DNA of 64,000 nucleotides from Yeosuana aromativorans (GTDB lineage: Bacteria; Bacteroidota; Bacteroidia; Flavobacteriales; Flavobacteriaceae), in NCBI RefSeq assembly GCF_014646655.1, contig NZ_BMNR01000002.1:399942-463941 (forward strand). The letters are read 5' to 3'. The translations under genes and the position numbers were made by a program. Position 1 is the first letter of the stretch. Each line of letters begins with the position of its first letter. Of the stretch, positions 1 through 64,000 are shown piece after piece. The notes beneath the pieces are model-generated. The model was given only the letters and a program-made list of their open reading frames with translations, had not been told where the DNA came from and did no database searches.

Positions 1-1
1 A

Positions 2-964
2 CCACTTAAAAAATGCCATCCATTCAATTATTTTCCTTACTTCTTTTTGATACCAATAATCATTTTTTGGTTAGCCTGTATGCTAACGTTTTCAAACTAT
101 ATGAGTCATACCAGTAGTGTATTTGTAATCTTGTTGTTTTTAAATATCTCTATATTGATAAGTATGTTTTTGTATTCATACAGATTTATGGATTTTTATG
201 CTGAAATCTCTTCAAATACAACAAAAATACACGACAATAACATAAAACTGAATATTCTAAATGACGAGCTAAAAGAGTCCAACAAATACCTTGCAGACTT
301 TGCCTCCATAACATCACATAACCTAAGAGAACCCATAGTAGCGTTAAGCGAACTGTGCAATTTTTATGAGGAATCCGTAAAAAAAAGACATCTTTCCCAA
401 AAAGAAATGCGAGACATGTTTAAAAGCAATATCCAAAGATTGGATGTTGGCTTAAACGCCTTAATCCAATATCATGAGTTTATTCAAGATGTCAATCAAA
501 AATTACCTCAAAAAATATCAATTGTAGAAAGCTTAGAGCAAACTTTTGAAAAACTTGATAATCAAAAACCAGAAGGAACTGTTGTGCAAGCCGAAATAAA
601 AAATAACATCAACCTGCCAAAAAGCCATATTAACAATATATTTTATAACCTATTGAGCAATTCCTTTAAGTATAAAAAAACTTTTGAGAATCTGAACATT
701 AAGATTTTAGCATACAAAACCAAGGATTCTTACAACCTGCTTTATAAAGATAACGGCATTGGAATTGATGTTGAAAATTATAAAGATGAACTATTTAAAC
801 AAGGCAGAAGGTTTCATAAAGAAAGTGGTCCTTCAAATGGATATGGCCTCTATTACTTAAAGCTATATGTAACCAAACTTAACGGACAGATAGATTTATT
901 TAGTAAAGTGGACAAAGGAACACTTTTCAGAATAAAATTAAATTACATAAATGGTAATGGGTAA
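2..964 (+). CDS. Sensor histidine kinase, 5'-truncated by window edge
   Basis: The frame is open to the first base, so the true start lies outside the window; the earliest start-like codon inside is TTG at 47. Hydrophobic segments at the N-terminus suggest a membrane-anchored kinase. A coiled region leads into an H-box of the Bacteroidota type (SHNLREP), with the phospho-accepting His about 91 residues after the TTG. The ATPase part has an N-box (NLLSNSFKYKK), G1 (DNGIGID) and G2 (GYGLYYLK). It overlaps the next gene, a lone receiver, by 14 bp, so the two are co-translated and probably form a phosphorelay. The input signal cannot be read from the visible part. Confidence 0.85.
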   Translation, partial: PLKKCHPFNYFPYFFLIPIIIFWLACMLTFSNYMSHTSSVFVILLFLNISILISMFLYSYRFMDFYAEISSNTTKIHDNNIKLNILNDELKESNKYLADFASITSHNLREPIVALSELCNFYEESVKKRHLSQKEMRDMFKSNIQRLDVGLNALIQYHEFIQDVNQKLPQKISIVESLEQTFEKLDNQKPEGTVVQAEIKNNINLPKSHINNIFYNLLSNSFKYKKTFENLNIKILAYKTKDSYNLLYKDNGIGIDVENYKDELFKQGRRFHKESGPSNGYGLYYLKLYVTKLNGQIDLFSKVDKGTLFRIKLNYINGNG

Positions 965-1373
965 AATAGCTATCATAGACGATAATTTATTTTTTAGAAA
1001 GATAACGTTCCATCTTCTTAAAAAAACAGGTGTTACAGAAGACAATATTCTAATGTTTGAAAATGGAAAAGAAGCTTTTGAATATATAATCAAAAATATA
1101 AAAAATAAAAACCTATTGCCAGAACTTATTTTACTGGACTTGAATATGCCCATTGTAACTGGTTGGAAATTTTTAAGCCTTTTTAGAATAGTTAATGAAA
1201 AACACAATTATAATCCACAAATCTATATTTTGACATCCTCAGTGGATCATAAGGATATCTCTAGGGCAAAATCCATTCACGAAGTCAACGGTTATCTTAT
1301 AAAACCAATAAAAACGAATGACTTGAATGACTTACTTAAAAAATCAGAATTAAAAATCAACGTTCCAGAATAG
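951..1373 (+). CDS. Single-domain response regulator (receiver only)
   Basis: This 140-residue protein is a CheY-like receiver with no output domain. The acidic pair is at residues 10-11, the phospho-acceptor Asp at 63 (LLDLNMP), then a Thr/Ser pair (LTSS) and the conserved Lys (IKP). It overlaps the upstream histidine kinase, its likely phosphodonor. The start could be either ATG at 951 or 957. The 3' end overlaps the 3' end of the convergent pyrF by 17 bp. Such stand-alone receivers often act as phosphate shuttles or bind other proteins; no target is visible here. Confidence 0.85.
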
Positions 1374-2172
1374 CCTGCATTTCCTGTTGTAACTCAAATG
1401 CTTTTTGAGCTGCCACTGTTGCAAAATCCACTTTATTAGATGCATAAATAATGCCTCTTGAAGAATTGATTAGCAATCCTACTTGTGCATTCATTCCATA
1501 TTTACAAACGTCCTGTAAATTGCCGCCTTGTGCTCCAACACCGGGAACCAATAAAAAACTTTCAGGAATAATTTGCCTTATCTCAGCTAAATATTCAGCC
1601 TTAGTAGCACCAACAACGTACATTAAGTTTTCTGAATTTTTCCAGGATTTAGAAGTCTCTAAAACAGTTTTGTAAAGTTCTTTACCTTCAACGGTTTTTG
1701 TCTGAAAATCAAAAGCCCCTTCATTGGATGTCAAGGCCAGCAAAATGGTATGCTTGTCTTTCATGGCTAAAAATGGCTCTACTGAATCTTTCCCCATATA
1801 CGGCGCAACAGTCACACTATCAAAACCCAAATCTTCTAAAAAAGCCTTAGCGTACATACTGCTGGTATTACCTATATCGCCACGCTTGGCATCGGCTATT
1901 GTGAAAATTTCCGGATGGTTTTCATTTAAGTAATTGATTGTTTTTTCTAGAGCCTTCCAACCCCTTAAACCATAAGCTTCATAAAATGCAGTGTTGGGCT
2001 TGTAAGCAACACACAAGTGATGTGTGGCATCTATGATGGCTTTATTGAATTCAAATATAGGATCATCTTTTGTCAATAGATGTTGCGGTATTTTATTTAA
2101 ATCAACATCCAATCCTATACAAAGAAAGGATTTCTTTTTACGAATTTCGCTTATCAGTTCTTGTGTTGTCAT
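1357..2172 (-). CDS. pyrF: Orotidine 5'-phosphate decarboxylase
   Basis: The enzyme converts OMP to UMP, the last step of de novo pyrimidine synthesis, in the cytoplasm. The catalytic Asp-x-Lys-x-x-Asp signature (DAKRGD) is at residues 94-99, and the 271-residue length fits the longer PyrF subfamily rather than the E. coli type of about 240 residues. I use the ATG at 2172 (MTTQEL); an in-frame TTG at 2190 lies inside a terminator-like hairpin and is unlikely to be used. It lies just downstream of prfA in the same direction, but the hairpin between them probably limits cotranscription. Confidence 0.93.
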
Positions 2173-2177
2173 ATTAC

Positions 2178-2201
2178 AAAAAAGCCTCAAAAAAGAGGCT
2201 T
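2178..2201 (-). terminator. Terminator-like hairpin between prfA and pyrF
   Basis: A 7-bp stem (AAGCCTC/GAGGCTT) with a six-base loop is followed on the minus strand by a short T run. It sits between the prfA stop and the pyrF start, ending only 5 bp before the pyrF ATG, so it could either end the prfA message or shape the pyrF leader. Confidence 0.6.
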
Positions 2202-2208
2202 GGTGGTT

Positions 2209-3285
2209 TTAAATTACATCTTGATTGGCTTTTAACTTCTCTGTATTTTCGGCCAATTGCAATTCATCTATTATCTTTTGAATATCCCCATTCACGATGT
2301 TTGATAAATCATAAAGTGTCAACCCTATTCTGTGATCGGTTACACGTCCTTGCGGGTAATTGTATGTTCTAATTTTGGCACTCCTGTCACCAGATGTTAC
2401 CATGGAACCTCGTTTGGCAGCATCTTCCTCATTTTTCTTGGCCAATTCCATTTCGTACAATCTAGATCGTAACACCCTAAAAGCTTTTTCCTTGTTTTTA
2501 TGCTGCGACTTTTGATCTTGGCATTGCGCTACCAAACCCGTTGGAATATGCGTTAATCGCACAGCGGAATATGTGGTATTAACAGACTGCCCTCCAGGTC
2601 CTGATGAACAGAAAAAGTCAATTCTTACATCTTTGGGGTTGATTTCTACATCAAATTCCTCTGCTTCTGGAAATACCATTACAGTAGCGGCACTTGTGTG
2701 TACACGACCTTGTGTTTCGGTTTGTGGCACGCGTTGTACACGGTGCACACCTGCTTCAAACTTCAATGTCCCGTAAACCTCTTCACCTGATACTTCAAAC
2801 TGGATTTCCTTAAAACCACCATTGGTACCCTCACTGAAATCCACTACATCTACCTTCCAACCCTTGCTTTCGCAGTATTTAGAGTACATCCTAAACAAAT
2901 CACCTGCAAAAATACTGGCCTCATCACCACCGGTTCCGGCCCTTAACTCAACAACAGCGTTTTTGGAATCCTCTGGATCTTTTGGTATCAACAAAAATTT
3001 GATTTCATCTTCCAGTTGTGGTATTCTGGCTTTGGCTTCCTCATATTGCATTTTGGCCATATCCACCATTTCAGGGTCACCTCCTTCTGAAATAATATCT
3101 TCGGCTTCAGCCAAATTATCTAAGAGGGTTTTATACTCGTTTCGTTTTTCAACAAGAACTTTTAAATCTTTATATTCTTTGTTTAAAGCTATATATCGTT
3201 TTTGGTCGGTCATGATATCCGGTTGAATGATCAAATCACTCACTTCATCAAAACGTTGCTTTATTATTTGTAATTTCTCTAACAT
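2209..3285 (-). CDS. prfA: Peptide chain release factor 1
   Basis: RF1 recognises UAA and UAG stop codons and triggers release of the nascent chain on the ribosome. The protein has the expected length of 358 residues. The peptidyl-tRNA hydrolysis motif GGQ is at 231-233 (context [12 protein letters not shown]) and the stop-codon-reading P-x-T tripeptide is PQT at 187-189, which distinguishes it from RF2 (SPF). The ATG at 3285 matches the usual RF1 N-terminus. pyrF follows it downstream. Confidence 0.97.
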
Positions 3286-3403
3286 TTACCTTTTTAAATT
3301 GTGCATCAAAAATACGATAATTTATGAATTCTATACATTAACCTGATTATCTTATAAAGAGTTATTATTATATTCTTTATTTTTAAGTCGATATCATAAA
3401 ATC

Positions 3404-3694
3404 ATGCAAAAACTAATCACTATATTTCATTTCTACAAATCTTTTTTAATTTGGTCTTTGAGTATTAGCATCGTTTTTTTTATTCTTTTTGAACATACCA
3501 TTTTTCTTGTTGTTTTAGGTAAGGTGATTTTAATTTCCTCATTGGCCTATCTTATTATGTATTCACCTAGTAAGGAAAAATTAATATTTTATAAAAATTT
3601 GAGCATTTCAAATTTTAAATTGTTTTTCACATTCTTTATTATTGACTTTTTAATTACAGTGCCTCTGCTTTTAATAATTAAAAAACTAACATGA
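3404..3694 (+). CDS. Small membrane protein, partner of ABC ATPase
   Basis: I do not recognise a family. The 96-residue protein is strongly hydrophobic, with about three predicted membrane helices (roughly 14-34, 36-53 and 70-92) and a basic C-terminus. Its stop overlaps the start of the next gene, an ABC ATPase (ATGA overlap at 3691-3694), so the pair is translationally coupled. It may be a minimal membrane subunit or an accessory to an exporter; at this size it cannot be a typical six-helix ABC permease. Confidence 0.6.
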   Translation: MQKLITIFHFYKSFLIWSLSISIVFFILFEHTIFLVVLGKVILISSLAYLIMYSPSKEKLIFYKNLSISNFKLFFTFFIIDFLITVPLLLIIKKLT

Positions 3695-4356
3695 TTGTTG
3701 AAATAGACAATGTAGAACTTTACTTTAAAGAAAAACGTATTCTAAACGGCATTTATTTAAAAGCTGAAAGTGGTAAAGTAACAGGCATTTTAGGTAGTAA
3801 TGGCTGTGGAAAAAGCTGTTTGTTAAAAATAATTTTTGGTGAATTAAAACCAAAATATAAATTAATAAGAGTTGACAAAAAACCTATTTTAAAACCTTTA
3901 TACCAAACAAAATTAGTATCATATCTACCCCAACATAACTTTATACCGAATGCACTAAAAATTAAAACAGCTTTCAAACTTTTTAATGTTGACTGGATTG
4001 ATTTTATTGAAATATTCCCTTCATTCAAAACATTTGAAAACTTAAAATCAAAGAAGCTCTCAGGAGGCGAACGCCGAGTAATTGAACTTTATTTAATATT
4101 AAAAAGTTCATGTGAAATTGTTTTGTTAGATGAACCCTTTTCACATATTGCTCCTCTTTATATCAACCAAATAAAAACTTTGATTGAGACTGAAAAACAT
4201 AAAAAAGCTATTGTAATAACCGACCACTTATACAGGCACATTATTTCTGTTTCTGACACCATTTACCTTTTAAAAAACGGTTGTTCTAAACTTATAAACA
4301 ACCTCAAAGAGTTGGAGGATTACAAATATTTAAGCATAAACTCTTTGGATGAGTAA
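3691..4356 (+). CDS. ABC transporter ATP-binding protein (orphan)
   Basis: A single nucleotide-binding domain of 221 residues. Walker A is at 35-42 (GSNGCGKS), a Q-loop Gln is near 81, the signature LSGGE is at 123-127, Walker B ends in D147-E148 and the switch His is at 179, so it should hydrolyse ATP. The only linked membrane protein is the 96-residue product of the overlapping upstream gene; no full permease is nearby. The substrate is unknown. Confidence 0.85.
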   Translation: MIVEIDNVELYFKEKRILNGIYLKAESGKVTGILGSNGCGKSCLLKIIFGELKPKYKLIRVDKKPILKPLYQTKLVSYLPQHNFIPNALKIKTAFKLFNVDWIDFIEIFPSFKTFENLKSKKLSGGERRVIELYLILKSSCEIVLLDEPFSHIAPLYINQIKTLIETEKHKKAIVITDHLYRHIISVSDTIYLLKNGCSKLINNLKELEDYKYLSINSLDE

Positions 4357-4396
4357 AAAATAGCCTTAATTTTTAACTACTTAAAAATTTATTAAT

Positions 4397-6955
4397 CTAT
4401 CCACATTTTGAAGACCCACAATCCTTACAAGTCAAGCAACCTTCTTGGTAAATTAAATTTTCAGATTTACAATTATCACAAACATGTCCTTTGGCTTGTG
4501 TACCATCCTCAACATAACGCTTTAAGGCTCTTACCACACCGTTTTTCCATGTATTGATGGATTCACTATCCAATTGCAAACTATTAATTAAATCTACAAT
4601 TTTATCAATGGGCATTCCATAACGAAGGGTGCTGGAAATTAACTTGGCATAATTCCAAAACTCCGGATTAAATTTATGAGAGAGCCCCTCAATGGTTGTT
4701 TTGTAACCTCTTTTATTTTGATATTGAAAATCATAACGCGAACTGCCATCGTCATTCCTGCTTTTAATAATAAGCCCATTAACAACCCACCGTGGTATTA
4801 AAATACCATCTTCATCATCAGCCAAACCCGTAAAAATCTCATAGGGCTTGTCATCTATCAAACCAATAAAGGCAATCCATTTTTCCTTACTGTTCTGAAA
4901 GCGCACCACGTCAGCCTCTAAAACCTCTGGCCTTTTTGTTGGGAAAGCTGTCAATATATCTTGGGGCTTTTCTTCATTTTTTTCTTCATTTGATATCAAA
5001 ACCCCAGAACGTGAGCCATCACGATAAACCGTGACACCCTTACATCCTACTTCCCATGCTTTTAAATACAAGTTTCCTACCAAGTCTTCGGTAGCATCAT
5101 TAGGCAAGTTAATGGTAACACTTATGGAATGGTCTACCCATTTTTGAATAGCCCCTTGCATGCTCACTTTGCTTAACCAATCAACATCGTTGGATGTGGC
5201 TTTATAATAAGGTGATTTCTTTATTAAACCATCTAATTCTTCTTGTGTAAACTTTTTAGAAACATCAATACCATTCACTTCCATCCATTGTTTAAACCTA
5301 TGATGGAAAACTACATATTCTTCCCACGAATCCCCTACTTCATCAACAAAATCAACGCGAACATTTTTATCATTTGGGTTTACCTTACGTCTGCGTTTGT
5401 AAACTGGCATGAATACCGGTTCAATTCCTGAAGACGTTTGTGTCATTAAACTTGTTGTACCTGTTGGTGCTATGGTCAACAAAGCTATGTTGCGACGGCC
5501 ATATTCCAGCATATTATAATATAACTTTTCGTCTTCGTTTTTTATACGCTGAATAAATGGATTATTTTCTTCACGCTTAGCATCAAAAATTGCAAAAGCA
5601 CCACGTTCTTTAGCCGTATTTACAGATGCGCGGTAGGCTTCAATACACAATGTTTTATGAACTTCCAATGAGAAAGCATTCCCCGTTTCACTACCGTATT
5701 TGATACCTAAAGCTGCTAGCATATCGCCTTCAGCCGTAATGCCTATACCTGTTCTACGACCTTCCTCAGCTTTCTTTTTAATATTCAACCATAAATTCCT
5801 TTCGGTAGCTTTTACATCATCTAGTTCTGGATCTGAATCAATCTTTTCTAGGATACCATCTATTTTCTCAAGCTCTAAATCAATAATGTCATCCATGATG
5901 CGTTGTGCAGCTCCTACATGCTTTTTAAACAGCTCAAAATTAAAGACTGCATCTTTTGTGAACGGCTTTTCTACATATGAAAATAGATTAATGGCTAACA
6001 AACGACACGAATCGTAAGGACATAAGGGAATTTCGCCACATGGGTTTGTTGAAACTGTTTTATAACCTAAATCCGCGTAACAATCTGGAACCGATTCATT
6101 GATAATGGTATCCCAAAACAAAATGCCCGGCTCTGCAGATTTCCATGCATTGTGAATTATTTTTTTCCAAACATCTGTTGCATGAACCGTTTTAGAATAC
6201 TTAGGGTTTTTGCTAAATATTGGATATGTTTGCGTATAATCTGAATCAGATTTCACCGCTTTCATAAAAGCATCATCTATTCTTACGGATACATTGGCGC
6301 CCGTTACTTTTCCCTGCTCCAGTTTTGCATCAATAAAATCTTCAGAATCCGGATGGTTAATGGATACTGACAGCATTAAAGCACCGCGACGACCGTCTTG
6401 TGCCACTTCGCGTGTAGAATTGGAATAACGCTCCATGAAAGGGACAATACCGGTAGATGTTAATGCTGAGTTCTTCACGGGAGATCCTTTTGGACGAATA
6501 TGTGATAAATCGTGACCAACACCACCTCTACGCTTCATTAATTGCACTTGTTCTTGGTCAATCTTCATAATACCGCCATAAGAATCCGACTCGCCTGAAT
6601 TGCCAATAACAAAACAATTGGAAAGCGAAGCTGTTTGGTAAGGGTTTCCAATACCTGCCATTGGACTACCTTGAGGAACGATGTATTTAAAATCTTTGAT
6701 TAGGTTAAAAACTGCCTCTTCTGAAAGTGAATTGGGATACTTTGCCTCTATTCTGGCAATTTCCTTAGCAATGCGTTGATGCATCTCATTTGGTGTTGCT
6801 TCATATAAATTACCATGGGAATCTTTTAAAGCGTATTTATTGATCCAAACACGAGCAGCTAAATCGTCTCCTTTAAAATAAATTACTGAAGCTTTAAATG
6901 CTTCGTCTTGTGTATAGGTTCTTGATTGTTTGAGGGATTGGGTTTCTACAGGCAT
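4397..6955 (-). CDS. nrdJ: Adenosylcobalamin-dependent (class II) ribonucleotide reductase, long form
   Basis: It reduces ribonucleotides to deoxyribonucleotides with coenzyme B12 as radical source, so it works with or without oxygen. The three active-site cysteines expected for the family are visible: C114 (SNCF), C306 (NPCGE, thiyl radical position) and C317 (DSC). The phosphate-binding APTGTTSL segment is present. The C-terminus ends in a Cys-rich CxxC...CxxC tail, probably zinc-binding and carrying the re-reduction cysteines. No ATP-cone is seen at the N-terminus. The length of 852 residues fits the long NrdJ form. A shorter paralogue lies at 29581-31299. I saw no cobalamin riboswitch in the 5' region. 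Confidence 0.93.
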   Translation of the reverse strand: MPVETQSLKQSRTYTQDEAFKASVIYFKGDDLAARVWINKYALKDSHGNLYEATPNEMHQRIAKEIARIEAKYPNSLSEEAVFNLIKDFKYIVPQGSPMAGIGNPYQTASLSNCFVIGNSGESDSYGGIMKIDQEQVQLMKRRGGVGHDLSHIRPKGSPVKNSALTSTGIVPFMERYSNSTREVAQDGRRGALMLSVSINHPDSEDFIDAKLEQGKVTGANVSVRIDDAFMKAVKSDSDYTQTYPIFSKNPKYSKTVHATDVWKKIIHNAWKSAEPGILFWDTIINESVPDCYADLGYKTVSTNPCGEIPLCPYDSCRLLAINLFSYVEKPFTKDAVFNFELFKKHVGAAQRIMDDIIDLELEKIDGILEKIDSDPELDDVKATERNLWLNIKKKAEEGRRTGIGITAEGDMLAALGIKYGSETGNAFSLEVHKTLCIEAYRASVNTAKERGAFAIFDAKREENNPFIQRIKNEDEKLYYNMLEYGRRNIALLTIAPTGTTSLMTQTSSGIEPVFMPVYKRRRKVNPNDKNVRVDFVDEVGDSWEEYVVFHHRFKQWMEVNGIDVSKKFTQEELDGLIKKSPYYKATSNDVDWLSKVSMQGAIQKWVDHSISVTINLPNDATEDLVGNLYLKAWEVGCKGVTVYRDGSRSGVLISNEEKNEEKPQDILTAFPTKRPEVLEADVVRFQNSKEKWIAFIGLIDDKPYEIFTGLADDEDGILIPRWVVNGLIIKSRNDDGSSRYDFQYQNKRGYKTTIEGLSHKFNPEFWNYAKLISSTLRYGMPIDKIVDLINSLQLDSESINTWKNGVVRALKRYVEDGTQAKGHVCDNCKSENLIYQEGCLTCKDCGSSKCG

Positions 6956-7129
6956 TGATTTTGGTTTAAGTTTTTTAGTTAATCATTTTAACAAATAACG
7001 TAAAAAAGTTAAACTTAAAACCTGACAAAAATCATAAAGTTTACAGAAAAAAATTATAAATAATTGATAATTAATTATTTAAATATTTATCAACATAAAA
7101 AAGTTAACAAATTTTTTATTTTTTTGATT

Positions 7130-8092
7130 TTAAAAATCCATCGCAAAACCAATGCCCAAAAATTGTTTCCATTGGGTTTTAGGTCCTGCCTCAACAAATT
7201 CACCTTCAATTTCGGATGGCTTAGTAGTTTTAACATCATCATCATAACGAATATGGGAACCCAATGTTGCCTTAACAAAACTGTTGACTTTAAAATCAAA
7301 ATTGATTTGCCAATCCACATCAATATTGCCAAAACTATTGATATAATCTGAATACAAACTCACTAAGTGCTTTAAGGTTATATTGTCAACCACTTCCATT
7401 TCGTAACTATTGGTCACCAGCACGCCAACTTCTTTTTGAATGCGCTTTCCCGCAATGATAACGTTTCCTGCATCATCCAAAACTGCTGGATCAACCCCAA
7501 AAGCACCTGCATTGGCAAGGTCTTTGTCCAATACAAAGGTTGTTTTTAAAGTCAGGGGCGAAAAATAAAAAGACATGTCTTCTCTATTTTTAGCATATTC
7601 CATACCACCACCAAAAAACAGATAACCAGGCGCCATTAATTTTGAAATTGGTTCATCTGTGTTCGGGTACTTGTACCCATTTGTGAATTGTGTTTTAAAA
7701 TTAAGTCTAGCTGAATAATACCAGTTGGACAAACTATCCGGTTTATACCCTAGATTTGAATTGATTTCAATTAAATCTTCGGTCTTTCTTAACTCCCTGG
7801 CTTGTTGCTTATTAATTCCGTATCTGGTAGTCAATCTGTTTTTCCAAGAAAAATACTTGTCCCGGTAATCTAAATTTGACTCTGAACTGAATAAGGCGGA
7901 AACTGAATTGCTACCTCCAGAGTTCCAGTTAACAAATGTAACTTCACTTAAATCAACCCCAACTTTATTGTTTTTTTTCCATTCAGGCCTGATTTCCTTT
8001 TCTTTATTGCCTCTCATAAACAGAGAGGTTGGTTGCGCGTGCAACAATTGAAGCACTAAACATAACGGAATAATCAAAAGCTTTTTATTCAT
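7130..8092 (-). CDS. DUF3078 family secreted or outer-membrane protein
   Basis: The first 20 residues form a signal peptide ending near LHAQ. The rest matches the Bacteroidota DUF3078 pattern: an early WKKNNKVGVDLSEVTFVNW-like segment, then alternating beta-rich stretches (NSNLGY, YYSARLNFKTQFTNGY) consistent with a beta-barrel or beta-sandwich at the outer membrane. The function of the family is unknown. It sits between purM and nrdJ in the same direction, with 75 bp to purM and 174 bp to nrdJ. Confidence 0.8.
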   Translation of the reverse strand: MNKKLLIIPLCLVLQLLHAQPTSLFMRGNKEKEIRPEWKKNNKVGVDLSEVTFVNWNSGGSNSVSALFSSESNLDYRDKYFSWKNRLTTRYGINKQQARELRKTEDLIEINSNLGYKPDSLSNWYYSARLNFKTQFTNGYKYPNTDEPISKLMAPGYLFFGGGMEYAKNREDMSFYFSPLTLKTTFVLDKDLANAGAFGVDPAVLDDAGNVIIAGKRIQKEVGVLVTNSYEMEVVDNITLKHLVSLYSDYINSFGNIDVDWQINFDFKVNSFVKATLGSHIRYDDDVKTTKPSEIEGEFVEAGPKTQWKQFLGIGFAMDF

Positions 8093-8167
8093 AGGCTGGT
8101 TATTCTAATTTAAAAAGAAAAAAATTTATCAATAATCATTCCATTTACAAACGAGTTAGTTATAAAT

Positions 8168-9346
8168 TCAATAGACAAACTCTCCAAACTCACTTTTTAT
8201 AGTAAGTTTAGACTGATTTGAAGATTCAACACGTCCTATAATTTGAGCATCAACATTAAAGGATTTTGAAATTTTAATAATATCATCAGCAATACCTGGG
8301 GACACATATAATTCCATTCTATGTCCACAATTAAATACTTGATACATTTCTTTCCAATCTGTTTTTGATTGTTCCTGAATCAATTTGAACAACGGTGGTA
8401 CCGCAAACATATTGTCCTTTATAATATGTAGATTTTTTACAAAATGAAGGATTTTGGTTTGTGCGCCACCTGAACAATGCACCATGCCGTGAATGCTGTC
8501 TTTTTTGCACTTAGATAAAATCGATTTGATAATTGGAGCATACGTTCTGGTAGGCGATAGCACCAACCGTCCTGCATCAATTGGAGAACCTTCCACGCTA
8601 TCAGTTAATTTCACTTGTCCTGAATACACCAAATCTTTTGGAACAGACGCATCAAAACTCTCAGGATATTTTTCTGCTAAATACTTGTGGAACACATCAT
8701 GTCTGGCTGATGTTAATCCATTACTCCCCATGCCGCCATTATACTCTTTTTCATAAGTAGCTTGACCAGACGATGACAGCCCAACAATCACATCACCAGC
8801 TTGTATATTGGCATTGTCAATCACGTCACTACGTTTCATTCTTGCAGTAACTGTGGAATCAACAATAATGGTGCGCACCAAATCGCCAACATCTGCGGTT
8901 TCTCCTCCTGTTGAATGAATGGTCACCCCAAAGTTTTTCAATTCAGATATCAATTCTTCCGTTCCATTGATTATTGACGAAATAACATCACCTGGAATTA
9001 CATTCTTATTTCTACCAATGGTTGATGACAGCATGATGTTATCAGTAGCTCCCACGCACAACAAATCATCTATATTCATGATTAAAGCATCTTGCGCAAT
9101 ACCTTTCCAAACTGATAAATCACCTGTTTCTTTCCAATACATATAGGCTAAGGACGATTTTGTTCCGGCACCATCGGCATGCATAATTAAACAATAGGCG
9201 TCATCATTGGTTAGATAATCTGGTACTATTTTACAAAAAGCTTGCGGAAATAATCCTTTATCAATGTTCTTTATGGCGTTATGAACATCTTCTTTTGATG
9301 CAGAAACTCCCCGAAGTGCATAACGTTTACTTATTTCTTGGCTCAT
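8168..9346 (-). CDS. purM: Phosphoribosylformylglycinamidine cyclo-ligase (AIR synthase, PurM-type)
   Basis: It closes the imidazole ring in purine synthesis (FGAM + ATP to AIR). The 392-residue protein has the PurM N-terminal pattern with a glycine-rich HADGAGTKSS segment, the conserved STGGETAD motif, and GLSSSGQATYE later in the chain. It is longer than E. coli PurM (about 345 residues), which is usual for the Bacteroidota form. ATG at 9346. The gene stands between a terminator at the glnN end and the DUF3078 gene. Confidence 0.88.
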   Translation of the reverse strand: MSQEISKRYALRGVSASKEDVHNAIKNIDKGLFPQAFCKIVPDYLTNDDAYCLIMHADGAGTKSSLAYMYWKETGDLSVWKGIAQDALIMNIDDLLCVGATDNIMLSSTIGRNKNVIPGDVISSIINGTEELISELKNFGVTIHSTGGETADVGDLVRTIIVDSTVTARMKRSDVIDNANIQAGDVIVGLSSSGQATYEKEYNGGMGSNGLTSARHDVFHKYLAEKYPESFDASVPKDLVYSGQVKLTDSVEGSPIDAGRLVLSPTRTYAPIIKSILSKCKKDSIHGMVHCSGGAQTKILHFVKNLHIIKDNMFAVPPLFKLIQEQSKTDWKEMYQVFNCGHRMELYVSPGIADDIIKISKSFNVDAQIIGRVESSNQSKLTIKSEFGEFVY

Positions 9347-9440
9347 GAAATAGAAATTGTGTTTTCAATTTGCAAAAGTAAGGATTGTTTACTTTTTACT
9401 TTAATTTTTTTTTCCGAATTTAAACGATTGATTACAAACA

Positions 9441-9466
9441 AAAAAAGGCCTTGATGTAAGGCCTTT
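9441..9466 (-). terminator. Rho-independent terminator of glnN
   Basis: A 9-bp stem (AAAGGCCTT/AAGGCCTTT) with a 5-base loop is followed on the minus strand by a T-rich run. It lies 18 bp past the glnN stop and before purM, so it ends the glnN transcript. Confidence 0.8.
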
Positions 9467-9484
9467 AATATTCTTGTTAAATAA

Positions 9485-11671
9485 TTATCGTGTAAACAAT
9501 AGCTCACGGTACTTTGTCAATGGCCAAATTTCATCATCAACAAGCAACTCCAACTTATCACAGTGGTACCGAATCTCGTCAAATAATGGTTTTACCTTAA
9601 AACAATAAGCATGAGCTTTCTTTTCAATATCCTCTATTGAATTTGCTTTTTTGCGCTCATTGGTCATTTTTGTGACATTGGCATTGATCCCTGCAATATG
9701 AGCGGAAATTTCTTCAATTAAATTCAACTGTTCCAGTGACACGCGTTGGTATTTCTCTTCAAAGATGTCTTTTAATCCTTTTACGTTTTTAATCAAAATA
9801 TTTTGATATTTGATGGCAGTAGGAACAACATGGTTTCTTGCTATATCACCCAACACGCGTCCTTCAATTTGGATGTGCATGATGTATTCTTCAATTTCAA
9901 TTTCATAACGAGCCTCTGTTTCTATTTTGCTCATCACGTTCATTTCCTCAAATAAAGCTATCGCTTTTTTGGAAACTTTGGCTTTCAATGCTTCTGGAGT
10001 TGTTTTATTATTACTCAATCCACGTTTTTTGGCTTCAATAGCCCAAGCCTCTCCATAACCATTACCCTCAAACAAAATATTTCTGGAAGCCTTGATATAT
10101 TCTCTTAAAACATTAAAAACAGCTTCATCTTTCTTTAAGCCTTTGTTTTCAATTAAAGCATCTACCTCAACCTTAAAGTCCTTTAATTGTTTGGCAACTA
10201 TAGTGTTTAAAACGGTCATGGGATTTCCACAATTGGCCATAGAGCCTACAGCCCTGAACTCAAATTTATTACCAGTGAAAGCAAATGGCGATGTTCTGTT
10301 CCTATCCGTATTATCCAATAAAACATCGGGTATTTTACCAACTACATTTAATTTTAAATCCGTTTTTTCTTCTGGCGATAACTTACCATCTGTAACACCT
10401 TCCAGCTCTTCTAACACTTTTGTTAACTGATCACCTATAAATACCGAAATGATAGCAGGAGGCGCCTCATTGGCCCCTAACCTATGATCATTACTGGCAG
10501 AAGCTATGGCGGCTCTTAAAAGTTCTTCGTTATCATGAACCGCTTTGATAGTATTGATAAAGAACGTTAAAAACTGTAAATTACTCATAGGCGTTTTTCC
10601 AGGTCCTAATAAATTAACACCCGTATCGGTTGATAACGACCAGTTATTATGTTTACCAGAACCATTGACCCCTGCAAATGGTTTTTCATGTAACAGCACC
10701 TTAAAGTTATGGCGAGATGCCACCCGCCCCATGATATCCATCAATAAAGAGTTATGGTCAACGGCTAAATTTGCTTCTTCAAATATGGGAGCCAACTCAA
10801 ATTGATTGGGCGCCACCTCATTATGACGTGTTTTAACCGGTATGCCAACCAACATACACTCGGTTTCCAGCTCGCGCATAAAACTTAATGCCCTACTAGG
10901 AATGGATCCAAAATAATGATCGTCCAATTGTTGGCCTTTTGCTGAAGAATGCCCTAATAGGGTTCTTCCTGTTAAAGTTATATCTGGTCGTGACGTAGCC
11001 AATGATTTATCAATCAAAAAATATTCCTGTTCCCAACCCAAAGACGATGAAACTTTCTTTACATTTTTATCAAAATATTTACAAACTGCCGTTGCGGCAT
11101 TGTCAACAGCATGTAGCGCTCGCAATAAGGGTGTTTTATAATCAAGTGCCTCACCTGTATAGGCTACAAAAATAGTTGGAATACATAAGGTTGTACCATA
11201 AATAAATGCCGGTGATGTTGGATCCCACGCTGTGTAGCCACGTGCCTCAAAAGTATTCCTGATTCCGCCGCTTGGAAAACTGGAAGCATCCGGCTCTTGC
11301 TGAACCAGCTGGTCGCCTCCAAACTTTTCAACAGACCTACCACCACCTATGGTTTCAAAAAAGGCATCATGTTTCTCTGCTGTTATGCCCGTTAAAGGCT
11401 GAAACCAATGGGTGTAATGGGTAACGCCTTTAGAAAGCGCCCAATCCTTCATTGACGAGGCAACTTGATCCGCTATATTCCGGTCTATTTTAGTACCGTG
11501 TTCTATAGCACTCATAACACCGTTGTAGGCATCTTTGGACAAATGTTGCCGCATGGCACTTTCATTAAATACATTTTTTCCAAATAAATCGGAGCGCTTC
11601 TCTTTCCCTTCTATAGGAATAGCAGTATGGGACATGGACTCTTTTAAAGCGTGAAATCTTAATGTTGACAT
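9485..11671 (-). CDS. glnN: Glutamine synthetase type III
   Basis: It condenses glutamate and ammonia into glutamine using ATP. The length of 728 residues and the motifs (SSFPSGG, WEQEYFLID, the histidine-containing RHNEVAPNQFELAPIFE region, NGSGKHNNWS) match the large GSIII family common in Bacteroidota. A type II-like enzyme is encoded divergently next door, so this 3.5-kb locus holds two unrelated-size glutamine synthetases. ATG at 11671 gives the usual MSTLRF N-terminus. I see no linked PII gene. Confidence 0.95.
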   Translation of the reverse strand: MSTLRFHALKESMSHTAIPIEGKEKRSDLFGKNVFNESAMRQHLSKDAYNGVMSAIEHGTKIDRNIADQVASSMKDWALSKGVTHYTHWFQPLTGITAEKHDAFFETIGGGRSVEKFGGDQLVQQEPDASSFPSGGIRNTFEARGYTAWDPTSPAFIYGTTLCIPTIFVAYTGEALDYKTPLLRALHAVDNAATAVCKYFDKNVKKVSSSLGWEQEYFLIDKSLATSRPDITLTGRTLLGHSSAKGQQLDDHYFGSIPSRALSFMRELETECMLVGIPVKTRHNEVAPNQFELAPIFEEANLAVDHNSLLMDIMGRVASRHNFKVLLHEKPFAGVNGSGKHNNWSLSTDTGVNLLGPGKTPMSNLQFLTFFINTIKAVHDNEELLRAAIASASNDHRLGANEAPPAIISVFIGDQLTKVLEELEGVTDGKLSPEEKTDLKLNVVGKIPDVLLDNTDRNRTSPFAFTGNKFEFRAVGSMANCGNPMTVLNTIVAKQLKDFKVEVDALIENKGLKKDEAVFNVLREYIKASRNILFEGNGYGEAWAIEAKKRGLSNNKTTPEALKAKVSKKAIALFEEMNVMSKIETEARYEIEIEEYIMHIQIEGRVLGDIARNHVVPTAIKYQNILIKNVKGLKDIFEEKYQRVSLEQLNLIEEISAHIAGINANVTKMTNERKKANSIEDIEKKAHAYCFKVKPLFDEIRYHCDKLELLVDDEIWPLTKYRELLFTR

Positions 11672-11863
11672 TTTGGTATTATTTAAAGTTTATTTATGAC
11701 ACAAAAATAAACATCATTCTTCTTTTGTGGTATACTAATGAAAAATTCTTGTTAACAATTTTACAATTATTGCATAAAAAAATATACTTTTTTTAATAGA
11801 TGCCACAAAAAAATAGGGTATAAATAAAAATATCAATAAGATTTATGAAAATACCCCTGTAAA

Positions 11864-11894
11864 TTTAAAGTATATTGATAAAAAATTATATTTG
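11864..11894 (+). promoter_or_regulatory. Candidate promoter of the type II glutamine synthetase gene
   Basis: A perfect Bacteroidota -7 element TATATTTG (11887-11894) lies 38 bp before the ATG at 11933, with an imperfect TTTA near 11864 in the -33 position. Transcription would start near 11900. Confidence 0.45.
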
Positions 11895-11932
11895 TGGAAA
11901 TTTAATATTAATATCTATTTAAAATATTCATT

Positions 11933-12955
11933 ATGGCAAAAATTAAATTAGAATACATTTGGTTGGATGGCTATTACCCAACTCAAAACATGAGGAGCAA
12001 AACCAAAGTAGAAGAACATGAAAACTTTAAAGGAACGCTTGAGGAAATAGGAAACTGGTCTTTTGACGGGTCTTCTACCAAACAAGCAGAAGGAGGTTCA
12101 TCTGACTGTATACTAAAGCCTGTAGCCATTTACCCAGATCCAGAACGTATTAATGGTTACTTGGTTATGACTGAAGTTATGAGCCCTGATGGAACGCCTC
12201 ATCCGTCAAATGCGAGAGCAACCATTAGTGATGATGATGATGATGATTTCTGGTTTGGTTTTGAGCAAGAATACTTTATTATGGATGTTGCAACAGAATT
12301 GCCTTTAGGATTTCCAAGAGGTGGATACCCTAAACCACAGGGTATGTACTATTGCTCTGTTGGAGGTTTAAATACTCACGGTAGAGATCTTGTTGAGGAA
12401 CATGCCGATTTGTGTATTGCTGCTGGATTAAACTTTGAAGGTATCAACCAAGAAGTTGCCTGTGGTCAATGGGAATTCCAATTATTTGCCAAAGGTGCCA
12501 AAAAAGCCGGTGATGAAATTTGGGTTGCACGCTATTTACTGGACCGATTAACTGAAAAATATGGTTACTATATTGAATACCACCCAAAACCACTTGGTGA
12601 TACCGACTGGAATGGTTCTGGTATGCACGCCAACTTCTCAAACAGTATTTTAAGAACTTGCGGAGATAAAAAAGTATACGAAGCTATTTGTGAAGCGTTC
12701 CGCCCTGTTGTTAAAGAACACATTGAAGTGTATGGTGAGCACAACGAGCAACGTTTAACAGGTAAACACGAAACTGCTTCCATTCACGATTTTAGCTATG
12801 GTGTATCAGATAGAGGTGCCTCAATACGTATTCCTATTGCAACCGTTGAAAGAGGTTACAAAGGATGGTTAGAAGACAGAAGACCTGCTTCAAATGGTGA
12901 CCCTTATAAAATTGCTTCTAGAATTATTAAAACTGTTAAATCCGCTAAGATTTAA
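11933..12955 (+). CDS. Glutamine synthetase, eukaryotic-like type II
   Basis: A 340-residue glutamine synthetase with an N-terminal beta-grasp (IWLDGYYPTQNMRSKT, SFDGSST) and catalytic motifs WFGFEQEYF, GQWEFQL and NGSGMHANFS, followed by RGASIRIP. Length and motifs match GSII enzymes rather than GSI or GSIII. Its active site should make glutamine from glutamate and ammonia. It diverges from glnN, and the 261-bp gap could carry shared nitrogen control. A strong terminator follows. Confidence 0.92.
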   Translation: MAKIKLEYIWLDGYYPTQNMRSKTKVEEHENFKGTLEEIGNWSFDGSSTKQAEGGSSDCILKPVAIYPDPERINGYLVMTEVMSPDGTPHPSNARATISDDDDDDFWFGFEQEYFIMDVATELPLGFPRGGYPKPQGMYYCSVGGLNTHGRDLVEEHADLCIAAGLNFEGINQEVACGQWEFQLFAKGAKKAGDEIWVARYLLDRLTEKYGYYIEYHPKPLGDTDWNGSGMHANFSNSILRTCGDKKVYEAICEAFRPVVKEHIEVYGEHNEQRLTGKHETASIHDFSYGVSDRGASIRIPIATVERGYKGWLEDRRPASNGDPYKIASRIIKTVKSAKI

Positions 12956-12980
12956 TAATCTACCAAATTGTTCATAATAA

Positions 12981-13014
12981 AAAAGAGCCGCTAAATTTAG
13001 CGGCTCTTTTTTTA
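12981..13014. terminator. Bidirectional terminator
   Basis: A near-perfect palindrome with arms AAAGAGCCGCTAAA and TTTAGCGGCTCTTT is flanked by A and T runs. It sits between the convergent glutamine synthetase and antiporter genes and should stop transcription from both sides. Confidence 0.85.
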
Positions 13015-13026
13015 CTGACACATTTA

Positions 13027-13971
13027 TTATTTTGAAGTGAAAATCAAAAACATAAAAACTCCATAAGCCAGCACCAAAACAAATCCTTTTGCCCTTGTAA
13101 TTTCAAACTTTTTCTTGATAAATACCATTGGCAATAAAACAAACGCAAATGCCAACATCCAAAAAATATCATTTGAAAGTATTTGAGTCTCTGTAACCGG
13201 AATTGGTTTAATAATGGCCGTTAACCCCAAAACCGATCCTATATTAAAAATATTAGACCCAATTAAATTACCCAGTGAAATGGCTTTTTCTTGTTTTATA
13301 GCCGCCATGATAGATGCTGCCAATTCAGGCACGCTGGTTCCAATAGCGATTACTGAAACGCCAATCACAGCCTCACTTACCCCAATAGAAACAGCAAACT
13401 TTTTAGCACCATCAACTAGCCATTCACTTCCAAAATACAAAGCAGTTGCTCCTATGAGCAACCAAACAACTATTCTGAAATTTGACACAATGGCCAGGGT
13501 TTCATCCACCTCATCTTCAGCCGCGTAATTTTTTGATTTTTTGATCAATATTATTAAAAATATGATGATGCCAAAAAACAGTATGAACCCTTCCAAAGTA
13601 CTGAGAATTTTATCGTTCCAAAGAAAATAATACAAGGCTATGGAAAACAGCATCATGACCGGCCAGTTCATTTTATAAAAAGCCTTATCAACAACAATGG
13701 ACCCCACCAATGCTATAATGCCCAACACCAGCCCAATGTTGGCTATATTGGATCCTATCACGTTGTTCAAGGCAATGGCCGGCGAGCCTGTTAATGCGGC
13801 CTGAACACTTACCAACAACTCAGGAGCAGAGGTGGCAAATGACACCACGGTCATACCAATCACCATTTTGGAAATATTGAATTTAAATGATAGCGCGACT
13901 GACGACCTTACCAAATATTCGCCTCCTATAACCAACAAAAAAAAGCCTAGAATCAACCAGATAATACCCAT
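13027..13971 (-). CDS. Calcium/sodium antiporter (CaCA family)
   Basis: An inner-membrane cation exchanger of 314 residues with about ten helices. It shows the two inverted alpha-repeats typical of the family: SFATSAPELLVS with GSNIANIG in the first half, and AIGTSVPELAASI with GSNIFNIGSVLG in the second. It resembles E. coli YrbG. It probably exports Ca2+ in exchange for Na+. Convergent with the GSII gene and monocistronic. Confidence 0.9.
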   Translation of the reverse strand: MGIIWLILGFFLLVIGGEYLVRSSVALSFKFNISKMVIGMTVVSFATSAPELLVSVQAALTGSPAIALNNVIGSNIANIGLVLGIIALVGSIVVDKAFYKMNWPVMMLFSIALYYFLWNDKILSTLEGFILFFGIIIFLIILIKKSKNYAAEDEVDETLAIVSNFRIVVWLLIGATALYFGSEWLVDGAKKFAVSIGVSEAVIGVSVIAIGTSVPELAASIMAAIKQEKAISLGNLIGSNIFNIGSVLGLTAIIKPIPVTETQILSNDIFWMLAFAFVLLPMVFIKKKFEITRAKGFVLVLAYGVFMFLIFTSK

Positions 13972-14017
13972 AAAAATATTTTTTACGAAGATAGCATTTC
14001 AAAGATTTTAAAATTAA

Positions 14018-14075
14018 AAAATTCACATTTATTAACAACTCATGCATTTTTCATTTTAAAGTTTAGTTAAACTTT
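14018..14075 (+). promoter_or_regulatory. Inverted repeat upstream of the plug-like secreted protein
   Basis: AAAGTTTA-GT-TAAACTTT (14058-14075) is an 8-2-8 inverted repeat about 50 bp before the next ATG. It could be an operator or a weak hairpin; it does not match the BlaI-type repeats at 15106-15145. Confidence 0.3.
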
Positions 14076-14125
14076 TTTAGTCGATTATTTTATGTAATAA
14101 CTTTAAGTGAATATTTAAAAAAGAC

Positions 14126-14989
14126 ATGATTATGAAATCTAAAAATGTTTTAAAAATCGCACTAGCTTTAGTTGTTGTTGTGGCTTTAGGAACTGTTTCT
14201 TTTAAAAGTTTTGCCCACAAAAACAAAGTACACACAATTACCTCAAGTAAGAAAATTGACAAAGATTCCAATGTAATTGTTACCATTGACAAGACAACCA
14301 CAGCAAAGGATTTTGATGATATAACGGATATGCTAAAGGAAAATGGCATTACGGTTACTTTTAGCAATATTGAACGGAATGATTTGGGCGAACTCACAGG
14401 TATAAATATTGAATTGGAAGACGGCACCAATAATAAAGCAGAAAGTACCATTTCAAGTAATATGCCCATTGCACAAATAACCTTTGGCCGAAAAGACGGT
14501 TTACTGTTCATTTCACAAAGCAATACTGAAAAAGGGGCCTTTGCATTTTTCAATCAACCCAATATGATGCCTTTTGGATTTGAAAACGATTCATTAATGG
14601 GACAAAATTTTCAGTCTTTTGGAAATTTGAATTTTGATGACTTTTTTAATGATGATGACAATTCGTTTTTCTTTAAAGGCCAAAACATGACCATTGATCA
14701 ATTGCGTGAGCAAATGAAAAAACAGTTGCAATCAAGCGGCATGAACCCTAACGGTCTGTCTTGGTTTTTTGACTCAGAAAGTGATTCGCCAAGCAAATTC
14801 AACTTTAAAGATGATCCCAATTTAAACAAGCTCATTATTATTGATGGCAAAGAATCTGATTTTAAAACCCTTAAAGATTTAGAAAAAAATGGCAAACTGG
14901 CCGCTGTAGATATGCTTAAGCCAAAAACAGCCATTAGTATTTATGGACAAAAAGCCAAAGATGGCGCTGTTATAGTGACAACAAAATAA
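14126..14989 (+). CDS. Secreted protein with plug-like C-terminus, homologous to the M56 periplasmic region
   Basis: An N-terminal hydrophobic segment (residues about 7-28) exports or anchors the protein. Residues about 50-95 (TTTAKDFDDITDMLKENG...) align by eye with the periplasmic part of the M56 protein at 15613, and the C-terminus (IIIDGKE...AISIYGQKAKDGAVIVTTK) resembles the short TonB-plug-like tail shared with that protein. The middle is Asn/Asp/Phe-rich and probably disordered. The protein looks like a stand-alone version of the M56 sensor's extracytoplasmic module, encoded just upstream of the blaI-M56 pair. Function unknown; it may interact with or compete for the same partner. Confidence 0.7.
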   Translation: MIMKSKNVLKIALALVVVVALGTVSFKSFAHKNKVHTITSSKKIDKDSNVIVTIDKTTTAKDFDDITDMLKENGITVTFSNIERNDLGELTGINIELEDGTNNKAESTISSNMPIAQITFGRKDGLLFISQSNTEKGAFAFFNQPNMMPFGFENDSLMGQNFQSFGNLNFDDFFNDDDNSFFFKGQNMTIDQLREQMKKQLQSSGMNPNGLSWFFDSESDSPSKFNFKDDPNLNKLIIIDGKESDFKTLKDLEKNGKLAAVDMLKPKTAISIYGQKAKDGAVIVTTK

Positions 14990-15017
14990 GAGTACTTATG
15001 TATAATATATTTTATTT

Positions 15018-15043
15018 AGGGAGTCTACTAGGCTCCCTTTTTT
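15018..15043 (+). terminator. Rho-independent terminator
   Basis: Stem AGGGAG/CTCCCT with a 9-base spacer is followed by T6. It lies 29 bp after the plug-like protein gene and separates it from the blaI operon. Confidence 0.7.
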
Positions 15044-15105
15044 ATAAGGTCTTACAGCCATAAATCACACCTCCCCTTCACTAATAAAACTTAAAAATTA
15101 GTTAA

Positions 15106-15145
15106 ATAACTATATTAATAGTTGTATAACTATAAAAATAGTTAT
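15106..15145 (+). promoter_or_regulatory. Tandem operator, probably for BlaI autoregulation
   Basis: Two adjacent 20-bp units each read ATAACTAT-N4-ATAGTTAT; the second is perfect and the first has one mismatch. They lie about 105 bp before the BlaI/MecI-type repressor gene. Such repressors bind paired inverted repeats in their own promoters, so this is the likely binding site. Confidence 0.65.
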
Positions 15146-15156
15146 ATGTTTGTTTT

Positions 15157-15236
15157 GCGTTAGGGGTTGCAACGGCATCCTTTTTTGATTCACTCAAAAA
15201 AGATACAGTGGAAAACCCGACCTGAAAGGTAACGTC
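15157..15236 (+). ncRNA. Candidate structured leader element
   Basis: The blaI leader folds by inspection into nested helices: GCGTTA with TAACGT, GGGTT with AACCC, a central 9-bp hairpin (CTTTTTTGA/TCAAAAAAG, 15180-15202), and a short ACCT/AGGT hairpin near 15220-15230. I recall similar CCCGACC...AACGNCC sequences being scattered through flavobacterial genomes, but cannot name a family. It may be a leader RNA or a dispersed repeat. Confidence 0.35.
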
Positions 15237-15250
15237 CAAAAAATACAACC

Positions 15251-15610
15251 ATGGAAAAACTCACCAACAAGGAAGAAGAAATCATGCATATTTTATGGAA
15301 GCTTGAAAAAGCTTTTGTAAAAGATGTCTTGAATGAGATAACCGATGACAAACCGCACTACAACACGCTGTCAACCATCATTAGGAATTTGGAGGACAAA
15401 GGGTATGTTGGCCATAATGCTTATGGAAAAACACACCAGTACTACCCTATTGTAAAGAAAGCTGATTACCGGAAACGGTTTATGAGCCAAGCCATAGACC
15501 ATTATTTTAATAATTCCTATAAAAACATGGTGTCATTTTTTGCTCAAGAGGAAAAGCTGAGCGTTGAGGACCTCAAGGAAATTATTGCACTTATAGAAAA
15601 AGACAAATAA
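15251..15610 (+). CDS. BlaI/MecI/CopY-type transcriptional repressor
   Basis: A 119-residue winged-helix regulator. The N-terminal region (LTNKEEEIMHILWKLEKAFVKDVL, then YNTLSTIIRNLEDKGYV) is the classic BlaI DNA-binding wing-helix; the C-terminus would dimerise and contain the proteolysis site. It is encoded 2 bp before an M56 membrane protease, the standard BlaR1/MecR1 partner order. The tandem operator upstream suggests autoregulation. There is no beta-lactamase nearby, so the pair probably senses another envelope signal. Confidence 0.9.
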   Translation: MEKLTNKEEEIMHILWKLEKAFVKDVLNEITDDKPHYNTLSTIIRNLEDKGYVGHNAYGKTHQYYPIVKKADYRKRFMSQAIDHYFNNSYKNMVSFFAQEEKLSVEDLKEIIALIEKDK

Positions 15611-15612
15611 TT

Positions 15613-17403
15613 ATGGAATATTTACTGAAAGCCAGTGCCATTATTGCATTATTTTATGTGTGCTATAAAGTGTTTCTACAAGATGAGACTTTTTTTGAGT
15701 CTAATAGATGGTTTTTGTTGTTTGGTCTTTTGATGGCCATTTGCATGCCGTTTGTAGTAATTCCCATTTATGTGGAACAGGCACCATTATTACTTGATAA
15801 TTATACGTTTACAAATGCTTCTGAACCTATACAGCAAACCAAGAAAACCTTTGATATCCTTGCAATATTGACTCTTGTATATGGCCTTGGTGTACTGGCC
15901 TTTGCCATTAGGTTTATCGTTCAGCTTACATCTTTAGGGTTGTTATTATTTAAAAGCAAAAAGGTTGTTGCTGGTAAATTTACGCTCATAAAAACAAATA
16001 AAAATATCCCACCTTTTTCATTTTTCAGTTACATTGTTTACAACCCCAATCAATTTAGCGAAAGCGAATTGGAGCAAATACTAACTCATGAAAAAGTGCA
16101 TGTTACCCAACGGCATTCTGCAGACATCTTACTATCACAATTGTCCTGTATAGTGTTTTGGTTCAATCCGTTTGTTTGGCTTTACAACAAAGCCTTAAAG
16201 CAAAATTTAGAGTTTATTGCCGATAAAACTGCTGTAAAGCTTTCGTCCTGTAAAAAAAGCTATCAATACACCTTATTAAAAACAAGTATGCCAACTCATC
16301 AATTGGCTTTAACCAATAATTTTTATAATTCATTAATCAAAAAACGAATCGTTATGTTGCACAAATCAAAATCAAAAAAAATCAATCTGTTTAAGTACAG
16401 TTTAATCCTTCCGTTACTAGCATTATTCTTAATGAGCTTTAACACTGAAGAAGTCATTATTGAAAAGGCCTTAAAAGAACCTACCGAACAACCTGTTTTG
16501 AATCCATCAAGTAATGTTGTTATTCCCGCTCTAACAAAAACGCAAGTAGAAAAACCAGCACTGCAAAACGCAACAGTCAAAAAAACAAATTCAACCAGTG
16601 CCAATATAGAGGTTATTATTACCAAAGACTTTACAGACAACGATTTTGAAAAATTGAAAACCAAATTCAAAAACGAAGGCTACACACTAAAAGTAAAAGG
16701 TGTTAAGCGCAACAAACAAGGTGAGATTACATCCATAAAAATTGAGGTAAGCTCGCAATCATCCAATGCCAATTATAATATTGATACCAACGAAGCCATT
16801 AACCCAATAAAAATTAGCATTGATGATGATGGCAAAAACATTTCCATAGGAAATGGCCACTCAACAAAAGAGAAACACATGGTCTTTATCTCCAAAGATG
16901 GAAACAAGCATGTCATTAATGGTTCTGATGATGACTCTAATGTATTTGTAATTTCCGATACTGACGGTGATGTAGAATTTGACAATGATGTGGATGTTAA
17001 GACTTTTGTTGTAAAAAAGGGAGATTCCATTAAGGTTAGGAAAATTCATAAAAAAATGAATTCAGATGACGATGTGTTTTTTATAACAAAAGACGATAAC
17101 GCTAAAGTGCACAAAGTCATTAAAATTAAAACAGATGACGACCATTCTGGCATATCATGGACAACTGATGATGACGAAAAAGTGATCATTAATGGAGACA
17201 GCGATGCTAAGGTAAAAATACTATCAACTGAAGGAAAAGAACCTTTATACATATTGGATGGAAAGGAAATCACTTCACAAGAAATGAAAGACATCGACCC
17301 AAAAAACATTGAAAAAGTTGAAGTACTAAAAGGTGATGGCGCCACCGAAAAATATGGAGACAAGGGAAAAAATGGCGTCGTTATGATTACCACAAAAAAG
17401 TAA
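15613..17403 (+). CDS. M56 (BlaR1-type) membrane metalloprotease with TonB-plug-like tail
   Basis: Residues 1-265 hold several membrane helices and the zinc protease motif HEKVH at 159-163, followed by the downstream NLEFIAD glutamate region. A last helix near 268-283 (LILPLLALFL) leads to a long extracytoplasmic part. That part is Asp-rich (many DDD and DGK runs around 390-520) and ends in a short plug-like domain (LYILDGKEI...VMITTKK). No penicillin-binding sensor domain is present, unlike true BlaR1. It should cleave or trigger cleavage of the linked BlaI repressor after an envelope signal. The 287-residue protein at 14126 carries the same two extracytoplasmic modules. Confidence 0.85.
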   Translation: MEYLLKASAIIALFYVCYKVFLQDETFFESNRWFLLFGLLMAICMPFVVIPIYVEQAPLLLDNYTFTNASEPIQQTKKTFDILAILTLVYGLGVLAFAIRFIVQLTSLGLLLFKSKKVVAGKFTLIKTNKNIPPFSFFSYIVYNPNQFSESELEQILTHEKVHVTQRHSADILLSQLSCIVFWFNPFVWLYNKALKQNLEFIADKTAVKLSSCKKSYQYTLLKTSMPTHQLALTNNFYNSLIKKRIVMLHKSKSKKINLFKYSLILPLLALFLMSFNTEEVIIEKALKEPTEQPVLNPSSNVVIPALTKTQVEKPALQNATVKKTNSTSANIEVIITKDFTDNDFEKLKTKFKNEGYTLKVKGVKRNKQGEITSIKIEVSSQSSNANYNIDTNEAINPIKISIDDDGKNISIGNGHSTKEKHMVFISKDGNKHVINGSDDDSNVFVISDTDGDVEFDNDVDVKTFVVKKGDSIKVRKIHKKMNSDDDVFFITKDDNAKVHKVIKIKTDDDHSGISWTTDDDEKVIINGDSDAKVKILSTEGKEPLYILDGKEITSQEMKDIDPKNIEKVEVLKGDGATEKYGDKGKNGVVMITTKK

Positions 17404-17430
17404 AACCAATCTAACTAATTACTAACTTTC

Positions 17431-17465
17431 AAAAAAGCTGGGCTTAAACGTTCAGCTTTTTTTTA
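17431..17465. terminator. Bidirectional terminator between convergent genes
   Basis: Stem AAAAAAGCTG/CAGCTTTTTT with a 12-base loop and T runs on either strand. It ends both the blaI-M56 operon and the endonuclease gene. Confidence 0.75.
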
Positions 17466-19448
17466 TTCAACAATAATTTTTTTAAGGCTTGACAAACCTC
17501 TGGAAGTCAGTTTTAAAAGATACAAGCCTGATGAGAGATTATCATCAACAAAGGTGTCATGATTTGTTTTAAAGCCTTCAATTTTCCTTCCGTCTATAGA
17601 GTATAACTCAACACGGGTTTCTGCTTTGATCCCTTTTATATAAAACCCGTTTTTGGCAGGATTTGGAAACACCTGAACATGAACTAAATCATGATCATTA
17701 ACACTTAAAGACTGGCTCCACAGTTCCCCTGCATGAGTTCCCCATAAATACTCTACCAAATCAGGTTCGTCTATAAATGGGTTTCTATTGTGTTGCCAAG
17801 TGTAAACAATGTTATTTCTGTTCATTTCATAATCATCCGGTGGATCATTTCTGTGCCACTCCAACAAGGTTGCCAAATCGCCTATAAATCCCGGCGTGGT
17901 ATCAACTGGATATCCGTTCACAACATCAATTCCATTGTATCGTGTAACCATATAAAAAATGCTTCTGGCCACATCTCCTTTAAAGCTTCCTGAATTTCCT
18001 AATGGTCCATCATATTCACTCGCGCCATAGTTTTGATTGTTACGGCTACTGTTTTCTGGCCCATCTGCGGCTCTTAACGCATGGGCATCAGAATTTCCAT
18101 GTCGTAATGAATCGGCGGTTGTTGTCCAATAAATATCTTTTCCATCAGGAATATCATCATCTTTTATGCTGTAAAATCCGCCACGCGATCTGCAATACAC
18201 GTGTTCTCTATTCCACTTTCCAGTACTGCTACTTGACGAACCTTGATAATCTAGTTTAGCTCTACCCTGCTCCGTATAAAGCAACCAAACTTGATTACTG
18301 TTGGCTGGGTTTTGATCGGCTTCTTTTAATATATCTATAATATCTGCATAGGTTTGTGCTCTTACAACAGCTGGGTTGGCAATAATATCTTGAATAGCCT
18401 GTTTTAAAGCCGCACCAGAAAATCCATCCAAACTATCATAATAACCAGCTGGTTGTGTGCTTGATACCACACCATATGTTGGATTTAATGGTGTTCCCCA
18501 TGCCGCAACCACATAATCATTATCAACAACCCTGATTTCCAGTTTATCATTCAGTTTCAAGTATTCCGTTGGCAATGACAACACACTAATTTTCAACACC
18601 TCATCACCTTCATCATCAGAGTCATCTGTTAATGAGATGGTTGTAGTTACTGAATTCTGTCCAGTTGGAATAGTCAAGGACGTTGTTCCTGTATAATCTG
18701 AAGTGTTAAAAGAGCCGTTATTTAAACTTATACTAAATGATAAATCAGAAGTGACATTCTGTTCTGTTGTAAATGTAATGTCAAACGAATCCCCTTCATT
18801 GTATTGGGTTTGGGCTATGGTAGTTAACAATCCATTTAATACGATTCCGCTACCATCGTTTAATTGTCTGGGCGTAGGTGTCCCAACAGTATAAGAACCG
18901 TCATTATTTCTTTGAATGGAATTGGCATTTCCTCCCGCACCTTCATTTATCATTTGAATACTGGGGTTAAAGGCCGAAAAAATTGGCACCAACCCTGTTC
19001 CATCGGAATCATTTGTTTCATAAATCAATACATCAATAAGGGCTCCATCAACATAGGCCGTGGTTAAATCGGGGAAATCATAATCGTTTGCTTGGTAAAC
19101 AGCTACTGCATCTGCTCCATTTTGAATTGTGTTGGATGGTATTATATATTGAGGTATAGGTGATACCGTATTGCTTCCTATTAGCAATAAACCATTCACA
19201 TCGGTTGAATAGCCATCTAAATCCAAAGCCATATAACTTCTATTTTCACCGGTATCGGGATTGGTCGATCCATTAAAAAAAACGACTACATAACCATCCA
19301 AAGGAAAATTGGGTGCATCAGATTTTAACTCTAAAAACTCTGCATCATCTGTTCCAGGTGTATCGCAATCCAATTCATTGATAACAATTTGCCCAAAGGA
19401 CAGTTGTACCATCAATGATATAAACAAAACCAATATGGATTTTTTCAT
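17463..19448 (-). CDS. Secreted endonuclease I-like nuclease with T9SS sorting domain
   Basis: I start it at the ATG at 19448 (MKKSIL), which begins a clear signal peptide ending near SFGQ. Order of parts: a lamin-tail-like N-terminal domain (IVINELDCDTPG...), a Calx-beta-like domain (about 210-315), then an endonuclease I core (about 335-575) with the His-metal finger motif NREHV at 413-417, and a C-terminal type IX secretion sorting domain (VFPNPAKNGFYIKG... to the end). It should be exported across the outer membrane and degrade extracellular DNA or RNA. Single gene. Confidence 0.85.
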   Translation of the reverse strand: MKKSILVLFISLMVQLSFGQIVINELDCDTPGTDDAEFLELKSDAPNFPLDGYVVVFFNGSTNPDTGENRSYMALDLDGYSTDVNGLLLIGSNTVSPIPQYIIPSNTIQNGADAVAVYQANDYDFPDLTTAYVDGALIDVLIYETNDSDGTGLVPIFSAFNPSIQMINEGAGGNANSIQRNNDGSYTVGTPTPRQLNDGSGIVLNGLLTTIAQTQYNEGDSFDITFTTEQNVTSDLSFSISLNNGSFNTSDYTGTTSLTIPTGQNSVTTTISLTDDSDDEGDEVLKISVLSLPTEYLKLNDKLEIRVVDNDYVVAAWGTPLNPTYGVVSSTQPAGYYDSLDGFSGAALKQAIQDIIANPAVVRAQTYADIIDILKEADQNPANSNQVWLLYTEQGRAKLDYQGSSSSSTGKWNREHVYCRSRGGFYSIKDDDIPDGKDIYWTTTADSLRHGNSDAHALRAADGPENSSRNNQNYGASEYDGPLGNSGSFKGDVARSIFYMVTRYNGIDVVNGYPVDTTPGFIGDLATLLEWHRNDPPDDYEMNRNNIVYTWQHNRNPFIDEPDLVEYLWGTHAGELWSQSLSVNDHDLVHVQVFPNPAKNGFYIKGIKAETRVELYSIDGRKIEGFKTNHDTFVDDNLSSGLYLLKLTSRGLSSLKKIIVE

Positions 19449-19941
19449 CAGCTTATTTTTTACAAATGTAAGCATCTAAAATGCATTTTCTGTAAATTTC
19501 AAAATGATCGTATTGGGAATTTAATTTTTCAACCTCGAAAATGAAATCAAAGAAAATGAGTTGTTTTTAAAAAAAATGCCTCTACAATTTTTAAAATAAA
19601 CTCAAAAAGCCTCTATAAATATTACATTCTATAACAATATATTAGAATTTATGTAACATTTTATCACTTTTTTGTAGACTAAATATTAAATATTTATATA
19701 CATATCATTTTTTTACTTACACATATGCATTCAATTTCATAGATTTTATTGTAAATCCTTGGATGATATATTGGTTATTATTTACCTTCATAAAACATTC
19801 ATTTAATTAAACTATTTATTAACCGATAAAACCTAAAATTATGATCACACTTGCTGCTATGTTAATTGATATTATCTTTTCAATTAATTAAATTAAAAAA
19901 TGTAAAACTTAGTCTAGAATAAGTTTTACTATTTTTACAAT
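19449..19941. other. AT-rich intergenic stretch
   Basis: This and the DNA on to 20267 separate the core genes from the stress island. Apart from the 50-codon frame at 19942 and a terminator-like hairpin I see no gene, no tRNA and no TGAT-N4-ATCA operator here. A 16-codon open frame at 19841 is too short to call. Confidence 0.5.
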
Positions 19942-20094
19942 ATGCAACAGCAAGTATTTAAATTTTTAGCAAAGGTCAATAAAATGATTTTGCCCAGTTA
20001 CTCTAAAAAACAACTGGACTTATCAAAAGCAACCAAACTACAATTACTGATTATTGGGTGGCGTTATTACGTGACAATTAGGGCTTTGGGGTAA
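19942..20094 (+). CDS. Small basic protein, 50 residues
   Basis: ATG at 19942 and TAA at 20092-20094. The product (MQQQVFKFLAKVNKMILPSY... WRYYVTIRALG) is basic and reads like a real short protein: hydrophobic face, KVNK-ILPSYSKK and a WRYYVT-x-xAL ending. From memory, similar short proteins occur in Flavobacteriaceae and are sometimes labelled SsrA-binding-like, though far too short for SmpB. Function unknown. It lies alone, followed by a terminator-like hairpin. Confidence 0.55.
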   Translation: MQQQVFKFLAKVNKMILPSYSKKQLDLSKATKLQLLIIGWRYYVTIRALG

Positions 20095-20130
20095 ACCTTT
20101 ATAAGACTTTATTATTTAAAAAACAGAAAT

Positions 20131-20175
20131 AAAAAAAGGGAACAATCCAACTAAGAACCATTCCCTTGTTTTTGT
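20131..20175 (+). terminator. Terminator-like hairpin after the 50-residue ORF
   Basis: Stem AAGGGAA/TTCCCTT (20136-20142 with 20161-20167) is followed by a G and T5. The loop is 18 bases, so it is a weak call. Confidence 0.4.
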
Positions 20176-20267
20176 TATCAACCAACCAATAAATAACATT
20201 ACAAATATCTGTATAGTTTATTTTAAAAAACATGACTTTTGTTAGGTTTTAAAAAAACATTTAAAAA

Positions 20268-21707
20268 TTAATCTTTTTCTTTTTGCTTGGTTTTTTTAAA
20301 CCCTATCATGGTGCGGTTTTTAAGATCTCTTTTTTTCAATTCTTCCTCTAATTTTTTATATCTACTGATGTCTTTAATGGTCACCACAGCAGCTACCACA
20401 TGATTTTTACTGTCCAGTATAGGCCTACCGCTTAATAACACTCTTCGGCTTTCATTTGTTTCCAAATCTTTTAACAGGATATCTATATCATCTGTAACTT
20501 CACCAACCAAAGCGCGCTCTGCCGGAAGATTTTGAACAGGATACGTGGTTTCTCCATCGGGATATAGGACTTCAAAATGATCGGAGAAATTAATGGGTAT
20601 TTTGGAATCATCTTCAATTCTAAAAAGTTCATTGGCTATATGGTTAGCCAGGATGACTTGCCTATTGGCATTGGACACAATAACACCATCACTAATATTT
20701 TCAAGAATCATATTGAGTTTTTGTTGGCTTTCAAATAACTCATTTAAAGTTTTTTCTTTTTCTTCTTCAAGTTGACGTTCTTCAGTGATGTCTCTCACAA
20801 TAGCATATAATGTTCCAGTGTTTACATCGGCGGTAGCATTCCATGACAGCCATTTGATAGAGCCATCTTTACATATCCATCGGTTATTAAAATTAATCAG
20901 GTTGTTCCCTTCTTCAAGCTTTTCAATTTCCTTTTTTGTTGTTGGTACGTCTTCAGGCAAAATAAACGTTGCAAATGGTTTTTCTAAAAGTTCAGGAACA
21001 GTATATCCTAAAATCTTGCTTAAAGATGGGTTGATCTTCAAAAACCTATCTTGTGAGGCTATGACCAAGCTATCTATTGACAGATTAAAAAACGTATCGG
21101 CTGCTTTTAATGATTGCTCTACTCTTTTTCTCTCGGTAATGTCAGTTGAAATGTTACCAATGGCATAAGCTCTGTTTGAGGCATCAAATAATGGGAATTT
21201 AACAGATAAATACGTATGAAGGCCATCCAGTTGCTCCAACGTTTCTTCAATATGTATTTCCTTACCTGCTTTTATGGCTTCTAAATCTGAACTTCTGTAG
21301 GTATCTGCAATTTCCTTTGGCAAGAAATCATGATTGGTTTTTCCAATCAGGTCTTTCGCTTTTGACTCAAATAACAGTTGGTATTGTTTATTTACCAAAA
21401 TATATTCGCCATTTAATTTTTTAACCGAAATAGGATTGGTTGTATTATCAATTATGGACTGTAATACATTCTTGTTTTTTAATAATTCCTGTTCATAAAT
21501 TTTATTTGATTTCTGTTGGGCCTTCAGTATAAAAAACACCACCGTCAGCATCCCTAATGAAAGCACAATCAATACCAATGAAACCCAATCCAATGCAGTT
21601 TTGTTGGTATGTGATATCTGGCTCCAATATATGAGCCCAAGAGCCAAAATTGCCGAGAGATTAACAATAAAACCCAGGGCAATTTTTGTTTCAAATGAGA
21701 TTTTCAT
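20268..21707 (-). CDS. Membrane protein with three PAS domains and no output domain
   Basis: Two N-terminal membrane helices (about 9-28 and 40-62) and a coil lead into three PAS domains (about 80-195, 200-315 and 325-450), two of them followed by the usual PAC ending DITER/DITEER. It then stops after a short coil and a basic tail. No histidine kinase, GGDEF or other effector follows, although this architecture normally continues into a kinase. It may form heterodimers with another sensor such as the LOV kinase in this island, or be a truncated kinase. It is the last gene of an hsp20-led operon. Confidence 0.75.
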   Translation of the reverse strand: MKISFETKIALGFIVNLSAILALGLIYWSQISHTNKTALDWVSLVLIVLSLGMLTVVFFILKAQQKSNKIYEQELLKNKNVLQSIIDNTTNPISVKKLNGEYILVNKQYQLLFESKAKDLIGKTNHDFLPKEIADTYRSSDLEAIKAGKEIHIEETLEQLDGLHTYLSVKFPLFDASNRAYAIGNISTDITERKRVEQSLKAADTFFNLSIDSLVIASQDRFLKINPSLSKILGYTVPELLEKPFATFILPEDVPTTKKEIEKLEEGNNLINFNNRWICKDGSIKWLSWNATADVNTGTLYAIVRDITEERQLEEEKEKTLNELFESQQKLNMILENISDGVIVSNANRQVILANHIANELFRIEDDSKIPINFSDHFEVLYPDGETTYPVQNLPAERALVGEVTDDIDILLKDLETNESRRVLLSGRPILDSKNHVVAAVVTIKDISRYKKLEEELKKRDLKNRTMIGFKKTKQKEKD

Positions 21708-21730
21708 TGTTACTATGTTTCAACACAAAT

Positions 21731-22174
21731 CTATTGTAGTAAGCTTTTTTGTTTCTTTTGGTTAATTATCCCTTTGATTAATGAAAAGATTTCTTTTTTA
21801 ATAGTTCTGTGCTTTTTTTGAAAATTGCTAACATCAATGATAAGACTTAAATGATCCCTTTTATATGCTTCTTCTTCTTTTATTTGATCGATGCCATCCA
21901 CTAAAATTTCCAAGGCCCTTTCGTGCATTTTAACGGTTTTAAGTATATCATTAGTTTCTTTTTCAAATGCTTTTAGCCCATCAATGATTTCCTTACTTTT
22001 TTTGAAATGCTTTGAATCGATGAGTTGAAGCGTATATGATTTGATCAAATCATTAAAAAACAATTGTTCATCTTTGATGAATTCTATTTCGGACAACCAA
22101 TTAAGAGATGTTTTATGAATCATGTCCGGACTAAGCCATTCTTGATATTTGGCTTCAGATTTATCTTTTTTCAT
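21731..22174 (-). CDS. Coiled-coil protein, unknown function
   Basis: I do not recognise a family. The 147-residue protein is highly charged and almost entirely helical in character, with Lys/Glu-rich heptad-like stretches (KKSKEIIDGLKAFEKETNDIL...) and no signal peptide or membrane segment. It lies between hsp20 (74 bp upstream) and the PAS protein (23 bp downstream) in the same direction, so it is probably expressed from the hsp20 promoter. It recalls the 143-residue helical protein at 22897, but I cannot show homology by eye. Confidence 0.65.
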   Translation of the reverse strand: MKKDKSEAKYQEWLSPDMIHKTSLNWLSEIEFIKDEQLFFNDLIKSYTLQLIDSKHFKKSKEIIDGLKAFEKETNDILKTVKMHERALEILVDGIDQIKEEEAYKRDHLSLIIDVSNFQKKHRTIKKEIFSLIKGIINQKKQKSLLQ

Positions 22175-22248
22175 ATCATTAGTTTTAGAATTAAAAAAAG
22201 CAGAAAGCTAATTTTGAATGATTTATAACTTTCTGCTCTTAGAAGAAA

Positions 22249-22776
22249 TTAAATAACCTCAATGATTTTTTTTGGATGTTCTTTTTCAATGACTTCCTCT
22301 TTTTTAAGAAGTTTAACTTTTAAAACACCGTTTTTATAAGAAGCTTTTACCTCTTGTTCCAAATCAACAGAAGGTGGAAGCATCATGGATCGTTTAAAGG
22401 ATTTGTAGCTAAACTCTCTTCGAGAATAGTTGTTTTCCTTTTCCTCGTTATCAATTTCTCTTTCACCAGAAATATGAAGCACATCCTCTTCTATATCGAC
22501 TTCAAAGTCTTTTTTGTTAAATCCAGGAACGGCTAATTCAATTTCAAAATCTTCTTTATGCTCTTTGATGTTCATAGCTGGCATAAGACTATCATCTTCA
22601 AAAAAATCATCTTTAAAAACATCATCAAATCGCAACAAATTGTTTAAATCTTCAAAGTCAGTTCTAAATAACTGGCTGCCCCAAGGTCTTAAAAAACTAT
22701 TGCTCCAAGGTGTTAATAATCTGTTTTCAAAAGGAGATAATTCGTTTCTCCTTCTGCGTTTTGTTAGTGTTGTCAT
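22249..22776 (-). CDS. Small heat-shock protein, Hsp20/alpha-crystallin family
   Basis: An ATP-independent holdase chaperone. The alpha-crystallin domain runs from about 65 to 160, with the start pattern MPAMNIKEHKEDFEIELAVPGF and the conserved end motif YKNGVLKVKLLKK (the family's GVL signature). The N-terminus is Arg- and Asn-rich as in other members. It is the first gene of an operon with the 147-residue protein and the PAS protein, under a TGAT-N4-ATCA promoter. Confidence 0.92.
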   Translation of the reverse strand: MTTLTKRRRRNELSPFENRLLTPWSNSFLRPWGSQLFRTDFEDLNNLLRFDDVFKDDFFEDDSLMPAMNIKEHKEDFEIELAVPGFNKKDFEVDIEEDVLHISGEREIDNEEKENNYSRREFSYKSFKRSMMLPPSVDLEQEVKASYKNGVLKVKLLKKEEVIEKEHPKKIIEVI

Positions 22777-22815
22777 AATATCAATGTTTTAAATTAGACT
22801 TATTTTATTGTAAGA

Positions 22816-22858
22816 CCAATGTATTTTACAAACTTGTTTTTTACAATGATTGATATCA
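22816..22858 (-). promoter_or_regulatory. Island-type promoter of hsp20
   Basis: Palindrome TGATTGATATCA (22847-22858) and, 23 bp downstream on the minus strand, -7-like octamer TACATTGG (22816-22823). Predicted start near 22811, about 35 bp before the ATG. Confidence 0.7.
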
Positions 22859-22896
22859 GCGTACTTAATTAATTCCCAACATCTTATTAACAGCAA

Positions 22897-23328
22897 TTAC
22901 TGGTTTATTACACTTTGCATATATTGAAAAAACCCAAACTTAAAATTTGAAATTTTATCACTAAAATTGAACATTTCCTTTTCAGCATCATCATAGTTAT
23001 CTTTAAATAATTGAGATAGATCATTATCCTGCCCTTTTGCTTTTTTCATATGTTTTAAACGCGAGGATATCTGATGAAATAATACCATTCGTTTGTCTTC
23101 TAATTGACTGATATCTTTTTTTAACCTTGACAAGTTTTCAAACAAATTCATAATATTATTTTTAAAAATTGGCCTATCCAGTATAGCCATGTAAAATTCC
23201 AGCTCAAATTTTAAATCCCTTAGCCATACCAGATGTTTTGTTAAATTGTATTGCAATTCTTCCAAAGATTTTGCACCCCTAAAACTTTTATAGCCTTGTT
23301 GTGGTTCCATGTGCTTTATGGTTAACAT
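22897..23328 (-). CDS. Helical protein, unknown function
   Basis: I do not recognise a family. The 143-residue product is helical and charged without signal peptide or membrane segments. Its ATG directly follows the stop codon of the upstream beta-CASP hydrolase gene (TAAATG), so translation is probably coupled; an alternative start is the Met seven codons later (MEPQQ). It is the last gene of the operon that begins with the universal stress protein at 29506. Confidence 0.65.
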   Translation of the reverse strand: MLTIKHMEPQQGYKSFRGAKSLEELQYNLTKHLVWLRDLKFELEFYMAILDRPIFKNNIMNLFENLSRLKKDISQLEDKRMVLFHQISSRLKHMKKAKGQDNDLSQLFKDNYDDAEKEMFNFSDKISNFKFGFFQYMQSVINQ

Positions 23329-24696
23329 TTACATTGTTTGAATATCAAATAATTTTGGGATAATGACATTCCAATGATAGGTGTCCTTTATTTTCACACG
23401 AAAGGCATCCAAAACTTGAGGTTCACCATGTATTAAAAACACGTTTTCAGGAATGTTTTTAATGTTCCCCATCCAATGAAGCAAATCTTGTTGATCGGCA
23501 TGTGCCGATAGGCTTTCTAAGCTTTTTACAGTAGCCTTAACGGGGTAGTATTTACCAAAAAAACGTATTTCATGGGCTCCGTCTTGCAATTGTCTTCCCC
23601 GTGTACCTTCTGCTTGGTAACCAACCAATAAGACCGTTGTTGATGTTTCATCTATCAATTGTTGCAAATACGTCAGCACACGTCCACCTGTTATCATGCC
23701 ACTGCCCGCTATAATTATTTTTGGCTGTTTGTTATCGATGGTTTCCCAGGTTTCTTTGTAAGATTCTATAATGGTTACATGATTGCACATGGCCTTATAG
23801 TCTGATACCGATAGTTTATGCCATTTTGGAAATCGCTGAAAAAGGCTCAACACATTGTTTCCCATTGGACTGTCAACTATAATCGGAATGTTTGGTATCT
23901 TATTGGCTTTGTATAGTTTCCATAAAATATACATAAGCGTTTGCAAGCGTTCTACCGCAAAACTTGGGATGATTAAATTGCCCCTGTTATAAATAGTTTC
24001 TCTGATAAGTTTAGATAGAATTTCTTCAACATCCTCTTTAGGATGCAACGTATTGCCATAAGTGCTTTCAATAAATAAGTAATCAGCCCGTTCCGGCTTT
24101 TGAGGGTTATGTAATAAATAATCATTTTGCCTTCCTACATCTCCTGAAAAGACAAACCGCTTTCCGTAAATGTCAAGATCAATGTAGGTTGCCCCTATAA
24201 TATGCCCGTTGTATTGAAACCGATAGGATACGTTTTCCGAAAGTATTATCCATTGATCAATCTGTTCCGTTTGAAACAAGTCAATGGTTTTCTCTGCTTC
24301 AAATGTTGTATAAAATGGTAAAGCGGGGTTATGCTTTGTATATTTTTCTTCATTGGCCCTATTGGCTTCTTCCTCTTGAATTTTAGCGCTATCTTTTAAA
24401 ATAATTTCTGCAATGGCCAAGGTGGGCGCCGTACCCATTATCTTACCTTGAAATCCTTGTCTTAATAGTCTGGGCAAATACCCAACATGGTCAAGGTGTC
24501 CATGCGTAAGCAATACCACATCTATACGCTTAACATCAACAGGAAGATTGACCCAATTGAGTTCCCTGAGTTCTTTTAATCCCTGAAACATACCACAATC
24601 TATCAGTATATTTATTTCTGGGGTTTCAACTAGAAATTTAGAACCTGTGACCGTACCGGCTGCACCTAAAAAATGTATTTGAACTGCATTTTTCAT
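23329..24696 (-). CDS. Beta-CASP metallo-beta-lactamase-fold RNA hydrolase (CPSF/RNase J-like)
   Basis: A 455-residue protein with the metallo-beta-lactamase motif HGHLDH at 65-70 (HxHxDH), the beta-CASP insertion and a C-terminal RNA-specificity (RMMBL) segment with SAHADQQDLL. Members are RNA endo/exonucleases of the CPSF73 type; the substrate here is unknown. I use the ATG at 24696 (MKNAVQIHFLGAAG), which matches the family start; the ATG at 24720 overlaps the upstream gene by 13 bp and is possible. It is encoded next to an ATP-cone nuclease-like protein and four universal stress proteins. Confidence 0.87.
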   Translation of the reverse strand: MKNAVQIHFLGAAGTVTGSKFLVETPEINILIDCGMFQGLKELRELNWVNLPVDVKRIDVVLLTHGHLDHVGYLPRLLRQGFQGKIMGTAPTLAIAEIILKDSAKIQEEEANRANEEKYTKHNPALPFYTTFEAEKTIDLFQTEQIDQWIILSENVSYRFQYNGHIIGATYIDLDIYGKRFVFSGDVGRQNDYLLHNPQKPERADYLFIESTYGNTLHPKEDVEEILSKLIRETIYNRGNLIIPSFAVERLQTLMYILWKLYKANKIPNIPIIVDSPMGNNVLSLFQRFPKWHKLSVSDYKAMCNHVTIIESYKETWETIDNKQPKIIIAGSGMITGGRVLTYLQQLIDETSTTVLLVGYQAEGTRGRQLQDGAHEIRFFGKYYPVKATVKSLESLSAHADQQDLLHWMGNIKNIPENVFLIHGEPQVLDAFRVKIKDTYHWNVIIPKLFDIQTM

Positions 24697-24707
24697 TAAA
24701 AATGTGT

Positions 24708-25550
24708 TTAAAAACGGCATAGCGTTTTTATTTCTTTCAGTATTTTTTCTTTTCTTGTTTCTGAAACCGCAAGATGGTCTAAGTAAAATACATCACCTAT
24801 AAGCTCTCTGCAAAGCACAACATCCCTACTGAGCAAAAACTGTTTTTCCCTATTGGTCAATAGTGTAGATACCGTAATTGGGTATAAACCCAAGCGGTCT
24901 ATTCTATCTTTTAAGGCATTGTCTTTAGGATAATCCCAACTTAACAAATACAGATTGGCACATTTGCCGTATTGCAAGGCATCTTCTGTAAACCGTGTAT
25001 TTGTGACTACCCAGCCAATTGTAAGATTGGTTCCGTTTTTTGGATTGGCGTTCCAATGTGATTTGACATCATTATAGCGTGAATGAATATAAAGCGGTAT
25101 TTTAATGTTGCAATTAAGTCCTGGTTCATTATGAAATTTGCATTCCACAATAGTGGTTTCATTATTTTTATGTGCAATCACATCTATTTCATGTGACACA
25201 CACCGCCCCTGTAATACTTGGTCAATTTCTGTTTCATAACCTGAATATTTCAAAATAGCACTAATAAACCGTTCAAACGGAAACCCTGTGGGACCAAGTT
25301 CGTAAATGGCTTTTTTTAATTTGTATTTTGATGCCAAACAACTGTTGCTCTTTTTAAGCATTGCAAACGCCCTATTGTAAATTTCCTTGGTAGAAATGCC
25401 TTCATACAATTCATTTTTAACGGTATTGATGATTTGATTGACCGTTTGATTATTTGCGCCAACACGCTTTAAAGACGCCCTTAATTTATCTAGTGAAAAC
25501 TTTACCCTCTCACCAGATGATTTAATGATATTGATGGTATTTGTTTCCAT
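24708..25550 (-). CDS. ATP-cone domain fused to PD-(D/E)XK restriction-type domain
   Basis: I start it at the ATG at 25550 (METNTI); the longer frame upstream has no ribosomal-protein-like or family support. Residues about 4-85 are an ATP-cone, the allosteric nucleotide-binding domain normally found on ribonucleotide reductases and NrdR. Residues about 95-165 are an Mrr-like PD-(D/E)XK core, with D123, E136 and K138 forming the D-(13)-ExK motif. The chain may sense ATP/dATP and act on nucleic acid. It precedes the beta-CASP RNase gene by 11 bp (24696/24708), and a class II RNR lies in the same island. Confidence 0.82.
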   Translation of the reverse strand: METNTINIIKSSGERVKFSLDKLRASLKRVGANNQTVNQIINTVKNELYEGISTKEIYNRAFAMLKKSNSCLASKYKLKKAIYELGPTGFPFERFISAILKYSGYETEIDQVLQGRCVSHEIDVIAHKNNETTIVECKFHNEPGLNCNIKIPLYIHSRYNDVKSHWNANPKNGTNLTIGWVVTNTRFTEDALQYGKCANLYLLSWDYPKDNALKDRIDRLGLYPITVSTLLTNREKQFLLSRDVVLCRELIGDVFYLDHLAVSETRKEKILKEIKTLCRF

Positions 25551-25603
25551 GATTTTAAATTTAAAACTGTGAGAGCCAAAAAGAAAAGATGGATCAATTT
25601 TAC

Positions 25604-26029
25604 CTAAACAGGTTTTTTTCTCACGGCTATACCAAAATAGTCCTTGACCCAAGCTTTAATTTGGTTTTTGGTCATACTATCAGTTTTATGGATCCCTATT
25701 ACTTTAGCATTGATATCTTTAAAGTACTCTTCCAATTCATTTTTGAATTTATAGCCAGTTTGGGCCGGCCCAAAAAGAACAATGGCATCTGCGTCTTGTA
25801 TTTCAGAAACTATTTTCTTAAAGTATGACTTCATTTGGTGAATTTCCCGTTCCAAGTATTTATCTTCTGGAAGTGCATCTTGCGGGCTTCCTCTATAACC
25901 AAGCCCAAATCCCCCAGATGGATGAAAATCTTCAATTTCAGATTTTATTGTCCTCATTGTTTCATTTTCTTTTTCAAGGGTCACTATATGTGCTTGTTCC
26001 TTGTCTAACCAAATACCTATTTTTTTCAT
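25604..26029 (-). CDS. Hypothetical protein, possibly eRF1/L30e-like (baeRF) fold
   Basis: A 141-residue cytosolic protein starting MKKIGIWLD, followed by an alternating hydrophobic pattern, a Gly/Ser/Pro loop (PSGGFGLGYRGSPQD) and VLFGPAQTGYKF-NEL, which resembles the eRF1-like domain of host-attachment or baeRF proteins found in stress operons. I would not assign function more precisely. It is 12 bp from the next usp gene and in the same operon. Confidence 0.6.
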   Translation of the reverse strand: MKKIGIWLDKEQAHIVTLEKENETMRTIKSEIEDFHPSGGFGLGYRGSPQDALPEDKYLEREIHQMKSYFKKIVSEIQDADAIVLFGPAQTGYKFKNELEEYFKDINAKVIGIHKTDSMTKNQIKAWVKDYFGIAVRKKPV

Positions 26030-26041
26030 TTTTTTACAACT

Positions 26042-26896
26042 TTAATTTCTTAAATCATGCATTACCAATATGGGAACTTTGGACGTGTATCCAATTTCTT
26101 TAACTAATGGGTTTGTTAATATACTTCCAAAAAAAGCATGTTTTTTATTGATAAAAGCCACCATATCACTGTCCCTACTTTCTATAAAACAATTAATGGC
26201 AGTTGGAATCTCAATGCTGCTAAGTGTGTGAAAAGAATAGGCTATTTCCTCAAAATATTCTTCCAAGAGCTTTTTATTATTAAGTTGAAGCTCTTTTAGC
26301 TTTTCTTCTTTTTTAACATGCAAAACCTTAACAGAGGCATTGCAATTTTTAGCCAACTCTATCAAATAATTTAATTCATGCTTTTTAAAATGGGTTTTAT
26401 AGTCTGTTGGGAATACAATCTCTTTTGGCAGATTATGCTTTGCCTGTTCTGGAACCACTATCACCGGACAATTGCGAACCTTTTCCATAACATCTATAGC
26501 CACACCACCAAAGGTCTTGGTCCTAGAATCTGTTTCGCCTTTAGTGCCCATGACTATTATTTCTATATCCTTTTCATCAACAAATTGTTTAATTGCCTCA
26601 ACCGGATTATTGAATTTGGATATGACTTCAAAATGATGCTTTGGATTGGTATGTTTTAATAAGGTCAACATGTCCAAAACCTTAGCCAATCCGTTTTCAG
26701 ATCTAAGTTTAGCTGTTTCATAAAGTTCACTTCCTGGTTCCATATTCAACAAGCTATCAATAACATTACTGGTTGCGGAAAACACATTTAAAATGTAAAA
26801 ATCACAGGCATGATTTTTATACAATTCCAGTGCATACATTAAGGCATGCCATGCGTTTTTAGAAAAATCTGTGGGCAACAATATCTTGCGTTTCAT
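26042..26896 (-). CDS. Universal stress protein with two UspA domains
   Basis: Two tandem UspA-like domains in 284 residues, beginning with the family motif KILLPTDFSKNA. The first domain has the ATP-site loop MGTKG-N9-G, but the following Gly (GGV) replaces the usual Ser/Thr, so nucleotide binding may be altered. The second domain lacks the loop. It is the last of four tandem usp genes of one operon. Usp proteins usually promote survival under starvation, hypoxia or redox stress. Confidence 0.88.
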   Translation of the reverse strand: MKRKILLPTDFSKNAWHALMYALELYKNHACDFYILNVFSATSNVIDSLLNMEPGSELYETAKLRSENGLAKVLDMLTLLKHTNPKHHFEVISKFNNPVEAIKQFVDEKDIEIIVMGTKGETDSRTKTFGGVAIDVMEKVRNCPVIVVPEQAKHNLPKEIVFPTDYKTHFKKHELNYLIELAKNCNASVKVLHVKKEEKLKELQLNNKKLLEEYFEEIAYSFHTLSSIEIPTAINCFIESRDSDMVAFINKKHAFFGSILTNPLVKEIGYTSKVPILVMHDLRN

Positions 26897-26947
26897 CTTT
26901 AAACAATTAAAATTACAACACTGCTTTAGGCAATGGCATGTGTCACC

Positions 26948-27778
26948 TTACTCTGGAACGACTAAAAATGGAACCATGGGTTGTGATCCCATTTTTTTTA
27001 TAACAGGTTCTTTTATGAGTTTTTCAAAAAAACCATGCTTGTAATTAACCATAACCAGAATATCGATACCCAATTCTGTGATAAAATCTTTAATTTCGGT
27101 GGTTTTTTTGGCGTAATTGGGCATCCAGTGGAAACTATGCTCATAGTTTTGCAAAAAACTTTTTAAAACTATTAAATTATACTGTTGAAGTTCATCCAGT
27201 GATTCTTCAACATTGATATGAACCACTCTTATTTTAGCATTATACAAATCTGCTAATTTTAATAATGGTTCTATTTCCTTTTCACTATAAAAGTGATTGA
27301 AATCTGTAGGAAATGCTATTTGCTTTGGCTCTGCAAAATCAAATTCCTCTGGCAAAATCAATACAGGACATGTTCTCAGGTTATTTATTAAGTGAACGGT
27401 ATTGGTTCCAAACAAAAACTCTTCAGCTCCCGTTGCTCCTTGGGTTCCCATAATTATAAGCTCTATTTCATAGGTTTTAACTGCCATTTCTATGGCTGGA
27501 TTTAAATCTTTTGTACTTATAATTATTTCAAACCTATGATTTGAGTTAATATTGGATTTTTCAGCCATATCCTTCAATTCCAATAATTCCCTAAGGGCAT
27601 TTTCTTTCATGATTTTCAATAACTTGTTTGACAGGTTTGCCATGGTAGAGCCTTCTACTGCTATAGAATTTAAAAAGTAAAACACACAAGCTTCATCTTT
27701 ATAGAGCTTTAGCGCGTAAACAATGGCACTCCATGAGTTGTCTGAAAAATCTGTTGGCAATAAAATTCTCTTTTCCAT
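26948..27778 (-). CDS. Universal stress protein with two UspA domains
   Basis: A 276-residue tandem UspA protein. The N-terminal domain has the G-2X-G-9X-G(S/T) ATP loop (GTQG...GTN), and the C-terminal half (DFAEPKQIAFPTDFNHF onward) is degenerate. It sits 13 bp from the next usp gene upstream and 52 bp from the one downstream. Probably a paralogue created by tandem duplication; the flanking usp genes have the same two-domain layout. Confidence 0.88.
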   Translation of the reverse strand: MEKRILLPTDFSDNSWSAIVYALKLYKDEACVFYFLNSIAVEGSTMANLSNKLLKIMKENALRELLELKDMAEKSNINSNHRFEIIISTKDLNPAIEMAVKTYEIELIIMGTQGATGAEEFLFGTNTVHLINNLRTCPVLILPEEFDFAEPKQIAFPTDFNHFYSEKEIEPLLKLADLYNAKIRVVHINVEESLDELQQYNLIVLKSFLQNYEHSFHWMPNYAKKTTEIKDFITELGIDILVMVNYKHGFFEKLIKEPVIKKMGSQPMVPFLVVPE

Positions 27779-27790
27779 GGTTTAAAATGT

Positions 27791-28633
27791 TTATGTTTTG
27801 GCAGGAATTAGTAAAAAAGGGATATTTAAATGGAATCCGATTTGGTTGATGGTCGATTTAAAAAAGAGGTTTTCAAAAAACGAATGTTTATTATTGATCA
27901 TGACCAACAAATTAATACGGGCTTTCATTTGAAACTCCGTAATGGCTTCTTGAACGGATTCATTAGCTACACTATGGAATAAATAGGACGTTTTACTAAA
28001 AAAGGTTTCTAGCTTTTTTTTGTTCTTTTCTTGTTCTTCAGATAAATCATATCCAAAAGACACATTTAAAATATTTACCCTTGAGATATACAAAGATGTT
28101 ATGTCCAGCAATGGTTGTAGGTGATCATTGGTGTAATTTATGTCATAATCTGTTGGAAATAATATTTCATGTGGTGGTTCAAACTTAAAACTATCTGGAA
28201 TAGCTAGAATTGGGCATTTTACTTTTTTAAATACATGCACGGTATTTGAGCCAAACAAGACCTCTTTGGCTCCAGTGGCACCTTTAGTGCCCATAACGAT
28301 ATAATCTATGGCTTTCTTTTTAACAACATCTTCAATCTCTGGTATCAAGGTGTTGAAAACAGCCATGGTTTCAAAACTGTGTTTTGGGTTGTTATAATCC
28401 TTTTTTATCCTGTCTTTTATGGTTTCCAGCTCCATTAATGATAACTCATTCATAGGATCAGGTATATCAAATTCAGCAGGATTGCCCAGCACATATTCTA
28501 CCTGATAAATTGCCGGTGTATAAGTATTCAATAAATAAAATTTACAAGTTTCATTTTCAAACAACCGTAAAGCATATTCTATGGCATTCCAAGAATTACT
28601 GGAAAAATCTGTAGGTAAAAGTATTTTTTTCAT
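27791..28633 (-). CDS. Universal stress protein with two UspA domains
   Basis: A 280-residue tandem UspA protein. The first domain has an intact ATP loop (MGTKGATGAKEVLFGSN) and starts MKKILLPTDFSSNS; the second begins near EILFPTDYDINY and lacks the glycine loop. Second gene of the usp operon, 18 bp after the first. Confidence 0.88.
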   Translation of the reverse strand: MKKILLPTDFSSNSWNAIEYALRLFENETCKFYLLNTYTPAIYQVEYVLGNPAEFDIPDPMNELSLMELETIKDRIKKDYNNPKHSFETMAVFNTLIPEIEDVVKKKAIDYIVMGTKGATGAKEVLFGSNTVHVFKKVKCPILAIPDSFKFEPPHEILFPTDYDINYTNDHLQPLLDITSLYISRVNILNVSFGYDLSEEQEKNKKKLETFFSKTSYLFHSVANESVQEAITEFQMKARINLLVMINNKHSFFENLFFKSTINQIGFHLNIPFLLIPAKT

Positions 28634-28651
28634 GATGCAGTGTGATTTAAT

Positions 28652-29506
28652 TTACAATTGGTCCCGTCTCATATTTTGTAATGCCAAAAACGGAATGTCC
28701 ATGTTTAAGGTTAATTCATCTATTGCTGATTGAAAAATGATGTTCTCTAAAAACGAATGCCGTGTATTGACCATCACTAGCATATCAACATTATGTTCTT
28801 TAATATATTTATAGATGGTTTCAACAATGTTCTTACTGTTTATAACTTTAAAATTGATAGTATTTTTGCATAGTGTTTCTTTAATGAAATTTTGATTATC
28901 TTCTTGACGCATGGAAAGCTTTTTGGTTTTTGAGATGTATAGCATGTCAATTGTAGCCCTATATGGAGCTGCTATTTCACAAAGTAATTTTAACTCTCTC
29001 CGTTTATAGGGTATCAAATAATTTGTTGGAAACAGGATATGCTTTGGTTGTACGTATTTATAGCCTTCAGGTATAGCCAGAACAGGGCATTGCACATATT
29101 TTATGGTCTGAAGGGTGTGGCTACCAAAAGTCAGGTTTCTATCATTGGTTTTCCCACGGGTGCCCATAACAATGATATCGATATTTTCCTGATCCACAAT
29201 CCTATCGGCTTCATCCAAAAGAAGACTGTTTGATGAAATCACTTTATAGGTATGCCGTGGGTTTGGAGAGTAATCATTGGCATTTTTTAACACTACTTGC
29301 AGCTGCTTGGCGGACCTTTTACTAACTTTATCCTTGACCTTATCCAAAGTCTCTCTGGTCAATGATTCTTCATCGGCATAAATCTCATCCTGATAAGCAT
29401 GCATAAAGTAAAACTCACTGATTTCATATTTAAATAAATCAATGCCATAACGCAAAGCATTCATTGCGTTTTCAGAAAAATCAGTGGGAATCAAAATCTT
29501 TCTCAT
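28652..29506 (-). CDS. Universal stress protein, two UspA domains; first gene of usp operon
   Basis: I start it at the ATG at 29506 (MRKILIPTDFSENA), aligned with the other usp genes; Met at 29512 is an alternative and a longer frame to 29551 would run into the promoter. The N-terminal domain has a complete ATP loop (MGTRGKTNDRNLTFGSH); the C-terminal domain is degenerate. It heads an eight-gene operon that runs on to 22897: four usp genes, a baeRF-like protein, the ATP-cone nuclease, the beta-CASP hydrolase and a helical protein. Confidence 0.88.
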   Translation of the reverse strand: MRKILIPTDFSENAMNALRYGIDLFKYEISEFYFMHAYQDEIYADEESLTRETLDKVKDKVSKRSAKQLQVVLKNANDYSPNPRHTYKVISSNSLLLDEADRIVDQENIDIIVMGTRGKTNDRNLTFGSHTLQTIKYVQCPVLAIPEGYKYVQPKHILFPTNYLIPYKRRELKLLCEIAAPYRATIDMLYISKTKKLSMRQEDNQNFIKETLCKNTINFKVINSKNIVETIYKYIKEHNVDMLVMVNTRHSFLENIIFQSAIDELTLNMDIPFLALQNMRRDQL

Positions 29507-29526
29507 GGCCATTATGTGGTTATGAC

Positions 29527-29569
29527 TAAAATTAAATACTATACCATTCAATCACAATGATATATATCA
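29527..29569 (-). promoter_or_regulatory. Island-type promoter of the usp operon
   Basis: Palindrome TGATATATATCA (29558-29569); 23 bp downstream on the minus strand is octamer TAATTTTA (29527-29534). Predicted start near 29522, about 16 bp before the chosen ATG. Confidence 0.72.
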
Positions 29570-29580
29570 GACAGAAACCT

Positions 29581-31299
29581 TTAACAAGCCTCACTATTGT
29601 TTAGATTACATTTTTGGATTACCTGGTTAATTTTGCTTCCGTGACGGTAAACGGTAATTCCTTTAAGTTTATATTTCCATGCAGTCATAAAGATTCTTGA
29701 AATATCTTCTTCGGTTGTATCCTCGCAAAGATTTATGGTTTTTGAAACAGCATTATCAGTATGTTTTTGAAAAGCCTGTTGGTGCATTAAATGGTATTTC
29801 CAAGGAATTTCCAAACTGGTCTTAAAAATTGATTTTATGGACTGCGGAACCAATCTTGTGCTTTGGATGCTTCCTGCGTTTAAAATTGTCTTTTTAAGCT
29901 TATCGTTCCAAACGTTTAATTGCTTCATTTTCTGAATAAAAAGTTTGTTTATTTCAGTTTGTCTTTTGTTTCCTAATATTCCTATACGGTCATACGCTAT
30001 TGCAAATAGCGGCTCAATAGAATAAGACGTGTCTGCAATAACAGAAATGGTTCCCGTTGGGGCGATGCTATTGCAGGTTGCATTTCTCAATTTAAGGTTA
30101 GGAGCGTAAATACTGTTTTTCCATTCCGGGAAAACACCACGTTCCCGTGCCAATTTTTCTGAAGCTTTATAACTTTCATTTTTAATAAATTGCATAATCT
30201 TTTCAGCTAATGAAACTGCCTCTACTGAAGCATAAGGAATTTCCAAAAGAATAAGTAATTCGGCCCAACCCATAACGCCTAAACCTATTTTTCTGTTGGC
30301 CATTGTTATACTTTTAATCTGGGGCAATAAATAATGATTTAAAGTGATAACATTGTCCAAAAAACGGATGCCCAATTGAACTGTTTTAGTCAGTTTTTTC
30401 CAATCTATTTCAAATTTTAGATCCTTCTTTAAAATCATTTTTGAAAGATTAACAGACCCTAAATTGCAGCTTTCATAATTTAGCAGTGGTACCTCGCCAC
30501 ATGGATTGGTACTTTCAATATCCCCCATTTTAGGTGTTGGGTTTAAAATATTGATGGTGCTTAAAAAGATAAGTCCCGGGTCTCCAGTGCGCCAGGCCTG
30601 ATTCACAATTAATTGCCAGATTGCCTTAGCCTTGACAACCTTAGCCACTTTTTTAGTGTGCGGGTTAATTAATTGCCAACTTAAATCCTGTTGCACAGCT
30701 TTCATAAAATCGTCTGTTATTCCAACAGATATATTAAAGTTTTTGATGGCTTTTTTACTGGATTTTGAGGTAATGAATTCCTCTATATCTGGATGATTTA
30801 CATTTAAAATAGCCATGTTTGCACCTCTTCGCTTGCCGCCTTGCTTAACATATTCTGTGGCAGCATCATAAACTTTCATAAAAGCCACTGGTCCTGAAGA
30901 AGTACCACTTGTAGTGCTCACAAAATCATTTTTTGGACGAAGCTTTGAAAAGTTAAATCCTGTTCCGCCCCCACTTTGGTGGATTAATGCAGCATGTTTT
31001 AAGGTGCTAAAAATTGCCTCTAAACTATCCGCAATTGGAAGCACAAAGCAAGCACTTAATTGTCCGTTCCTACAGCCTGCATTCATTAAAGTTGGGGAAT
31101 TGGGCAAAAAAAGCAGATTATTTAGAATTTCATAAAACTGCTCTTCAAAAACATTTTTTTGTTCTTCTTCACAGCTTGCTACACATGTTGCCACTCGTCT
31201 AAAAAGCTGTTGAGGGGTTTCAATAATGTTGCCATCACGATCCTTTAAAAGATAGCGTTCTTTAAGAATTTGCAAAGCATTTTTAGATAAAGAAGTCAC
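29581..31299 (-). CDS. nrdJ: Class II ribonucleotide reductase, short stress-island form
   Basis: A second B12-dependent RNR, 572 residues against 852 for the first. All three catalytic cysteines are visible: C84 (SACFVLP), NPCGEVPL and ESCNLGSVNL, with the APTGTISV loop. It lacks an ATP-cone and the long zinc-binding tail. No ATG is available; I choose GTG at 31299 because the longer GTG frame (31347) would begin upstream of the predicted transcription start near 31314. Short NrdJ genes like this are, as I recall, also present in low-oxygen islands of Proteobacteria. It would supply dNTPs when oxygen-dependent enzymes fail. Confidence 0.87.
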   Translation of the reverse strand: MTSLSKNALQILKERYLLKDRDGNIIETPQQLFRRVATCVASCEEEQKNVFEEQFYEILNNLLFLPNSPTLMNAGCRNGQLSACFVLPIADSLEAIFSTLKHAALIHQSGGGTGFNFSKLRPKNDFVSTTSGTSSGPVAFMKVYDAATEYVKQGGKRRGANMAILNVNHPDIEEFITSKSSKKAIKNFNISVGITDDFMKAVQQDLSWQLINPHTKKVAKVVKAKAIWQLIVNQAWRTGDPGLIFLSTINILNPTPKMGDIESTNPCGEVPLLNYESCNLGSVNLSKMILKKDLKFEIDWKKLTKTVQLGIRFLDNVITLNHYLLPQIKSITMANRKIGLGVMGWAELLILLEIPYASVEAVSLAEKIMQFIKNESYKASEKLARERGVFPEWKNSIYAPNLKLRNATCNSIAPTGTISVIADTSYSIEPLFAIAYDRIGILGNKRQTEINKLFIQKMKQLNVWNDKLKKTILNAGSIQSTRLVPQSIKSIFKTSLEIPWKYHLMHQQAFQKHTDNAVSKTINLCEDTTEEDISRIFMTAWKYKLKGITVYRHGSKINQVIQKCNLNNSEAC

Positions 31300-31318
31300 A
31301 ATTAACCATACTATAACC

Positions 31319-31392
31319 CTAATGTATAAACAGTTGGTTTTTAACACACTGATTTATATCATTTGTTACATCCCTAGTAGTTAGCATATTTA
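31319..31392. promoter_or_regulatory. Bidirectional island-type operator, nrdJ and DUF2267
   Basis: The palindrome TGATTTATATCA (31350-31361) lies between divergent genes. Toward nrdJ the octamer TACATTAG is at 31319-31326; toward DUF2267 the octamer is CATATTTA at 31385-31392. Both begin 23 bp from the palindrome. Confidence 0.7.
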
Positions 31393-31416
31393 CATATAAA
31401 CTATAATAAACAGACC

Positions 31417-31863
31417 ATGGCACTTAATTTCACACAATTCGCAACTGAAGGAAATACCTTTTTAAAAAAATATGCAAAAGAGATGAATTTGGCCAACAAT
31501 ACAGATAAAGCAGGCCGAATACTTTCTTCTATTTTACATGCCTTAAGAGATGTCATAACAACTCAAGAGTCATTACAATTAATCTCACAGTTCCCCATGT
31601 TCTTAAAAGCTGTTTATGTTAATGGGTGGACCATTCAAAAAAGACAAAAAATAAAAACCATGACCGAATTTATTGATTTGGTCAGGAAATATGATGGGGT
31701 AACATCGGTACACGACTTTGAATCAGACGAAGTTGCTGAAAATTACATTGATACCACTTTTATCATATTAAGAAAGTATATTTCTTTAGGAGAGTTGGAG
31801 GATTTAAGGACCGTGCTCCCAAAAAATCTTAAATCCATGATTTACCAGAACATTATGTTTTAA
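31417..31863 (+). CDS. DUF2267 family protein
   Basis: A 148-residue cytosolic protein matching DUF2267: AGRILSSILHALRDVIT, then a FP-MFLKAVYVNGW segment and a DLRTVLPKNLK ending, mostly helical. The function is unknown; the family often occurs beside usp and Hsp20 genes in low-oxygen regulons. It is divergent from the short nrdJ and shares its operator. A strong terminator overlaps its stop codon. Confidence 0.82.
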   Translation: MALNFTQFATEGNTFLKKYAKEMNLANNTDKAGRILSSILHALRDVITTQESLQLISQFPMFLKAVYVNGWTIQKRQKIKTMTEFIDLVRKYDGVTSVHDFESDEVAENYIDTTFIILRKYISLGELEDLRTVLPKNLKSMIYQNIMF

Positions 31864-31896
31864 AAAAAGGGAAAAGATATCTTTTTCCCTTTTTTT
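31862..31896. terminator. Bidirectional terminator downstream of DUF2267
   Basis: A long stem with arms AAAAAAAGGGAAAAGAT and ATCTTTTTCCCTTTTTTT, T7 on both strands. It ends the DUF2267 message and could also end leftward transcription from the hairpin array. Confidence 0.75.
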
Positions 31897-31949
31897 GCAT
31901 AATAGCTTTAAGTATAAAACCATATTTGCAATTGATTAATAGCCTATAA

Positions 31950-32726
31950 ACAAAAGAAACAGGAAGCCGAAACTTCCTGTTTCCTGTCAAAACATTTGAT
32001 TTTATTCATCAACCCTATTTGGTCATTAACTTAACTTCATTTCTAAAACTTAACTTTATTCCTAAACTTAAATTAATCCATCAGCTAACAAATAGCTTCA
32101 AATGTTTCTAAACCAGATTAAGCCTTTTACAATGAAATCCCTGGTTTTTTTTTAAGAAACAGGAAGCCTGAGCTTCCTGTTTCCTTTCAAAGCATTTGAT
32201 TTTATTTATGAACCTTTTCTAATCATTAACTTTACTTTATCTCTAAAGCTAGGTTAAATCTTCAGTTAAAAAATATACCCAAATGCTCCAAAACCAGACT
32301 TAGCATCTCTATAATGAAAACTCTGGTGTATTTTTTAAGAAACAGGAAGCCGAAACTTCCTGTTTCTACAAAGTATTTAATTTCATCAATATGACTTTCG
32401 GTTTTCTGCAACACACCCTTATCTCTAAGAAGCATGTCTGGGTTTTCTGGTCATACAATAGCTTTAAACACTTTGTTCCGGCCCCATCGTCTTTCAACAA
32501 TGAAACCCGGTTTTTTTAAGAAACAGGAAGCCAAAGCTTCCTGTTTCTCTTTTAGAGTTTAATTATATTATTCAATTTTATGCCTGTTAACATAATCTTC
32601 TTATATGGAATTGAAAAACTCAATTTAACTAACTAAGAATAACTAATACAAATACATTTAATGAAATAATAGCTTCAAACTCTATTTTATGTTTCCTATA
32701 AATATTTGAAAGAACGTTTTAATTAT
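31950..32726 (-). ncRNA. Predicted non-coding RNA across the hairpin array
   Basis: Leftward transcription is predicted from the island-type promoter at 32731-32773, the only such promoter here that faces no protein gene. The last hairpin on this strand (31956-31983) is followed by a T-rich run (CTTTTGTTTAT), as a terminator would be. The RNA would be about 775 nt and carry four identical stem-loops. The other strand is also possible, since hairpin-plus-T9 patterns point that way. Function unknown; a sponge or protein-binding role is a guess. Confidence 0.35.
31956..32547. repeat. Tandem array of four identical hairpins in ~181-200 bp units
   Basis: Four copies of GAAACAGGAAG(C)-N4/6-(G)CTTCCTGTTTC occur at 31956-31983, 32156-32183, 32339-32366 and 32520-32547, so start-to-start distances are 200, 183 and 181 bp. 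Stems are 11-12 bp and identical; loops vary. The DNA between hairpins is also related: each unit has a region ending in CAATGAAA-CC-GG followed by T5-T9, then AAGAAACAGG. The second arm pair (CCAG/CTGG, CCAGA/TCTGG, CCGG/CCGG) changes but keeps pairing potential. I see no protein-coding frame. Upstream DNA (31897-31955) and downstream DNA (32548-32730) hold only weakly related fragments. Confidence 0.85.
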
Positions 32727-32730
32727 GATG

Positions 32731-32773
32731 CTAATATACATCACCATTTATGGATTTGAAATGATGGATATCA
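32731..32773 (-). promoter_or_regulatory. Island-type promoter facing the hairpin array
   Basis: Palindrome TGATGGATATCA (32762-32773) with octamer TATATTAG (32731-32738) 23 bp away on the minus strand. It lies downstream of the minus-strand gene at 32790, so it cannot drive that gene; it would drive leftward transcription into the array from near 32726. Confidence 0.65.
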
Positions 32774-32789
32774 GTCTGAGAAAAAAAAT

Positions 32790-33182
32790 CTAAGTGGGAA
32801 GTATACCATATACCATGTTCAATAAAAACAACCCTATAAAGAACAACAACATGTATATTGTTTGGACAAATTTTATGTTAATAAGTTCTAGACTTGGAAT
32901 AGTCTTTTTTGGAAATATAAACAAGGCCAACCCCATGAACAGCGATATCCAACCTATCAATGTAATTATGAGTTTCCAATTCAGTTCCCAAATATTATGA
33001 AATATGATATTGAGCAAACCTATGATTATTGCTAAAAATGCCGTGATTATCAAAAATTTTTCATCATTTAAATCCTTGAAAATTTGTTTTATACGTTGAG
33101 GGTTGAGACTTAGTATCAAAAAGAAAATAATAAGATACCAACCCCAAAACTTTGCTAAGATAAAAGACGCATCCATATCCAT
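32790..33182 (-). CDS. Small four-helix membrane protein
   Basis: A 130-residue protein with about four membrane helices separated by a basic loop (QRIKQIFKD) and no recognisable family motif. Its start directly follows the stop codon of the upstream usp gene, so the two are cotranslated. It could sense or transmit stress at the inner membrane; no specific function is supported. Confidence 0.68.
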   Translation of the reverse strand: MDMDASFILAKFWGWYLIIFFLILSLNPQRIKQIFKDLNDEKFLIITAFLAIIIGLLNIIFHNIWELNWKLIITLIGWISLFMGLALFIFPKKTIPSLELINIKFVQTIYMLLFFIGLFLLNMVYGILPT

Positions 33183-34031
33183 TTATTTTTTTTCGTGCAA
33201 CACTAAAAACGGGATCTCTAAATGATAGCTCATTTCTTCAACTTTTGAATGGAACAATAGCCTTTGGAAATAATTCAAGTTTTTTGCAACCATACAGATC
33301 ATATTTATCTGCCGACTTTCAACAAAACACTGTATCGCATCTTCAATATTTTTACTTGTTAAAAAAAACAGATTATAACGGCATTCTGTAAAATAGTTTT
33401 CCAAAAATTCTTTGTTGATGTTTTGGTACGCAGTCAAATCTTCTTTCTTTTTTCCAACATGAATAATTTGCAAGGACGCTTCATGTTCCTGTAAAATATC
33501 CAATAGAGGTTGCAACGTGTTAATATCATATTCCAAAGAGAAATCTGTTGGAAATGCTATTTCCTTTATGTTACCAAAACTGGCCTTTTCAGGGATGGCC
33601 AAAACATTGCAATTTACTTTTGTAATGACATCGCCTGTGTTTGAACCTATGATATACTGATTCATCCCTGAAGCACCTTTCGTGCCCATTACAATACAAT
33701 CTATTTTCTTTTCAACTACTATGTTTTTAACAGATTCTATAAAGAATCCATAATCTGTGAGTGTATGAAATCTGTGGTTTTTATGCTGTGGAAATTGACT
33801 CGAAATACGTTTTAAAATATGTCGCAATTTTATTTTTGATGGTTTTGTATAAACCTCTTCAACAATTTGGTTTGTGGGCGCATACGGAATATCCCCTGTT
33901 ATCAAATAGCTCAATTTATCAACATGCAATAAGTAAAAGTCACAGGTTGAATGCTCAAAAAACTTTAGGGCATAATTTATGGCGTTCCATGAGTTTTCTG
34001 AGAAGTCTGTCAATAATAATATATTTTTCAT
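33183..34031 (-). CDS. Universal stress protein with two UspA domains
   Basis: The fifth usp gene of the island, 282 residues, starting MKNILLLTDFSENSW. The first domain has the ATP loop (MGTKGASGMNQYIIGSN), and the second (EIAFPTDFSLEYD onward) is degenerate. It is separated from the four-gene usp cluster and heads a two-gene unit with the membrane protein. A degenerate but correctly spaced island operator lies upstream. Confidence 0.88.
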   Translation of the reverse strand: MKNILLLTDFSENSWNAINYALKFFEHSTCDFYLLHVDKLSYLITGDIPYAPTNQIVEEVYTKPSKIKLRHILKRISSQFPQHKNHRFHTLTDYGFFIESVKNIVVEKKIDCIVMGTKGASGMNQYIIGSNTGDVITKVNCNVLAIPEKASFGNIKEIAFPTDFSLEYDINTLQPLLDILQEHEASLQIIHVGKKKEDLTAYQNINKEFLENYFTECRYNLFFLTSKNIEDAIQCFVESRQINMICMVAKNLNYFQRLLFHSKVEEMSYHLEIPFLVLHEKK

Positions 34032-34050
34032 ATTAAAAATATTTACCTAT

Positions 34051-34093
34051 TAAATTTAAACTTAAGATACTGGCCACGAAATGACATTGCTCA
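34051..34093 (-). promoter_or_regulatory. Weak island-type promoter of the fifth usp gene
   Basis: TGACATTGCTCA (34082-34093) is a degenerate palindrome, but the octamer TAAATTTA (34051-34058) is at the standard 23-bp distance on the minus strand. Confidence 0.55.
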
Positions 34094-34160
34094 TTCAGAG
34101 GCTCTTATCCTGAGAAAATAATTTCTAGCTTAAATTAAGCTGTCTAAAGAAGTAAAGGGA

Positions 34161-35216
34161 TTATTTGATTTTTTTCAACCTTTCAAAGTCCATGATTTTA
34201 AAATCCTTGCCATCTGCCTTAACAATGCCTTGGTTTTTAAATATGGTAAGCGCTCTTATAAACGTTTCTGATGCTATTCCTGCTATACTTGCCAAGTCGC
34301 TTCGTGAAATTTTTATGGTATCGCCAGCTTTGTAGTTCAGCTTTTCTGCAAAATTCAAAATGGTTGTAGCTGTTTTTTTATTGACCGAACCGTATGCCAT
34401 TTGTAAAAGCTGCTCTTTTAAAGTAGCAACGTTTTCAGCCAGTAGTTCTATGAGTTCTAAAACTACTTTGTGGTTAGAGTTCAATATGTTTTTAAACTCT
34501 ATGGTAGAAACACCAAATAACCTGGTATGGTCTATGGCCTTTGCCGTTTCCTTAAATGGCACATTGTGGATAAAGGAGGTAAAACCAAACAAATCATCTT
34601 CCTTAAATAATGCAGTTGCCAGTTCTTTACCTTGTTCATCTATCTTGTAGGTCTTTACGGCACCATGATCTATTAAATAGATATAATTGGAGTGCTCACC
34701 TTCCCTGTAAATGATATCATCTTTATTGAACTCAAAAAGTGCTCCATAATCATCAAAATAATTTTTTAGATCATTCAATGTCTTTATTTCGGCATCATAA
34801 GGTATGGCTTCAAGCACAATGCTATTGGTTTTTGGCTCATCCATCTTATATGCTTTGGCCAAACGCTTTTCAATTACACTCAAAAGATCTTCTTCAGTAA
34901 ACGGTTTGGTAATGTAATCATCAGCTCCTAAATTCATGCCTTTCCGTATATCTTGGTTTTGGCTTTTCACGGACAAAAAAACAAACGGTATATACTTGGT
35001 TTTTTTGTTTTTTGAAAGTTTCTCAAACACCTCATAACCATCCAATTCTGGCATCATAATATCAGACAGAATGATATCTGGCAGGTGCTTTTCTGCCATG
35101 CTCACACCTAACAACCCGTTTGAAGCTGCAATGACCTTGTAGTTGGCCAACTCCAAAATTTCTGTGGTGTTTTCCCTTAAAGCACGGTCATCTTCTATCA
35201 ATAAAACTGTTTTCAT
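34161..35216 (-). CDS. Response regulator: receiver fused to CRP/FNR-type regulator
   Basis: Candidate master regulator of the island. Residues 1-120 form a receiver (D9-D10, phospho-acceptor D52, S82, K104). About 145-265 is a CRP/FNR-type sensor fold, and about 280-345 a CRP-type helix-turn-helix. The recognition helix has Glu317 and Arg321 in the ExxxR spacing that contacts TGA half-sites in FNR and CRP. The protein has no cysteine at all, so it cannot hold an FNR [4Fe-4S] cluster; the CRP-type cAMP-contact Arg-Ser also looks replaced (KET). Control is therefore probably by phosphorylation. It follows the LOV kinase gene in the same direction, 85 bp away. Confidence 0.9.
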   Translation of the reverse strand: MKTVLLIEDDRALRENTTEILELANYKVIAASNGLLGVSMAEKHLPDIILSDIMMPELDGYEVFEKLSKNKKTKYIPFVFLSVKSQNQDIRKGMNLGADDYITKPFTEEDLLSVIEKRLAKAYKMDEPKTNSIVLEAIPYDAEIKTLNDLKNYFDDYGALFEFNKDDIIYREGEHSNYIYLIDHGAVKTYKIDEQGKELATALFKEDDLFGFTSFIHNVPFKETAKAIDHTRLFGVSTIEFKNILNSNHKVVLELIELLAENVATLKEQLLQMAYGSVNKKTATTILNFAEKLNYKAGDTIKISRSDLASIAGIASETFIRALTIFKNQGIVKADGKDFKIMDFERLKKIK

Positions 35217-35301
35217 GTGCCTATGATATTTGTTTTACAATGGTCATGTGGAATATCACCAATAAAAATCCTATTGTCAACTATTATAAGGCTTGGATGT
35301 T

Positions 35302-37182
35302 TCATTGTTTGGCAGTATTGGGTATGGACACTGTAAACGTTGAACCTTGTTGTTCCTCACTTTCAAAATAGATGCTACCGTCTAAATGCTCCAAATGGTT
35401 TTTAACAATGTTCAATCCTATTCCTGTGCCCTCTGTATTAATGACGTTTTCGGCTCTATAATACCGTTCAAAAATGTTGTTCTGGTCTTTTTTGGGGATA
35501 CCAATTCCAGTGTCCCTGATCTTAAATGTTGTTATCTGGTCGTTTTGGTCTATATCTAAATAAATATTTGAATTCTCTGGAGAATATTTAATGGCATTAT
35601 GAATTAAATTTGATAATATCAATTCAATAATTTTCTCATCTTGATAAAGTGATAATTCTTCGCTCTTTTCTGTGTATTTTATTTGTTGGCCTTCTTTTAA
35701 GAGCATTCTGGCATTAAAAATAACCTCATCAATAATTTTGCTCATTTTAAAATAAGTATATCTATAACTTAGCTTACCAGACTCAAATTTCTCAATGGAT
35801 AAAAAACCATTTAATATATTATTTAATATATGGGCCTTCTCTGTTATGGTTTTAATGTGTTTATCCCGCTTATCCTGTTGCTCTGTCATTTGGTATTTGC
35901 TCAATAACAATGCAGAGGTTAAAATAGCACTTAAAGGGGTTTTGAACTCATGTGACAACTGTGCCAAGAATTTGGTTTTTAGTTGATTGACCTCTATCTC
36001 TTTATCAAGCACTTCTTTAAGTTGCTGTGTTCGCTCTTCAACAATCCTTTCTAGTTTAGCCGTATAGTTTTTGCGCTCTGTGATGTCCAAAATGATAGCG
36101 ACAAACACCTGTCTGTCTCCTAAATTGGAGAGTTGCAAATGGGTTTCAACCGGGTATGTGGTTTCGTCTTTTCGTTGGTGAACTGATTCAACTTCCAATT
36201 TTTCCACATTCTTTTTAAGCAAAACATCCACAACCTCTCTAAACTCTGTTTCATTTTTATAAGGTGTTATGTCAATTGGTGTCATGTTGGCCAATTCTTT
36301 CATGGTATAACCAAGGTTTCTTTGGGCACCATAATTAACGTTTATGAACTTTAAGGTTTTGGCATCAAAAACATGGATTTCATTTAAGGACCTATCAAAA
36401 ATTGTTGACAAATGCTGGCGCTCATCTTCCTCTTGTTTTCTTTCTGTAATGTCTTGATGGATGCCAATAAAATTTGTTACCAACCCATCATTATCAGTAA
36501 TGGGCATAATAAATAGCTCGTTCCAGAACAAGGTTCCATCCTTTTTATAATTTTGTAGGATTGCTCGACAACTTTCACCGTTTTCAATAGCTTTCTTTAA
36601 CTTTTCAATTGTCTCCTTATCGTCTTTTGTCCCTTGAAGAAATTTACAACTGTGATTCAATATCTCATCAGGACCATACCCAGTTAAATTTTGATAGGCC
36701 GTGTTGCAATATATCACAGGATTGCCATGCTTAAAAGTATCGGTTATGATAATGCCATTGGTTGCAGATTCCAAAGCCCTGCTTTTGATCATTAATTTTT
36801 TTTCTATTTCCTTTTGTTCGGTTATGTCACTGATCAATGCCATTACAAACGTTTTATTATAAATAGAAAACGGAATTAATTCAATATCCAATTCAATAAT
36901 ATCACCATCTTTTTTTATTCCAAAAATATTTTTTGAATCGGTGATTCTTGTCCTGGTTCCAATTTTAAAAAATTCTTTGAAATGTGCCGAAAGGATTTTG
37001 TGATAGTTAGACGGAAGCAGTACGTTTAAATCCTTTGAAATCAATTCGTCTTTTTCGTAGCCAAAAATACACTCTGCCGCTGTATTAACTTGTGCGATTT
37101 TTTGATGGTTATCAACAATAACAACTGCTTCGGAAATAGCTTCTAAAAGAATGCTTGATATGTCTTCTGCCTGCCTAAACAT
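35302..37182 (-). CDS. PAS-LOV-PAS sensor histidine kinase
   Basis: I start it at ATG 37182 (MFRQAED); the longer frame to 37278 overlaps the promoter region. Order: PAS (about 10-120), LOV (about 135-250), PAS (about 260-380), coil, HisKA with His411 (LSHEFKTP), then an HATPase with NLIHNAIKYSP, DTGIGIP and GTGIGLNIVK. The LOV domain has NHSCKFLQG with the photoactive-type Cys179, followed by QNYKKDGTLFWNEL, nearly identical to YtvA-type photoreceptors. It should bind flavin and respond to blue light or redox. No membrane segment is seen, so it is cytoplasmic. Confidence 0.9.
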   Translation of the reverse strand: MFRQAEDISSILLEAISEAVVIVDNHQKIAQVNTAAECIFGYEKDELISKDLNVLLPSNYHKILSAHFKEFFKIGTRTRITDSKNIFGIKKDGDIIELDIELIPFSIYNKTFVMALISDITEQKEIEKKLMIKSRALESATNGIIITDTFKHGNPVIYCNTAYQNLTGYGPDEILNHSCKFLQGTKDDKETIEKLKKAIENGESCRAILQNYKKDGTLFWNELFIMPITDNDGLVTNFIGIHQDITERKQEEDERQHLSTIFDRSLNEIHVFDAKTLKFINVNYGAQRNLGYTMKELANMTPIDITPYKNETEFREVVDVLLKKNVEKLEVESVHQRKDETTYPVETHLQLSNLGDRQVFVAIILDITERKNYTAKLERIVEERTQQLKEVLDKEIEVNQLKTKFLAQLSHEFKTPLSAILTSALLLSKYQMTEQQDKRDKHIKTITEKAHILNNILNGFLSIEKFESGKLSYRYTYFKMSKIIDEVIFNARMLLKEGQQIKYTEKSEELSLYQDEKIIELILSNLIHNAIKYSPENSNIYLDIDQNDQITTFKIRDTGIGIPKKDQNNIFERYYRAENVINTEGTGIGLNIVKNHLEHLDGSIYFESEEQQGSTFTVSIPNTAKQ

Positions 37183-37249
37183 AATATAATCGGGTTTAAA
37201 GAAAGGATTACTTATGCTATTATTGGGTGGCCCTATAAAGTTACGAAAA

Positions 37250-37323
37250 AAATAGTAATAAACATATAATTCATGCATAATGATTTATATCATAACATAT
37301 TAACAAACAAGATTTTAAATTTA
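37250..37323. promoter_or_regulatory. Island-type operator between the LOV kinase and TerB-like genes
   Basis: TGATTTATATCA (37281-37292). Toward the plus-strand genes the octamer TAAATTTA (37316-37323) is a good match. Toward the kinase the octamer position holds TACTATTT (37250-37257), a poor match, so autoregulation is uncertain. Confidence 0.65.
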
Positions 37324-37342
37324 TAGAAATGATTATCAGATT

Positions 37343-37753
37343 ATGGGAAAAAGAAAACAAATGACGCTTAAATTTTATCAAAATCTTGGTAAGCTATTTT
37401 ATGCCGTTGCGGCCGTGGACAAAAATGTAGAAGCGGTTGAATTTGCAAAATTAAAAGAGCTTGTAAAAAAACAATGGTTAAATCTGGATACCATTGAAGA
37501 CACTTTTGGTTCCGATGCGGCCTTCCAAATAGAAATTGTATTTGATTGGTTGAATACCCAAGGAAATTTAAACGCTAAATCTTGTTTTGACGATTTTATT
37601 GCTTATAAAAACAAACAAAACCATTTATTTACAGATACCGTAAAACATTTGATACTAAAAACAGCCCATGCCATAGCGGCATCCTTTTCGGGCATCAATA
37701 AATCAGAATTGATTTTTCTTGCTAATTTAGACAGAGAATTAAAAAATACATAA
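37343..37753 (+). CDS. TerB-like hypothetical protein
   Basis: A 136-residue helical protein with no signal peptide. The patterns MTLKFYQNLGKLFYAVAAVD and FAKLKELVKKQWL resemble TerB-like/DjlA N-terminal domains, but the match is by eye only. It heads a three-gene unit with DUF302 (2-bp gap) and thioredoxin under a strong island-type promoter. Confidence 0.65.
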   Translation: MGKRKQMTLKFYQNLGKLFYAVAAVDKNVEAVEFAKLKELVKKQWLNLDTIEDTFGSDAAFQIEIVFDWLNTQGNLNAKSCFDDFIAYKNKQNHLFTDTVKHLILKTAHAIAASFSGINKSELIFLANLDRELKNT

Positions 37754-37755
37754 TT

Positions 37756-38154
37756 ATGACCTATTATTTTAACACCACAGTATCCGGTGAGTTTGACACT
37801 ATTACTGAAAAAGTCACACAGCTTTTAAAAGAAGAAGGTTTTGGTGTGCTCACCGAAATAGATATCCAAAAAACCTTAAAAAATAAACTTGATGTGGATT
37901 TTAGGAAATATAAAATACTTGGAGCCTGCAATCCACCTTTTGCCTATCAGGCTCTGCAAGCTGAAAATAAAATTGGTACCATGCTGCCTTGCAATGTTAT
38001 TGTACAAGAACTAGAAACCGGTAAAATAGAGGTCGCAGCTATCAACCCAATGGTTTCCATGCAAGCGGTTAAAAATGACCAGCTTGAAAATATAGCCCAA
38101 CAAGTAAGCAACAAATTAAAACATGTAATTTCAAACCTAGAAAATGAAAAGTAG
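37756..38154 (+). CDS. DUF302 family protein
   Basis: A 132-residue protein matching DUF302: FDTITEKVTQLLKEEGFGVLTEIDI, then KYKILGACNPPFAYQAL and a later LPCNVIVQE segment, with the family's Cys pair at GACNPP and MLPCN. The function is unknown; members are common in metal- or redox-stress operons. Its end overlaps the start of the thioredoxin gene by 11 bp. Confidence 0.86.
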   Translation: MTYYFNTTVSGEFDTITEKVTQLLKEEGFGVLTEIDIQKTLKNKLDVDFRKYKILGACNPPFAYQALQAENKIGTMLPCNVIVQELETGKIEVAAINPMVSMQAVKNDQLENIAQQVSNKLKHVISNLENEK

Positions 38155-38443
38155 TTTTAATGATATCATAACATCCAACCAACCCGTTTTGGTGGATTTT
38201 TATGCAGATTGGTGTGGCCCTTGTAAAATGCTTGCACCCATTTTGAAAGAAGTAAAGCAAGACCTGAAGGATTCCATAAAAATAGTGAAAATTGATGTTG
38301 ATAAAAATCAGGTCCTGGCCAGTAAATATCAGGTTAGAGGTGTGCCCACTATGATGCTTTTTAAAAACGGAAAACAATTATGGCGCCAATCTGGGGTCCT
38401 GCAAAAACATGACATTATCGCTGTTATAAAACAGCACCTTTAG
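38144..38443 (+). CDS. Thioredoxin
   Basis: A 99-residue thioredoxin with the redox site WCGPC at residues 23-27 (C24, C27) and the cis-proline segment GVPTMMLF. It reduces protein disulfides in the cytoplasm. It overlaps DUF302 by 11 bp, so the two are coupled. Confidence 0.94.
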   Translation: MKSSFNDIITSNQPVLVDFYADWCGPCKMLAPILKEVKQDLKDSIKIVKIDVDKNQVLASKYQVRGVPTMMLFKNGKQLWRQSGVLQKHDIIAVIKQHL

Positions 38444-38457
38444 GAGCTGGTTTATAG

Positions 38458-38500
38458 TGATTGATATCATTTCATGATAGACAAAAAGGGCCTATTTTTA
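38458..38500 (+). promoter_or_regulatory. Island-type promoter of the WG-repeat/M50 pair
   Basis: TGATTGATATCA (38458-38469) followed 23 bp later by TATTTTTA (38493-38500). Predicted start near 38505, 22 bp before the ATG. Confidence 0.75.
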
Positions 38501-38526
38501 AGTTAATAACTTAAAAATATTTTGTC

Positions 38527-39147
38527 ATGAAAAAAGGTATAAATCTCCTTGCAGCATCACTTTTGTTTTCTGCTATAATTTGTGCTCAAACTATTGAAAA
38601 TATTGATTACATATCAAACTTTAATGATGGTCTTGCCGCCATTAAAAAAAACAACCAATGGGCATTTATAAATAAAGAAGGTAATATAGTTATAGACTTT
38701 AGAAATGATCTGGTTACTACCAAACTTGACAACGGCGATTTTCCAATATTTTATAATGAAAGATGCTTAATTAAAAAAGAGCATGAAGGCATCTCTTATT
38801 TTGGATATATAGATACCTCTGGCAAAACAGTGATTGAACCCCAATACTTGAATGCTTACAACTTTAATAATGATAAGGCCATTGTATTGGTATTGATAAA
38901 GCAAGAAATTGGTGAAAACGAGGTATTAGGTAAAAATATTGTTTATTACAGGTATTATGAAGCTGTTATTGATATCAACGGACATGTCAATTTTTATTTA
39001 ACTCCAAAAGGGTTTAATGTAGTCTTGGATGAAAAGCATCTGAGAACACCCCCTAAAATTACATCCAGACGCCTGTCTGATAATCTGTATGCCATATGGA
39101 ACAACAATAAGAAATGGACGATACAAACCATGGTGGAACCAAACTAA
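38527..39147 (+). CDS. WG-repeat secreted protein
   Basis: A signal peptide (residues 1-20, ending IICAQ) precedes WG-type repeats: FNDGLAAIKKNNQWAFINKEGNIVI and SYFGYIDTSGKTVIEPQY. Such repeats fold as short beta-meanders; function unknown. Likely periplasmic or surface-exposed. Its stop lies 5 bp before the M50 protease gene. Confidence 0.78.
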   Translation: MKKGINLLAASLLFSAIICAQTIENIDYISNFNDGLAAIKKNNQWAFINKEGNIVIDFRNDLVTTKLDNGDFPIFYNERCLIKKEHEGISYFGYIDTSGKTVIEPQYLNAYNFNNDKAIVLVLIKQEIGENEVLGKNIVYYRYYEAVIDINGHVNFYLTPKGFNVVLDEKHLRTPPKITSRRLSDNLYAIWNNNKKWTIQTMVEPN

Positions 39148-39152
39148 TTATA

Positions 39153-40241
39153 ATGAAAGCAAATCTAAACTTGGGAGCAGTTTCTGGCATTAAAATAAAA
39201 GTTCATTGGACTTTTTTGTTTTTAATTCTTTGGATTGTGTTCAGTGAAATGAAACGAGGTGGCAATACAGATAGCATTTTGTTTAATGTTGCATTGGTGC
39301 TGACTGTTTTTTTATGTGTGGTGCTTCATGAATTAGGACATGCCCTGACCGCTAAAAAATTTGGGATACAAACCCAAAAAATTACCCTATTGCCCATAGG
39401 TGGGATGGCTACTATGGAAAAAATCCCTGAGTCACCAAAGCAAGAATTACTTGTAACATTAGCTGGTCCATTGGTCAATATCGTTATTGCACTACTACTC
39501 TACTTCATTATACCAGTTAAGGAATTAATACAATTAAATTTTACCGAGGCCTTTGAAACCTTCAGCAGGTTTACACTTCAGAATTTTTTATTCTACTTGT
39601 TTGTAATAAATATTGCTTTGGTTGTTTTTAATTTAATACCTGCTTTCCCCATGGATGGTGGACGTCTTTTAAGAGCCTTGCTAGCAATAAAGATTAATCG
39701 TGTTAAAGCAACACAAATTGCTTCAACCATTGGGCAATTTATAGCCGTTTTATTTTTACTCATTGGATTATTGTATAATCCTTTTCTCGTTTTTATAGCA
39801 CTTGTTATTTTTTTGGGAGCTTATGGAGAAAACCAAATGGCACATCACCTAGAACTCCTTAAAGGCCATACAGCTAAAGAGTCATCAATAACAAACATAA
39901 CAATCTTTAGCCCACAAGATACAATCTCAAAAGCTGTAAAAGCAGTGATTACAAGTACTGAAAATAATTTTGTTGTCATTGAAAATAATGCGGTTAAAGG
40001 GCTATTGTTTTATCAGGACATCTTGGAAAATGCAAAAAAAGAAGATACTTTAATTGGCGATGTTATGACTACCTCGTTTAAGACTGTTGATAGCAATGAT
40101 GATCTCAAAAAAGTATACCAACAAATCCATGGTCAAAAAAATTCATTTTTCCCTGTTTTGGAAGACGGTAAATTAATAGGAGCCATTGATGCTATAAATC
40201 TTAATGAGTTTATTGTTTTGCAATCCAAACGATTATCTTAA
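39153..40241 (+). CDS. Site-2-type M50 metalloprotease with C-terminal CBS domains
   Basis: I use ATG 39153 (MKANLN); an upstream in-frame ATG lies inside the WG gene. The 362-residue protein has the zinc motif HELGH at 59-63, membrane helices and the MDGGRLL segment that supplies the third ligand. A pair of CBS domains follows at about 240-355. CBS-linked site-2 proteases are thought to sense nucleotides and cleave membrane substrates. It is cotranscribed with the WG-repeat protein. Confidence 0.9.
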   Translation: MKANLNLGAVSGIKIKVHWTFLFLILWIVFSEMKRGGNTDSILFNVALVLTVFLCVVLHELGHALTAKKFGIQTQKITLLPIGGMATMEKIPESPKQELLVTLAGPLVNIVIALLLYFIIPVKELIQLNFTEAFETFSRFTLQNFLFYLFVINIALVVFNLIPAFPMDGGRLLRALLAIKINRVKATQIASTIGQFIAVLFLLIGLLYNPFLVFIALVIFLGAYGENQMAHHLELLKGHTAKESSITNITIFSPQDTISKAVKAVITSTENNFVVIENNAVKGLLFYQDILENAKKEDTLIGDVMTTSFKTVDSNDDLKKVYQQIHGQKNSFFPVLEDGKLIGAIDAINLNEFIVLQSKRLS

Positions 40242-40370
40242 CCAAGGCCCTTCAAAACAGAGCGCTAAAGAGATATTTGGTTTGTTTTATTTTGACTATT
40301 TGGTTTGCTGTTGTTTTTAACGCTATAAAACTTTTTGGCTTTTCATTTAAATTTGCCTAATTAAAAGAGA

Positions 40371-40413
40371 TGATAAAAATCATATAAAATGCATACTTTT
40401 AAAGATATCTTTA
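40371..40413 (+). promoter_or_regulatory. Island-type promoter of cbpA
   Basis: TGATAAAAATCA (40371-40382) and, after 23 bp, TATCTTTA (40406-40413). Predicted start near 40418, 23 bp before the ATG. Confidence 0.72.
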
Positions 40414-40440
40414 GTAATTGAACCAAAAAAAGAGGCGTAT

Positions 40441-41331
40441 ATGGCGTTTATAGATTATTATAAAATTTTAGGCGTTTCAAAAAATGCAACTGAGGCTGAT
40501 ATAAAGAAAGCATACAGGAAATTAGCGCGCAAATACCATCCGGATTTAAATCCGAACGATAAAGTTGCCGAAAAAAAATTCAAGGAAATCAATGAAGCCA
40601 ATGAAGTTTTAAGCAATACCGAAAACAGAAAAAAATATGATAATTATGGTGAGCATTGGCAACATGCTGAAGAATACGAAAAGACAAAACAGCAATATCA
40701 AAGACAAAATAGCAATCAAAGAGCTTCATCACAATATAGTCAGGCCGATTTTTCAGATTTTTTTGAAAACATGTTTGGCGGTACATCTTCAAGATCACGA
40801 GGTAGTGGCCAAGTAAGATTTAGAGGGCAAGACTTTAATGCCGAGCTGCAATTGGATTTAAAAGATGTTTATGCAACACATAAACGCACATTAACCGTTA
40901 ACAATAAAAATATAAGGATTACCATTCCGGCCGGTATTGAAAACGGACAAACCATAAAAATTAAAGGACATGGCGGTCCTGGCGTAAACGGTGGCCCAAA
41001 TGGCGATTTGTACATTCAGTTTTCTATTGTAAACCATTCTAAATTTAAACGCGATAAAGATAACCTCTACTTAACAGTAGACTTAGATTTATATAAAGCA
41101 TTATTGGGAGGTGAACTCATGGTAGACACTTTTGATGGAAAGGTAAAACTTAACATCAAGCCAGAGACCCAAAATGGTACCACGGTAAAACTAAAAGGCA
41201 AAGGATTTCCTAGATATAAAAAAGAAGGACAATACGGCGACTTATATATAACCTTTCAAATTAAGCTTCCTGAAAACCTTACAGCCCAAGAAAAAACACA
41301 TTTTCAAGAATTACAAAAACTTCGTAAATAA
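40441..41331 (+). CDS. cbpA: DnaJ-type co-chaperone, CbpA-like
   Basis: The J-domain (residues 1-70) contains the HPD motif (KYHPDLN). A Gly/Ser/Gln-rich linker follows, then the C-terminal DnaJ domain with [31 protein letters not shown] and [13 protein letters not shown]. No zinc-finger is present, so it is the CbpA/DjlA-like class. It stimulates DnaK in refolding stressed proteins. Its stop shares a base with the cbpM start (TAATG). Confidence 0.93.
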
Positions 41332-41627
41332 TGGACACAACAGATTTAATACCCGTGCAATTACTTTGTGAACGTTATGATATTCCCATATCATTTTTAG
41401 ATACATTGCAAGAATTTCAACTAGTCGAAATAATTGATGAAGACAATAGCCTGTATATTCACACCAAACAAATAAAAAAAGTTGAAAAAATGATGCGTTT
41501 ACACTATGATTTGGAAATTAATTTTGAAGGTCTTGACGCTATCCATAATCTGCTTAACCAAGTTGAATCGTTAAAGAAAGAAGTAAAGATATTGCGCAAC
41601 AAACTAAGGTTTTATCAAGACCTATAA
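41331..41627 (+). CDS. cbpM: Chaperone modulator CbpM-like
   Basis: A 98-residue MerR-like helical protein: IPVQLLCERYDIPISFLDTLQEFQLVEI, then a long coil ending KKEVKILRNKL. CbpM inhibits CbpA by binding its J-domain. Overlaps cbpA by one base; its end faces the convergent lipoprotein gene. Confidence 0.86.
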   Translation: MDTTDLIPVQLLCERYDIPISFLDTLQEFQLVEIIDEDNSLYIHTKQIKKVEKMMRLHYDLEINFEGLDAIHNLLNQVESLKKEVKILRNKLRFYQDL

Positions 41628-41648
41628 ATAATTGCAAGAGCATGAACA

Positions 41649-42050
41649 TCAGTTTCTACGTCGCGTATTTGTTGAGCTCTCGTCGTTAGTGCTTCTCCTT
41701 CCTTTTATATTGGTATAGGTATTCCTGTGGTATTCCTTGATGTTATCGCCATAATAATTATCAACTCTAATCTGTTTTGCATGTTTAAAATTTACACCAT
41801 TAAATCTGGGTGGCAAAATCTTTACGGTTGTCCAAACACCATTATCAAAATAAATATAGCTACTTAGTGATAAATCATAATAAACAGAATAGTCTGGAAA
41901 ATAGACATATCTTAAATGAACGACCCTGTTGGGGTAAAACCAAGGTGGCGTTTGATGGTTATATCCTCCTGAAACGATAACTGGCCCACAACTTTCCAAA
42001 CATAACAGGCTGATTAAAAAGCCTATGAAAATTATTTTGAATGCTTTCAT
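41649..42050 (-). CDS. Putative lipoprotein, unknown function
   Basis: A 133-residue protein with a lipoprotein signal (hydrophobic residues 6-20, LLCLESC with Cys at 21). The mature part is Tyr/Pro-rich and short of motifs, then a basic, Ser/Asn/Arg-rich tail. It lies convergent to cbpM (22 bp). The operator between it and the DUF6799 gene points at the other gene, not this one. Confidence 0.6.
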   Translation of the reverse strand: MKAFKIIFIGFLISLLCLESCGPVIVSGGYNHQTPPWFYPNRVVHLRYVYFPDYSVYYDLSLSSYIYFDNGVWTTVKILPPRFNGVNFKHAKQIRVDNYYGDNIKEYHRNTYTNIKGRRSTNDESSTNTRRRN

Positions 42051-42157
42051 GACGTAAGTTTTTAAAAAGTAAAGGAACTTAATATTAGGCTTTCATCCAC
42101 TGATAATTATCAATGACCTTAGAAATCAATAAAATTATTTGTAGGAAATATTCTGAC

Positions 42158-42200
42158 TGATGGATATCATTTAGAAAAATATGGCATATAGGTATTTTTA
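42158..42200 (+). promoter_or_regulatory. Island-type promoter of the DUF6799 gene
   Basis: TGATGGATATCA (42158-42169) with TATTTTTA (42193-42200) 23 bp away. Minus-strand octamer position (TTTTATTG, 42127-42134) does not fit, so it should act only rightward. Confidence 0.75.
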
Positions 42201-42229
42201 GGTAGATATTAATTTAAATAACAAATACC

Positions 42230-42922
42230 ATGAAAAGATTAATTTTTTTAGGAGCGTTGGTAGTTATGGCAACTTCAACATTTTTTGCACAAGACAAAAT
42301 ACAAGATAGAGATCAAGACAGAGATCAAGATCGTATCATGTTAGTTGATGGAGATGTATTACAAATTCGGGATCGTGATCAAATTAGGTTAAAAGACAAA
42401 ATTGTATTAAACGATGGAACCGTTGTAAACCCAGATGGAACATACATGACCAAAGATCAGGAAAGACTGCGCTTAAAAGACGGTGAATGTTTAGATAATG
42501 ATGGTATAAAATATCGCAATGAATACCAATATCGTTATAAAGTTGAACAAGAAAACAAAGGGTTGGCACAAAACCAAATTCAAGAACGCAACAATAACAG
42601 ATACCAAATAATGCTTATTGATGGCAATGCCTATCAAATTAAAAATCAATCCCAAAATAGGATTAGCCAACAAGTAAGACTTAATAATGGGACTATTGTT
42701 AATCCTGATGGAACCTATCAAACTCAAGAACGTGCACAATTACGCCTTCAAGATGGTGAATGCTTAAATGCAGATGGTGAAAAGTTTAAAAACATGTTTC
42801 AACAAAGAAAAATGATTACTGAAAAAGCTTTGAATAAAAACATGAACAAAAACATGAATAAAAATAAGATTCAAACAAAACCAGAAATTCAAAAACAAAC
42901 CAAGAAAAAAGGAATTTCTTAA
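42230..42922 (+). CDS. DUF6799-type repeat secreted protein
   Basis: A signal peptide (1-20, STFFAQ) leads into two copies of a DUF6799-like repeat, about 30-95 and 120-190, each with MLxDG(D/N)xxQIxxxxQxR, xLNxGTxVNPDGTY and RLxDGECLNxDG. The protein is rich in Asp, Gln and Arg and ends in a Lys/Asn/Met-rich tail (NKNMNKNMNKN). It is likely periplasmic or outer-membrane associated; function unknown. A good terminator follows. Confidence 0.8.
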   Translation: MKRLIFLGALVVMATSTFFAQDKIQDRDQDRDQDRIMLVDGDVLQIRDRDQIRLKDKIVLNDGTVVNPDGTYMTKDQERLRLKDGECLDNDGIKYRNEYQYRYKVEQENKGLAQNQIQERNNNRYQIMLIDGNAYQIKNQSQNRISQQVRLNNGTIVNPDGTYQTQERAQLRLQDGECLNADGEKFKNMFQQRKMITEKALNKNMNKNMNKNKIQTKPEIQKQTKKKGIS

Positions 42923-42930
42923 TTAAAAAA

Positions 42931-42975
42931 GTAAAAAGGGATTTTAAAGTAACTTAAAATCCCTTTTTACAAATT
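42931..42975 (+). terminator. Rho-independent terminator
   Basis: A 17-bp stem (42931-42947 with 42954-42970; core GTAAAAAGGGATTTTAA) with a 6-base loop, T-run inside the second arm. It ends the DUF6799 transcript. Confidence 0.8.
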
Positions 42976-42989
42976 AAAGACTTTTCATC

Positions 42990-43937
42990 ATGAAACCTTA
43001 CAACATTATTCTTAGCCTTTTTGTGTTAGTTATTTTAATTAACAATCCAATATTGGCACAAAATAATACGGATGCTATGCAGCCTAAGAAAAACAATGGT
43101 TCTTCTTATTTTTCATTAAGCTTAAATTATATAAGTGATGCTGTTTATTTAGGCAGAAAAGACTCCATTACGGCACCCTATTTATATCCATCCATTTCAT
43201 ATCACAACAAAACGGGTCTGTATGCAATGGGCTCATTTTCCTATCTTACAAAACCTGATGAAAGTAGAATAGATTTATTTCTAGGGAGCTTAGGGTACGA
43301 TTTTACCAATAAAAAATTTAGTGGGGACATATCTTTTACCAAATACTTTTTTAATTCTGATAGTTATAATGTTATTTCTGAAGTTGATGCAGACATTACA
43401 GCCAGTTTAAAATATGATTTTAATCTTATCAATCTAATGTTATCATCAACATGTTTTATCAATAAAAACGGCAACTCAGATTTTTTCATATCATCTGAGA
43501 TAAGTCACGATTTTGTCACTACAGATAAAAAAATCCAAATATCCCCAAGTATGGGCGTTTATTTTGGCTCTCAAAATTTTTATGAAGAATACTATATATA
43601 CAATCGGTTTGGCAGTGAAAGAACTACTGGTTCTGGACAAGGTTCTGGACAAGGAACTGGACAAGGAACAGGTGGCACAGGAGGCACAGGAGGTACTGTT
43701 ATAACAACAGAAACAACAACGACAACCGTAATGCTTCAAGAAAGCAAAAAATTTGGGCTAATGGCCATAGAGTTTAGTGTTCCTATTTGGTACATTAACA
43801 AACCTTTTATAGTATCCTTTTTGCCCACTTTGGTCATACCACAAAATCCGGCAACATTAACAGTAGATTCCGAAGTTTATAAAGAAGATTTAAAAAGTAC
43901 ATTTTATTGGATGGCTGGAATAAGTTATAGATTTTAA
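42990..43937 (+). CDS. Predicted outer-membrane beta-barrel protein
   Basis: A signal peptide (residues 1-23, NPILAQ) precedes alternating Tyr/Phe-rich strands with loops (YFSLSLNYISDAVYLG, GLYAMGSFSYL, YDFTNKKFSGDISFTKY). The C-terminus ends in Phe (WMAGISYRF), as expected of barrels. A GSGQGTGQGTGGTGGT low-complexity segment near residues 212-235 looks like a surface loop. No family name is certain. Downstream of the DUF6799 terminator, with no island operator of its own seen. Confidence 0.72.
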   Translation: MKPYNIILSLFVLVILINNPILAQNNTDAMQPKKNNGSSYFSLSLNYISDAVYLGRKDSITAPYLYPSISYHNKTGLYAMGSFSYLTKPDESRIDLFLGSLGYDFTNKKFSGDISFTKYFFNSDSYNVISEVDADITASLKYDFNLINLMLSSTCFINKNGNSDFFISSEISHDFVTTDKKIQISPSMGVYFGSQNFYEEYYIYNRFGSERTTGSGQGSGQGTGQGTGGTGGTGGTVITTETTTTTVMLQESKKFGLMAIEFSVPIWYINKPFIVSFLPTLVIPQNPATLTVDSEVYKEDLKSTFYWMAGISYRF

Positions 43938-44033
43938 AAACAGTTGCACTCCATATTTTGTAATTAATACAAGAACTTATCATTCCTGTTTTGATTGGGA
44001 TATACTAATTATATTTTATTAAGCAAAAAAGGT

Positions 44034-44627
44034 ATGCTCACATTTAAAAACTTTAATATCGCCGATTGGTTTTCCTTTTACCGAATATTTGCGACTCCTT
44101 TTTTGTTTATTTTAATATGGTTTGATCTAAGACTGATATTCACATGGCTATTATTAATAAGTTATTGTACAGATGCCATTGATGGTTATTTAGCTAGACG
44201 CCTAAAAATAACAAGCCCCAGAGGGTCACAACTTGACTCGTTTGGAGATCAAATAACACTTATTGTAGGGTTGATTGGATTGTTTTATTTTGAAACCGAT
44301 TTTATTAAAGCAAACATATGCTTAATACTCATTGCATTTATACCCTATATCATTCAAATGCTCATTGCCTATTTTAAATATGGCAAAGCAACAGCTTTTC
44401 ATACCTATTTGGCAAAACTAAGCGCTGTTTTGCAAAGTGTATTTATACTATGGTCATTATTCTTTACGCCAGAATACGTCCTTTTTTATACTATGATTAT
44501 TATTGGCTTATTGGAAACCTTTGAAGAAATCGCACTTATTTTCATGTATGATAATTGGGCCTCAGATGTAAAAGGCATGTATTGGGCCTTACGTGACAAA
44601 CGCCGTTTGAAAAAGGAAACACAGTAA
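44034..44627 (+). CDS. CDP-alcohol phosphatidyltransferase family protein
   Basis: I use ATG 44034 (MLTFKNF); an earlier TTG is less likely. The 197-residue membrane protein has the family signature D-x2-D-G-x2-A-R-x8-G-x3-D-x3-D (CTDAIDGYLARRLKITSPRGSQLDSFGD) and several helices. It would make a phospholipid (for example phosphatidylglycerophosphate-like) from a CDP-activated lipid; the acceptor cannot be told. Followed 16 bp later by a phosphatase-like gene. Confidence 0.87.
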   Translation: MLTFKNFNIADWFSFYRIFATPFLFILIWFDLRLIFTWLLLISYCTDAIDGYLARRLKITSPRGSQLDSFGDQITLIVGLIGLFYFETDFIKANICLILIAFIPYIIQMLIAYFKYGKATAFHTYLAKLSAVLQSVFILWSLFFTPEYVLFYTMIIIGLLETFEEIALIFMYDNWASDVKGMYWALRDKRRLKKETQ

Positions 44628-44642
44628 TGTAAAAATCATCTT

Positions 44643-45866
44643 ATGCGCAGCTTTTCTCTATTGAGCATCTTACTATTGTGCCTGGCCATTGTATTGGTAG
44701 ACATTACTACATTTTATTGGTTACAATCCATTACAACCTTTATTTCGTCTCCTATATTAAAAAAAGCCATACAGGTTCTGTTTTGGGTTTTTACCGTTGG
44801 CTTAATAACAGCAATTATAGTTCTTAAAACCACATTGGATGACATAAACCCAAAACGAAAACATTTACTTATTTCATCGTTGTATGGCCTTACGGTTTCA
44901 TCATTCATACCCAAAATAATATTCGTGATAATTGTTTCACTATTATTTTTCACCAGAACGTTAATTCCTGAAAAAGTATCTGTTATAATGGTTCCAGTTA
45001 TAGGCCTCTTTTCAGGATTTCTTCCATTTTTTGTTATTGTTTATGCCATTTTTAAAGCGGCATATCACTTTAAGGTCTACCATCATAACATATCTTTTGA
45101 TCAATTACCAAAATCGTTTCACGGATTAAAGATTGTACATATATCCGATTTGCATATTGGAGGATTCAATTACCAATATAAAATACTGGGACGCGCTGTA
45201 AAACTTATTAACAAATTAAAACCCGATATTATTTTCTTTACAGGAGATCTGGTAAATAATTATGCATGGGAATTACGAGGTTGGGAGACTGTTTTAGACA
45301 AATTAGTTGCAAATATGGGGAAGTTCGCCGTTTTGGGCAATCATGATTACGGTGATTATAGTGAATGGGACACAACCGAAGAAAAAGAAGAAAACCTAAA
45401 TACCATTAAACAGTTTTACAAAAAAATAGATTTCACTTTACTGCTGAACCAATCCCGAATCATTGAAAACAACCATGAACAAATAGCACTAATAGGTGTT
45501 GAAAATTGGGGAAAACCTCCTTTTAAGCAATATGGAGATTTGGAAACCTCTTTGAAAAATGTAAGCACCATTCCTTTTAAAATATTGCTCTCTCATGATC
45601 CAACACATTGGAGCGAACAGGTCATTGATAAAACCGATATTGCACTAACGCTATCAGGGCATACACATGGCTTGCAGCTGGGTTTTAATTATAAAAAACT
45701 AAAATGGAGTCCAATTAAATATAAATATAAACATTGGGCCGGTTTGTATAAGCACAATAAGCAATATCTACATGTTAATCGTGGTTTAGGCTGGTTAGGT
45801 TTTCCGGGAAGGATAGGTATGCGCCCAGAAATTTCAAGTATTGAATTAAGTTCTTCTGGCTTTTAA
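44643..45866 (+). CDS. Membrane metallophosphoesterase
   Basis: Four N-terminal membrane helices (about 5-30, 38-60, 75-100 and 108-135) are followed by a calcineurin-like phosphoesterase domain with HISDLHIGG, FFTGDLVNN, VLGNHDYGD, LSHDP and GHTHGLQLG, so all five metal-binding blocks are intact. It resembles UDP-diacylglucosamine or lipid phosphatases of the YkuE type. Pairing with the CDP-alcohol transferase gene suggests a lipid-head-group role; this is inference. Confidence 0.87.
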   Translation: MRSFSLLSILLLCLAIVLVDITTFYWLQSITTFISSPILKKAIQVLFWVFTVGLITAIIVLKTTLDDINPKRKHLLISSLYGLTVSSFIPKIIFVIIVSLLFFTRTLIPEKVSVIMVPVIGLFSGFLPFFVIVYAIFKAAYHFKVYHHNISFDQLPKSFHGLKIVHISDLHIGGFNYQYKILGRAVKLINKLKPDIIFFTGDLVNNYAWELRGWETVLDKLVANMGKFAVLGNHDYGDYSEWDTTEEKEENLNTIKQFYKKIDFTLLLNQSRIIENNHEQIALIGVENWGKPPFKQYGDLETSLKNVSTIPFKILLSHDPTHWSEQVIDKTDIALTLSGHTHGLQLGFNYKKLKWSPIKYKYKHWAGLYKHNKQYLHVNRGLGWLGFPGRIGMRPEISSIELSSSGF

Positions 45867-46009
45867 TTTAAAACGATTGCTATGGTACCCAGTTATTTTA
45901 CTGCTTTTATTAAACAATGATAAATCATGTCATGTGTTTACGGGTTATTAACACGTCCTCCTTTTGTTCATAAAATACAATGATACTGCTTGCTACTTTT
46001 TTATTGAAC

Positions 46010-46052
46010 TGATGCTCATCATTGATATCGGTGTTTGTGATACGTATATTAA
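46010..46052 (+). promoter_or_regulatory. Island-type promoter of the 933-residue T9SS protein
   Basis: TGATGCTCATCA (46010-46021) followed after 23 bp by TATATTAA (46045-46052). Predicted start near 46057, 84 bp before the ATG, a longer leader than other island promoters. Confidence 0.65.
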
Positions 46053-46140
46053 ATTCGTTTTAAAAGTATGGTTTTCAACCAAATATATGGCTTGACATAA
46101 TTTTAAACTAAAACTAATTGTTTAATTAAAACATGTAATC

Positions 46141-48942
46141 ATGAAAGCACTAACTACTCTTTTAAAAGTCATGATTTTTATGCCTTTCATCGTTATCTGT
46201 TCTAGCCAAACCATAAATGCGCAAGGCGGATATGGTGGTGGCGGAGGTCACGGTGGCGGAAATGGCGGCGGTGGCGGAGGTCACGGTGGTAACGATGATG
46301 GTGAAACTGCAGGAAATAATTTATCCTTTCCGGTTATTTTCGCAGACGGGGGCTCAAAAGTATTGCCCGGTACTATGGGAGCCTATTCTCTTGAAGGTGT
46401 TTGGTGGTATGTTTGGGGCGAAGACCCTATTGATCCACAAGCACCACTCTACAGTTGTGAGCCTTTAGACAATACCAGTGGTAAATGTAAAGATGGTTCA
46501 GATCCTGGTGATGGCATTTCTACAGTATATAAAGCATACATACAAAAAGATGCAAAGAATATTTGGCAAGCTTATAATACCAGTGTCCCAGCTGGGGAGA
46601 CCCTAAATATTGATTATGTTGACTGGGGAGACAATCTTGAATCTTTAGACTGGACTCTGACTTCGCAAGTGAGAACAGAAATGGTTTTATTACAGGATAT
46701 AGATTCTGTAACAGAGTTTAGTATGCGACATGTTGATAGTTGGGGCATTGATGAAGTTCATGGTTTACAAACCACACTTCAAGATCAAGTCATTTATGGT
46801 CCAGGTACACAAGCTACTGTTTATACTCCAAATGCCAGATTTACCGTTCAAAAGCTAAATGTTGCAAGTTTGGATCAAGTTACCGATAAATTATCGTGGG
46901 AACCTAAAATGGGATGGACCGAAGTAAATCCTTCAGACAACATGGTGAATGATGCCATTTTTAATATGGCTGTTTCAGAAGCAGGTGATGGTCCTGGATA
47001 TTATAATGCTGAAATTAATGTAAAAGGTAAAATCATTTATGGCTATACTTGGAATGTAAGGGAAATGAATGAAGGTTCTGGATACTACAGGCTTACGTTT
47101 AGCTTTGATGAAGGCAATGAAGCAATAGGCACCGCAAAATTTGATGAATTCACTCAAATTATAGTTCCTATTGAGGAAGAAGAAAGTACTGAAACAGCAA
47201 AAACTACAGAAACTCAAGAAGCTCCCGGTGGAGGTGGCACTGCCGTAATGGATTGGCTTAATAACCTGACTTACATGGATGTTTATATTAAAGCAAAAGG
47301 AGGAGATGCCGCATCAGTTGCAATAACTGGTTTAAAACTCATTGATGCAGATAATGATGTACCTCTTGGCAATCTTACAAATGAAATGATCATAAATATC
47401 AATGAAATTCCGGTTTCAAATCTTAGCGTTGAAGCATTAACAACAAGTGATGTTGGTAGTGTTAAATTTGAATTAAGTGGCGACAAATCCGCAACAAGAG
47501 TTGAAAACGTTTCGCCTTATTCTCTTTATGGTCAAACAAACGGCAACTACTCTGGAAGAGACTTTACAACAGGAAACTATAATTTAACGGTGACTCCTTA
47601 CTCTGAGGATAACTTGCAGGGTGACGTAGGAACACCTTTAACAGTGTCATTTGAAATAGTATCTGCGCCACCAGATGATAATGAAAAAGCAGGAAACAAT
47701 TTATCCTATCCTGTAATTTGGGCCGATGGTGGTTTAAAAACGCTACCGGGTACTATGGGAACCTATTCTCTTGAAGGTGAATGGTGGTATGTTTGGGGCG
47801 AAGATCCTATTGATCCACAAGCACCTATTTACAGTTGTAAACCAATGGCTGGCAATAGTGCAAAATGCGAAAATGGCGAAGATCCCGGTGATGGAAACTC
47901 CATGGTCTATAAAGCGTATTTACAAAAGGACAAAAACAATACCTGGCAAGCCTATAATGAAGCAGTGCCAGCCGGAGAGACCATGTATGTTGACTGGATT
48001 GACTGGGGCGACAATCTTGAATCTTTAGCCTGGAAAATCAATTCGAAGGTGAGAACTGAAATGGTTTTATTGAAAGATATAGATTCTGTAACCCAATTTA
48101 GTATGCGTCACGTTGCTGGCTGGGGTACCGATGAAGTTCATGGTTTACAAACAACACTAAATGATGAACCTGTATATGGTACAGGAACTCAGGCTACCAT
48201 TTTTACTCCAAATGCCAGATTTACCATTCAAAAATTAAATTACACAAGTGAAAGCATTTCTCCTACCAGACTTAATTGGGTTCCTGGAATGGGATGGACA
48301 GAAAAAGAAAATGAAGCTTATGACATTGTTAATGAGCCTATACTAAATATGGCTGCGGCCGATGCTGGCGATGGTTCTGGCTACTATAGTGCAGAGATCA
48401 ATGTAAAAGGTAAAATAATTTATGGATATACATGGGATGTAAGCAACTTGAATGAAGGAGAAGGATACTATAGATTAACCTTTAGTTTTGATGAAGGTGA
48501 TGAAGCAAAGGGCACTGTTAGATTTGGTGAATCAACTAAAATTGTGATTCCTATTGAAGAAGAATCTTCAGACGTGGCAAAAACCACTGAAGATGGTCCC
48601 GGTGGAGGTGGTATTGGGATAATAGATCATTCTAAAAATCTGACTTATATGGATGTGCTTATTGGTGAATCTGGTGGCATAGCATTAAAAGTACAAAGTT
48701 CTAAAATGCTACCGTTTAATATCTATCCAAATCCAACATCAAATAAAACTGTTAACATTCAAAATACTACCGGCAACCTGCTAAGCATTTATAACACGCT
48801 TGGCCAAGAAGTATTTAAAACAAAAATTAATAGCCCTTATGGCATTCAAACACTTAATTTGAGCACATTGCAATCAGGCCTGTATTTTGTAAAAGTTAGT
48901 GATGGTCAAAATTCATCAGTTAAAAAATTGATTTTAAAATAA
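46141..48942 (+). CDS. Large secreted repeat protein with T9SS sorting domain
   Basis: A signal peptide (1-27) is followed by a Gly/His-rich linker (29-50) and two homologous repeats, residues about 57-380 and 518-840, each with NNLS(F/Y)PVI, VWGEDPIDPQAP, DWGDNLESL and YNxEINVKGKIIYGYTW. Between them sits a domain about 390-510 (SPYSLYGQTNGNYSGRDF) recalling Bacteroidota surface proteins. A C-terminal sorting domain (FNIYPNPTSNK... to the end) targets it for type IX secretion. Each repeat ends in a Pro/Gly-rich GPGGGG-type linker. Function unknown; a surface adhesin or binding protein is plausible. Confidence 0.8.
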   Translation: MKALTTLLKVMIFMPFIVICSSQTINAQGGYGGGGGHGGGNGGGGGGHGGNDDGETAGNNLSFPVIFADGGSKVLPGTMGAYSLEGVWWYVWGEDPIDPQAPLYSCEPLDNTSGKCKDGSDPGDGISTVYKAYIQKDAKNIWQAYNTSVPAGETLNIDYVDWGDNLESLDWTLTSQVRTEMVLLQDIDSVTEFSMRHVDSWGIDEVHGLQTTLQDQVIYGPGTQATVYTPNARFTVQKLNVASLDQVTDKLSWEPKMGWTEVNPSDNMVNDAIFNMAVSEAGDGPGYYNAEINVKGKIIYGYTWNVREMNEGSGYYRLTFSFDEGNEAIGTAKFDEFTQIIVPIEEEESTETAKTTETQEAPGGGGTAVMDWLNNLTYMDVYIKAKGGDAASVAITGLKLIDADNDVPLGNLTNEMIININEIPVSNLSVEALTTSDVGSVKFELSGDKSATRVENVSPYSLYGQTNGNYSGRDFTTGNYNLTVTPYSEDNLQGDVGTPLTVSFEIVSAPPDDNEKAGNNLSYPVIWADGGLKTLPGTMGTYSLEGEWWYVWGEDPIDPQAPIYSCKPMAGNSAKCENGEDPGDGNSMVYKAYLQKDKNNTWQAYNEAVPAGETMYVDWIDWGDNLESLAWKINSKVRTEMVLLKDIDSVTQFSMRHVAGWGTDEVHGLQTTLNDEPVYGTGTQATIFTPNARFTIQKLNYTSESISPTRLNWVPGMGWTEKENEAYDIVNEPILNMAAADAGDGSGYYSAEINVKGKIIYGYTWDVSNLNEGEGYYRLTFSFDEGDEAKGTVRFGESTKIVIPIEEESSDVAKTTEDGPGGGGIGIIDHSKNLTYMDVLIGESGGIALKVQSSKMLPFNIYPNPTSNKTVNIQNTTGNLLSIYNTLGQEVFKTKINSPYGIQTLNLSTLQSGLYFVKVSDGQNSSVKKLILK

Positions 48943-48967
48943 ACAAAACAATTAAACTTTGAATCAA

Positions 48968-49010
48968 ATGAATCCCTGATAGATTTAAAATCTCTCAGGG
49001 ATTCATTATT
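48968..49010 (+). terminator. Rho-independent terminator
   Basis: Stem ATGAATCCCTGA/TCAGGGATTCAT with a 15-base loop (48968-49006). It ends the T9SS protein transcript. The 330-bp intergenic stretch to 49273 otherwise holds only the BON promoter. Confidence 0.7.
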
Positions 49011-49198
49011 AAAGTATATAAGATAACTGATTTTTTGAAAAATTCAATACATCTGAAAGTACATAAAAACATAAAATATCATTCTATTTTTTAGAAAAGC
49101 AAAGAAACATTATTACTAAAATACACTGAACTGATAGGTGTAATTACTAACCTATGTTAACAAAACCAACATAAGGTAATTTTGAAATTCAAGGTGGC

Positions 49199-49241
49199 TG
49201 ACACATATCATTGCCATTTTCCCACTACGAGCTTATTTTTA
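49199..49241 (+). promoter_or_regulatory. Island-type promoter of the BON protein
   Basis: TGACACATATCA (49199-49210; one mismatch) followed after 23 bp by TATTTTTA (49234-49241). Predicted start near 49246. Confidence 0.72.
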
Positions 49242-49272
49242 TATCAATCAGAATCCATTAAATAAAATTATC

Positions 49273-49941
49273 ATGAAAACAGATTTAAAAATCAAGCAAG
49301 ACGTTCTTGATGAACTAAAATGGCAGCCTAACATTGATGAGACACAAATAGGCGTTATTGTTAAAGATGGCATTGTAACGCTTGAAGGTACTGTTGACTC
49401 CTACACAAAAAAAATAGCAGCAGAAAAAGCCGTTAAAAATGTATATGGTGTTAAAGCTGTGGTTGAAGACATTAAAGTTAAATACAATGCTGGTGATAGC
49501 AAAACTGATGAAGAAGTTGCAAAAGCAGCTGTTAACGCTTTGCAATGGAACGCTTCAGTGCCCAGTGATACGGTAAAAATCAAAGTAGAAGATGGTTGGG
49601 TTTATCTATCTGGTGAAGTTGCTTGGGAATATCAAAAAAACGCTGCTAAAAATGCCATTACAAAACTATATGGCGTTAAAGGTGTTGTTAATAATATTTC
49701 CTTGAAACAAACATTAACCCCTTTTGAAGTTGAAAACAGAATCGCTAAAGCCTTTGAAAGATCAGCTAAGCTTGAATCTAAAAAAATTAAGGTTGAAGTA
49801 GATGGACATACTGTTAGATTAAACGGTACCGTTCATTCTGTTGCTGAAAAAGAAGAAGCTCGCAAAGCGGCCTTCTTTGCACCAGGAGTTACCAAAGTAG
49901 AAAACAACCTGATTGTTGATTATTATCCTGAATATGCTTAG
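49273..49941 (+). CDS. BON-domain protein with three BON repeats
   Basis: A 222-residue OsmY-like protein with three BON domains, about 4-70, 78-145 and 150-218; each has a DGxVxLxGxVxxxxxKxxAExA pattern. No signal peptide is visible, so it is cytoplasmic or exported by another route. BON proteins bind membranes or phospholipids and are common in osmotic and low-oxygen stress sets. A strong terminator follows. Confidence 0.88.
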   Translation: MKTDLKIKQDVLDELKWQPNIDETQIGVIVKDGIVTLEGTVDSYTKKIAAEKAVKNVYGVKAVVEDIKVKYNAGDSKTDEEVAKAAVNALQWNASVPSDTVKIKVEDGWVYLSGEVAWEYQKNAAKNAITKLYGVKGVVNNISLKQTLTPFEVENRIAKAFERSAKLESKKIKVEVDGHTVRLNGTVHSVAEKEEARKAAFFAPGVTKVENNLIVDYYPEYA

Positions 49942-49975
49942 CATTTATGGCATTGTGAATTGAGTGACAAAAACT

Positions 49976-50012
49976 AAAAGCCCTGTCCGTTAAAACGGAC
50001 AGGGCTTTTTAA
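49976..50012 (+). terminator. Strong rho-independent terminator
   Basis: Stem AAAAGCCCTGTCCGTT/AACGGACAGGGCTTTT with a 2-base loop and T run. It isolates the BON gene. Confidence 0.85.
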
Positions 50013-50067
50013 TTTCTTGCTAATACATAGCTTGCTAAATCACTCTAATTGACACTCAAAAACCAAT

Positions 50068-50274
50068 CTAATCGTTTTTAATATCAAAGGTTACTTTTGT
50101 AGCCACTCTATATTGTGATATTTTATTGTTCACAACAGTTACTTGCATGTCTTTTACATAAACCGATTTGATGTGATTTACAGTTTTTGAAGCTTCATTA
50201 ATTACATTTTGAATGGCGTCTTCAAAGCTCTCGGTAGAGTTCCCTAGAATTTCAATAACTTTTAATACAGACAT
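50068..50274 (-). CDS. Dodecin family flavin-binding protein
   Basis: A 68-residue dodecin from the ATG at 50274 (MSVLKVIEILGNSTESFEDAIQ). The KVIE...S-TESFEDA and later YRVATKVTFDIKN segments match dodecins, which form dodecamers that store flavins and limit light damage. The longer frame to 50385 is not supported. It has its own island-type promoter, which is notable because the LOV kinase also needs flavin. Confidence 0.87.
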   Translation of the reverse strand: MSVLKVIEILGNSTESFEDAIQNVINEASKTVNHIKSVYVKDMQVTVVNNKISQYRVATKVTFDIKND

Positions 50275-50302
50275 AATATTTATTTTTTTGATTAATATAT
50301 CT

Positions 50303-50345
50303 GTAAGATAAGATTGCAAACATGAATTTGAAATGATATAAATCA
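50303..50345 (-). promoter_or_regulatory. Island-type promoter of dodecin
   Basis: TGATATAAATCA (50334-50345) with octamer TATCTTAC (50303-50310) 23 bp away on the minus strand. Predicted start near 50298, 24 bp before the ATG. Confidence 0.7.
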
Positions 50346-50450
50346 CTGACCCTAAATAACCTAAAAGATAATTTAACACATCCATTAATCTAGATCATTT
50401 TTCATTATGTCAAAAAACGGCATTCAGTCAAACATAAATTAACAAATCAC

Positions 50451-51443
50451 TTATTGCTGTTTTTTCCTTTCCTCTTTTTCTTTTTGCTTTTCCAATTTCC
50501 TGAAATAACCTCGTATTAAAAAATTATGCTTTAAAGCCTCCATGTTCTGGTTAAACTTGTCTGTTCCTTCATTGATGTTTTTAAGTGTGGACTGTAAACT
50601 ATTGACCAGTGTTGTATCATTTACTATATAGTTATAAGCACCATCACCTGAATTAAAATCAACAATGGTAGTGTCAATATTGGCAATGACATTTTGGATT
50701 TGCTTGCTGGAAGCTTCAAGATTGCTCACAATAACTTTAAGATTTTGACCAGATACGGAATCATTCAACAACATGCCCAAAACGGTATTATCATTTGTCT
50801 TTAAGGATGTAATAATCTGATTAATCTCACTAATGGTATTTGAAGCATCACGGCTAGCTACCTTCAAATTTGTTACTGACTGTCTTAATTCTTTAGCCAT
50901 AATGGTATCATTAAGCAATACGGCCAAGGTTCCCTTGCCCTTAATCATGGCATCGGTAATTTTTATTAAATCTGACGTAAGGATGGCTGCATTTTCAGAG
51001 CTTACACTTAAGGTACTCAAGATATCATCTGCACCAATTTTACTGTATGAAGCAATAATATCACCATCGGCAATGACTTCATCTGTTCCTTTTCCCGGAA
51101 CAATATTGACAATCATGTTCCCAACCAACCCATCAGAGCCAATAGTGGCAATGGCATTTTTTTTGATATGGGCAATGATTCCTTCTTCAATATTCATATC
51201 TACTTTTATAGTGGAATCGTTGGTCATGACTATGTTTTTTACCGTTCCAATATTAATTCCGGAATACCTTACATTATTGCCCTTTTGCAGCCCATTCACA
51301 TTTTGAAAATAAGCACTAATGGTGAATGTGTTTTGAAACATATTTTGTTTTTGCCCAATAAGATAGACGGCCAACACAAACAGCGTAGTACCAATAATAA
51401 CAAAAAGTCCCAATCTTATTTTTTGTGAATTTGTATTTTTCAT
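50451..51443 (-). CDS. MlaD/MCE family substrate-binding protein
   Basis: A 330-residue protein with one N-terminal membrane helix (about 10-28) and an MCE domain (about 38-120) containing FQNVNGLQKGNNVRYSGINIG, followed by a long helical region with many Asn/Thr/Ser repeats. MlaD-type hexamers carry phospholipids between membranes. Last gene of a three-gene Mla-type ABC operon (permease, ATPase, MCE). Confidence 0.87.
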   Translation of the reverse strand: MKNTNSQKIRLGLFVIIGTTLFVLAVYLIGQKQNMFQNTFTISAYFQNVNGLQKGNNVRYSGINIGTVKNIVMTNDSTIKVDMNIEEGIIAHIKKNAIATIGSDGLVGNMIVNIVPGKGTDEVIADGDIIASYSKIGADDILSTLSVSSENAAILTSDLIKITDAMIKGKGTLAVLLNDTIMAKELRQSVTNLKVASRDASNTISEINQIITSLKTNDNTVLGMLLNDSVSGQNLKVIVSNLEASSKQIQNVIANIDTTIVDFNSGDGAYNYIVNDTTLVNSLQSTLKNINEGTDKFNQNMEALKHNFLIRGYFRKLEKQKEKEERKKQQ

Positions 51444-51453
51444 GTGTTTATAT

Positions 51454-52239
51454 TTATTGTTTGAAAAATGCCTTTACTTTAGGGTCCTTGGATGCTGAAA
51501 GCTCTTCAAAAGTTCCTTCGGCATAGTTTGTTCCATCAATCAATAATATCATCCTATCTGCAATAACCCTGGCACAGTCCACATCATGTGTAATGATAAG
51601 GGATGATGTATTGTATTTTTTTTGAATATCCTGCATTAATATGATGATTTCTTTTGCCGTAATGGGATCCAATCCGCTGGTTGGCTCATCATATAAAATA
51701 ATCTTTGGCTGAAGTATGAGCGTTCTGGCCAAAGCCACCCGTCTTTGCATACCACCTGATAATTCAGCGGGCATTAAATCCAATGTATGAGCTAATCCAA
51801 CATTCTTTAACGCTTCAATAACCAATGTTTCAGTATTGACATTTTTACCAAGTTTTTTATAATGGTGTCTCAACGGAAATTCCAAATTTTCTCTTACCGT
51901 CATGGAGTCATATAAGGCACTTCCTTGAAATAAAAACCCAATATCGGCTCTCAAAATATCCAATGATTCTTGATTAAGTGACGTAATATCGTGGTGCATC
52001 ACAATTATTTTTCCACTATCTGCTTCCATTAAACCCACAAGGCACTTGATCATTACCGATTTTCCTGATCCGGATTTTCCCATAACAACCAAATTCTCCC
52101 CTTTGTACAATTTCATACTAAAGTGTTTTAGAACATGATTGTCATCAAAGCTTTTATTCAAATCTTGCAATTCAAGAACCACTTCCTCACTGGATTCTTT
52201 CTTTTTGTCCTTTTCTAATATGGCCTGTTGCTTTTTCAT
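51454..52239 (-). CDS. ABC transporter ATPase, MlaF-like
   Basis: A 261-residue ATPase with Walker A GKSGSGKS, the signature LSGGMQRR, Walker B IILYDEPTSGLD and the switch His in THD. It is the energising subunit of the Mla-type lipid transporter and overlaps the permease gene by 4 bp. Confidence 0.91.
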   Translation of the reverse strand: MKKQQAILEKDKKKESSEEVVLELQDLNKSFDDNHVLKHFSMKLYKGENLVVMGKSGSGKSVMIKCLVGLMEADSGKIIVMHHDITSLNQESLDILRADIGFLFQGSALYDSMTVRENLEFPLRHHYKKLGKNVNTETLVIEALKNVGLAHTLDLMPAELSGGMQRRVALARTLILQPKIILYDEPTSGLDPITAKEIIILMQDIQKKYNTSSLIITHDVDCARVIADRMILLIDGTNYAEGTFEELSASKDPKVKAFFKQ

Positions 52240-53006
52240 AAGTCATAAAAAATATCAGCCACAAAAACGGCTATAAAGTCAATAATGAACAGTAACAATG
52301 ATGTAAAAACTACCGCAGAATTTGCTGCTATTCCCACCCCTGCTGTTCCTTTTTTACAGTAATAGCCCTTAAAACAACCAACAAGGCCAATGGCAAGCCC
52401 AAAAAAGAAGGATTTAACCGTTGCAGGAACTATGTCACCAAACTCCAAAGAATCAAAGACCTGATTAAAGTAAAGGGCAAATGACACATCCCCTTTAAGG
52501 TGCTCTACCAAATAAGAACCATATAAAGCAATGGCGTCGCCAAAAATGACTAACAAAGGAATCATTAATGTTGTTGCCATAACGCGGGTCACCACTAAAT
52601 ATTTAAAAGGATTGGTTCCTGATACTTCCATGGCATCAATTTGCTCAGTAACACGCATAGAACCCAGCTCGGCTCCAATTCCAGATCCAATTTTACCGGC
52701 ACAAACCAATGCTGTAATCATAGGGCCTATTTCCCTAACAATAGAAATACCAACCATGGACGGCATCCAAGATACCGCTCCAAACTCCATTAATGTTGGC
52801 CTGGTTTGTAAGGTAAGTACCAATCCAATAATAAAACCAGTAATACCAACCAATAACAAGGATCTGTTCCCAATGCTGTAACATTGTCTTAAAAACTCTT
52901 TAAACTCATAAGGTCTCCTAAACACCTCTTTAAAAAACCGAATTGTAAAATAAGTTAGTTCTCCAATTTCCATGAAGAATGACTTTATTTTAATCCATAT
53001 TAGCAT
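52236..53006 (-). CDS. ABC transporter permease, MlaE-like
   Basis: A 256-residue permease with several membrane helices and the MlaE signature (AELGSMRVTEQIDAMEVSGTNPFKYLVVTR). It forms the membrane core of a lipid transporter with the downstream ATPase and MCE protein. It lies divergent from the coiled-coil gene at 53155, and the shared operator fits that gene better than this operon. Confidence 0.9.
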   Translation of the reverse strand: MLIWIKIKSFFMEIGELTYFTIRFFKEVFRRPYEFKEFLRQCYSIGNRSLLLVGITGFIIGLVLTLQTRPTLMEFGAVSWMPSMVGISIVREIGPMITALVCAGKIGSGIGAELGSMRVTEQIDAMEVSGTNPFKYLVVTRVMATTLMIPLLVIFGDAIALYGSYLVEHLKGDVSFALYFNQVFDSLEFGDIVPATVKSFFFGLAIGLVGCFKGYYCKKGTAGVGIAANSAVVFTSLLLFIIDFIAVFVADIFYDL

Positions 53007-53085
53007 AAAGCATATAAATGTATGTTACAATTAAATCTAAGGTATTACCACAACATACAAAATGATTAAAGTCAGAACACTTGAC

Positions 53086-53128
53086 TGAGAAAAATCATTG
53101 CCAATCAAAGGTTTAGTTTGCATATTTA
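53086..53128 (+). promoter_or_regulatory. Weak island-type promoter of the coiled-coil gene
   Basis: TGAGAAAAATCA (53086-53097, one half-site mismatch) and, 23 bp on, CATATTTA (53121-53128). Leftward the octamer position (TTTTGTAT) does not fit, so the Mla operon is probably not driven by it. Confidence 0.5.
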
Positions 53129-53154
53129 ATATCATCTTAAAACTTATAATCATG

Positions 53155-53754
53155 AAAACTAAACAGGATATTCAATTTGTGGACAAAATCATTGGGGCCC
53201 TTAGAAAATCAGCTATTGAATTGGAAGAATTTCAAGTTAAAGCCGCTTTAGGAAAAGTAGAAGCCCAAGACAAGTATGAAGAGGTCAAGAAAAAATTTAA
53301 TTTGTTTATTCACGACAGTGAGTTCAAAATAAAAGAAATCAAAGAAAAAATAGAAGAACTCAATACTAAGTTTGATGAACTACGCGTACAATTAGCTTTG
53401 GGAAAGGCCGAGACCAAGGAAATCTTTAAAAAACAAAAAAAGCAGATCCTTTCAACTTTACATGAGATTGAAGTCAAAATAAAAACCAATGAAACATTGA
53501 ATAGAATGTACGCGCTAACGCTCATTGAAATTGAACAATTCAAAATTCAGTTAGAGATCTTGGAACAAAAATTCAAAAAGGACAAAAAAGGAGGAAAAGT
53601 CGCTTTTGAAAAAGGAAAACAAGAATTTAATTCTTTTATAGATAGGTTTAAAGGTAAATATGCTAAGAAGAAAGAAGAAACCAAACTAGAGCATTTTCAA
53701 AATGAAATTTCTGAAGCCTTCAGCCATTTCAAAAAAGCATTTTCAAAAGCATAA
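53155..53754 (+). CDS. Coiled-coil protein, unknown function
   Basis: I use the ATG at 53155 (MKTKQDIQF); a frame from 53098 would overlap the operator. The 199-residue protein is almost all helix, with Lys/Glu-rich heptads and no signal peptide or membrane segment. It resembles stress-induced phasin-like or cytoskeletal proteins only in composition. It is followed by a very stable terminator. Confidence 0.68.
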   Translation, partial: KTKQDIQFVDKIIGALRKSAIELEEFQVKAALGKVEAQDKYEEVKKKFNLFIHDSEFKIKEIKEKIEELNTKFDELRVQLALGKAETKEIFKKQKKQILSTLHEIEVKIKTNETLNRMYALTLIEIEQFKIQLEILEQKFKKDKKGGKVAFEKGKQEFNSFIDRFKGKYAKKKEETKLEHFQNEISEAFSHFKKAFSKA

Positions 53755-53770
53755 CCTGCAAATCTTCAGT

Positions 53771-53800
53771 AAAAAACGTACTCGCTCAAGTACGTTTTTT
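53771..53800. terminator. Bidirectional terminator
   Basis: 12-bp stem AAAAAACGTACT/AGTACGTTTTTT with a 6-base loop. It separates the convergent coiled-coil and UbiB-like genes. Confidence 0.87.
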
Positions 53801-53811
53801 GTTTTAAATGG

Positions 53812-55515
53812 TTAATAATCATAATCGCCCTTTTTAATATTTGACAACAGGCCATACCCAAGTAAAACGGCCAATGAAAAACTTGTCATACCTAAAATGG
53901 AAATCCCGTTCCAAAGTGGATGTATCTCAAAAATAATGAACAAGGAAGCACTGATTATCAAAGCGACCATAATAGAAGCCGTAACCAATTGTTTTGTAAT
54001 TCTTTGTAAGGTATGCACCAGAGGATCAATGCCTTTGTGTGACAAATCAACTTTTATAGTACCTGAATTTATTTTTCGTATGGCATTTTTTAAATCCGTT
54101 GGAAAATCTTCCATATAGTTTGTTAGCTCAATAACTGAGTTCACAACTTTTTTACCTATTGTTACAGGATTGTATTTTTGGGTAGCGCTATGTCTCAAAT
54201 AAGGTTTTACAATTTCAAACACCTCTAGGTTAGGGTCCAGTTTTTCAATAACACCTTCTATGGTCACTAAAGACCTGGCAAAAAGAAAAAAATAAGTAGG
54301 CACTATTAATCCGTGGGCAATGATAATGTCTTTGAGTTCCAATAAAATAGTGCTCATTTCATTTTCATGAACATCCCTTACATAATATTTTTCCACAAAT
54401 TCGTTAATATCAAACTCCAAGGCTCTCATGTCACTTACAGGAGCATGGTTAGAAAGTTGCTGCAATACTTTAATGATTTGTTTTACATCCTTATTGGTGA
54501 TGGCTATAAATAATTTGCCGAAAATTGAGATATCTCTTGGCAACATACTTCCCATCATACCAAAATCCAAATAACAAATATGACCGTTTGGGAGCACCAA
54601 TAAATTGCCGGGATGCGGATCTGCATGGAAAAAACCATATTCAAAAATTTGTTTAAAATAACTTATGGCAAGCCGTCTAGCAATAACTTTTGTATCAAAT
54701 TCCTTACTTAACAACTCATTGATTCTATCTATCTTGATTCCAGACATGAACTCTAAGGCCAGAACCTTTGGTGTTGTAAAATCTGGATATACTCTAGGTG
54801 CTTGTGCAAATTGTTCTAATGAACCATCTTTTGCCAGATTGTTGTAAAATCTTTGTACGTTAATGGATTCATTTATGAAATCGAGTTCCTTTAATATAGA
54901 ATCTTCAAAATTTTTGACCAATCCAACAGGGTCAAAGTTTTTTAAAGACGGTATTCTTCGCTCCAAAACATTAGCAATTTTGTACATGACCTTAATGTCC
55001 TCAGTAATGATATCATAAATTCCGGCGCGTTGTATTTTTAAAGCAACCCGTTTACCGGAATGCAAGGTAATTTTGTGTACTTGTGCCATGGATGCCGATG
55101 CAAAAGGAATGGGTTCAAACCATGCAAATAAATGTTCCACTCTGCCCTTTAACTCCGTTTCAACAACTTCTTTAGCTACTATTTCAGACATTGGGGGTAC
55201 ATTGTCTTGAAGTTTTTCCAATTCTAAAGTTAATTCCAAAGGAACCAAATCTGGTCTGTTGCTCAATATTTGTCCAAATTTCACAAAAGTTGGTCCCAAT
55301 TCCTCGCATACCAATCTCATTTTGGCCCATTTACTGAATTTGGCAACATGCTTTTTTGTTGAATTTGGGATTAGTTTTTGAATTAATATGTATTGACTGT
55401 TTTCATCTAAATAATGAACCAAATCTTCAAAGCCATATTTTAATAGGACTCTTAGAATTTGATTATATCTAGAGATGGATTTAAATTTTTTTCCAATATC
55501 TGTTACAACGCCCAT
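53812..55515 (-). CDS. ABC1/UbiB/AarF-type atypical kinase
   Basis: A 567-residue protein with the KxGQ segment (GPTFVKFGQILSNRPDLVP), the ADCK-type core (VALKIQRAG, then FHADPHPGNL, ICYLDFGMMG) and two C-terminal membrane helices. UbiB-like kinases support quinone biosynthesis or export, relevant to respiration under changing oxygen. It follows the phasin-like gene by 4 bp in the same direction and shares its promoter. Confidence 0.9.
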   Translation of the reverse strand: MGVVTDIGKKFKSISRYNQILRVLLKYGFEDLVHYLDENSQYILIQKLIPNSTKKHVAKFSKWAKMRLVCEELGPTFVKFGQILSNRPDLVPLELTLELEKLQDNVPPMSEIVAKEVVETELKGRVEHLFAWFEPIPFASASMAQVHKITLHSGKRVALKIQRAGIYDIITEDIKVMYKIANVLERRIPSLKNFDPVGLVKNFEDSILKELDFINESINVQRFYNNLAKDGSLEQFAQAPRVYPDFTTPKVLALEFMSGIKIDRINELLSKEFDTKVIARRLAISYFKQIFEYGFFHADPHPGNLLVLPNGHICYLDFGMMGSMLPRDISIFGKLFIAITNKDVKQIIKVLQQLSNHAPVSDMRALEFDINEFVEKYYVRDVHENEMSTILLELKDIIIAHGLIVPTYFFLFARSLVTIEGVIEKLDPNLEVFEIVKPYLRHSATQKYNPVTIGKKVVNSVIELTNYMEDFPTDLKNAIRKINSGTIKVDLSHKGIDPLVHTLQRITKQLVTASIMVALIISASLFIIFEIHPLWNGISILGMTSFSLAVLLGYGLLSNIKKGDYDY

Positions 55516-55519
55516 CTTA

Positions 55520-55888
55520 TTATGATTCCAGTTTGTTTAGCCTCGCTTCAAGTAAAGCAACACTTGTCTCAAGTTTTTCGAGTTTGATGTTTAGAGCCTT
55601 AATTTCATCTAAGTGAGCAACATTTATTTTTTTGTAGAACTTTGCCACTAGTTCTTCTATTTTTTCATTTAGTTCTTCCCTTAGCTCATGGGCTTTTAAA
55701 ATTATTTTATCTGCAAACTCGAGTTCATTTCCGTTTTCATCCAATTGGGTTTCAGATAACACCCTATTGATATTGTCTTTGCCTTTTTCTGAAAGCGTAT
55801 TTATTTTATCCAATAATTTAGTATCTCTTGCTATATAATAAAGGCTTGAGCTTAATGTAAGCAATTCTAATATTGTTTTTGTTTTCAT
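55520..55888 (-). CDS. Phasin-like coiled-coil protein
   Basis: I use ATG 55888 (MKTKTILEL); the frame from 55957 would extend over the operator. The 122-residue protein has an N-terminal hydrophobic stretch and a long amphipathic helical coil (KAHELREELNEKIEELVAKF..., then heptad-like LEKLETSVALLEARL). It resembles phasin or apolipoprotein-like helical proteins by composition. The gene is the first of a unit with the UbiB-like kinase. Confidence 0.62.
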   Translation of the reverse strand: MKTKTILELLTLSSSLYYIARDTKLLDKINTLSEKGKDNINRVLSETQLDENGNELEFADKIILKAHELREELNEKIEELVAKFYKKINVAHLDEIKALNIKLEKLETSVALLEARLNKLES

Positions 55889-55917
55889 AATGCACGGCTT
55901 TAACTTAAAAACACAAT

Positions 55918-55991
55918 TAAATGTATCACTAAATAAAGAGGTTCTAAATGATTTCAATCATTTCAAAAAGCATGCTAATGAGTTATTTTTA
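55918..55991. promoter_or_regulatory. Bidirectional island-type operator
   Basis: TGATTTCAATCA (55949-55960). Both sides have excellent octamers at 23 bp: TACATTTA (55918-55925, minus strand toward the phasin-like/UbiB unit) and TATTTTTA (55984-55991, toward the CBS gene). One palindrome should activate both genes. Confidence 0.77.
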
Positions 55992-56019
55992 ATGATATAA
56001 AAGACAAAAAAAGAAGGCC

Positions 56020-56424
56020 ATGAAAACCCAATTATCATCAATAATGACAAAACATGTGGTTTGTGTTTCTCCTGAACAAAACTTAATTGATGTCAAGCAT
56101 ATTTATGAGAAGAGAAACTTCCATCATCATATTCCTGTGGTTGAAAACAATAAGTTAGTGGGAATGGTCAGTTTAATAGATTTTATGTACAACATTTCAG
56201 GGGCTGGAATTAATGATGACAATACTGTATATAGTGAATTGACCGTTAAAGACATCATGACCCAAAAACCATTTTATTTAACAACAATGTCCACCATTGA
56301 AGACGCAGCCAAGGTTTTGATTGAAGGTAATTATCATGCCATACCTATTGTTGAGGACGACCGGCTGGTCGGGATCATATCAACAGCAGACCTGATAAAA
56401 TTTTTCCTAAGCAAGGCATCATAA
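56020..56424 (+). CDS. CBS-pair protein
   Basis: A 134-residue protein made of two CBS motifs (about 7-65 and 80-130), with MTKHVVCVSPEQNLIDV and MTQKPFYLTTMSTIEDA starts and DFM or STADLIKF ends. CBS pairs bind adenine nucleotides and may report energy state; no catalytic domain is attached. Divergent from the phasin-like gene, sharing its operator. Confidence 0.9.
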   Translation: MKTQLSSIMTKHVVCVSPEQNLIDVKHIYEKRNFHHHIPVVENNKLVGMVSLIDFMYNISGAGINDDNTVYSELTVKDIMTQKPFYLTTMSTIEDAAKVLIEGNYHAIPIVEDDRLVGIISTADLIKFFLSKAS

Positions 56425-56468
56425 TCCATTAAGAATGTTCAAACCCTTTTTTAGAATCCATTTGATGC

Positions 56469-56511
56469 TGATAACGATCATTGTCCACACTAATAACATC
56501 CAGTACTTTCC
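56469..56511 (+). promoter_or_regulatory. Island-type promoter of the patatin-like gene
   Basis: TGATAACGATCA (56469-56480) followed after 23 bp by TACTTTCC (56504-56511), a weaker octamer. Predicted start near 56516, 17 bp before the ATG. Confidence 0.6.
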
Positions 56512-56532
56512 CAATATAATAATTCATTAAAA

Positions 56533-57312
56533 ATGACTACTGGGTTAGTCCTCTCCGGAGGAGGTATGCGTGGAGCTGCACATATTGGAGCTATAAAAGC
56601 CCTTGAAGAACATGATATATTTCCAACCCACATTGCCGGTACAAGTGCCGGTGCTGTAGTAGGCGCTCTTTATGCTTATGGCCACAGTTGTGAGGACATG
56701 TTAACATTTCTCAAAGGGATTAATATATTGGACATAAAAAAATATGCTCTAAATAAGCCTGGCCTTATTGATGCTGAAAAATTTTACCCTGGCTTTAAGA
56801 CCTGTCTTAAAAATGACGATTTTTCATCTCTGAAAAAGCAATTGACCATAACCGCTACAAATATTTTAAACGGTAAACTAGAAATTTTTAAGACCGGCGA
56901 ATTGATTAGGCCTGTTTTAGCCTCGGCAGCAATACCGGGGATTTTTGCTCCAGTAAAAATCAATGACTCTTATTATGTTGATGGGGGCACACTAAATAAT
57001 TTCCCAGTTGAACTATTAAAATCAACATGCGATAAAATTATTGGAATCTATGTCAATAGTTTTGATGATATAAAAATCAAGGATTTAAAGCATTCTTATA
57101 ATGTCATAGAAAGGGCTTTTATAATAAAATCTGTTGATGAGGACTTAAAAAAGTTCAACGACTGTGATTTAATTATATCCCCAAAAGGATTAAATAAATT
57201 TGGGGTTTTTGACAAAAACCATCTTAACGATATCTTCAACCTTGGTTATGAAGCCACTAAAAAAGAATTAACAAACAATAATAAATTTTCAATGAAAACA
57301 ATGGCAGACTGA
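56533..57312 (+). CDS. Patatin-like phospholipase
   Basis: A 259-residue cytoplasmic lipase-type protein. The oxyanion motif SGGGMRG near residue 8, nucleophile GTSAG near 39-43 and DGG with catalytic Asp near 151 are all intact. It hydrolyses acyl esters of phospholipids; the substrate is unknown. Its stop overlaps the operator that precedes the HMA gene. Confidence 0.88.
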   Translation: MTTGLVLSGGGMRGAAHIGAIKALEEHDIFPTHIAGTSAGAVVGALYAYGHSCEDMLTFLKGINILDIKKYALNKPGLIDAEKFYPGFKTCLKNDDFSSLKKQLTITATNILNGKLEIFKTGELIRPVLASAAIPGIFAPVKINDSYYVDGGTLNNFPVELLKSTCDKIIGIYVNSFDDIKIKDLKHSYNVIERAFIIKSVDEDLKKFNDCDLIISPKGLNKFGVFDKNHLNDIFNLGYEATKKELTNNNKFSMKTMAD

Positions 57313-57352
57313 TACTGATCATTTCCGTTTTTTTATTGGACACTTATCTTTA
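57310..57352 (+). promoter_or_regulatory. Island-type promoter of the HMA-peroxiredoxin-LDT unit
   Basis: TGATACTGATCA (57310-57321) with TATCTTTA (57345-57352) exactly 23 bp on. Predicted start near 57357, 14 bp before the ATG. The palindrome overlaps the end of the patatin gene. Confidence 0.73.
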
Positions 57353-57370
57353 TAAACATAATATCATCAC

Positions 57371-57634
57371 ATGAAAACTACTTTATATATACATAATTTA
57401 AAATGTCCGAACTGTGAGACAATTATTATAGAAAAGCTTTCTAAGCTAAAACATATAACTAATGTTTTTATTAAAAGACAATATGCCACAGTAACCTTTG
57501 AGCATGAAACAGCTAAAGATATTGATTTGGTAAAAGCTACCCTTACAAAAATGGGTTATCCCCCTTTTGGTGAAAAAAACAATTTAATTAAAAAAACAAA
57601 ATCCTATCTGAGCTGTGCAGTAAACAAAAAATAA
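57371..57634 (+). CDS. HMA-domain metal-binding protein
   Basis: An 87-residue heavy-metal-associated protein with the CxxC motif at CPNC (residues about 13-16), as in CopZ and the metal-binding domains of P-type ATPases. It would bind Cu(I), Zn or a similar ion. It has a basic C-terminal tail with an extra Cys. Seven bases separate it from the peroxiredoxin gene. Confidence 0.83.
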   Translation: MKTTLYIHNLKCPNCETIIIEKLSKLKHITNVFIKRQYATVTFEHETAKDIDLVKATLTKMGYPPFGEKNNLIKKTKSYLSCAVNKK

Positions 57635-57640
57635 AAAAAA

Positions 57641-58357
57641 ATGGAAACACTATTTCAAGAACAAATCATTTCAATTCCAAGAATTGGAGATTATGCACCA
57701 GAATTTAAAGCAGTAACAACACAAGGCCCTATTAATTTTCCTTCGGATTACAAAGGCAAATGGGTCATTTTATTTAGTCACCCGGCAGATTTTACTCCCG
57801 TTTGCACATCAGAGTTTATCACTTTTGCTAGCCTAGAAAACAAGTTTGCTAAAGCCAATTGCAAATTGATAGGCCTCTCTATTGATGGATTATATAGCCA
57901 TATAGCATGGTTAAGAACCATTAAAGAGAAAATCAAATTTAAAGGCTTAAAAAATGTAGAAGTAAAATTTCCTTTAATTGAAGATATTACTATGGAAATA
58001 GCCAAAAAATATGGCATGATTCAACCTGGCGAAAGTAAGACACAAGCTGTGAGAGCCGTATTTTTTATAGATCCCAAAGGTATTGTTAGAGCTCTTATTT
58101 ATTATCCGTTGAGTTTAGGTAGAAATTTTGATGAGATTTACAGAGCGTTAATTGCTATGCAAACGGCAGATAAGTTTGCGGTTGCAACACCCGCAGATTG
58201 GAACCCCGGTGATGATGTAATCATTTCGCCCGCTGGTTCCTGTGGTGTAGCCGAAGAACGAATGACCACCAAAAACGGGTTGACTTGTGAAGATTGGTTT
58301 TTCTGTACCAAAAAACTGGACAAAGACACTGTTTTAAGTGAGCTGATAAAAAATTAA
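57641..58357 (+). CDS. 1-Cys-type peroxiredoxin (AhpC/TSA, Prx6-like)
   Basis: A 238-residue peroxiredoxin. The peroxidatic Cys is C55 in HPADFTPVCTSEF, and GIVRALIYYPLSLGRN and the C-terminal extension place it in the long 1-Cys/Prx6 subfamily. A C-terminal CEDWFFC adds more cysteines. It reduces H2O2 and organic peroxides. Its stop shares a base with the next start (TAATG). Confidence 0.92.
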   Translation: METLFQEQIISIPRIGDYAPEFKAVTTQGPINFPSDYKGKWVILFSHPADFTPVCTSEFITFASLENKFAKANCKLIGLSIDGLYSHIAWLRTIKEKIKFKGLKNVEVKFPLIEDITMEIAKKYGMIQPGESKTQAVRAVFFIDPKGIVRALIYYPLSLGRNFDEIYRALIAMQTADKFAVATPADWNPGDDVIISPAGSCGVAEERMTTKNGLTCEDWFFCTKKLDKDTVLSELIKN

Positions 58358-59328
58358 TGTCAAAAAAAGCTAACAAGATGTTTTCTAAATTAAGTTTTCC
58401 ACTTTTTTTGGTATTCATCTTGTTAGTTATTTCCATAAAGTTTTGCTGCCCTAATAATCCAAATTACCTCATTGTATCATCAACTTTTAAAAACAATCAA
58501 GTATTAAATAAAGTCTATAAGCCAGCTAATATTGTGGTTGACAAACCAATAACGGTTGGAAATTATTTTAAATTTATAGACTCAATTGTTCAAAAATATG
58601 ACTCAGTAACGTCCTATCGTTTAACTGAACACCTTTTGGTTAGAGCCAATCCATGGATTATTGATACACTGAAAAACACCGATTATTACACGATGAAAAA
58701 CAAGGGACGATTTGTGTATGATCAAAAAAAGATTGTTGTGCTTCATAAAGGTGATTCAATTTTATTGCCCGATTCAGCATTAGCAAAAAAAATACTTCAA
58801 TCGTTTCAAAACACGATGATTGATATCAATATTCCGGAGTTCAAGCTACGTATCATTGAAGATTCAAATGTGTTATATGAATGTCCCATTCGAGTGGGAC
58901 GCCCCGAAATGAAGTTCCTTAAAATGAGTAACAGGGTGACGGATTTAAGAACCAAAACAGGCACTGGTTTTATAGTAAATCACGTCCGTAATCCTAATTA
59001 TTACAATCCTGTAAATGGACATCAATATTTTGTTACCAAAAGAGACGACCTTATCGTAACGGCATTGCCACAAATACCCTTTATAGAAACAGAAATAAAT
59101 GGTATACGAAACGGGCAACTTATCCATCCTACAACAAACCCTGTAACTTTAGGGAAAGCCTATTCAAATGGCTGTATAGGTACTAAAGAAGGTGATGCTT
59201 GGGTTATTTACTATTATGCTCCAATTGGCACAAAAATCAATATACGTTATGATTTACAGGTGAATGATTCTTTAGGTCAAAAGATTACTTTAAAGGATAT
59301 TTACAATCAAAATACAGCCTTAAACTAG
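58357..59328 (+). CDS. L,D-transpeptidase (YkuD-type)
   Basis: A 323-residue envelope enzyme with an N-terminal membrane helix (about 15-28). The YkuD catalytic segment is IHPTTNPVTLGKAYSNGCIGT, with His and Cys in the usual H-...-NGC spacing (SNGCIG instead of the common SHGC). It would cross-link peptidoglycan or attach proteins. Translation is coupled to the peroxiredoxin by overlap. Confidence 0.88.
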   Translation: MSKKANKMFSKLSFPLFLVFILLVISIKFCCPNNPNYLIVSSTFKNNQVLNKVYKPANIVVDKPITVGNYFKFIDSIVQKYDSVTSYRLTEHLLVRANPWIIDTLKNTDYYTMKNKGRFVYDQKKIVVLHKGDSILLPDSALAKKILQSFQNTMIDINIPEFKLRIIEDSNVLYECPIRVGRPEMKFLKMSNRVTDLRTKTGTGFIVNHVRNPNYYNPVNGHQYFVTKRDDLIVTALPQIPFIETEINGIRNGQLIHPTTNPVTLGKAYSNGCIGTKEGDAWVIYYYAPIGTKINIRYDLQVNDSLGQKITLKDIYNQNTALN

Positions 59329-59350
59329 TCTGGATTTCTGGAAAAAAAAG

Positions 59351-60373
59351 TTAAGCCGACACACTTTTATTGGTACTGCCAGAAAAATGCAGCTCATTTT
59401 CTGTTTCCTTGTTATCATTCCAGCAATTTAAATTATAAATAGTGGTTTCTGCAATATTTGTAAGTGCTTCTTCAGTTAAAAAAGCATGGTGTCCTGTAAT
59501 AAGTACATTTGGTAGCGCATTAAGTTTTATAAGCATATCATCCTTTGGAATATCATAAGAATGATCTTTAAAGAAAACATTCCTTTCGTGCTCATATACA
59601 TCCATGCCCAATCCAGAAATACGCTTGCTTAACAAAGCATCAATAATATCTTTGGTGTTAATTACAGCTCCTCTGGCAGTATTGATTACAATGCAATTTG
59701 GTTTCATTAAATCAATTAGCTCTTTGCTTATTAAATGATGTGTTTCAGAGTTTAAAGGCACATGAATGCTAATGATATCTGATGTTTTGCAAAGCTCTTT
59801 AAGTGTAACATATTTTAAGTGATATGAAACAGACAATTTTTTATTTTCCAAAATATCAAAGCCCAATAAATTACATCCAAAACCATGCATGATCCTAGTC
59901 ATCACAGATCCTATTTTGCCAGTACCAATAATCCCAACGGTTTTGCCATATAAATCAAAACCAATAAGGTTATTAATGTCAAAATTAAATTGTTTTACCC
60001 GTTGATTTGATACTATTATCTTTCTGTTTAAAGCTTGTAGAATGGCAAGTGCATGCTCTGCAATTGCATATGGTGAGTAAATAGGTACATTGGCCACTTT
60101 AATACCCAAGTTCTGCGCTGTAAAAAGGTTAACATTGTCATGCCCAACAGACCTTAGCGTGATATATTTTACTCCAAAATCCTTTAATTTTTCCAAAACT
60201 ATGTTGGATACCATATCACTTGAAAATACTGAAATAGCATTATAACTAATAGCTTTCATGGCAGTTTCTGATGACAATACATCTTTGATGAATGTTATCT
60301 TATGCTTGCCCCTATTGGCGTCTTCTAAATATTCAATCTCAAAATCTTTTGAGCTGTATACAAGTACTTTCAT
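59351..60373 (-). CDS. D-2-hydroxyacid dehydrogenase, D-lactate dehydrogenase-like
   Basis: A 340-residue NAD-dependent enzyme with the Rossmann motif GTGKIG, the catalytic Arg in NTARGAV, Glu in GMDVYEHE and His in ITGHHAFLT. Sequence pattern fits fermentative D-LdhA, reducing pyruvate to D-lactate under low oxygen, though other 2-hydroxyacids are possible. It is the second gene of an operon with an island promoter, 2 bp after the lipoprotein gene. Confidence 0.88.
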   Translation of the reverse strand: MKVLVYSSKDFEIEYLEDANRGKHKITFIKDVLSSETAMKAISYNAISVFSSDMVSNIVLEKLKDFGVKYITLRSVGHDNVNLFTAQNLGIKVANVPIYSPYAIAEHALAILQALNRKIIVSNQRVKQFNFDINNLIGFDLYGKTVGIIGTGKIGSVMTRIMHGFGCNLLGFDILENKKLSVSYHLKYVTLKELCKTSDIISIHVPLNSETHHLISKELIDLMKPNCIVINTARGAVINTKDIIDALLSKRISGLGMDVYEHERNVFFKDHSYDIPKDDMLIKLNALPNVLITGHHAFLTEEALTNIAETTIYNLNCWNDNKETENELHFSGSTNKSVSA

Positions 60374-60375
60374 TT

Positions 60376-61017
60376 TTATTGTTTGACATTTGAAGAAATA
60401 ATCGCTTCATTTTCCAAAGACTTAATAATACTTTTTACATAATCTTTAACTGTGGTATTAATAGCTTTTGGATCAACAATATCATAGGAAGCAACCCATA
60501 CCAATGACTTGACATTATCTTCCTTCAAATCATATAATGTTGCCTCAATGTTGTAAATATTATATTTTTCATAGTAAGAGGGATCAAGATATATGTCTTG
60601 ATACATATAATAATAAGGTCTAAAACGTCTCCAATAATAATCTCTTCTGTAAATATCTGAAGAATAAGCAACTTTTTCTTTTACACCTTTTACTGCTGAT
60701 ATTAAAATGGCATCAAACCCGTTATGAGCAAGTCTTTCAACTTCATTTTGAATATTCTCTTCAGTTTGTCTTACGCTTGTAAATTCAGTTTTAAACACGT
60801 CAAAACTCTCAACGGCATGTATACCTCTCTCTTCAAGCGATAATACCAATTGCTCTTCAAATACCCTCCTAGCTGTTAGATTATCCGTCAAACCAACTAC
60901 CAAGATTTTTTTAGGGCTATAGCCTGTATAGTCTTTGTTGACCCAACTATCTATTGTTCTTACAGAAGAACAATCCAGTAACAACAACATTATTAATAAA
61001 TAAAAAAACGCTTTCAT
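60376..61017 (-). CDS. Lipoprotein, DUF4136-like
   Basis: A 213-residue lipoprotein (signal 1-15, LLLLDCSS with Cys at 16). The mature part has GYSPKKILVVGLTDNL-like and ESFDVFKTEF-type segments, and a Tyr/Arg-rich stretch (SDIYRRDYYWRRFRPYYYMYQ). The pattern resembles the DUF4136 or FlgO-like outer-membrane lipoproteins; function unknown. It heads the operon with the D-2-hydroxyacid dehydrogenase. Confidence 0.67.
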   Translation of the reverse strand: MKAFFYLLIMLLLLDCSSVRTIDSWVNKDYTGYSPKKILVVGLTDNLTARRVFEEQLVLSLEERGIHAVESFDVFKTEFTSVRQTEENIQNEVERLAHNGFDAILISAVKGVKEKVAYSSDIYRRDYYWRRFRPYYYMYQDIYLDPSYYEKYNIYNIEATLYDLKEDNVKSLVWVASYDIVDPKAINTTVKDYVKSIIKSLENEAIISSNVKQ

Positions 61018-61036
61018 TGGTTAACATTTACTCTAA

Positions 61037-61079
61037 TAAAACTATCAGAATATATAGTAAAGCACAATGATAAATATCA
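61037..61079 (-). promoter_or_regulatory. Island-type promoter of the lipoprotein-LDH operon
   Basis: TGATAAATATCA (61068-61079) with octamer TAGTTTTA (61037-61044) 23 bp away on the minus strand. Predicted start near 61032, 15 bp before the ATG. This is the last island operator I find before the polysaccharide genes. Confidence 0.73.
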
Positions 61080-61199
61080 GTGATTTTTATAAGAATAGAC
61101 ACAAATTAATCACAAGTGAAGATAAAAATCCTTGAAAAAAATGTTAAGATACCTTGATAGCAATAACTCTTATTAAAATTAAATTTATTTAATGCTATA

Positions 61200-62039
61200 T
61201 TATTCTTCTGTTTTGAGATTCTTAGCATTCTTAATCCGTTCTATTTCTCTCAACACCAAGGGAAACACAGGCTCAGTCATATTATGCCCATAGCCTTCAA
61301 GTTCATATAAAACGGTTTCTTTATGTCCCACAATTTTCATCATACGCATGAGGTAAGCATTTTCTTCATAACGCCCCAACATTTCCATCTCTCTATCTCC
61401 AGTAATCAGCAATAGTGGTGGTGCATCAGCCCGAACATGAAATAAAGGCGCTAAGCTATCCACAACTGGTTGTGTTCCTGGTATGCCCCGTTCTTCACGA
61501 ACAGTAAAATGCGTAATGGTATGTCCACTAAGTGGGATAAGACCGGCAATCTTATTGGCATCAATATCATATTTACCAAGCCAACTCGTATCCAAACCAA
61601 TCATACTGGTTAAATAGCCACCAGCCGAATGACCTGAAACAAAAATTAGCGAGTCATTTCCACCATAATGTTCAATGTTTTTAAACACCCAGCTTACAGC
61701 AGCAGCTGCATCTTCAATATATTTAGGAGCTTTTACCTTTGGATAGAGCCTGTAATTTACTGCAACTACGGCTATACCTTTTTCTTTAAGTGCTGAAGGT
61801 ATTTCTTTATTTCCCCCAGTTAAGCCACCACCATGAAACCAAACCAAAGTTGCAAATCCCTCACTATTTTTTGGATAATAAATATCCAAAACACAGCGCT
61901 CATTAATATAAGAATCTGAATTGTTAATGCTTTCACTGTAATAGTGAATGTCATTTTTTGTTATATATGAAGAGTTCTGGCCACATAATATCATGGCATT
62001 AAACTGCACACATAATAATAACCAAAACACTCTGCTCAT
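61200..62039 (-). CDS. Secreted alpha/beta hydrolase (esterase-like)
   Basis: A signal peptide (1-20, MILCGQ) precedes a 279-residue alpha/beta hydrolase with the oxyanion motif WFHGGGLTGG and the nucleophile GHSAGGY. The remaining triad members are likely the later Asp in LLLITGDREM and His in GYGHNMTEP. It resembles carboxylesterases that deacetylate sugars in polysaccharide loci. It lies at the boundary with the GH16 gene, in the same direction, with 152 bp between. Confidence 0.88.
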   Translation of the reverse strand: MSRVFWLLLCVQFNAMILCGQNSSYITKNDIHYYSESINNSDSYINERCVLDIYYPKNSEGFATLVWFHGGGLTGGNKEIPSALKEKGIAVVAVNYRLYPKVKAPKYIEDAAAAVSWVFKNIEHYGGNDSLIFVSGHSAGGYLTSMIGLDTSWLGKYDIDANKIAGLIPLSGHTITHFTVREERGIPGTQPVVDSLAPLFHVRADAPPLLLITGDREMEMLGRYEENAYLMRMMKIVGHKETVLYELEGYGHNMTEPVFPLVLREIERIKNAKNLKTEE

Positions 62040-62191
62040 AACTAACTTAATTAAAATGATTTATTCAAAGATATAAACTCTAACCCTATTTATTCAACAC
62101 ACATGAAAAGTTGAATTACCTAGACTTATGTTTACAATTTTTATATGGAAAATTCCTAAAAATATTAAACCCTAATTGCTCAATTGCACTA

Positions 62192-63289
62192 TTATTGATA
62201 AACACGAACATAATCTATCTCCATGGTAGAACTTTGAAAGCTATCACTAATTGTACCACCTAAATTCCCACCCATGGCAACATTCAAAATGATGAACTGA
62301 TTACTTGTAAATGGCCAGTTTTGATTATTTTTAGGTGACGGATTATATGTGTAATACACCTCATCATCCAATAAAAAAGTAATGCTGTTTTCTGTCCAAA
62401 TCATGGAATACAAATGGAATTCTGTGGTTTCATTTGAAACAGAAACGGATTTATGGTTGATAGTGGCTCCATAGCTTGAAGTTGTGTGCAAAGCACTAGA
62501 TACCTGTCCTAGGTTATTGCCTACATGCTCCATAATATCTATCTCACCGCATGCTGGCCAACCAACCGAACCAATATTTGCTCCCAGTAACCAAATGGCT
62601 GGCCATGTTCCACTGCCATCTGGTAGTTTGGCTCGAACATCTATTCTTCCGTAGGTAAACTCAAATTTACCAGAAGTAAGCATTCTGGCCGAGGTAAATG
62701 CATACCCTTGGTAATTTTCTCTTTGAGCCGTAATTTTTAAAACACCATTTTCTACTTTGGCATTATCCAATCTATTGGTATAATATTCGGATTCATTGTT
62801 GCCCCAACCATTATCGCCATTACCAATATCATACCCCCAATTGGCCGGGTTTGGGCTTCCATCTTGATTAAACTCATCCTGCCAAACCAGTTGCAAATTG
62901 TTGTCGGCGGCTTTTACAAAAACGGTTACCGAAATGGTCTTGCTTACAAAATTAAGACCATTATATGCCGAAACAATAACGGTATAAGTTTTTATACCTG
63001 GCGTAGTAAATGTATAGCTAAACTCATTTTGTGTAAGCGTTAAGGTTTCGCTGTTTATCAAAACCTTGTATGAGGTGGCATTTGATGCAGAGATAATGAA
63101 ATTGACCTCTCCACTTCCATCCCCATTAGGTTTTTCACTGTCTTTTCCAACTATATTTGCCGTAATGGAAAGATTGGATGGTTTTGTAATTTCATTGGCA
63201 GGATCTTCCCCACCACTGCTGCTACAAGACATAAAAACCAGTAGTAAAAACAAAGCAATGGGTTTGATATAATATAAAAAATTGAACAT
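62192..63289 (-). CDS. GH16 glycoside hydrolase lipoprotein
   Basis: A lipoprotein signal (Cys at 22, LVFMSC) is followed by a PKD-like domain (about 40-125) and a GH16 catalytic domain (about 130-365). The catalytic motif GEIDIMEH contains the nucleophile Glu, Asp and acid/base Glu. It would cleave beta-1,3-glucans (laminarin) or agar- or carrageenan-like polymers; the exact substrate is not resolved. Starts 1 bp after the upstream CBM protein stop, so it belongs to a polysaccharide-utilisation operon. Confidence 0.92.
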   Translation of the reverse strand: MFNFLYYIKPIALFLLLVFMSCSSSGGEDPANEITKPSNLSITANIVGKDSEKPNGDGSGEVNFIISASNATSYKVLINSETLTLTQNEFSYTFTTPGIKTYTVIVSAYNGLNFVSKTISVTVFVKAADNNLQLVWQDEFNQDGSPNPANWGYDIGNGDNGWGNNESEYYTNRLDNAKVENGVLKITAQRENYQGYAFTSARMLTSGKFEFTYGRIDVRAKLPDGSGTWPAIWLLGANIGSVGWPACGEIDIMEHVGNNLGQVSSALHTTSSYGATINHKSVSVSNETTEFHLYSMIWTENSITFLLDDEVYYTYNPSPKNNQNWPFTSNQFIILNVAMGGNLGGTISDSFQSSTMEIDYVRVYQ

Positions 63290-63290
63290 T

Positions 63291-63998
63291 TTAATTATAG
63301 TTTTGTTTAAAATTTAGATAATTCAAATTAAACCCACCAGTATCAAACACGACTTTAATCTTGTTGATTCCCTTGTTAAGTTTTATTGATGACAGTGTCA
63401 CTTGCTTATAAGAAACATTGCTTCCTGTTGATGGAAGCGAAACCAGTTCTGATTTTTCGCCATTTTGAAGTTCCAAATGGAGTTGACCCATAGTATTCTC
63501 ACTTGAGTAACGTATGATAACTTTATAGTCAGATGATTGTAATGCGTTAACTGTAAACAACAACCATTCACCGTTCTTTATATCAAACACTTCATATCCA
63601 TTGGAGTTTTCGTCTTGGCAAATTTGTATATCAACACCGTCATTTCGCATAACGCCTCCTTTATTCCAATCGCCTTGTATTCCTGTATCTACTTTATAAT
63701 TAATAAAATCATCATCTAAATACGCATAACCATTAGTTCCCAAGTCATATTCAGAAGCATAGATGGTTCCGGGAATGGTATGTGCTTTATAAGGTTTGGT
63801 TTCATTAGTTTGTATTTGCCTGAACATGGCGTCAATAACATCTGTCTTTATTGTTACATGTTCCATTTTGTAATTTTCAGCTAATTGCATCAATGCATTT
63901 TTAGCAAATTCCTTTGATGGTTTTTTACCACCCTTACTCCAGTATTCACGAATGGTTTCATAACCTGGGTTTTTGGTAACAGAAGTTACACCGGCAAT
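63291..63998 (-). CDS. C-terminal part of a CBM6-containing secreted protein, truncated by window edge
   Basis: The frame is open to the window end, so its N-terminus and catalytic domain lie outside. The visible part has a short helical stretch (EYWSKGGKKPSKEFAKNALMQLAENYKMEH) and then a carbohydrate-binding module 6-type beta-sandwich from about residue 80 (TIYASEYDLGTNGYAY... WNKGGVMRNDGVDIQ... GFNLNYLNFK). It directly precedes the GH16 gene, so it probably contributes to the same polysaccharide-degrading system. Confidence 0.72.
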   Translation of the reverse strand: MAGVTSVTKNPGYETIREYWSKGGKKPSKEFAKNALMQLAENYKMEHVTIKTDVIDAMFRQIQTNETKPYKAHTIPGTIYASEYDLGTNGYAYLDDDFINYKVDTGIQGDWNKGGVMRNDGVDIQICQDENSNGYEVFDIKNGEWLLFTVNALQSSDYKVIIRYSSENTMGQLHLELQNGEKSELVSLPSTGSNVSYKQVTLSSIKLNKGINKIKVVFDTGGFNLNYLNFKQNYN

Positions 63999-64000
63999 GT

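Follow-up and report, generated by a model that had tools for sequence, protein, structure and literature searches.

A LOV-bearing histidine kinase and a receiver-CRP/FNR fusion in Yeosuana aromativorans as a predicted FixL/FixJ-FixK-like low-oxygen switch

We analysed a 64,000-nucleotide stretch of the Yeosuana aromativorans genome (the window), in which three genes on the minus strand form a module. A sensor histidine kinase of 626 amino acids (35302-37182) is followed by a REC-CRP response regulator of 351 amino acids (34161-35216) and by a universal stress protein (Usp, 33183-34031), the latter assigned by Pfam and by conservation of the module. Pfam reports three PAS domains, HisKA and HATPase_c in the kinase, resulting in the order PAS1-LOV-PAS3-HisKA-HATPase_c. 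PAS1 (residues ~8-126, 36805-37161) aligns with BjFixL and RmFixL as a FixL-type haem PAS derivative. It is followed by the LOV domain (residues ~135-250, 36433-36780), by PAS3 (residues ~260-378, 36049-36405), placed by Pfam and comparison with relatives, and by the kinase core (35302-35997) with its LSHEFKTPL H-box, all on the minus strand. Inspection of the kinase sequence revealed no obvious membrane segment. We took the kinase start at 37182; the longer reading frame beginning at 37278 is unlikely because relatives begin at the same MFxQ.

In the regulator, Pfam identified REC, cNMP_binding and HTH_Crp_2, corresponding to a receiver (residues 4-115), a linker (127-140) and a CRP/FNR-like part (146-351). 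In the structural model, a flexible, low-confidence linker over residues 127-140 connects two folded parts, and a fold search matched the second part to CRP-family structures, including FixK2. The receiver has the acidic pocket, phospho-acceptor aspartate and lysine of response regulators, and its catalytic residues E8, D9, D52 and K104 are invariant in 38 relatives. Pfam and the fold search likewise place the second part, with its cNMP-type beta-roll and HTH_Crp domain, in the CRP/FNR superfamily, and its recognition helix SETFIRAL has E-xxx-R spacing. The cAMP-binding GE..RS residues are absent, as the GELG/ERSA of E. coli CRP reads GFTS/KETA here. Across its 351 residues the regulator contains no cysteine and hence none of the ligands of a 4Fe-4S cluster. 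This is exceptional, since 73 of the 74 family members with a readable motif carry a cysteine directly before the phospho-aspartate. Residue 51 of the window regulator (35064-35066) is serine, and congener G149 has cysteine at this position; possibly, this cysteine is a redox gate that the window copy has lost. These results uphold much of an original prediction made from the window sequence, which had located both reading frames at these positions, recognized the receiver-CRP/FNR fusion with D52 and the ExxxR helix, and argued from the missing cysteine that the regulator is not an oxygen-sensing FNR. It had also proposed a cognate pair in which control passes from the kinase by phosphorylation, and the conserved residues and gene adjacency are consistent with this.

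The kinase gene lies immediately upstream of REC-CRP in 76 of 79 Flavobacteriaceae loci, with Usp downstream of it in 62 of the 79. We found the fusion itself in 66 of 149 Flavobacteriaceae genomes, and phylum-wide in 43 of 296. It had been described as an unusual solution, which is wrong in number, and its rarity is therefore no ground for interest. The open-access literature on REC-CRP fusions or FixL-like kinases in Bacteroidota yielded nothing on this module, nor did we find there a report of the regulator, its binding site or its target list.

The kinase promoters revealed a shared sequence without a motif chosen beforehand: TGAT-N4-ATCA arose in 36 of 76, compared with 0.75 by shuffling. 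Relaxed to TGAY-N4-RTCA, it was present in 51 of 76 kinase promoters. Of the 62 Usp promoters, 61 have it, as a rule 55-60 bp ahead of the gene. The sole exception is the window, which has a weaker site of 10.1 bits at that place (AATGACATTGCTCATT, 34080-34095, in the REC-CRP/Usp gap, 49 bp ahead of Usp). The family-wide footprint, which we refer to as the box, reads [A/C]TGAY-N4-RTCA[T/G]. It contains the TGA half-sites expected originally. The further claim that the sites are those of FNR applies to the common core TGAY-N4-RTCA and fails at the outer base, which is A in 71%, C in 24% and T in only 5%. In FNR sites this base is T. The FNR consensus TTGAY-N4-RTCAA matched the window once, within the kinase gene, and TTGA-N6-TCAA occurred there at chance (4 found, 4.0 expected), so we rejected an FNR-type consensus as the module box.

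Across 78 loci, 401 box sites were found where 10.6 were expected, a count that includes roughly 115 sites used to build the matrix. The window holds 14 sites of at least 13 bits where 0.7 would be expected; the majority lie 49-69 bp ahead of a gene. Twelve of the genome's 46 core sites (ATGATNNNNATCAK) fall within the window, which makes up 1.7% of genome length (binomial p = 1e-11). The box AATGATTTATATCATA (37279-37294, 18.3 bits) stands 97 bp from the kinase gene, in the same place as in congeners G149 and G153, and 49 bp from a divergent gene opposite the kinase (37343-37753). Pfam, NCBIfam and PHROG gave no match for this gene; boxes accompany its family in 34 loci, so that it seems to be an uncharacterised member of the regulon core. 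At coordinates below the module, an 18.4-bit box (29556-29571) precedes a further Usp gene (28652-29551), and one of 18.0 bits (31348-31363) lies between the reading frame of a B12-dependent ribonucleotide reductase (29581-31347) and a DUF2267 gene (31417). A box of 12.9 bits (22845-22860) stands 69 bp ahead of an HSP20 gene (22249-22776), and one of 16.0 bits (7021-7036) 66 bp ahead of a ribonucleotide-reductase large-subunit gene (4397-6955). On the other side, boxes precede a DnaJ/CbpA-like gene (40441) by 57 bp (40369-40384, 16.2 bits), a BON-domain gene (49273) by 61 bp (49197-49212, 13.4 bits), a CBS-domain gene (56020) by 58 bp (55947-55962, 14.7 bits) and the gene at 60376-61017 by 49 bp (61066-61081, 18.5 bits). 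Two boxes of 14.5 and 13.5 bits (42099-42171) between the genes at 41649-42050 and 42230 are both kept in congener locus L166, and one of 16.3 bits (53061-53076) lies between an MlaE permease gene (52236-53006) and the gene at 53098. Near this regulon island, the window also encodes a multi-PAS protein (20268-21707) in which Pfam reports no kinase domain.

Targets were called from boxes alone. Within the window they include the large-subunit genes of two ribonucleotide reductases, one of them B12-dependent, together with genes for Usps, HSP20, DnaJ/CbpA-like, DUF2267, BON, CBS, MlaE and WG-repeat proteins and the switch itself. Outside it, boxes precede ccoI and ccoS-ccoN of the cbb3 oxidase (51 bp upstream of ccoS, a gene named by eye from its sequence) as well as genes for the NiFe hydrogenase small subunit, pyruvate:ferredoxin oxidoreductase (PFOR), cytochromes including cytochrome c, ResB and an FNR-like regulator. 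The predicted targets are a low-oxygen respiration and survival set, and the presence of cbb3 oxidase, hydrogenase and PFOR among them supports the link to low oxygen made in the original prediction.

Other CRP/FNR proteins of the genome may also read these boxes. An FNR-like gene (L151:2681-3358) and a gene for a cNMP-domain protein (L148) each have their own box. Genomes with REC-CRP contain 290 boxes compared with 99 in the control, a greater excess than the 164 compared with 112 of those without it, but an excess was also seen in 2 of 10 genomes lacking REC-CRP. The boxes at these two genes and the excess in some genomes lacking REC-CRP would fit a scheme in which the boxes serve another CRP/FNR protein and REC-CRP regulates something else. 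We regard this as improbable, however, because nearly all genomes have a box in the module's own promoters, those of kinase and Usp, and boxes are dense around REC-CRP loci.

The proximal haem ligand of Bradyrhizobium japonicum FixL is His200 (PMC10765370). In PAS1 of the window kinase, the equivalent residue is leucine and the equivalent of the distal Arg220 is lysine. Both FixL residues are kept in 42 of 50 non-LOV kinases in our alignment. They are also present in a paralogue from the same genome (L011), which belongs to a second module on contig C5. Its kinase has 414 residues and one PAS, its REC-CRP is 59% identical to that of the window, and Usp is the third member. The best structure matches of the paralogue PAS are FixL and DosP/haem-PAS entries (E 3e-15 to 9e-10), with LOV entries far below. 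Judged from these residues and matches, the ancestral sensor was a haem PAS of the FixL type, which is intact in the paralogue and degenerate in window PAS1. The haem arginine is lost in 12 of 15 LOV kinases compared with 8 of 50 non-LOV kinases (Fisher p = 9e-6); we do not claim that LOV presence is coupled to this loss, as, despite the strong raw counts, the tree does not show the events to be independent. The C5 module (L011, L157) adjoins NiFe hydrogenase and Hyp maturation genes; here a box separates the gene of the hydrogenase small subunit from a HypA-like gene.

The second PAS-type domain of the window kinase is, by sequence, a genuine LOV domain. As predicted originally, it contains Cys179 in the motif NHSCKFLQG and the YtvA-like segment QNYKKDGTLFWNEL, and LOV domains head its solved-structure matches (E down to 9e-30 among the best 60 matches listed). 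It thus combines a LOV sequence with the adduct cysteine of blue-light photoreceptors. In AsLOV2 numbering, Cys450, the flavin-contact residues Asn482 and Asn492, and Gln454 are kept. The photocycle glutamine is replaced by histidine (Q513H), and the pocket carries three further changes, N449S, R451K and R467K; two phosphate-contacting arginines are lysines. The canonical GXNCRFLQ motif reads NHSCKFLQ here. Exchange of this glutamine for histidine abolished the light response in YF1, NmPAL and AsLOV2; YF1 and AsLOV2 still bound flavin and had no canonical photocycle, and in YF1 the balance shifted towards kinase activity (PMC9098866). Extrapolating from these receptors, we would expect no adduct in the window domain, which has probably ceased to be a light sensor of the canonical kind. 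A missing cysteine or glutamine is nevertheless no proof of blindness, because LOV proteins without the adduct cysteine can signal via photoreduction of the flavin (PMC4682037) and some natural receptors lacking the glutamine, a class in which a few carry histidine, can be light-responsive (PMC9098866).

Comparison with relatives shows how variable this chemistry is. In the closest relatives, L082, L083 and L084, all flavin-contact residues are canonical. Between the window kinase and these three, conservation reaches 72, 67 and 71% in PAS3 and only 64, 59 and 58% in the LOV domain; PAS1, too, is less conserved than PAS3. The window genome groups with Yeosuana marina at genus level. Among the congeners, G149 has the same glutamine to histidine exchange, and G153 carries Cys to Ser, as seen at locus L122, and Gln454 to Tyr. 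In a third species, Yeosuana marina, the LOV domain is gone by clean excision, as in the L081 kinase, which has PAS1 and PAS3 alone. The G152 locus ends at a contig end and is uninformative on LOV. Congeners that lost the cysteine or the domain still keep the kinase, the regulator and the boxes. Overall, cysteine or glutamine is lost in 8 of the 25 LOV domains paired with REC-CRP in the set examined here. The LOV dN/dS between the window and G149 is 0.07, which indicates purifying selection and rules out pseudogene decay; the domain therefore does something and is not a relic. What looks dispensable in Yeosuana is the light-adduct chemistry. LOV kinases make up about a quarter of the aligned kinases, and their distribution needs five changes on the tree, hence repeated gain or loss.

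Could the domain still be a working blue-light photoreceptor through which light gates the regulon in Yeosuana aromativorans? The kept cysteine, asparagines and Gln454, the LOV entries at the top of the structure matches, the purifying selection, the canonical pockets of L082-L084 and the ability of natural glutamine-lacking receptors, a few of which carry histidine, to respond to light (PMC9098866) would all agree with it. On the other hand, the exchange found here left three receptors without an adduct or without a light response (PMC9098866), three more pocket residues differ, and congeners dispense with the cysteine or the whole domain while keeping the rest of the system. We consider a light-gated regulon unlikely, and the light regulation originally predicted is not borne out for this kinase.

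If the window domain is probably unable to run a photocycle, the input is most likely the flavin redox state or a ligand of PAS3. Both are forms of the low-oxygen reading that we favour. In one, the LOV domain would bind flavin and, in place of the lost haem sensor, read redox state or oxygen by chemical means. Flavin incorporation by the histidine variants (PMC9098866), the reaction of cysteine-less LOV-like domains to flavin reduction, chemical or light-driven (PMC4682037), and the respiratory regulon point in this direction; flavin binding by the window domain is putative, however, two phosphate-contacting positions hold lysine, and Yeosuana marina manages without the domain. We consider this form somewhat less likely than not. 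In the other, PAS3 would carry the signal and the domain would have a purely structural role, as spacer or for dimerisation, as the better conservation of PAS3 and the L081 kinase with PAS1 and PAS3 alone may suggest. The otherwise kept pocket residues and the low dN/dS argue against a mere spacer, and we find this form slightly less probable than flavin sensing.

The conserved job of the kinase/REC-CRP pair is probably low-oxygen control, and the pair most likely turns on a low-oxygen survival programme. With a probability of roughly 70%, we read it as a FixL/FixJ-FixK-like cytosolic low-oxygen switch with the receiver fused to a CRP protein and a LOV domain that probably lacks a photocycle. 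We infer phosphotransfer, activation as the direction of regulation, and the signal; the architecture, residue changes, footprint, predicted regulon, conservation and statistics are sequence-based. A kinase of FixL-type haem-PAS descent would phosphorylate Asp52 of the adjacent REC-CRP, and phosphorylation, rather than a nucleotide or Fe-S cluster, would enable the CRP-type part to bind [A/C]TGAY-N4-RTCA[T/G] boxes ~45-70 bp ahead of start codons. Binding would activate genes for cbb3 oxidase, hydrogenase, PFOR, B12-dependent ribonucleotide reductase, Usp, HSP20 and a DnaJ-type chaperone. The window copy would have lost its haem ligand and gained a LOV domain, and probably senses neither oxygen via haem nor light via an adduct. 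The paralogous pair would retain the haem sensor, and its box points to the same kind of promoter.

The proposed switch would be an analogue of the FixL-FixJ-FixK cascade of rhizobia, with which it shares haem-PAS kinase ancestry, low-oxygen targets including cbb3 oxidase and a CRP/FNR-type output. It differs in that the FixJ-like receiver and FixK-like activator are one protein, in the missing haem histidine and arginine of the window copy and in an outer box base of A/C rather than T. Like FNR/ANR, the system has a TGAY-N4-RTCA core, an E-xxx-R helix and anaerobic targets, but the window regulator has a phospho-receiver instead of a cysteine cluster, and the outer box base is again A/C. YtvA and bacterial LOV histidine kinases share the LOV sequence and the cysteine, and differ in having GXNCRFLQ and the photocycle glutamine. 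The engineered YF1, in which the YtvA LOV domain sits on the FixL kinase and acts with FixJ, also has LOV on a FixL-type kinase, and the canonical-LOV relatives L082-L084 look like its natural counterpart. In contrast to YF1, the window kinase has three PAS domains, a REC-CRP output and the very exchange that blinds YF1 (PMC9098866).

For the low-oxygen life of marine flavobacteria, these data name a regulator, its binding site and its targets in a form that can be tested. They also uncover a series of natural kinases that gain and lose haem and LOV sensors while the output stays the same, which opens sensor swapping to study in actual relatives and not only in engineered chimeras like YF1. 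More speculatively, and with clear doubt, the module may be a family-wide low-oxygen device of Bacteroidia in which LOV repeatedly joined the haem sensor or took its place, blue light gating the hypoxia regulon in canonical-LOV relatives and the Yeosuana LOV having turned into a flavin redox sensor.

Several further LOV-bearing kinases came up in the survey. A related kinase, L085 (G115), has a LOV domain with the adduct cysteine changed to isoleucine, and the reading frame of the LOV kinase L087 (G061) begins at LOV without PAS1, being truncated or mis-started. Finally, a second, distant REC-CRP subfamily (~40% identity; L109, L111, L112 and L114-L119) pairs with LOV-bearing kinases of 676-1109 amino acids, and L112 and L114 carry the glutamine to histidine exchange.
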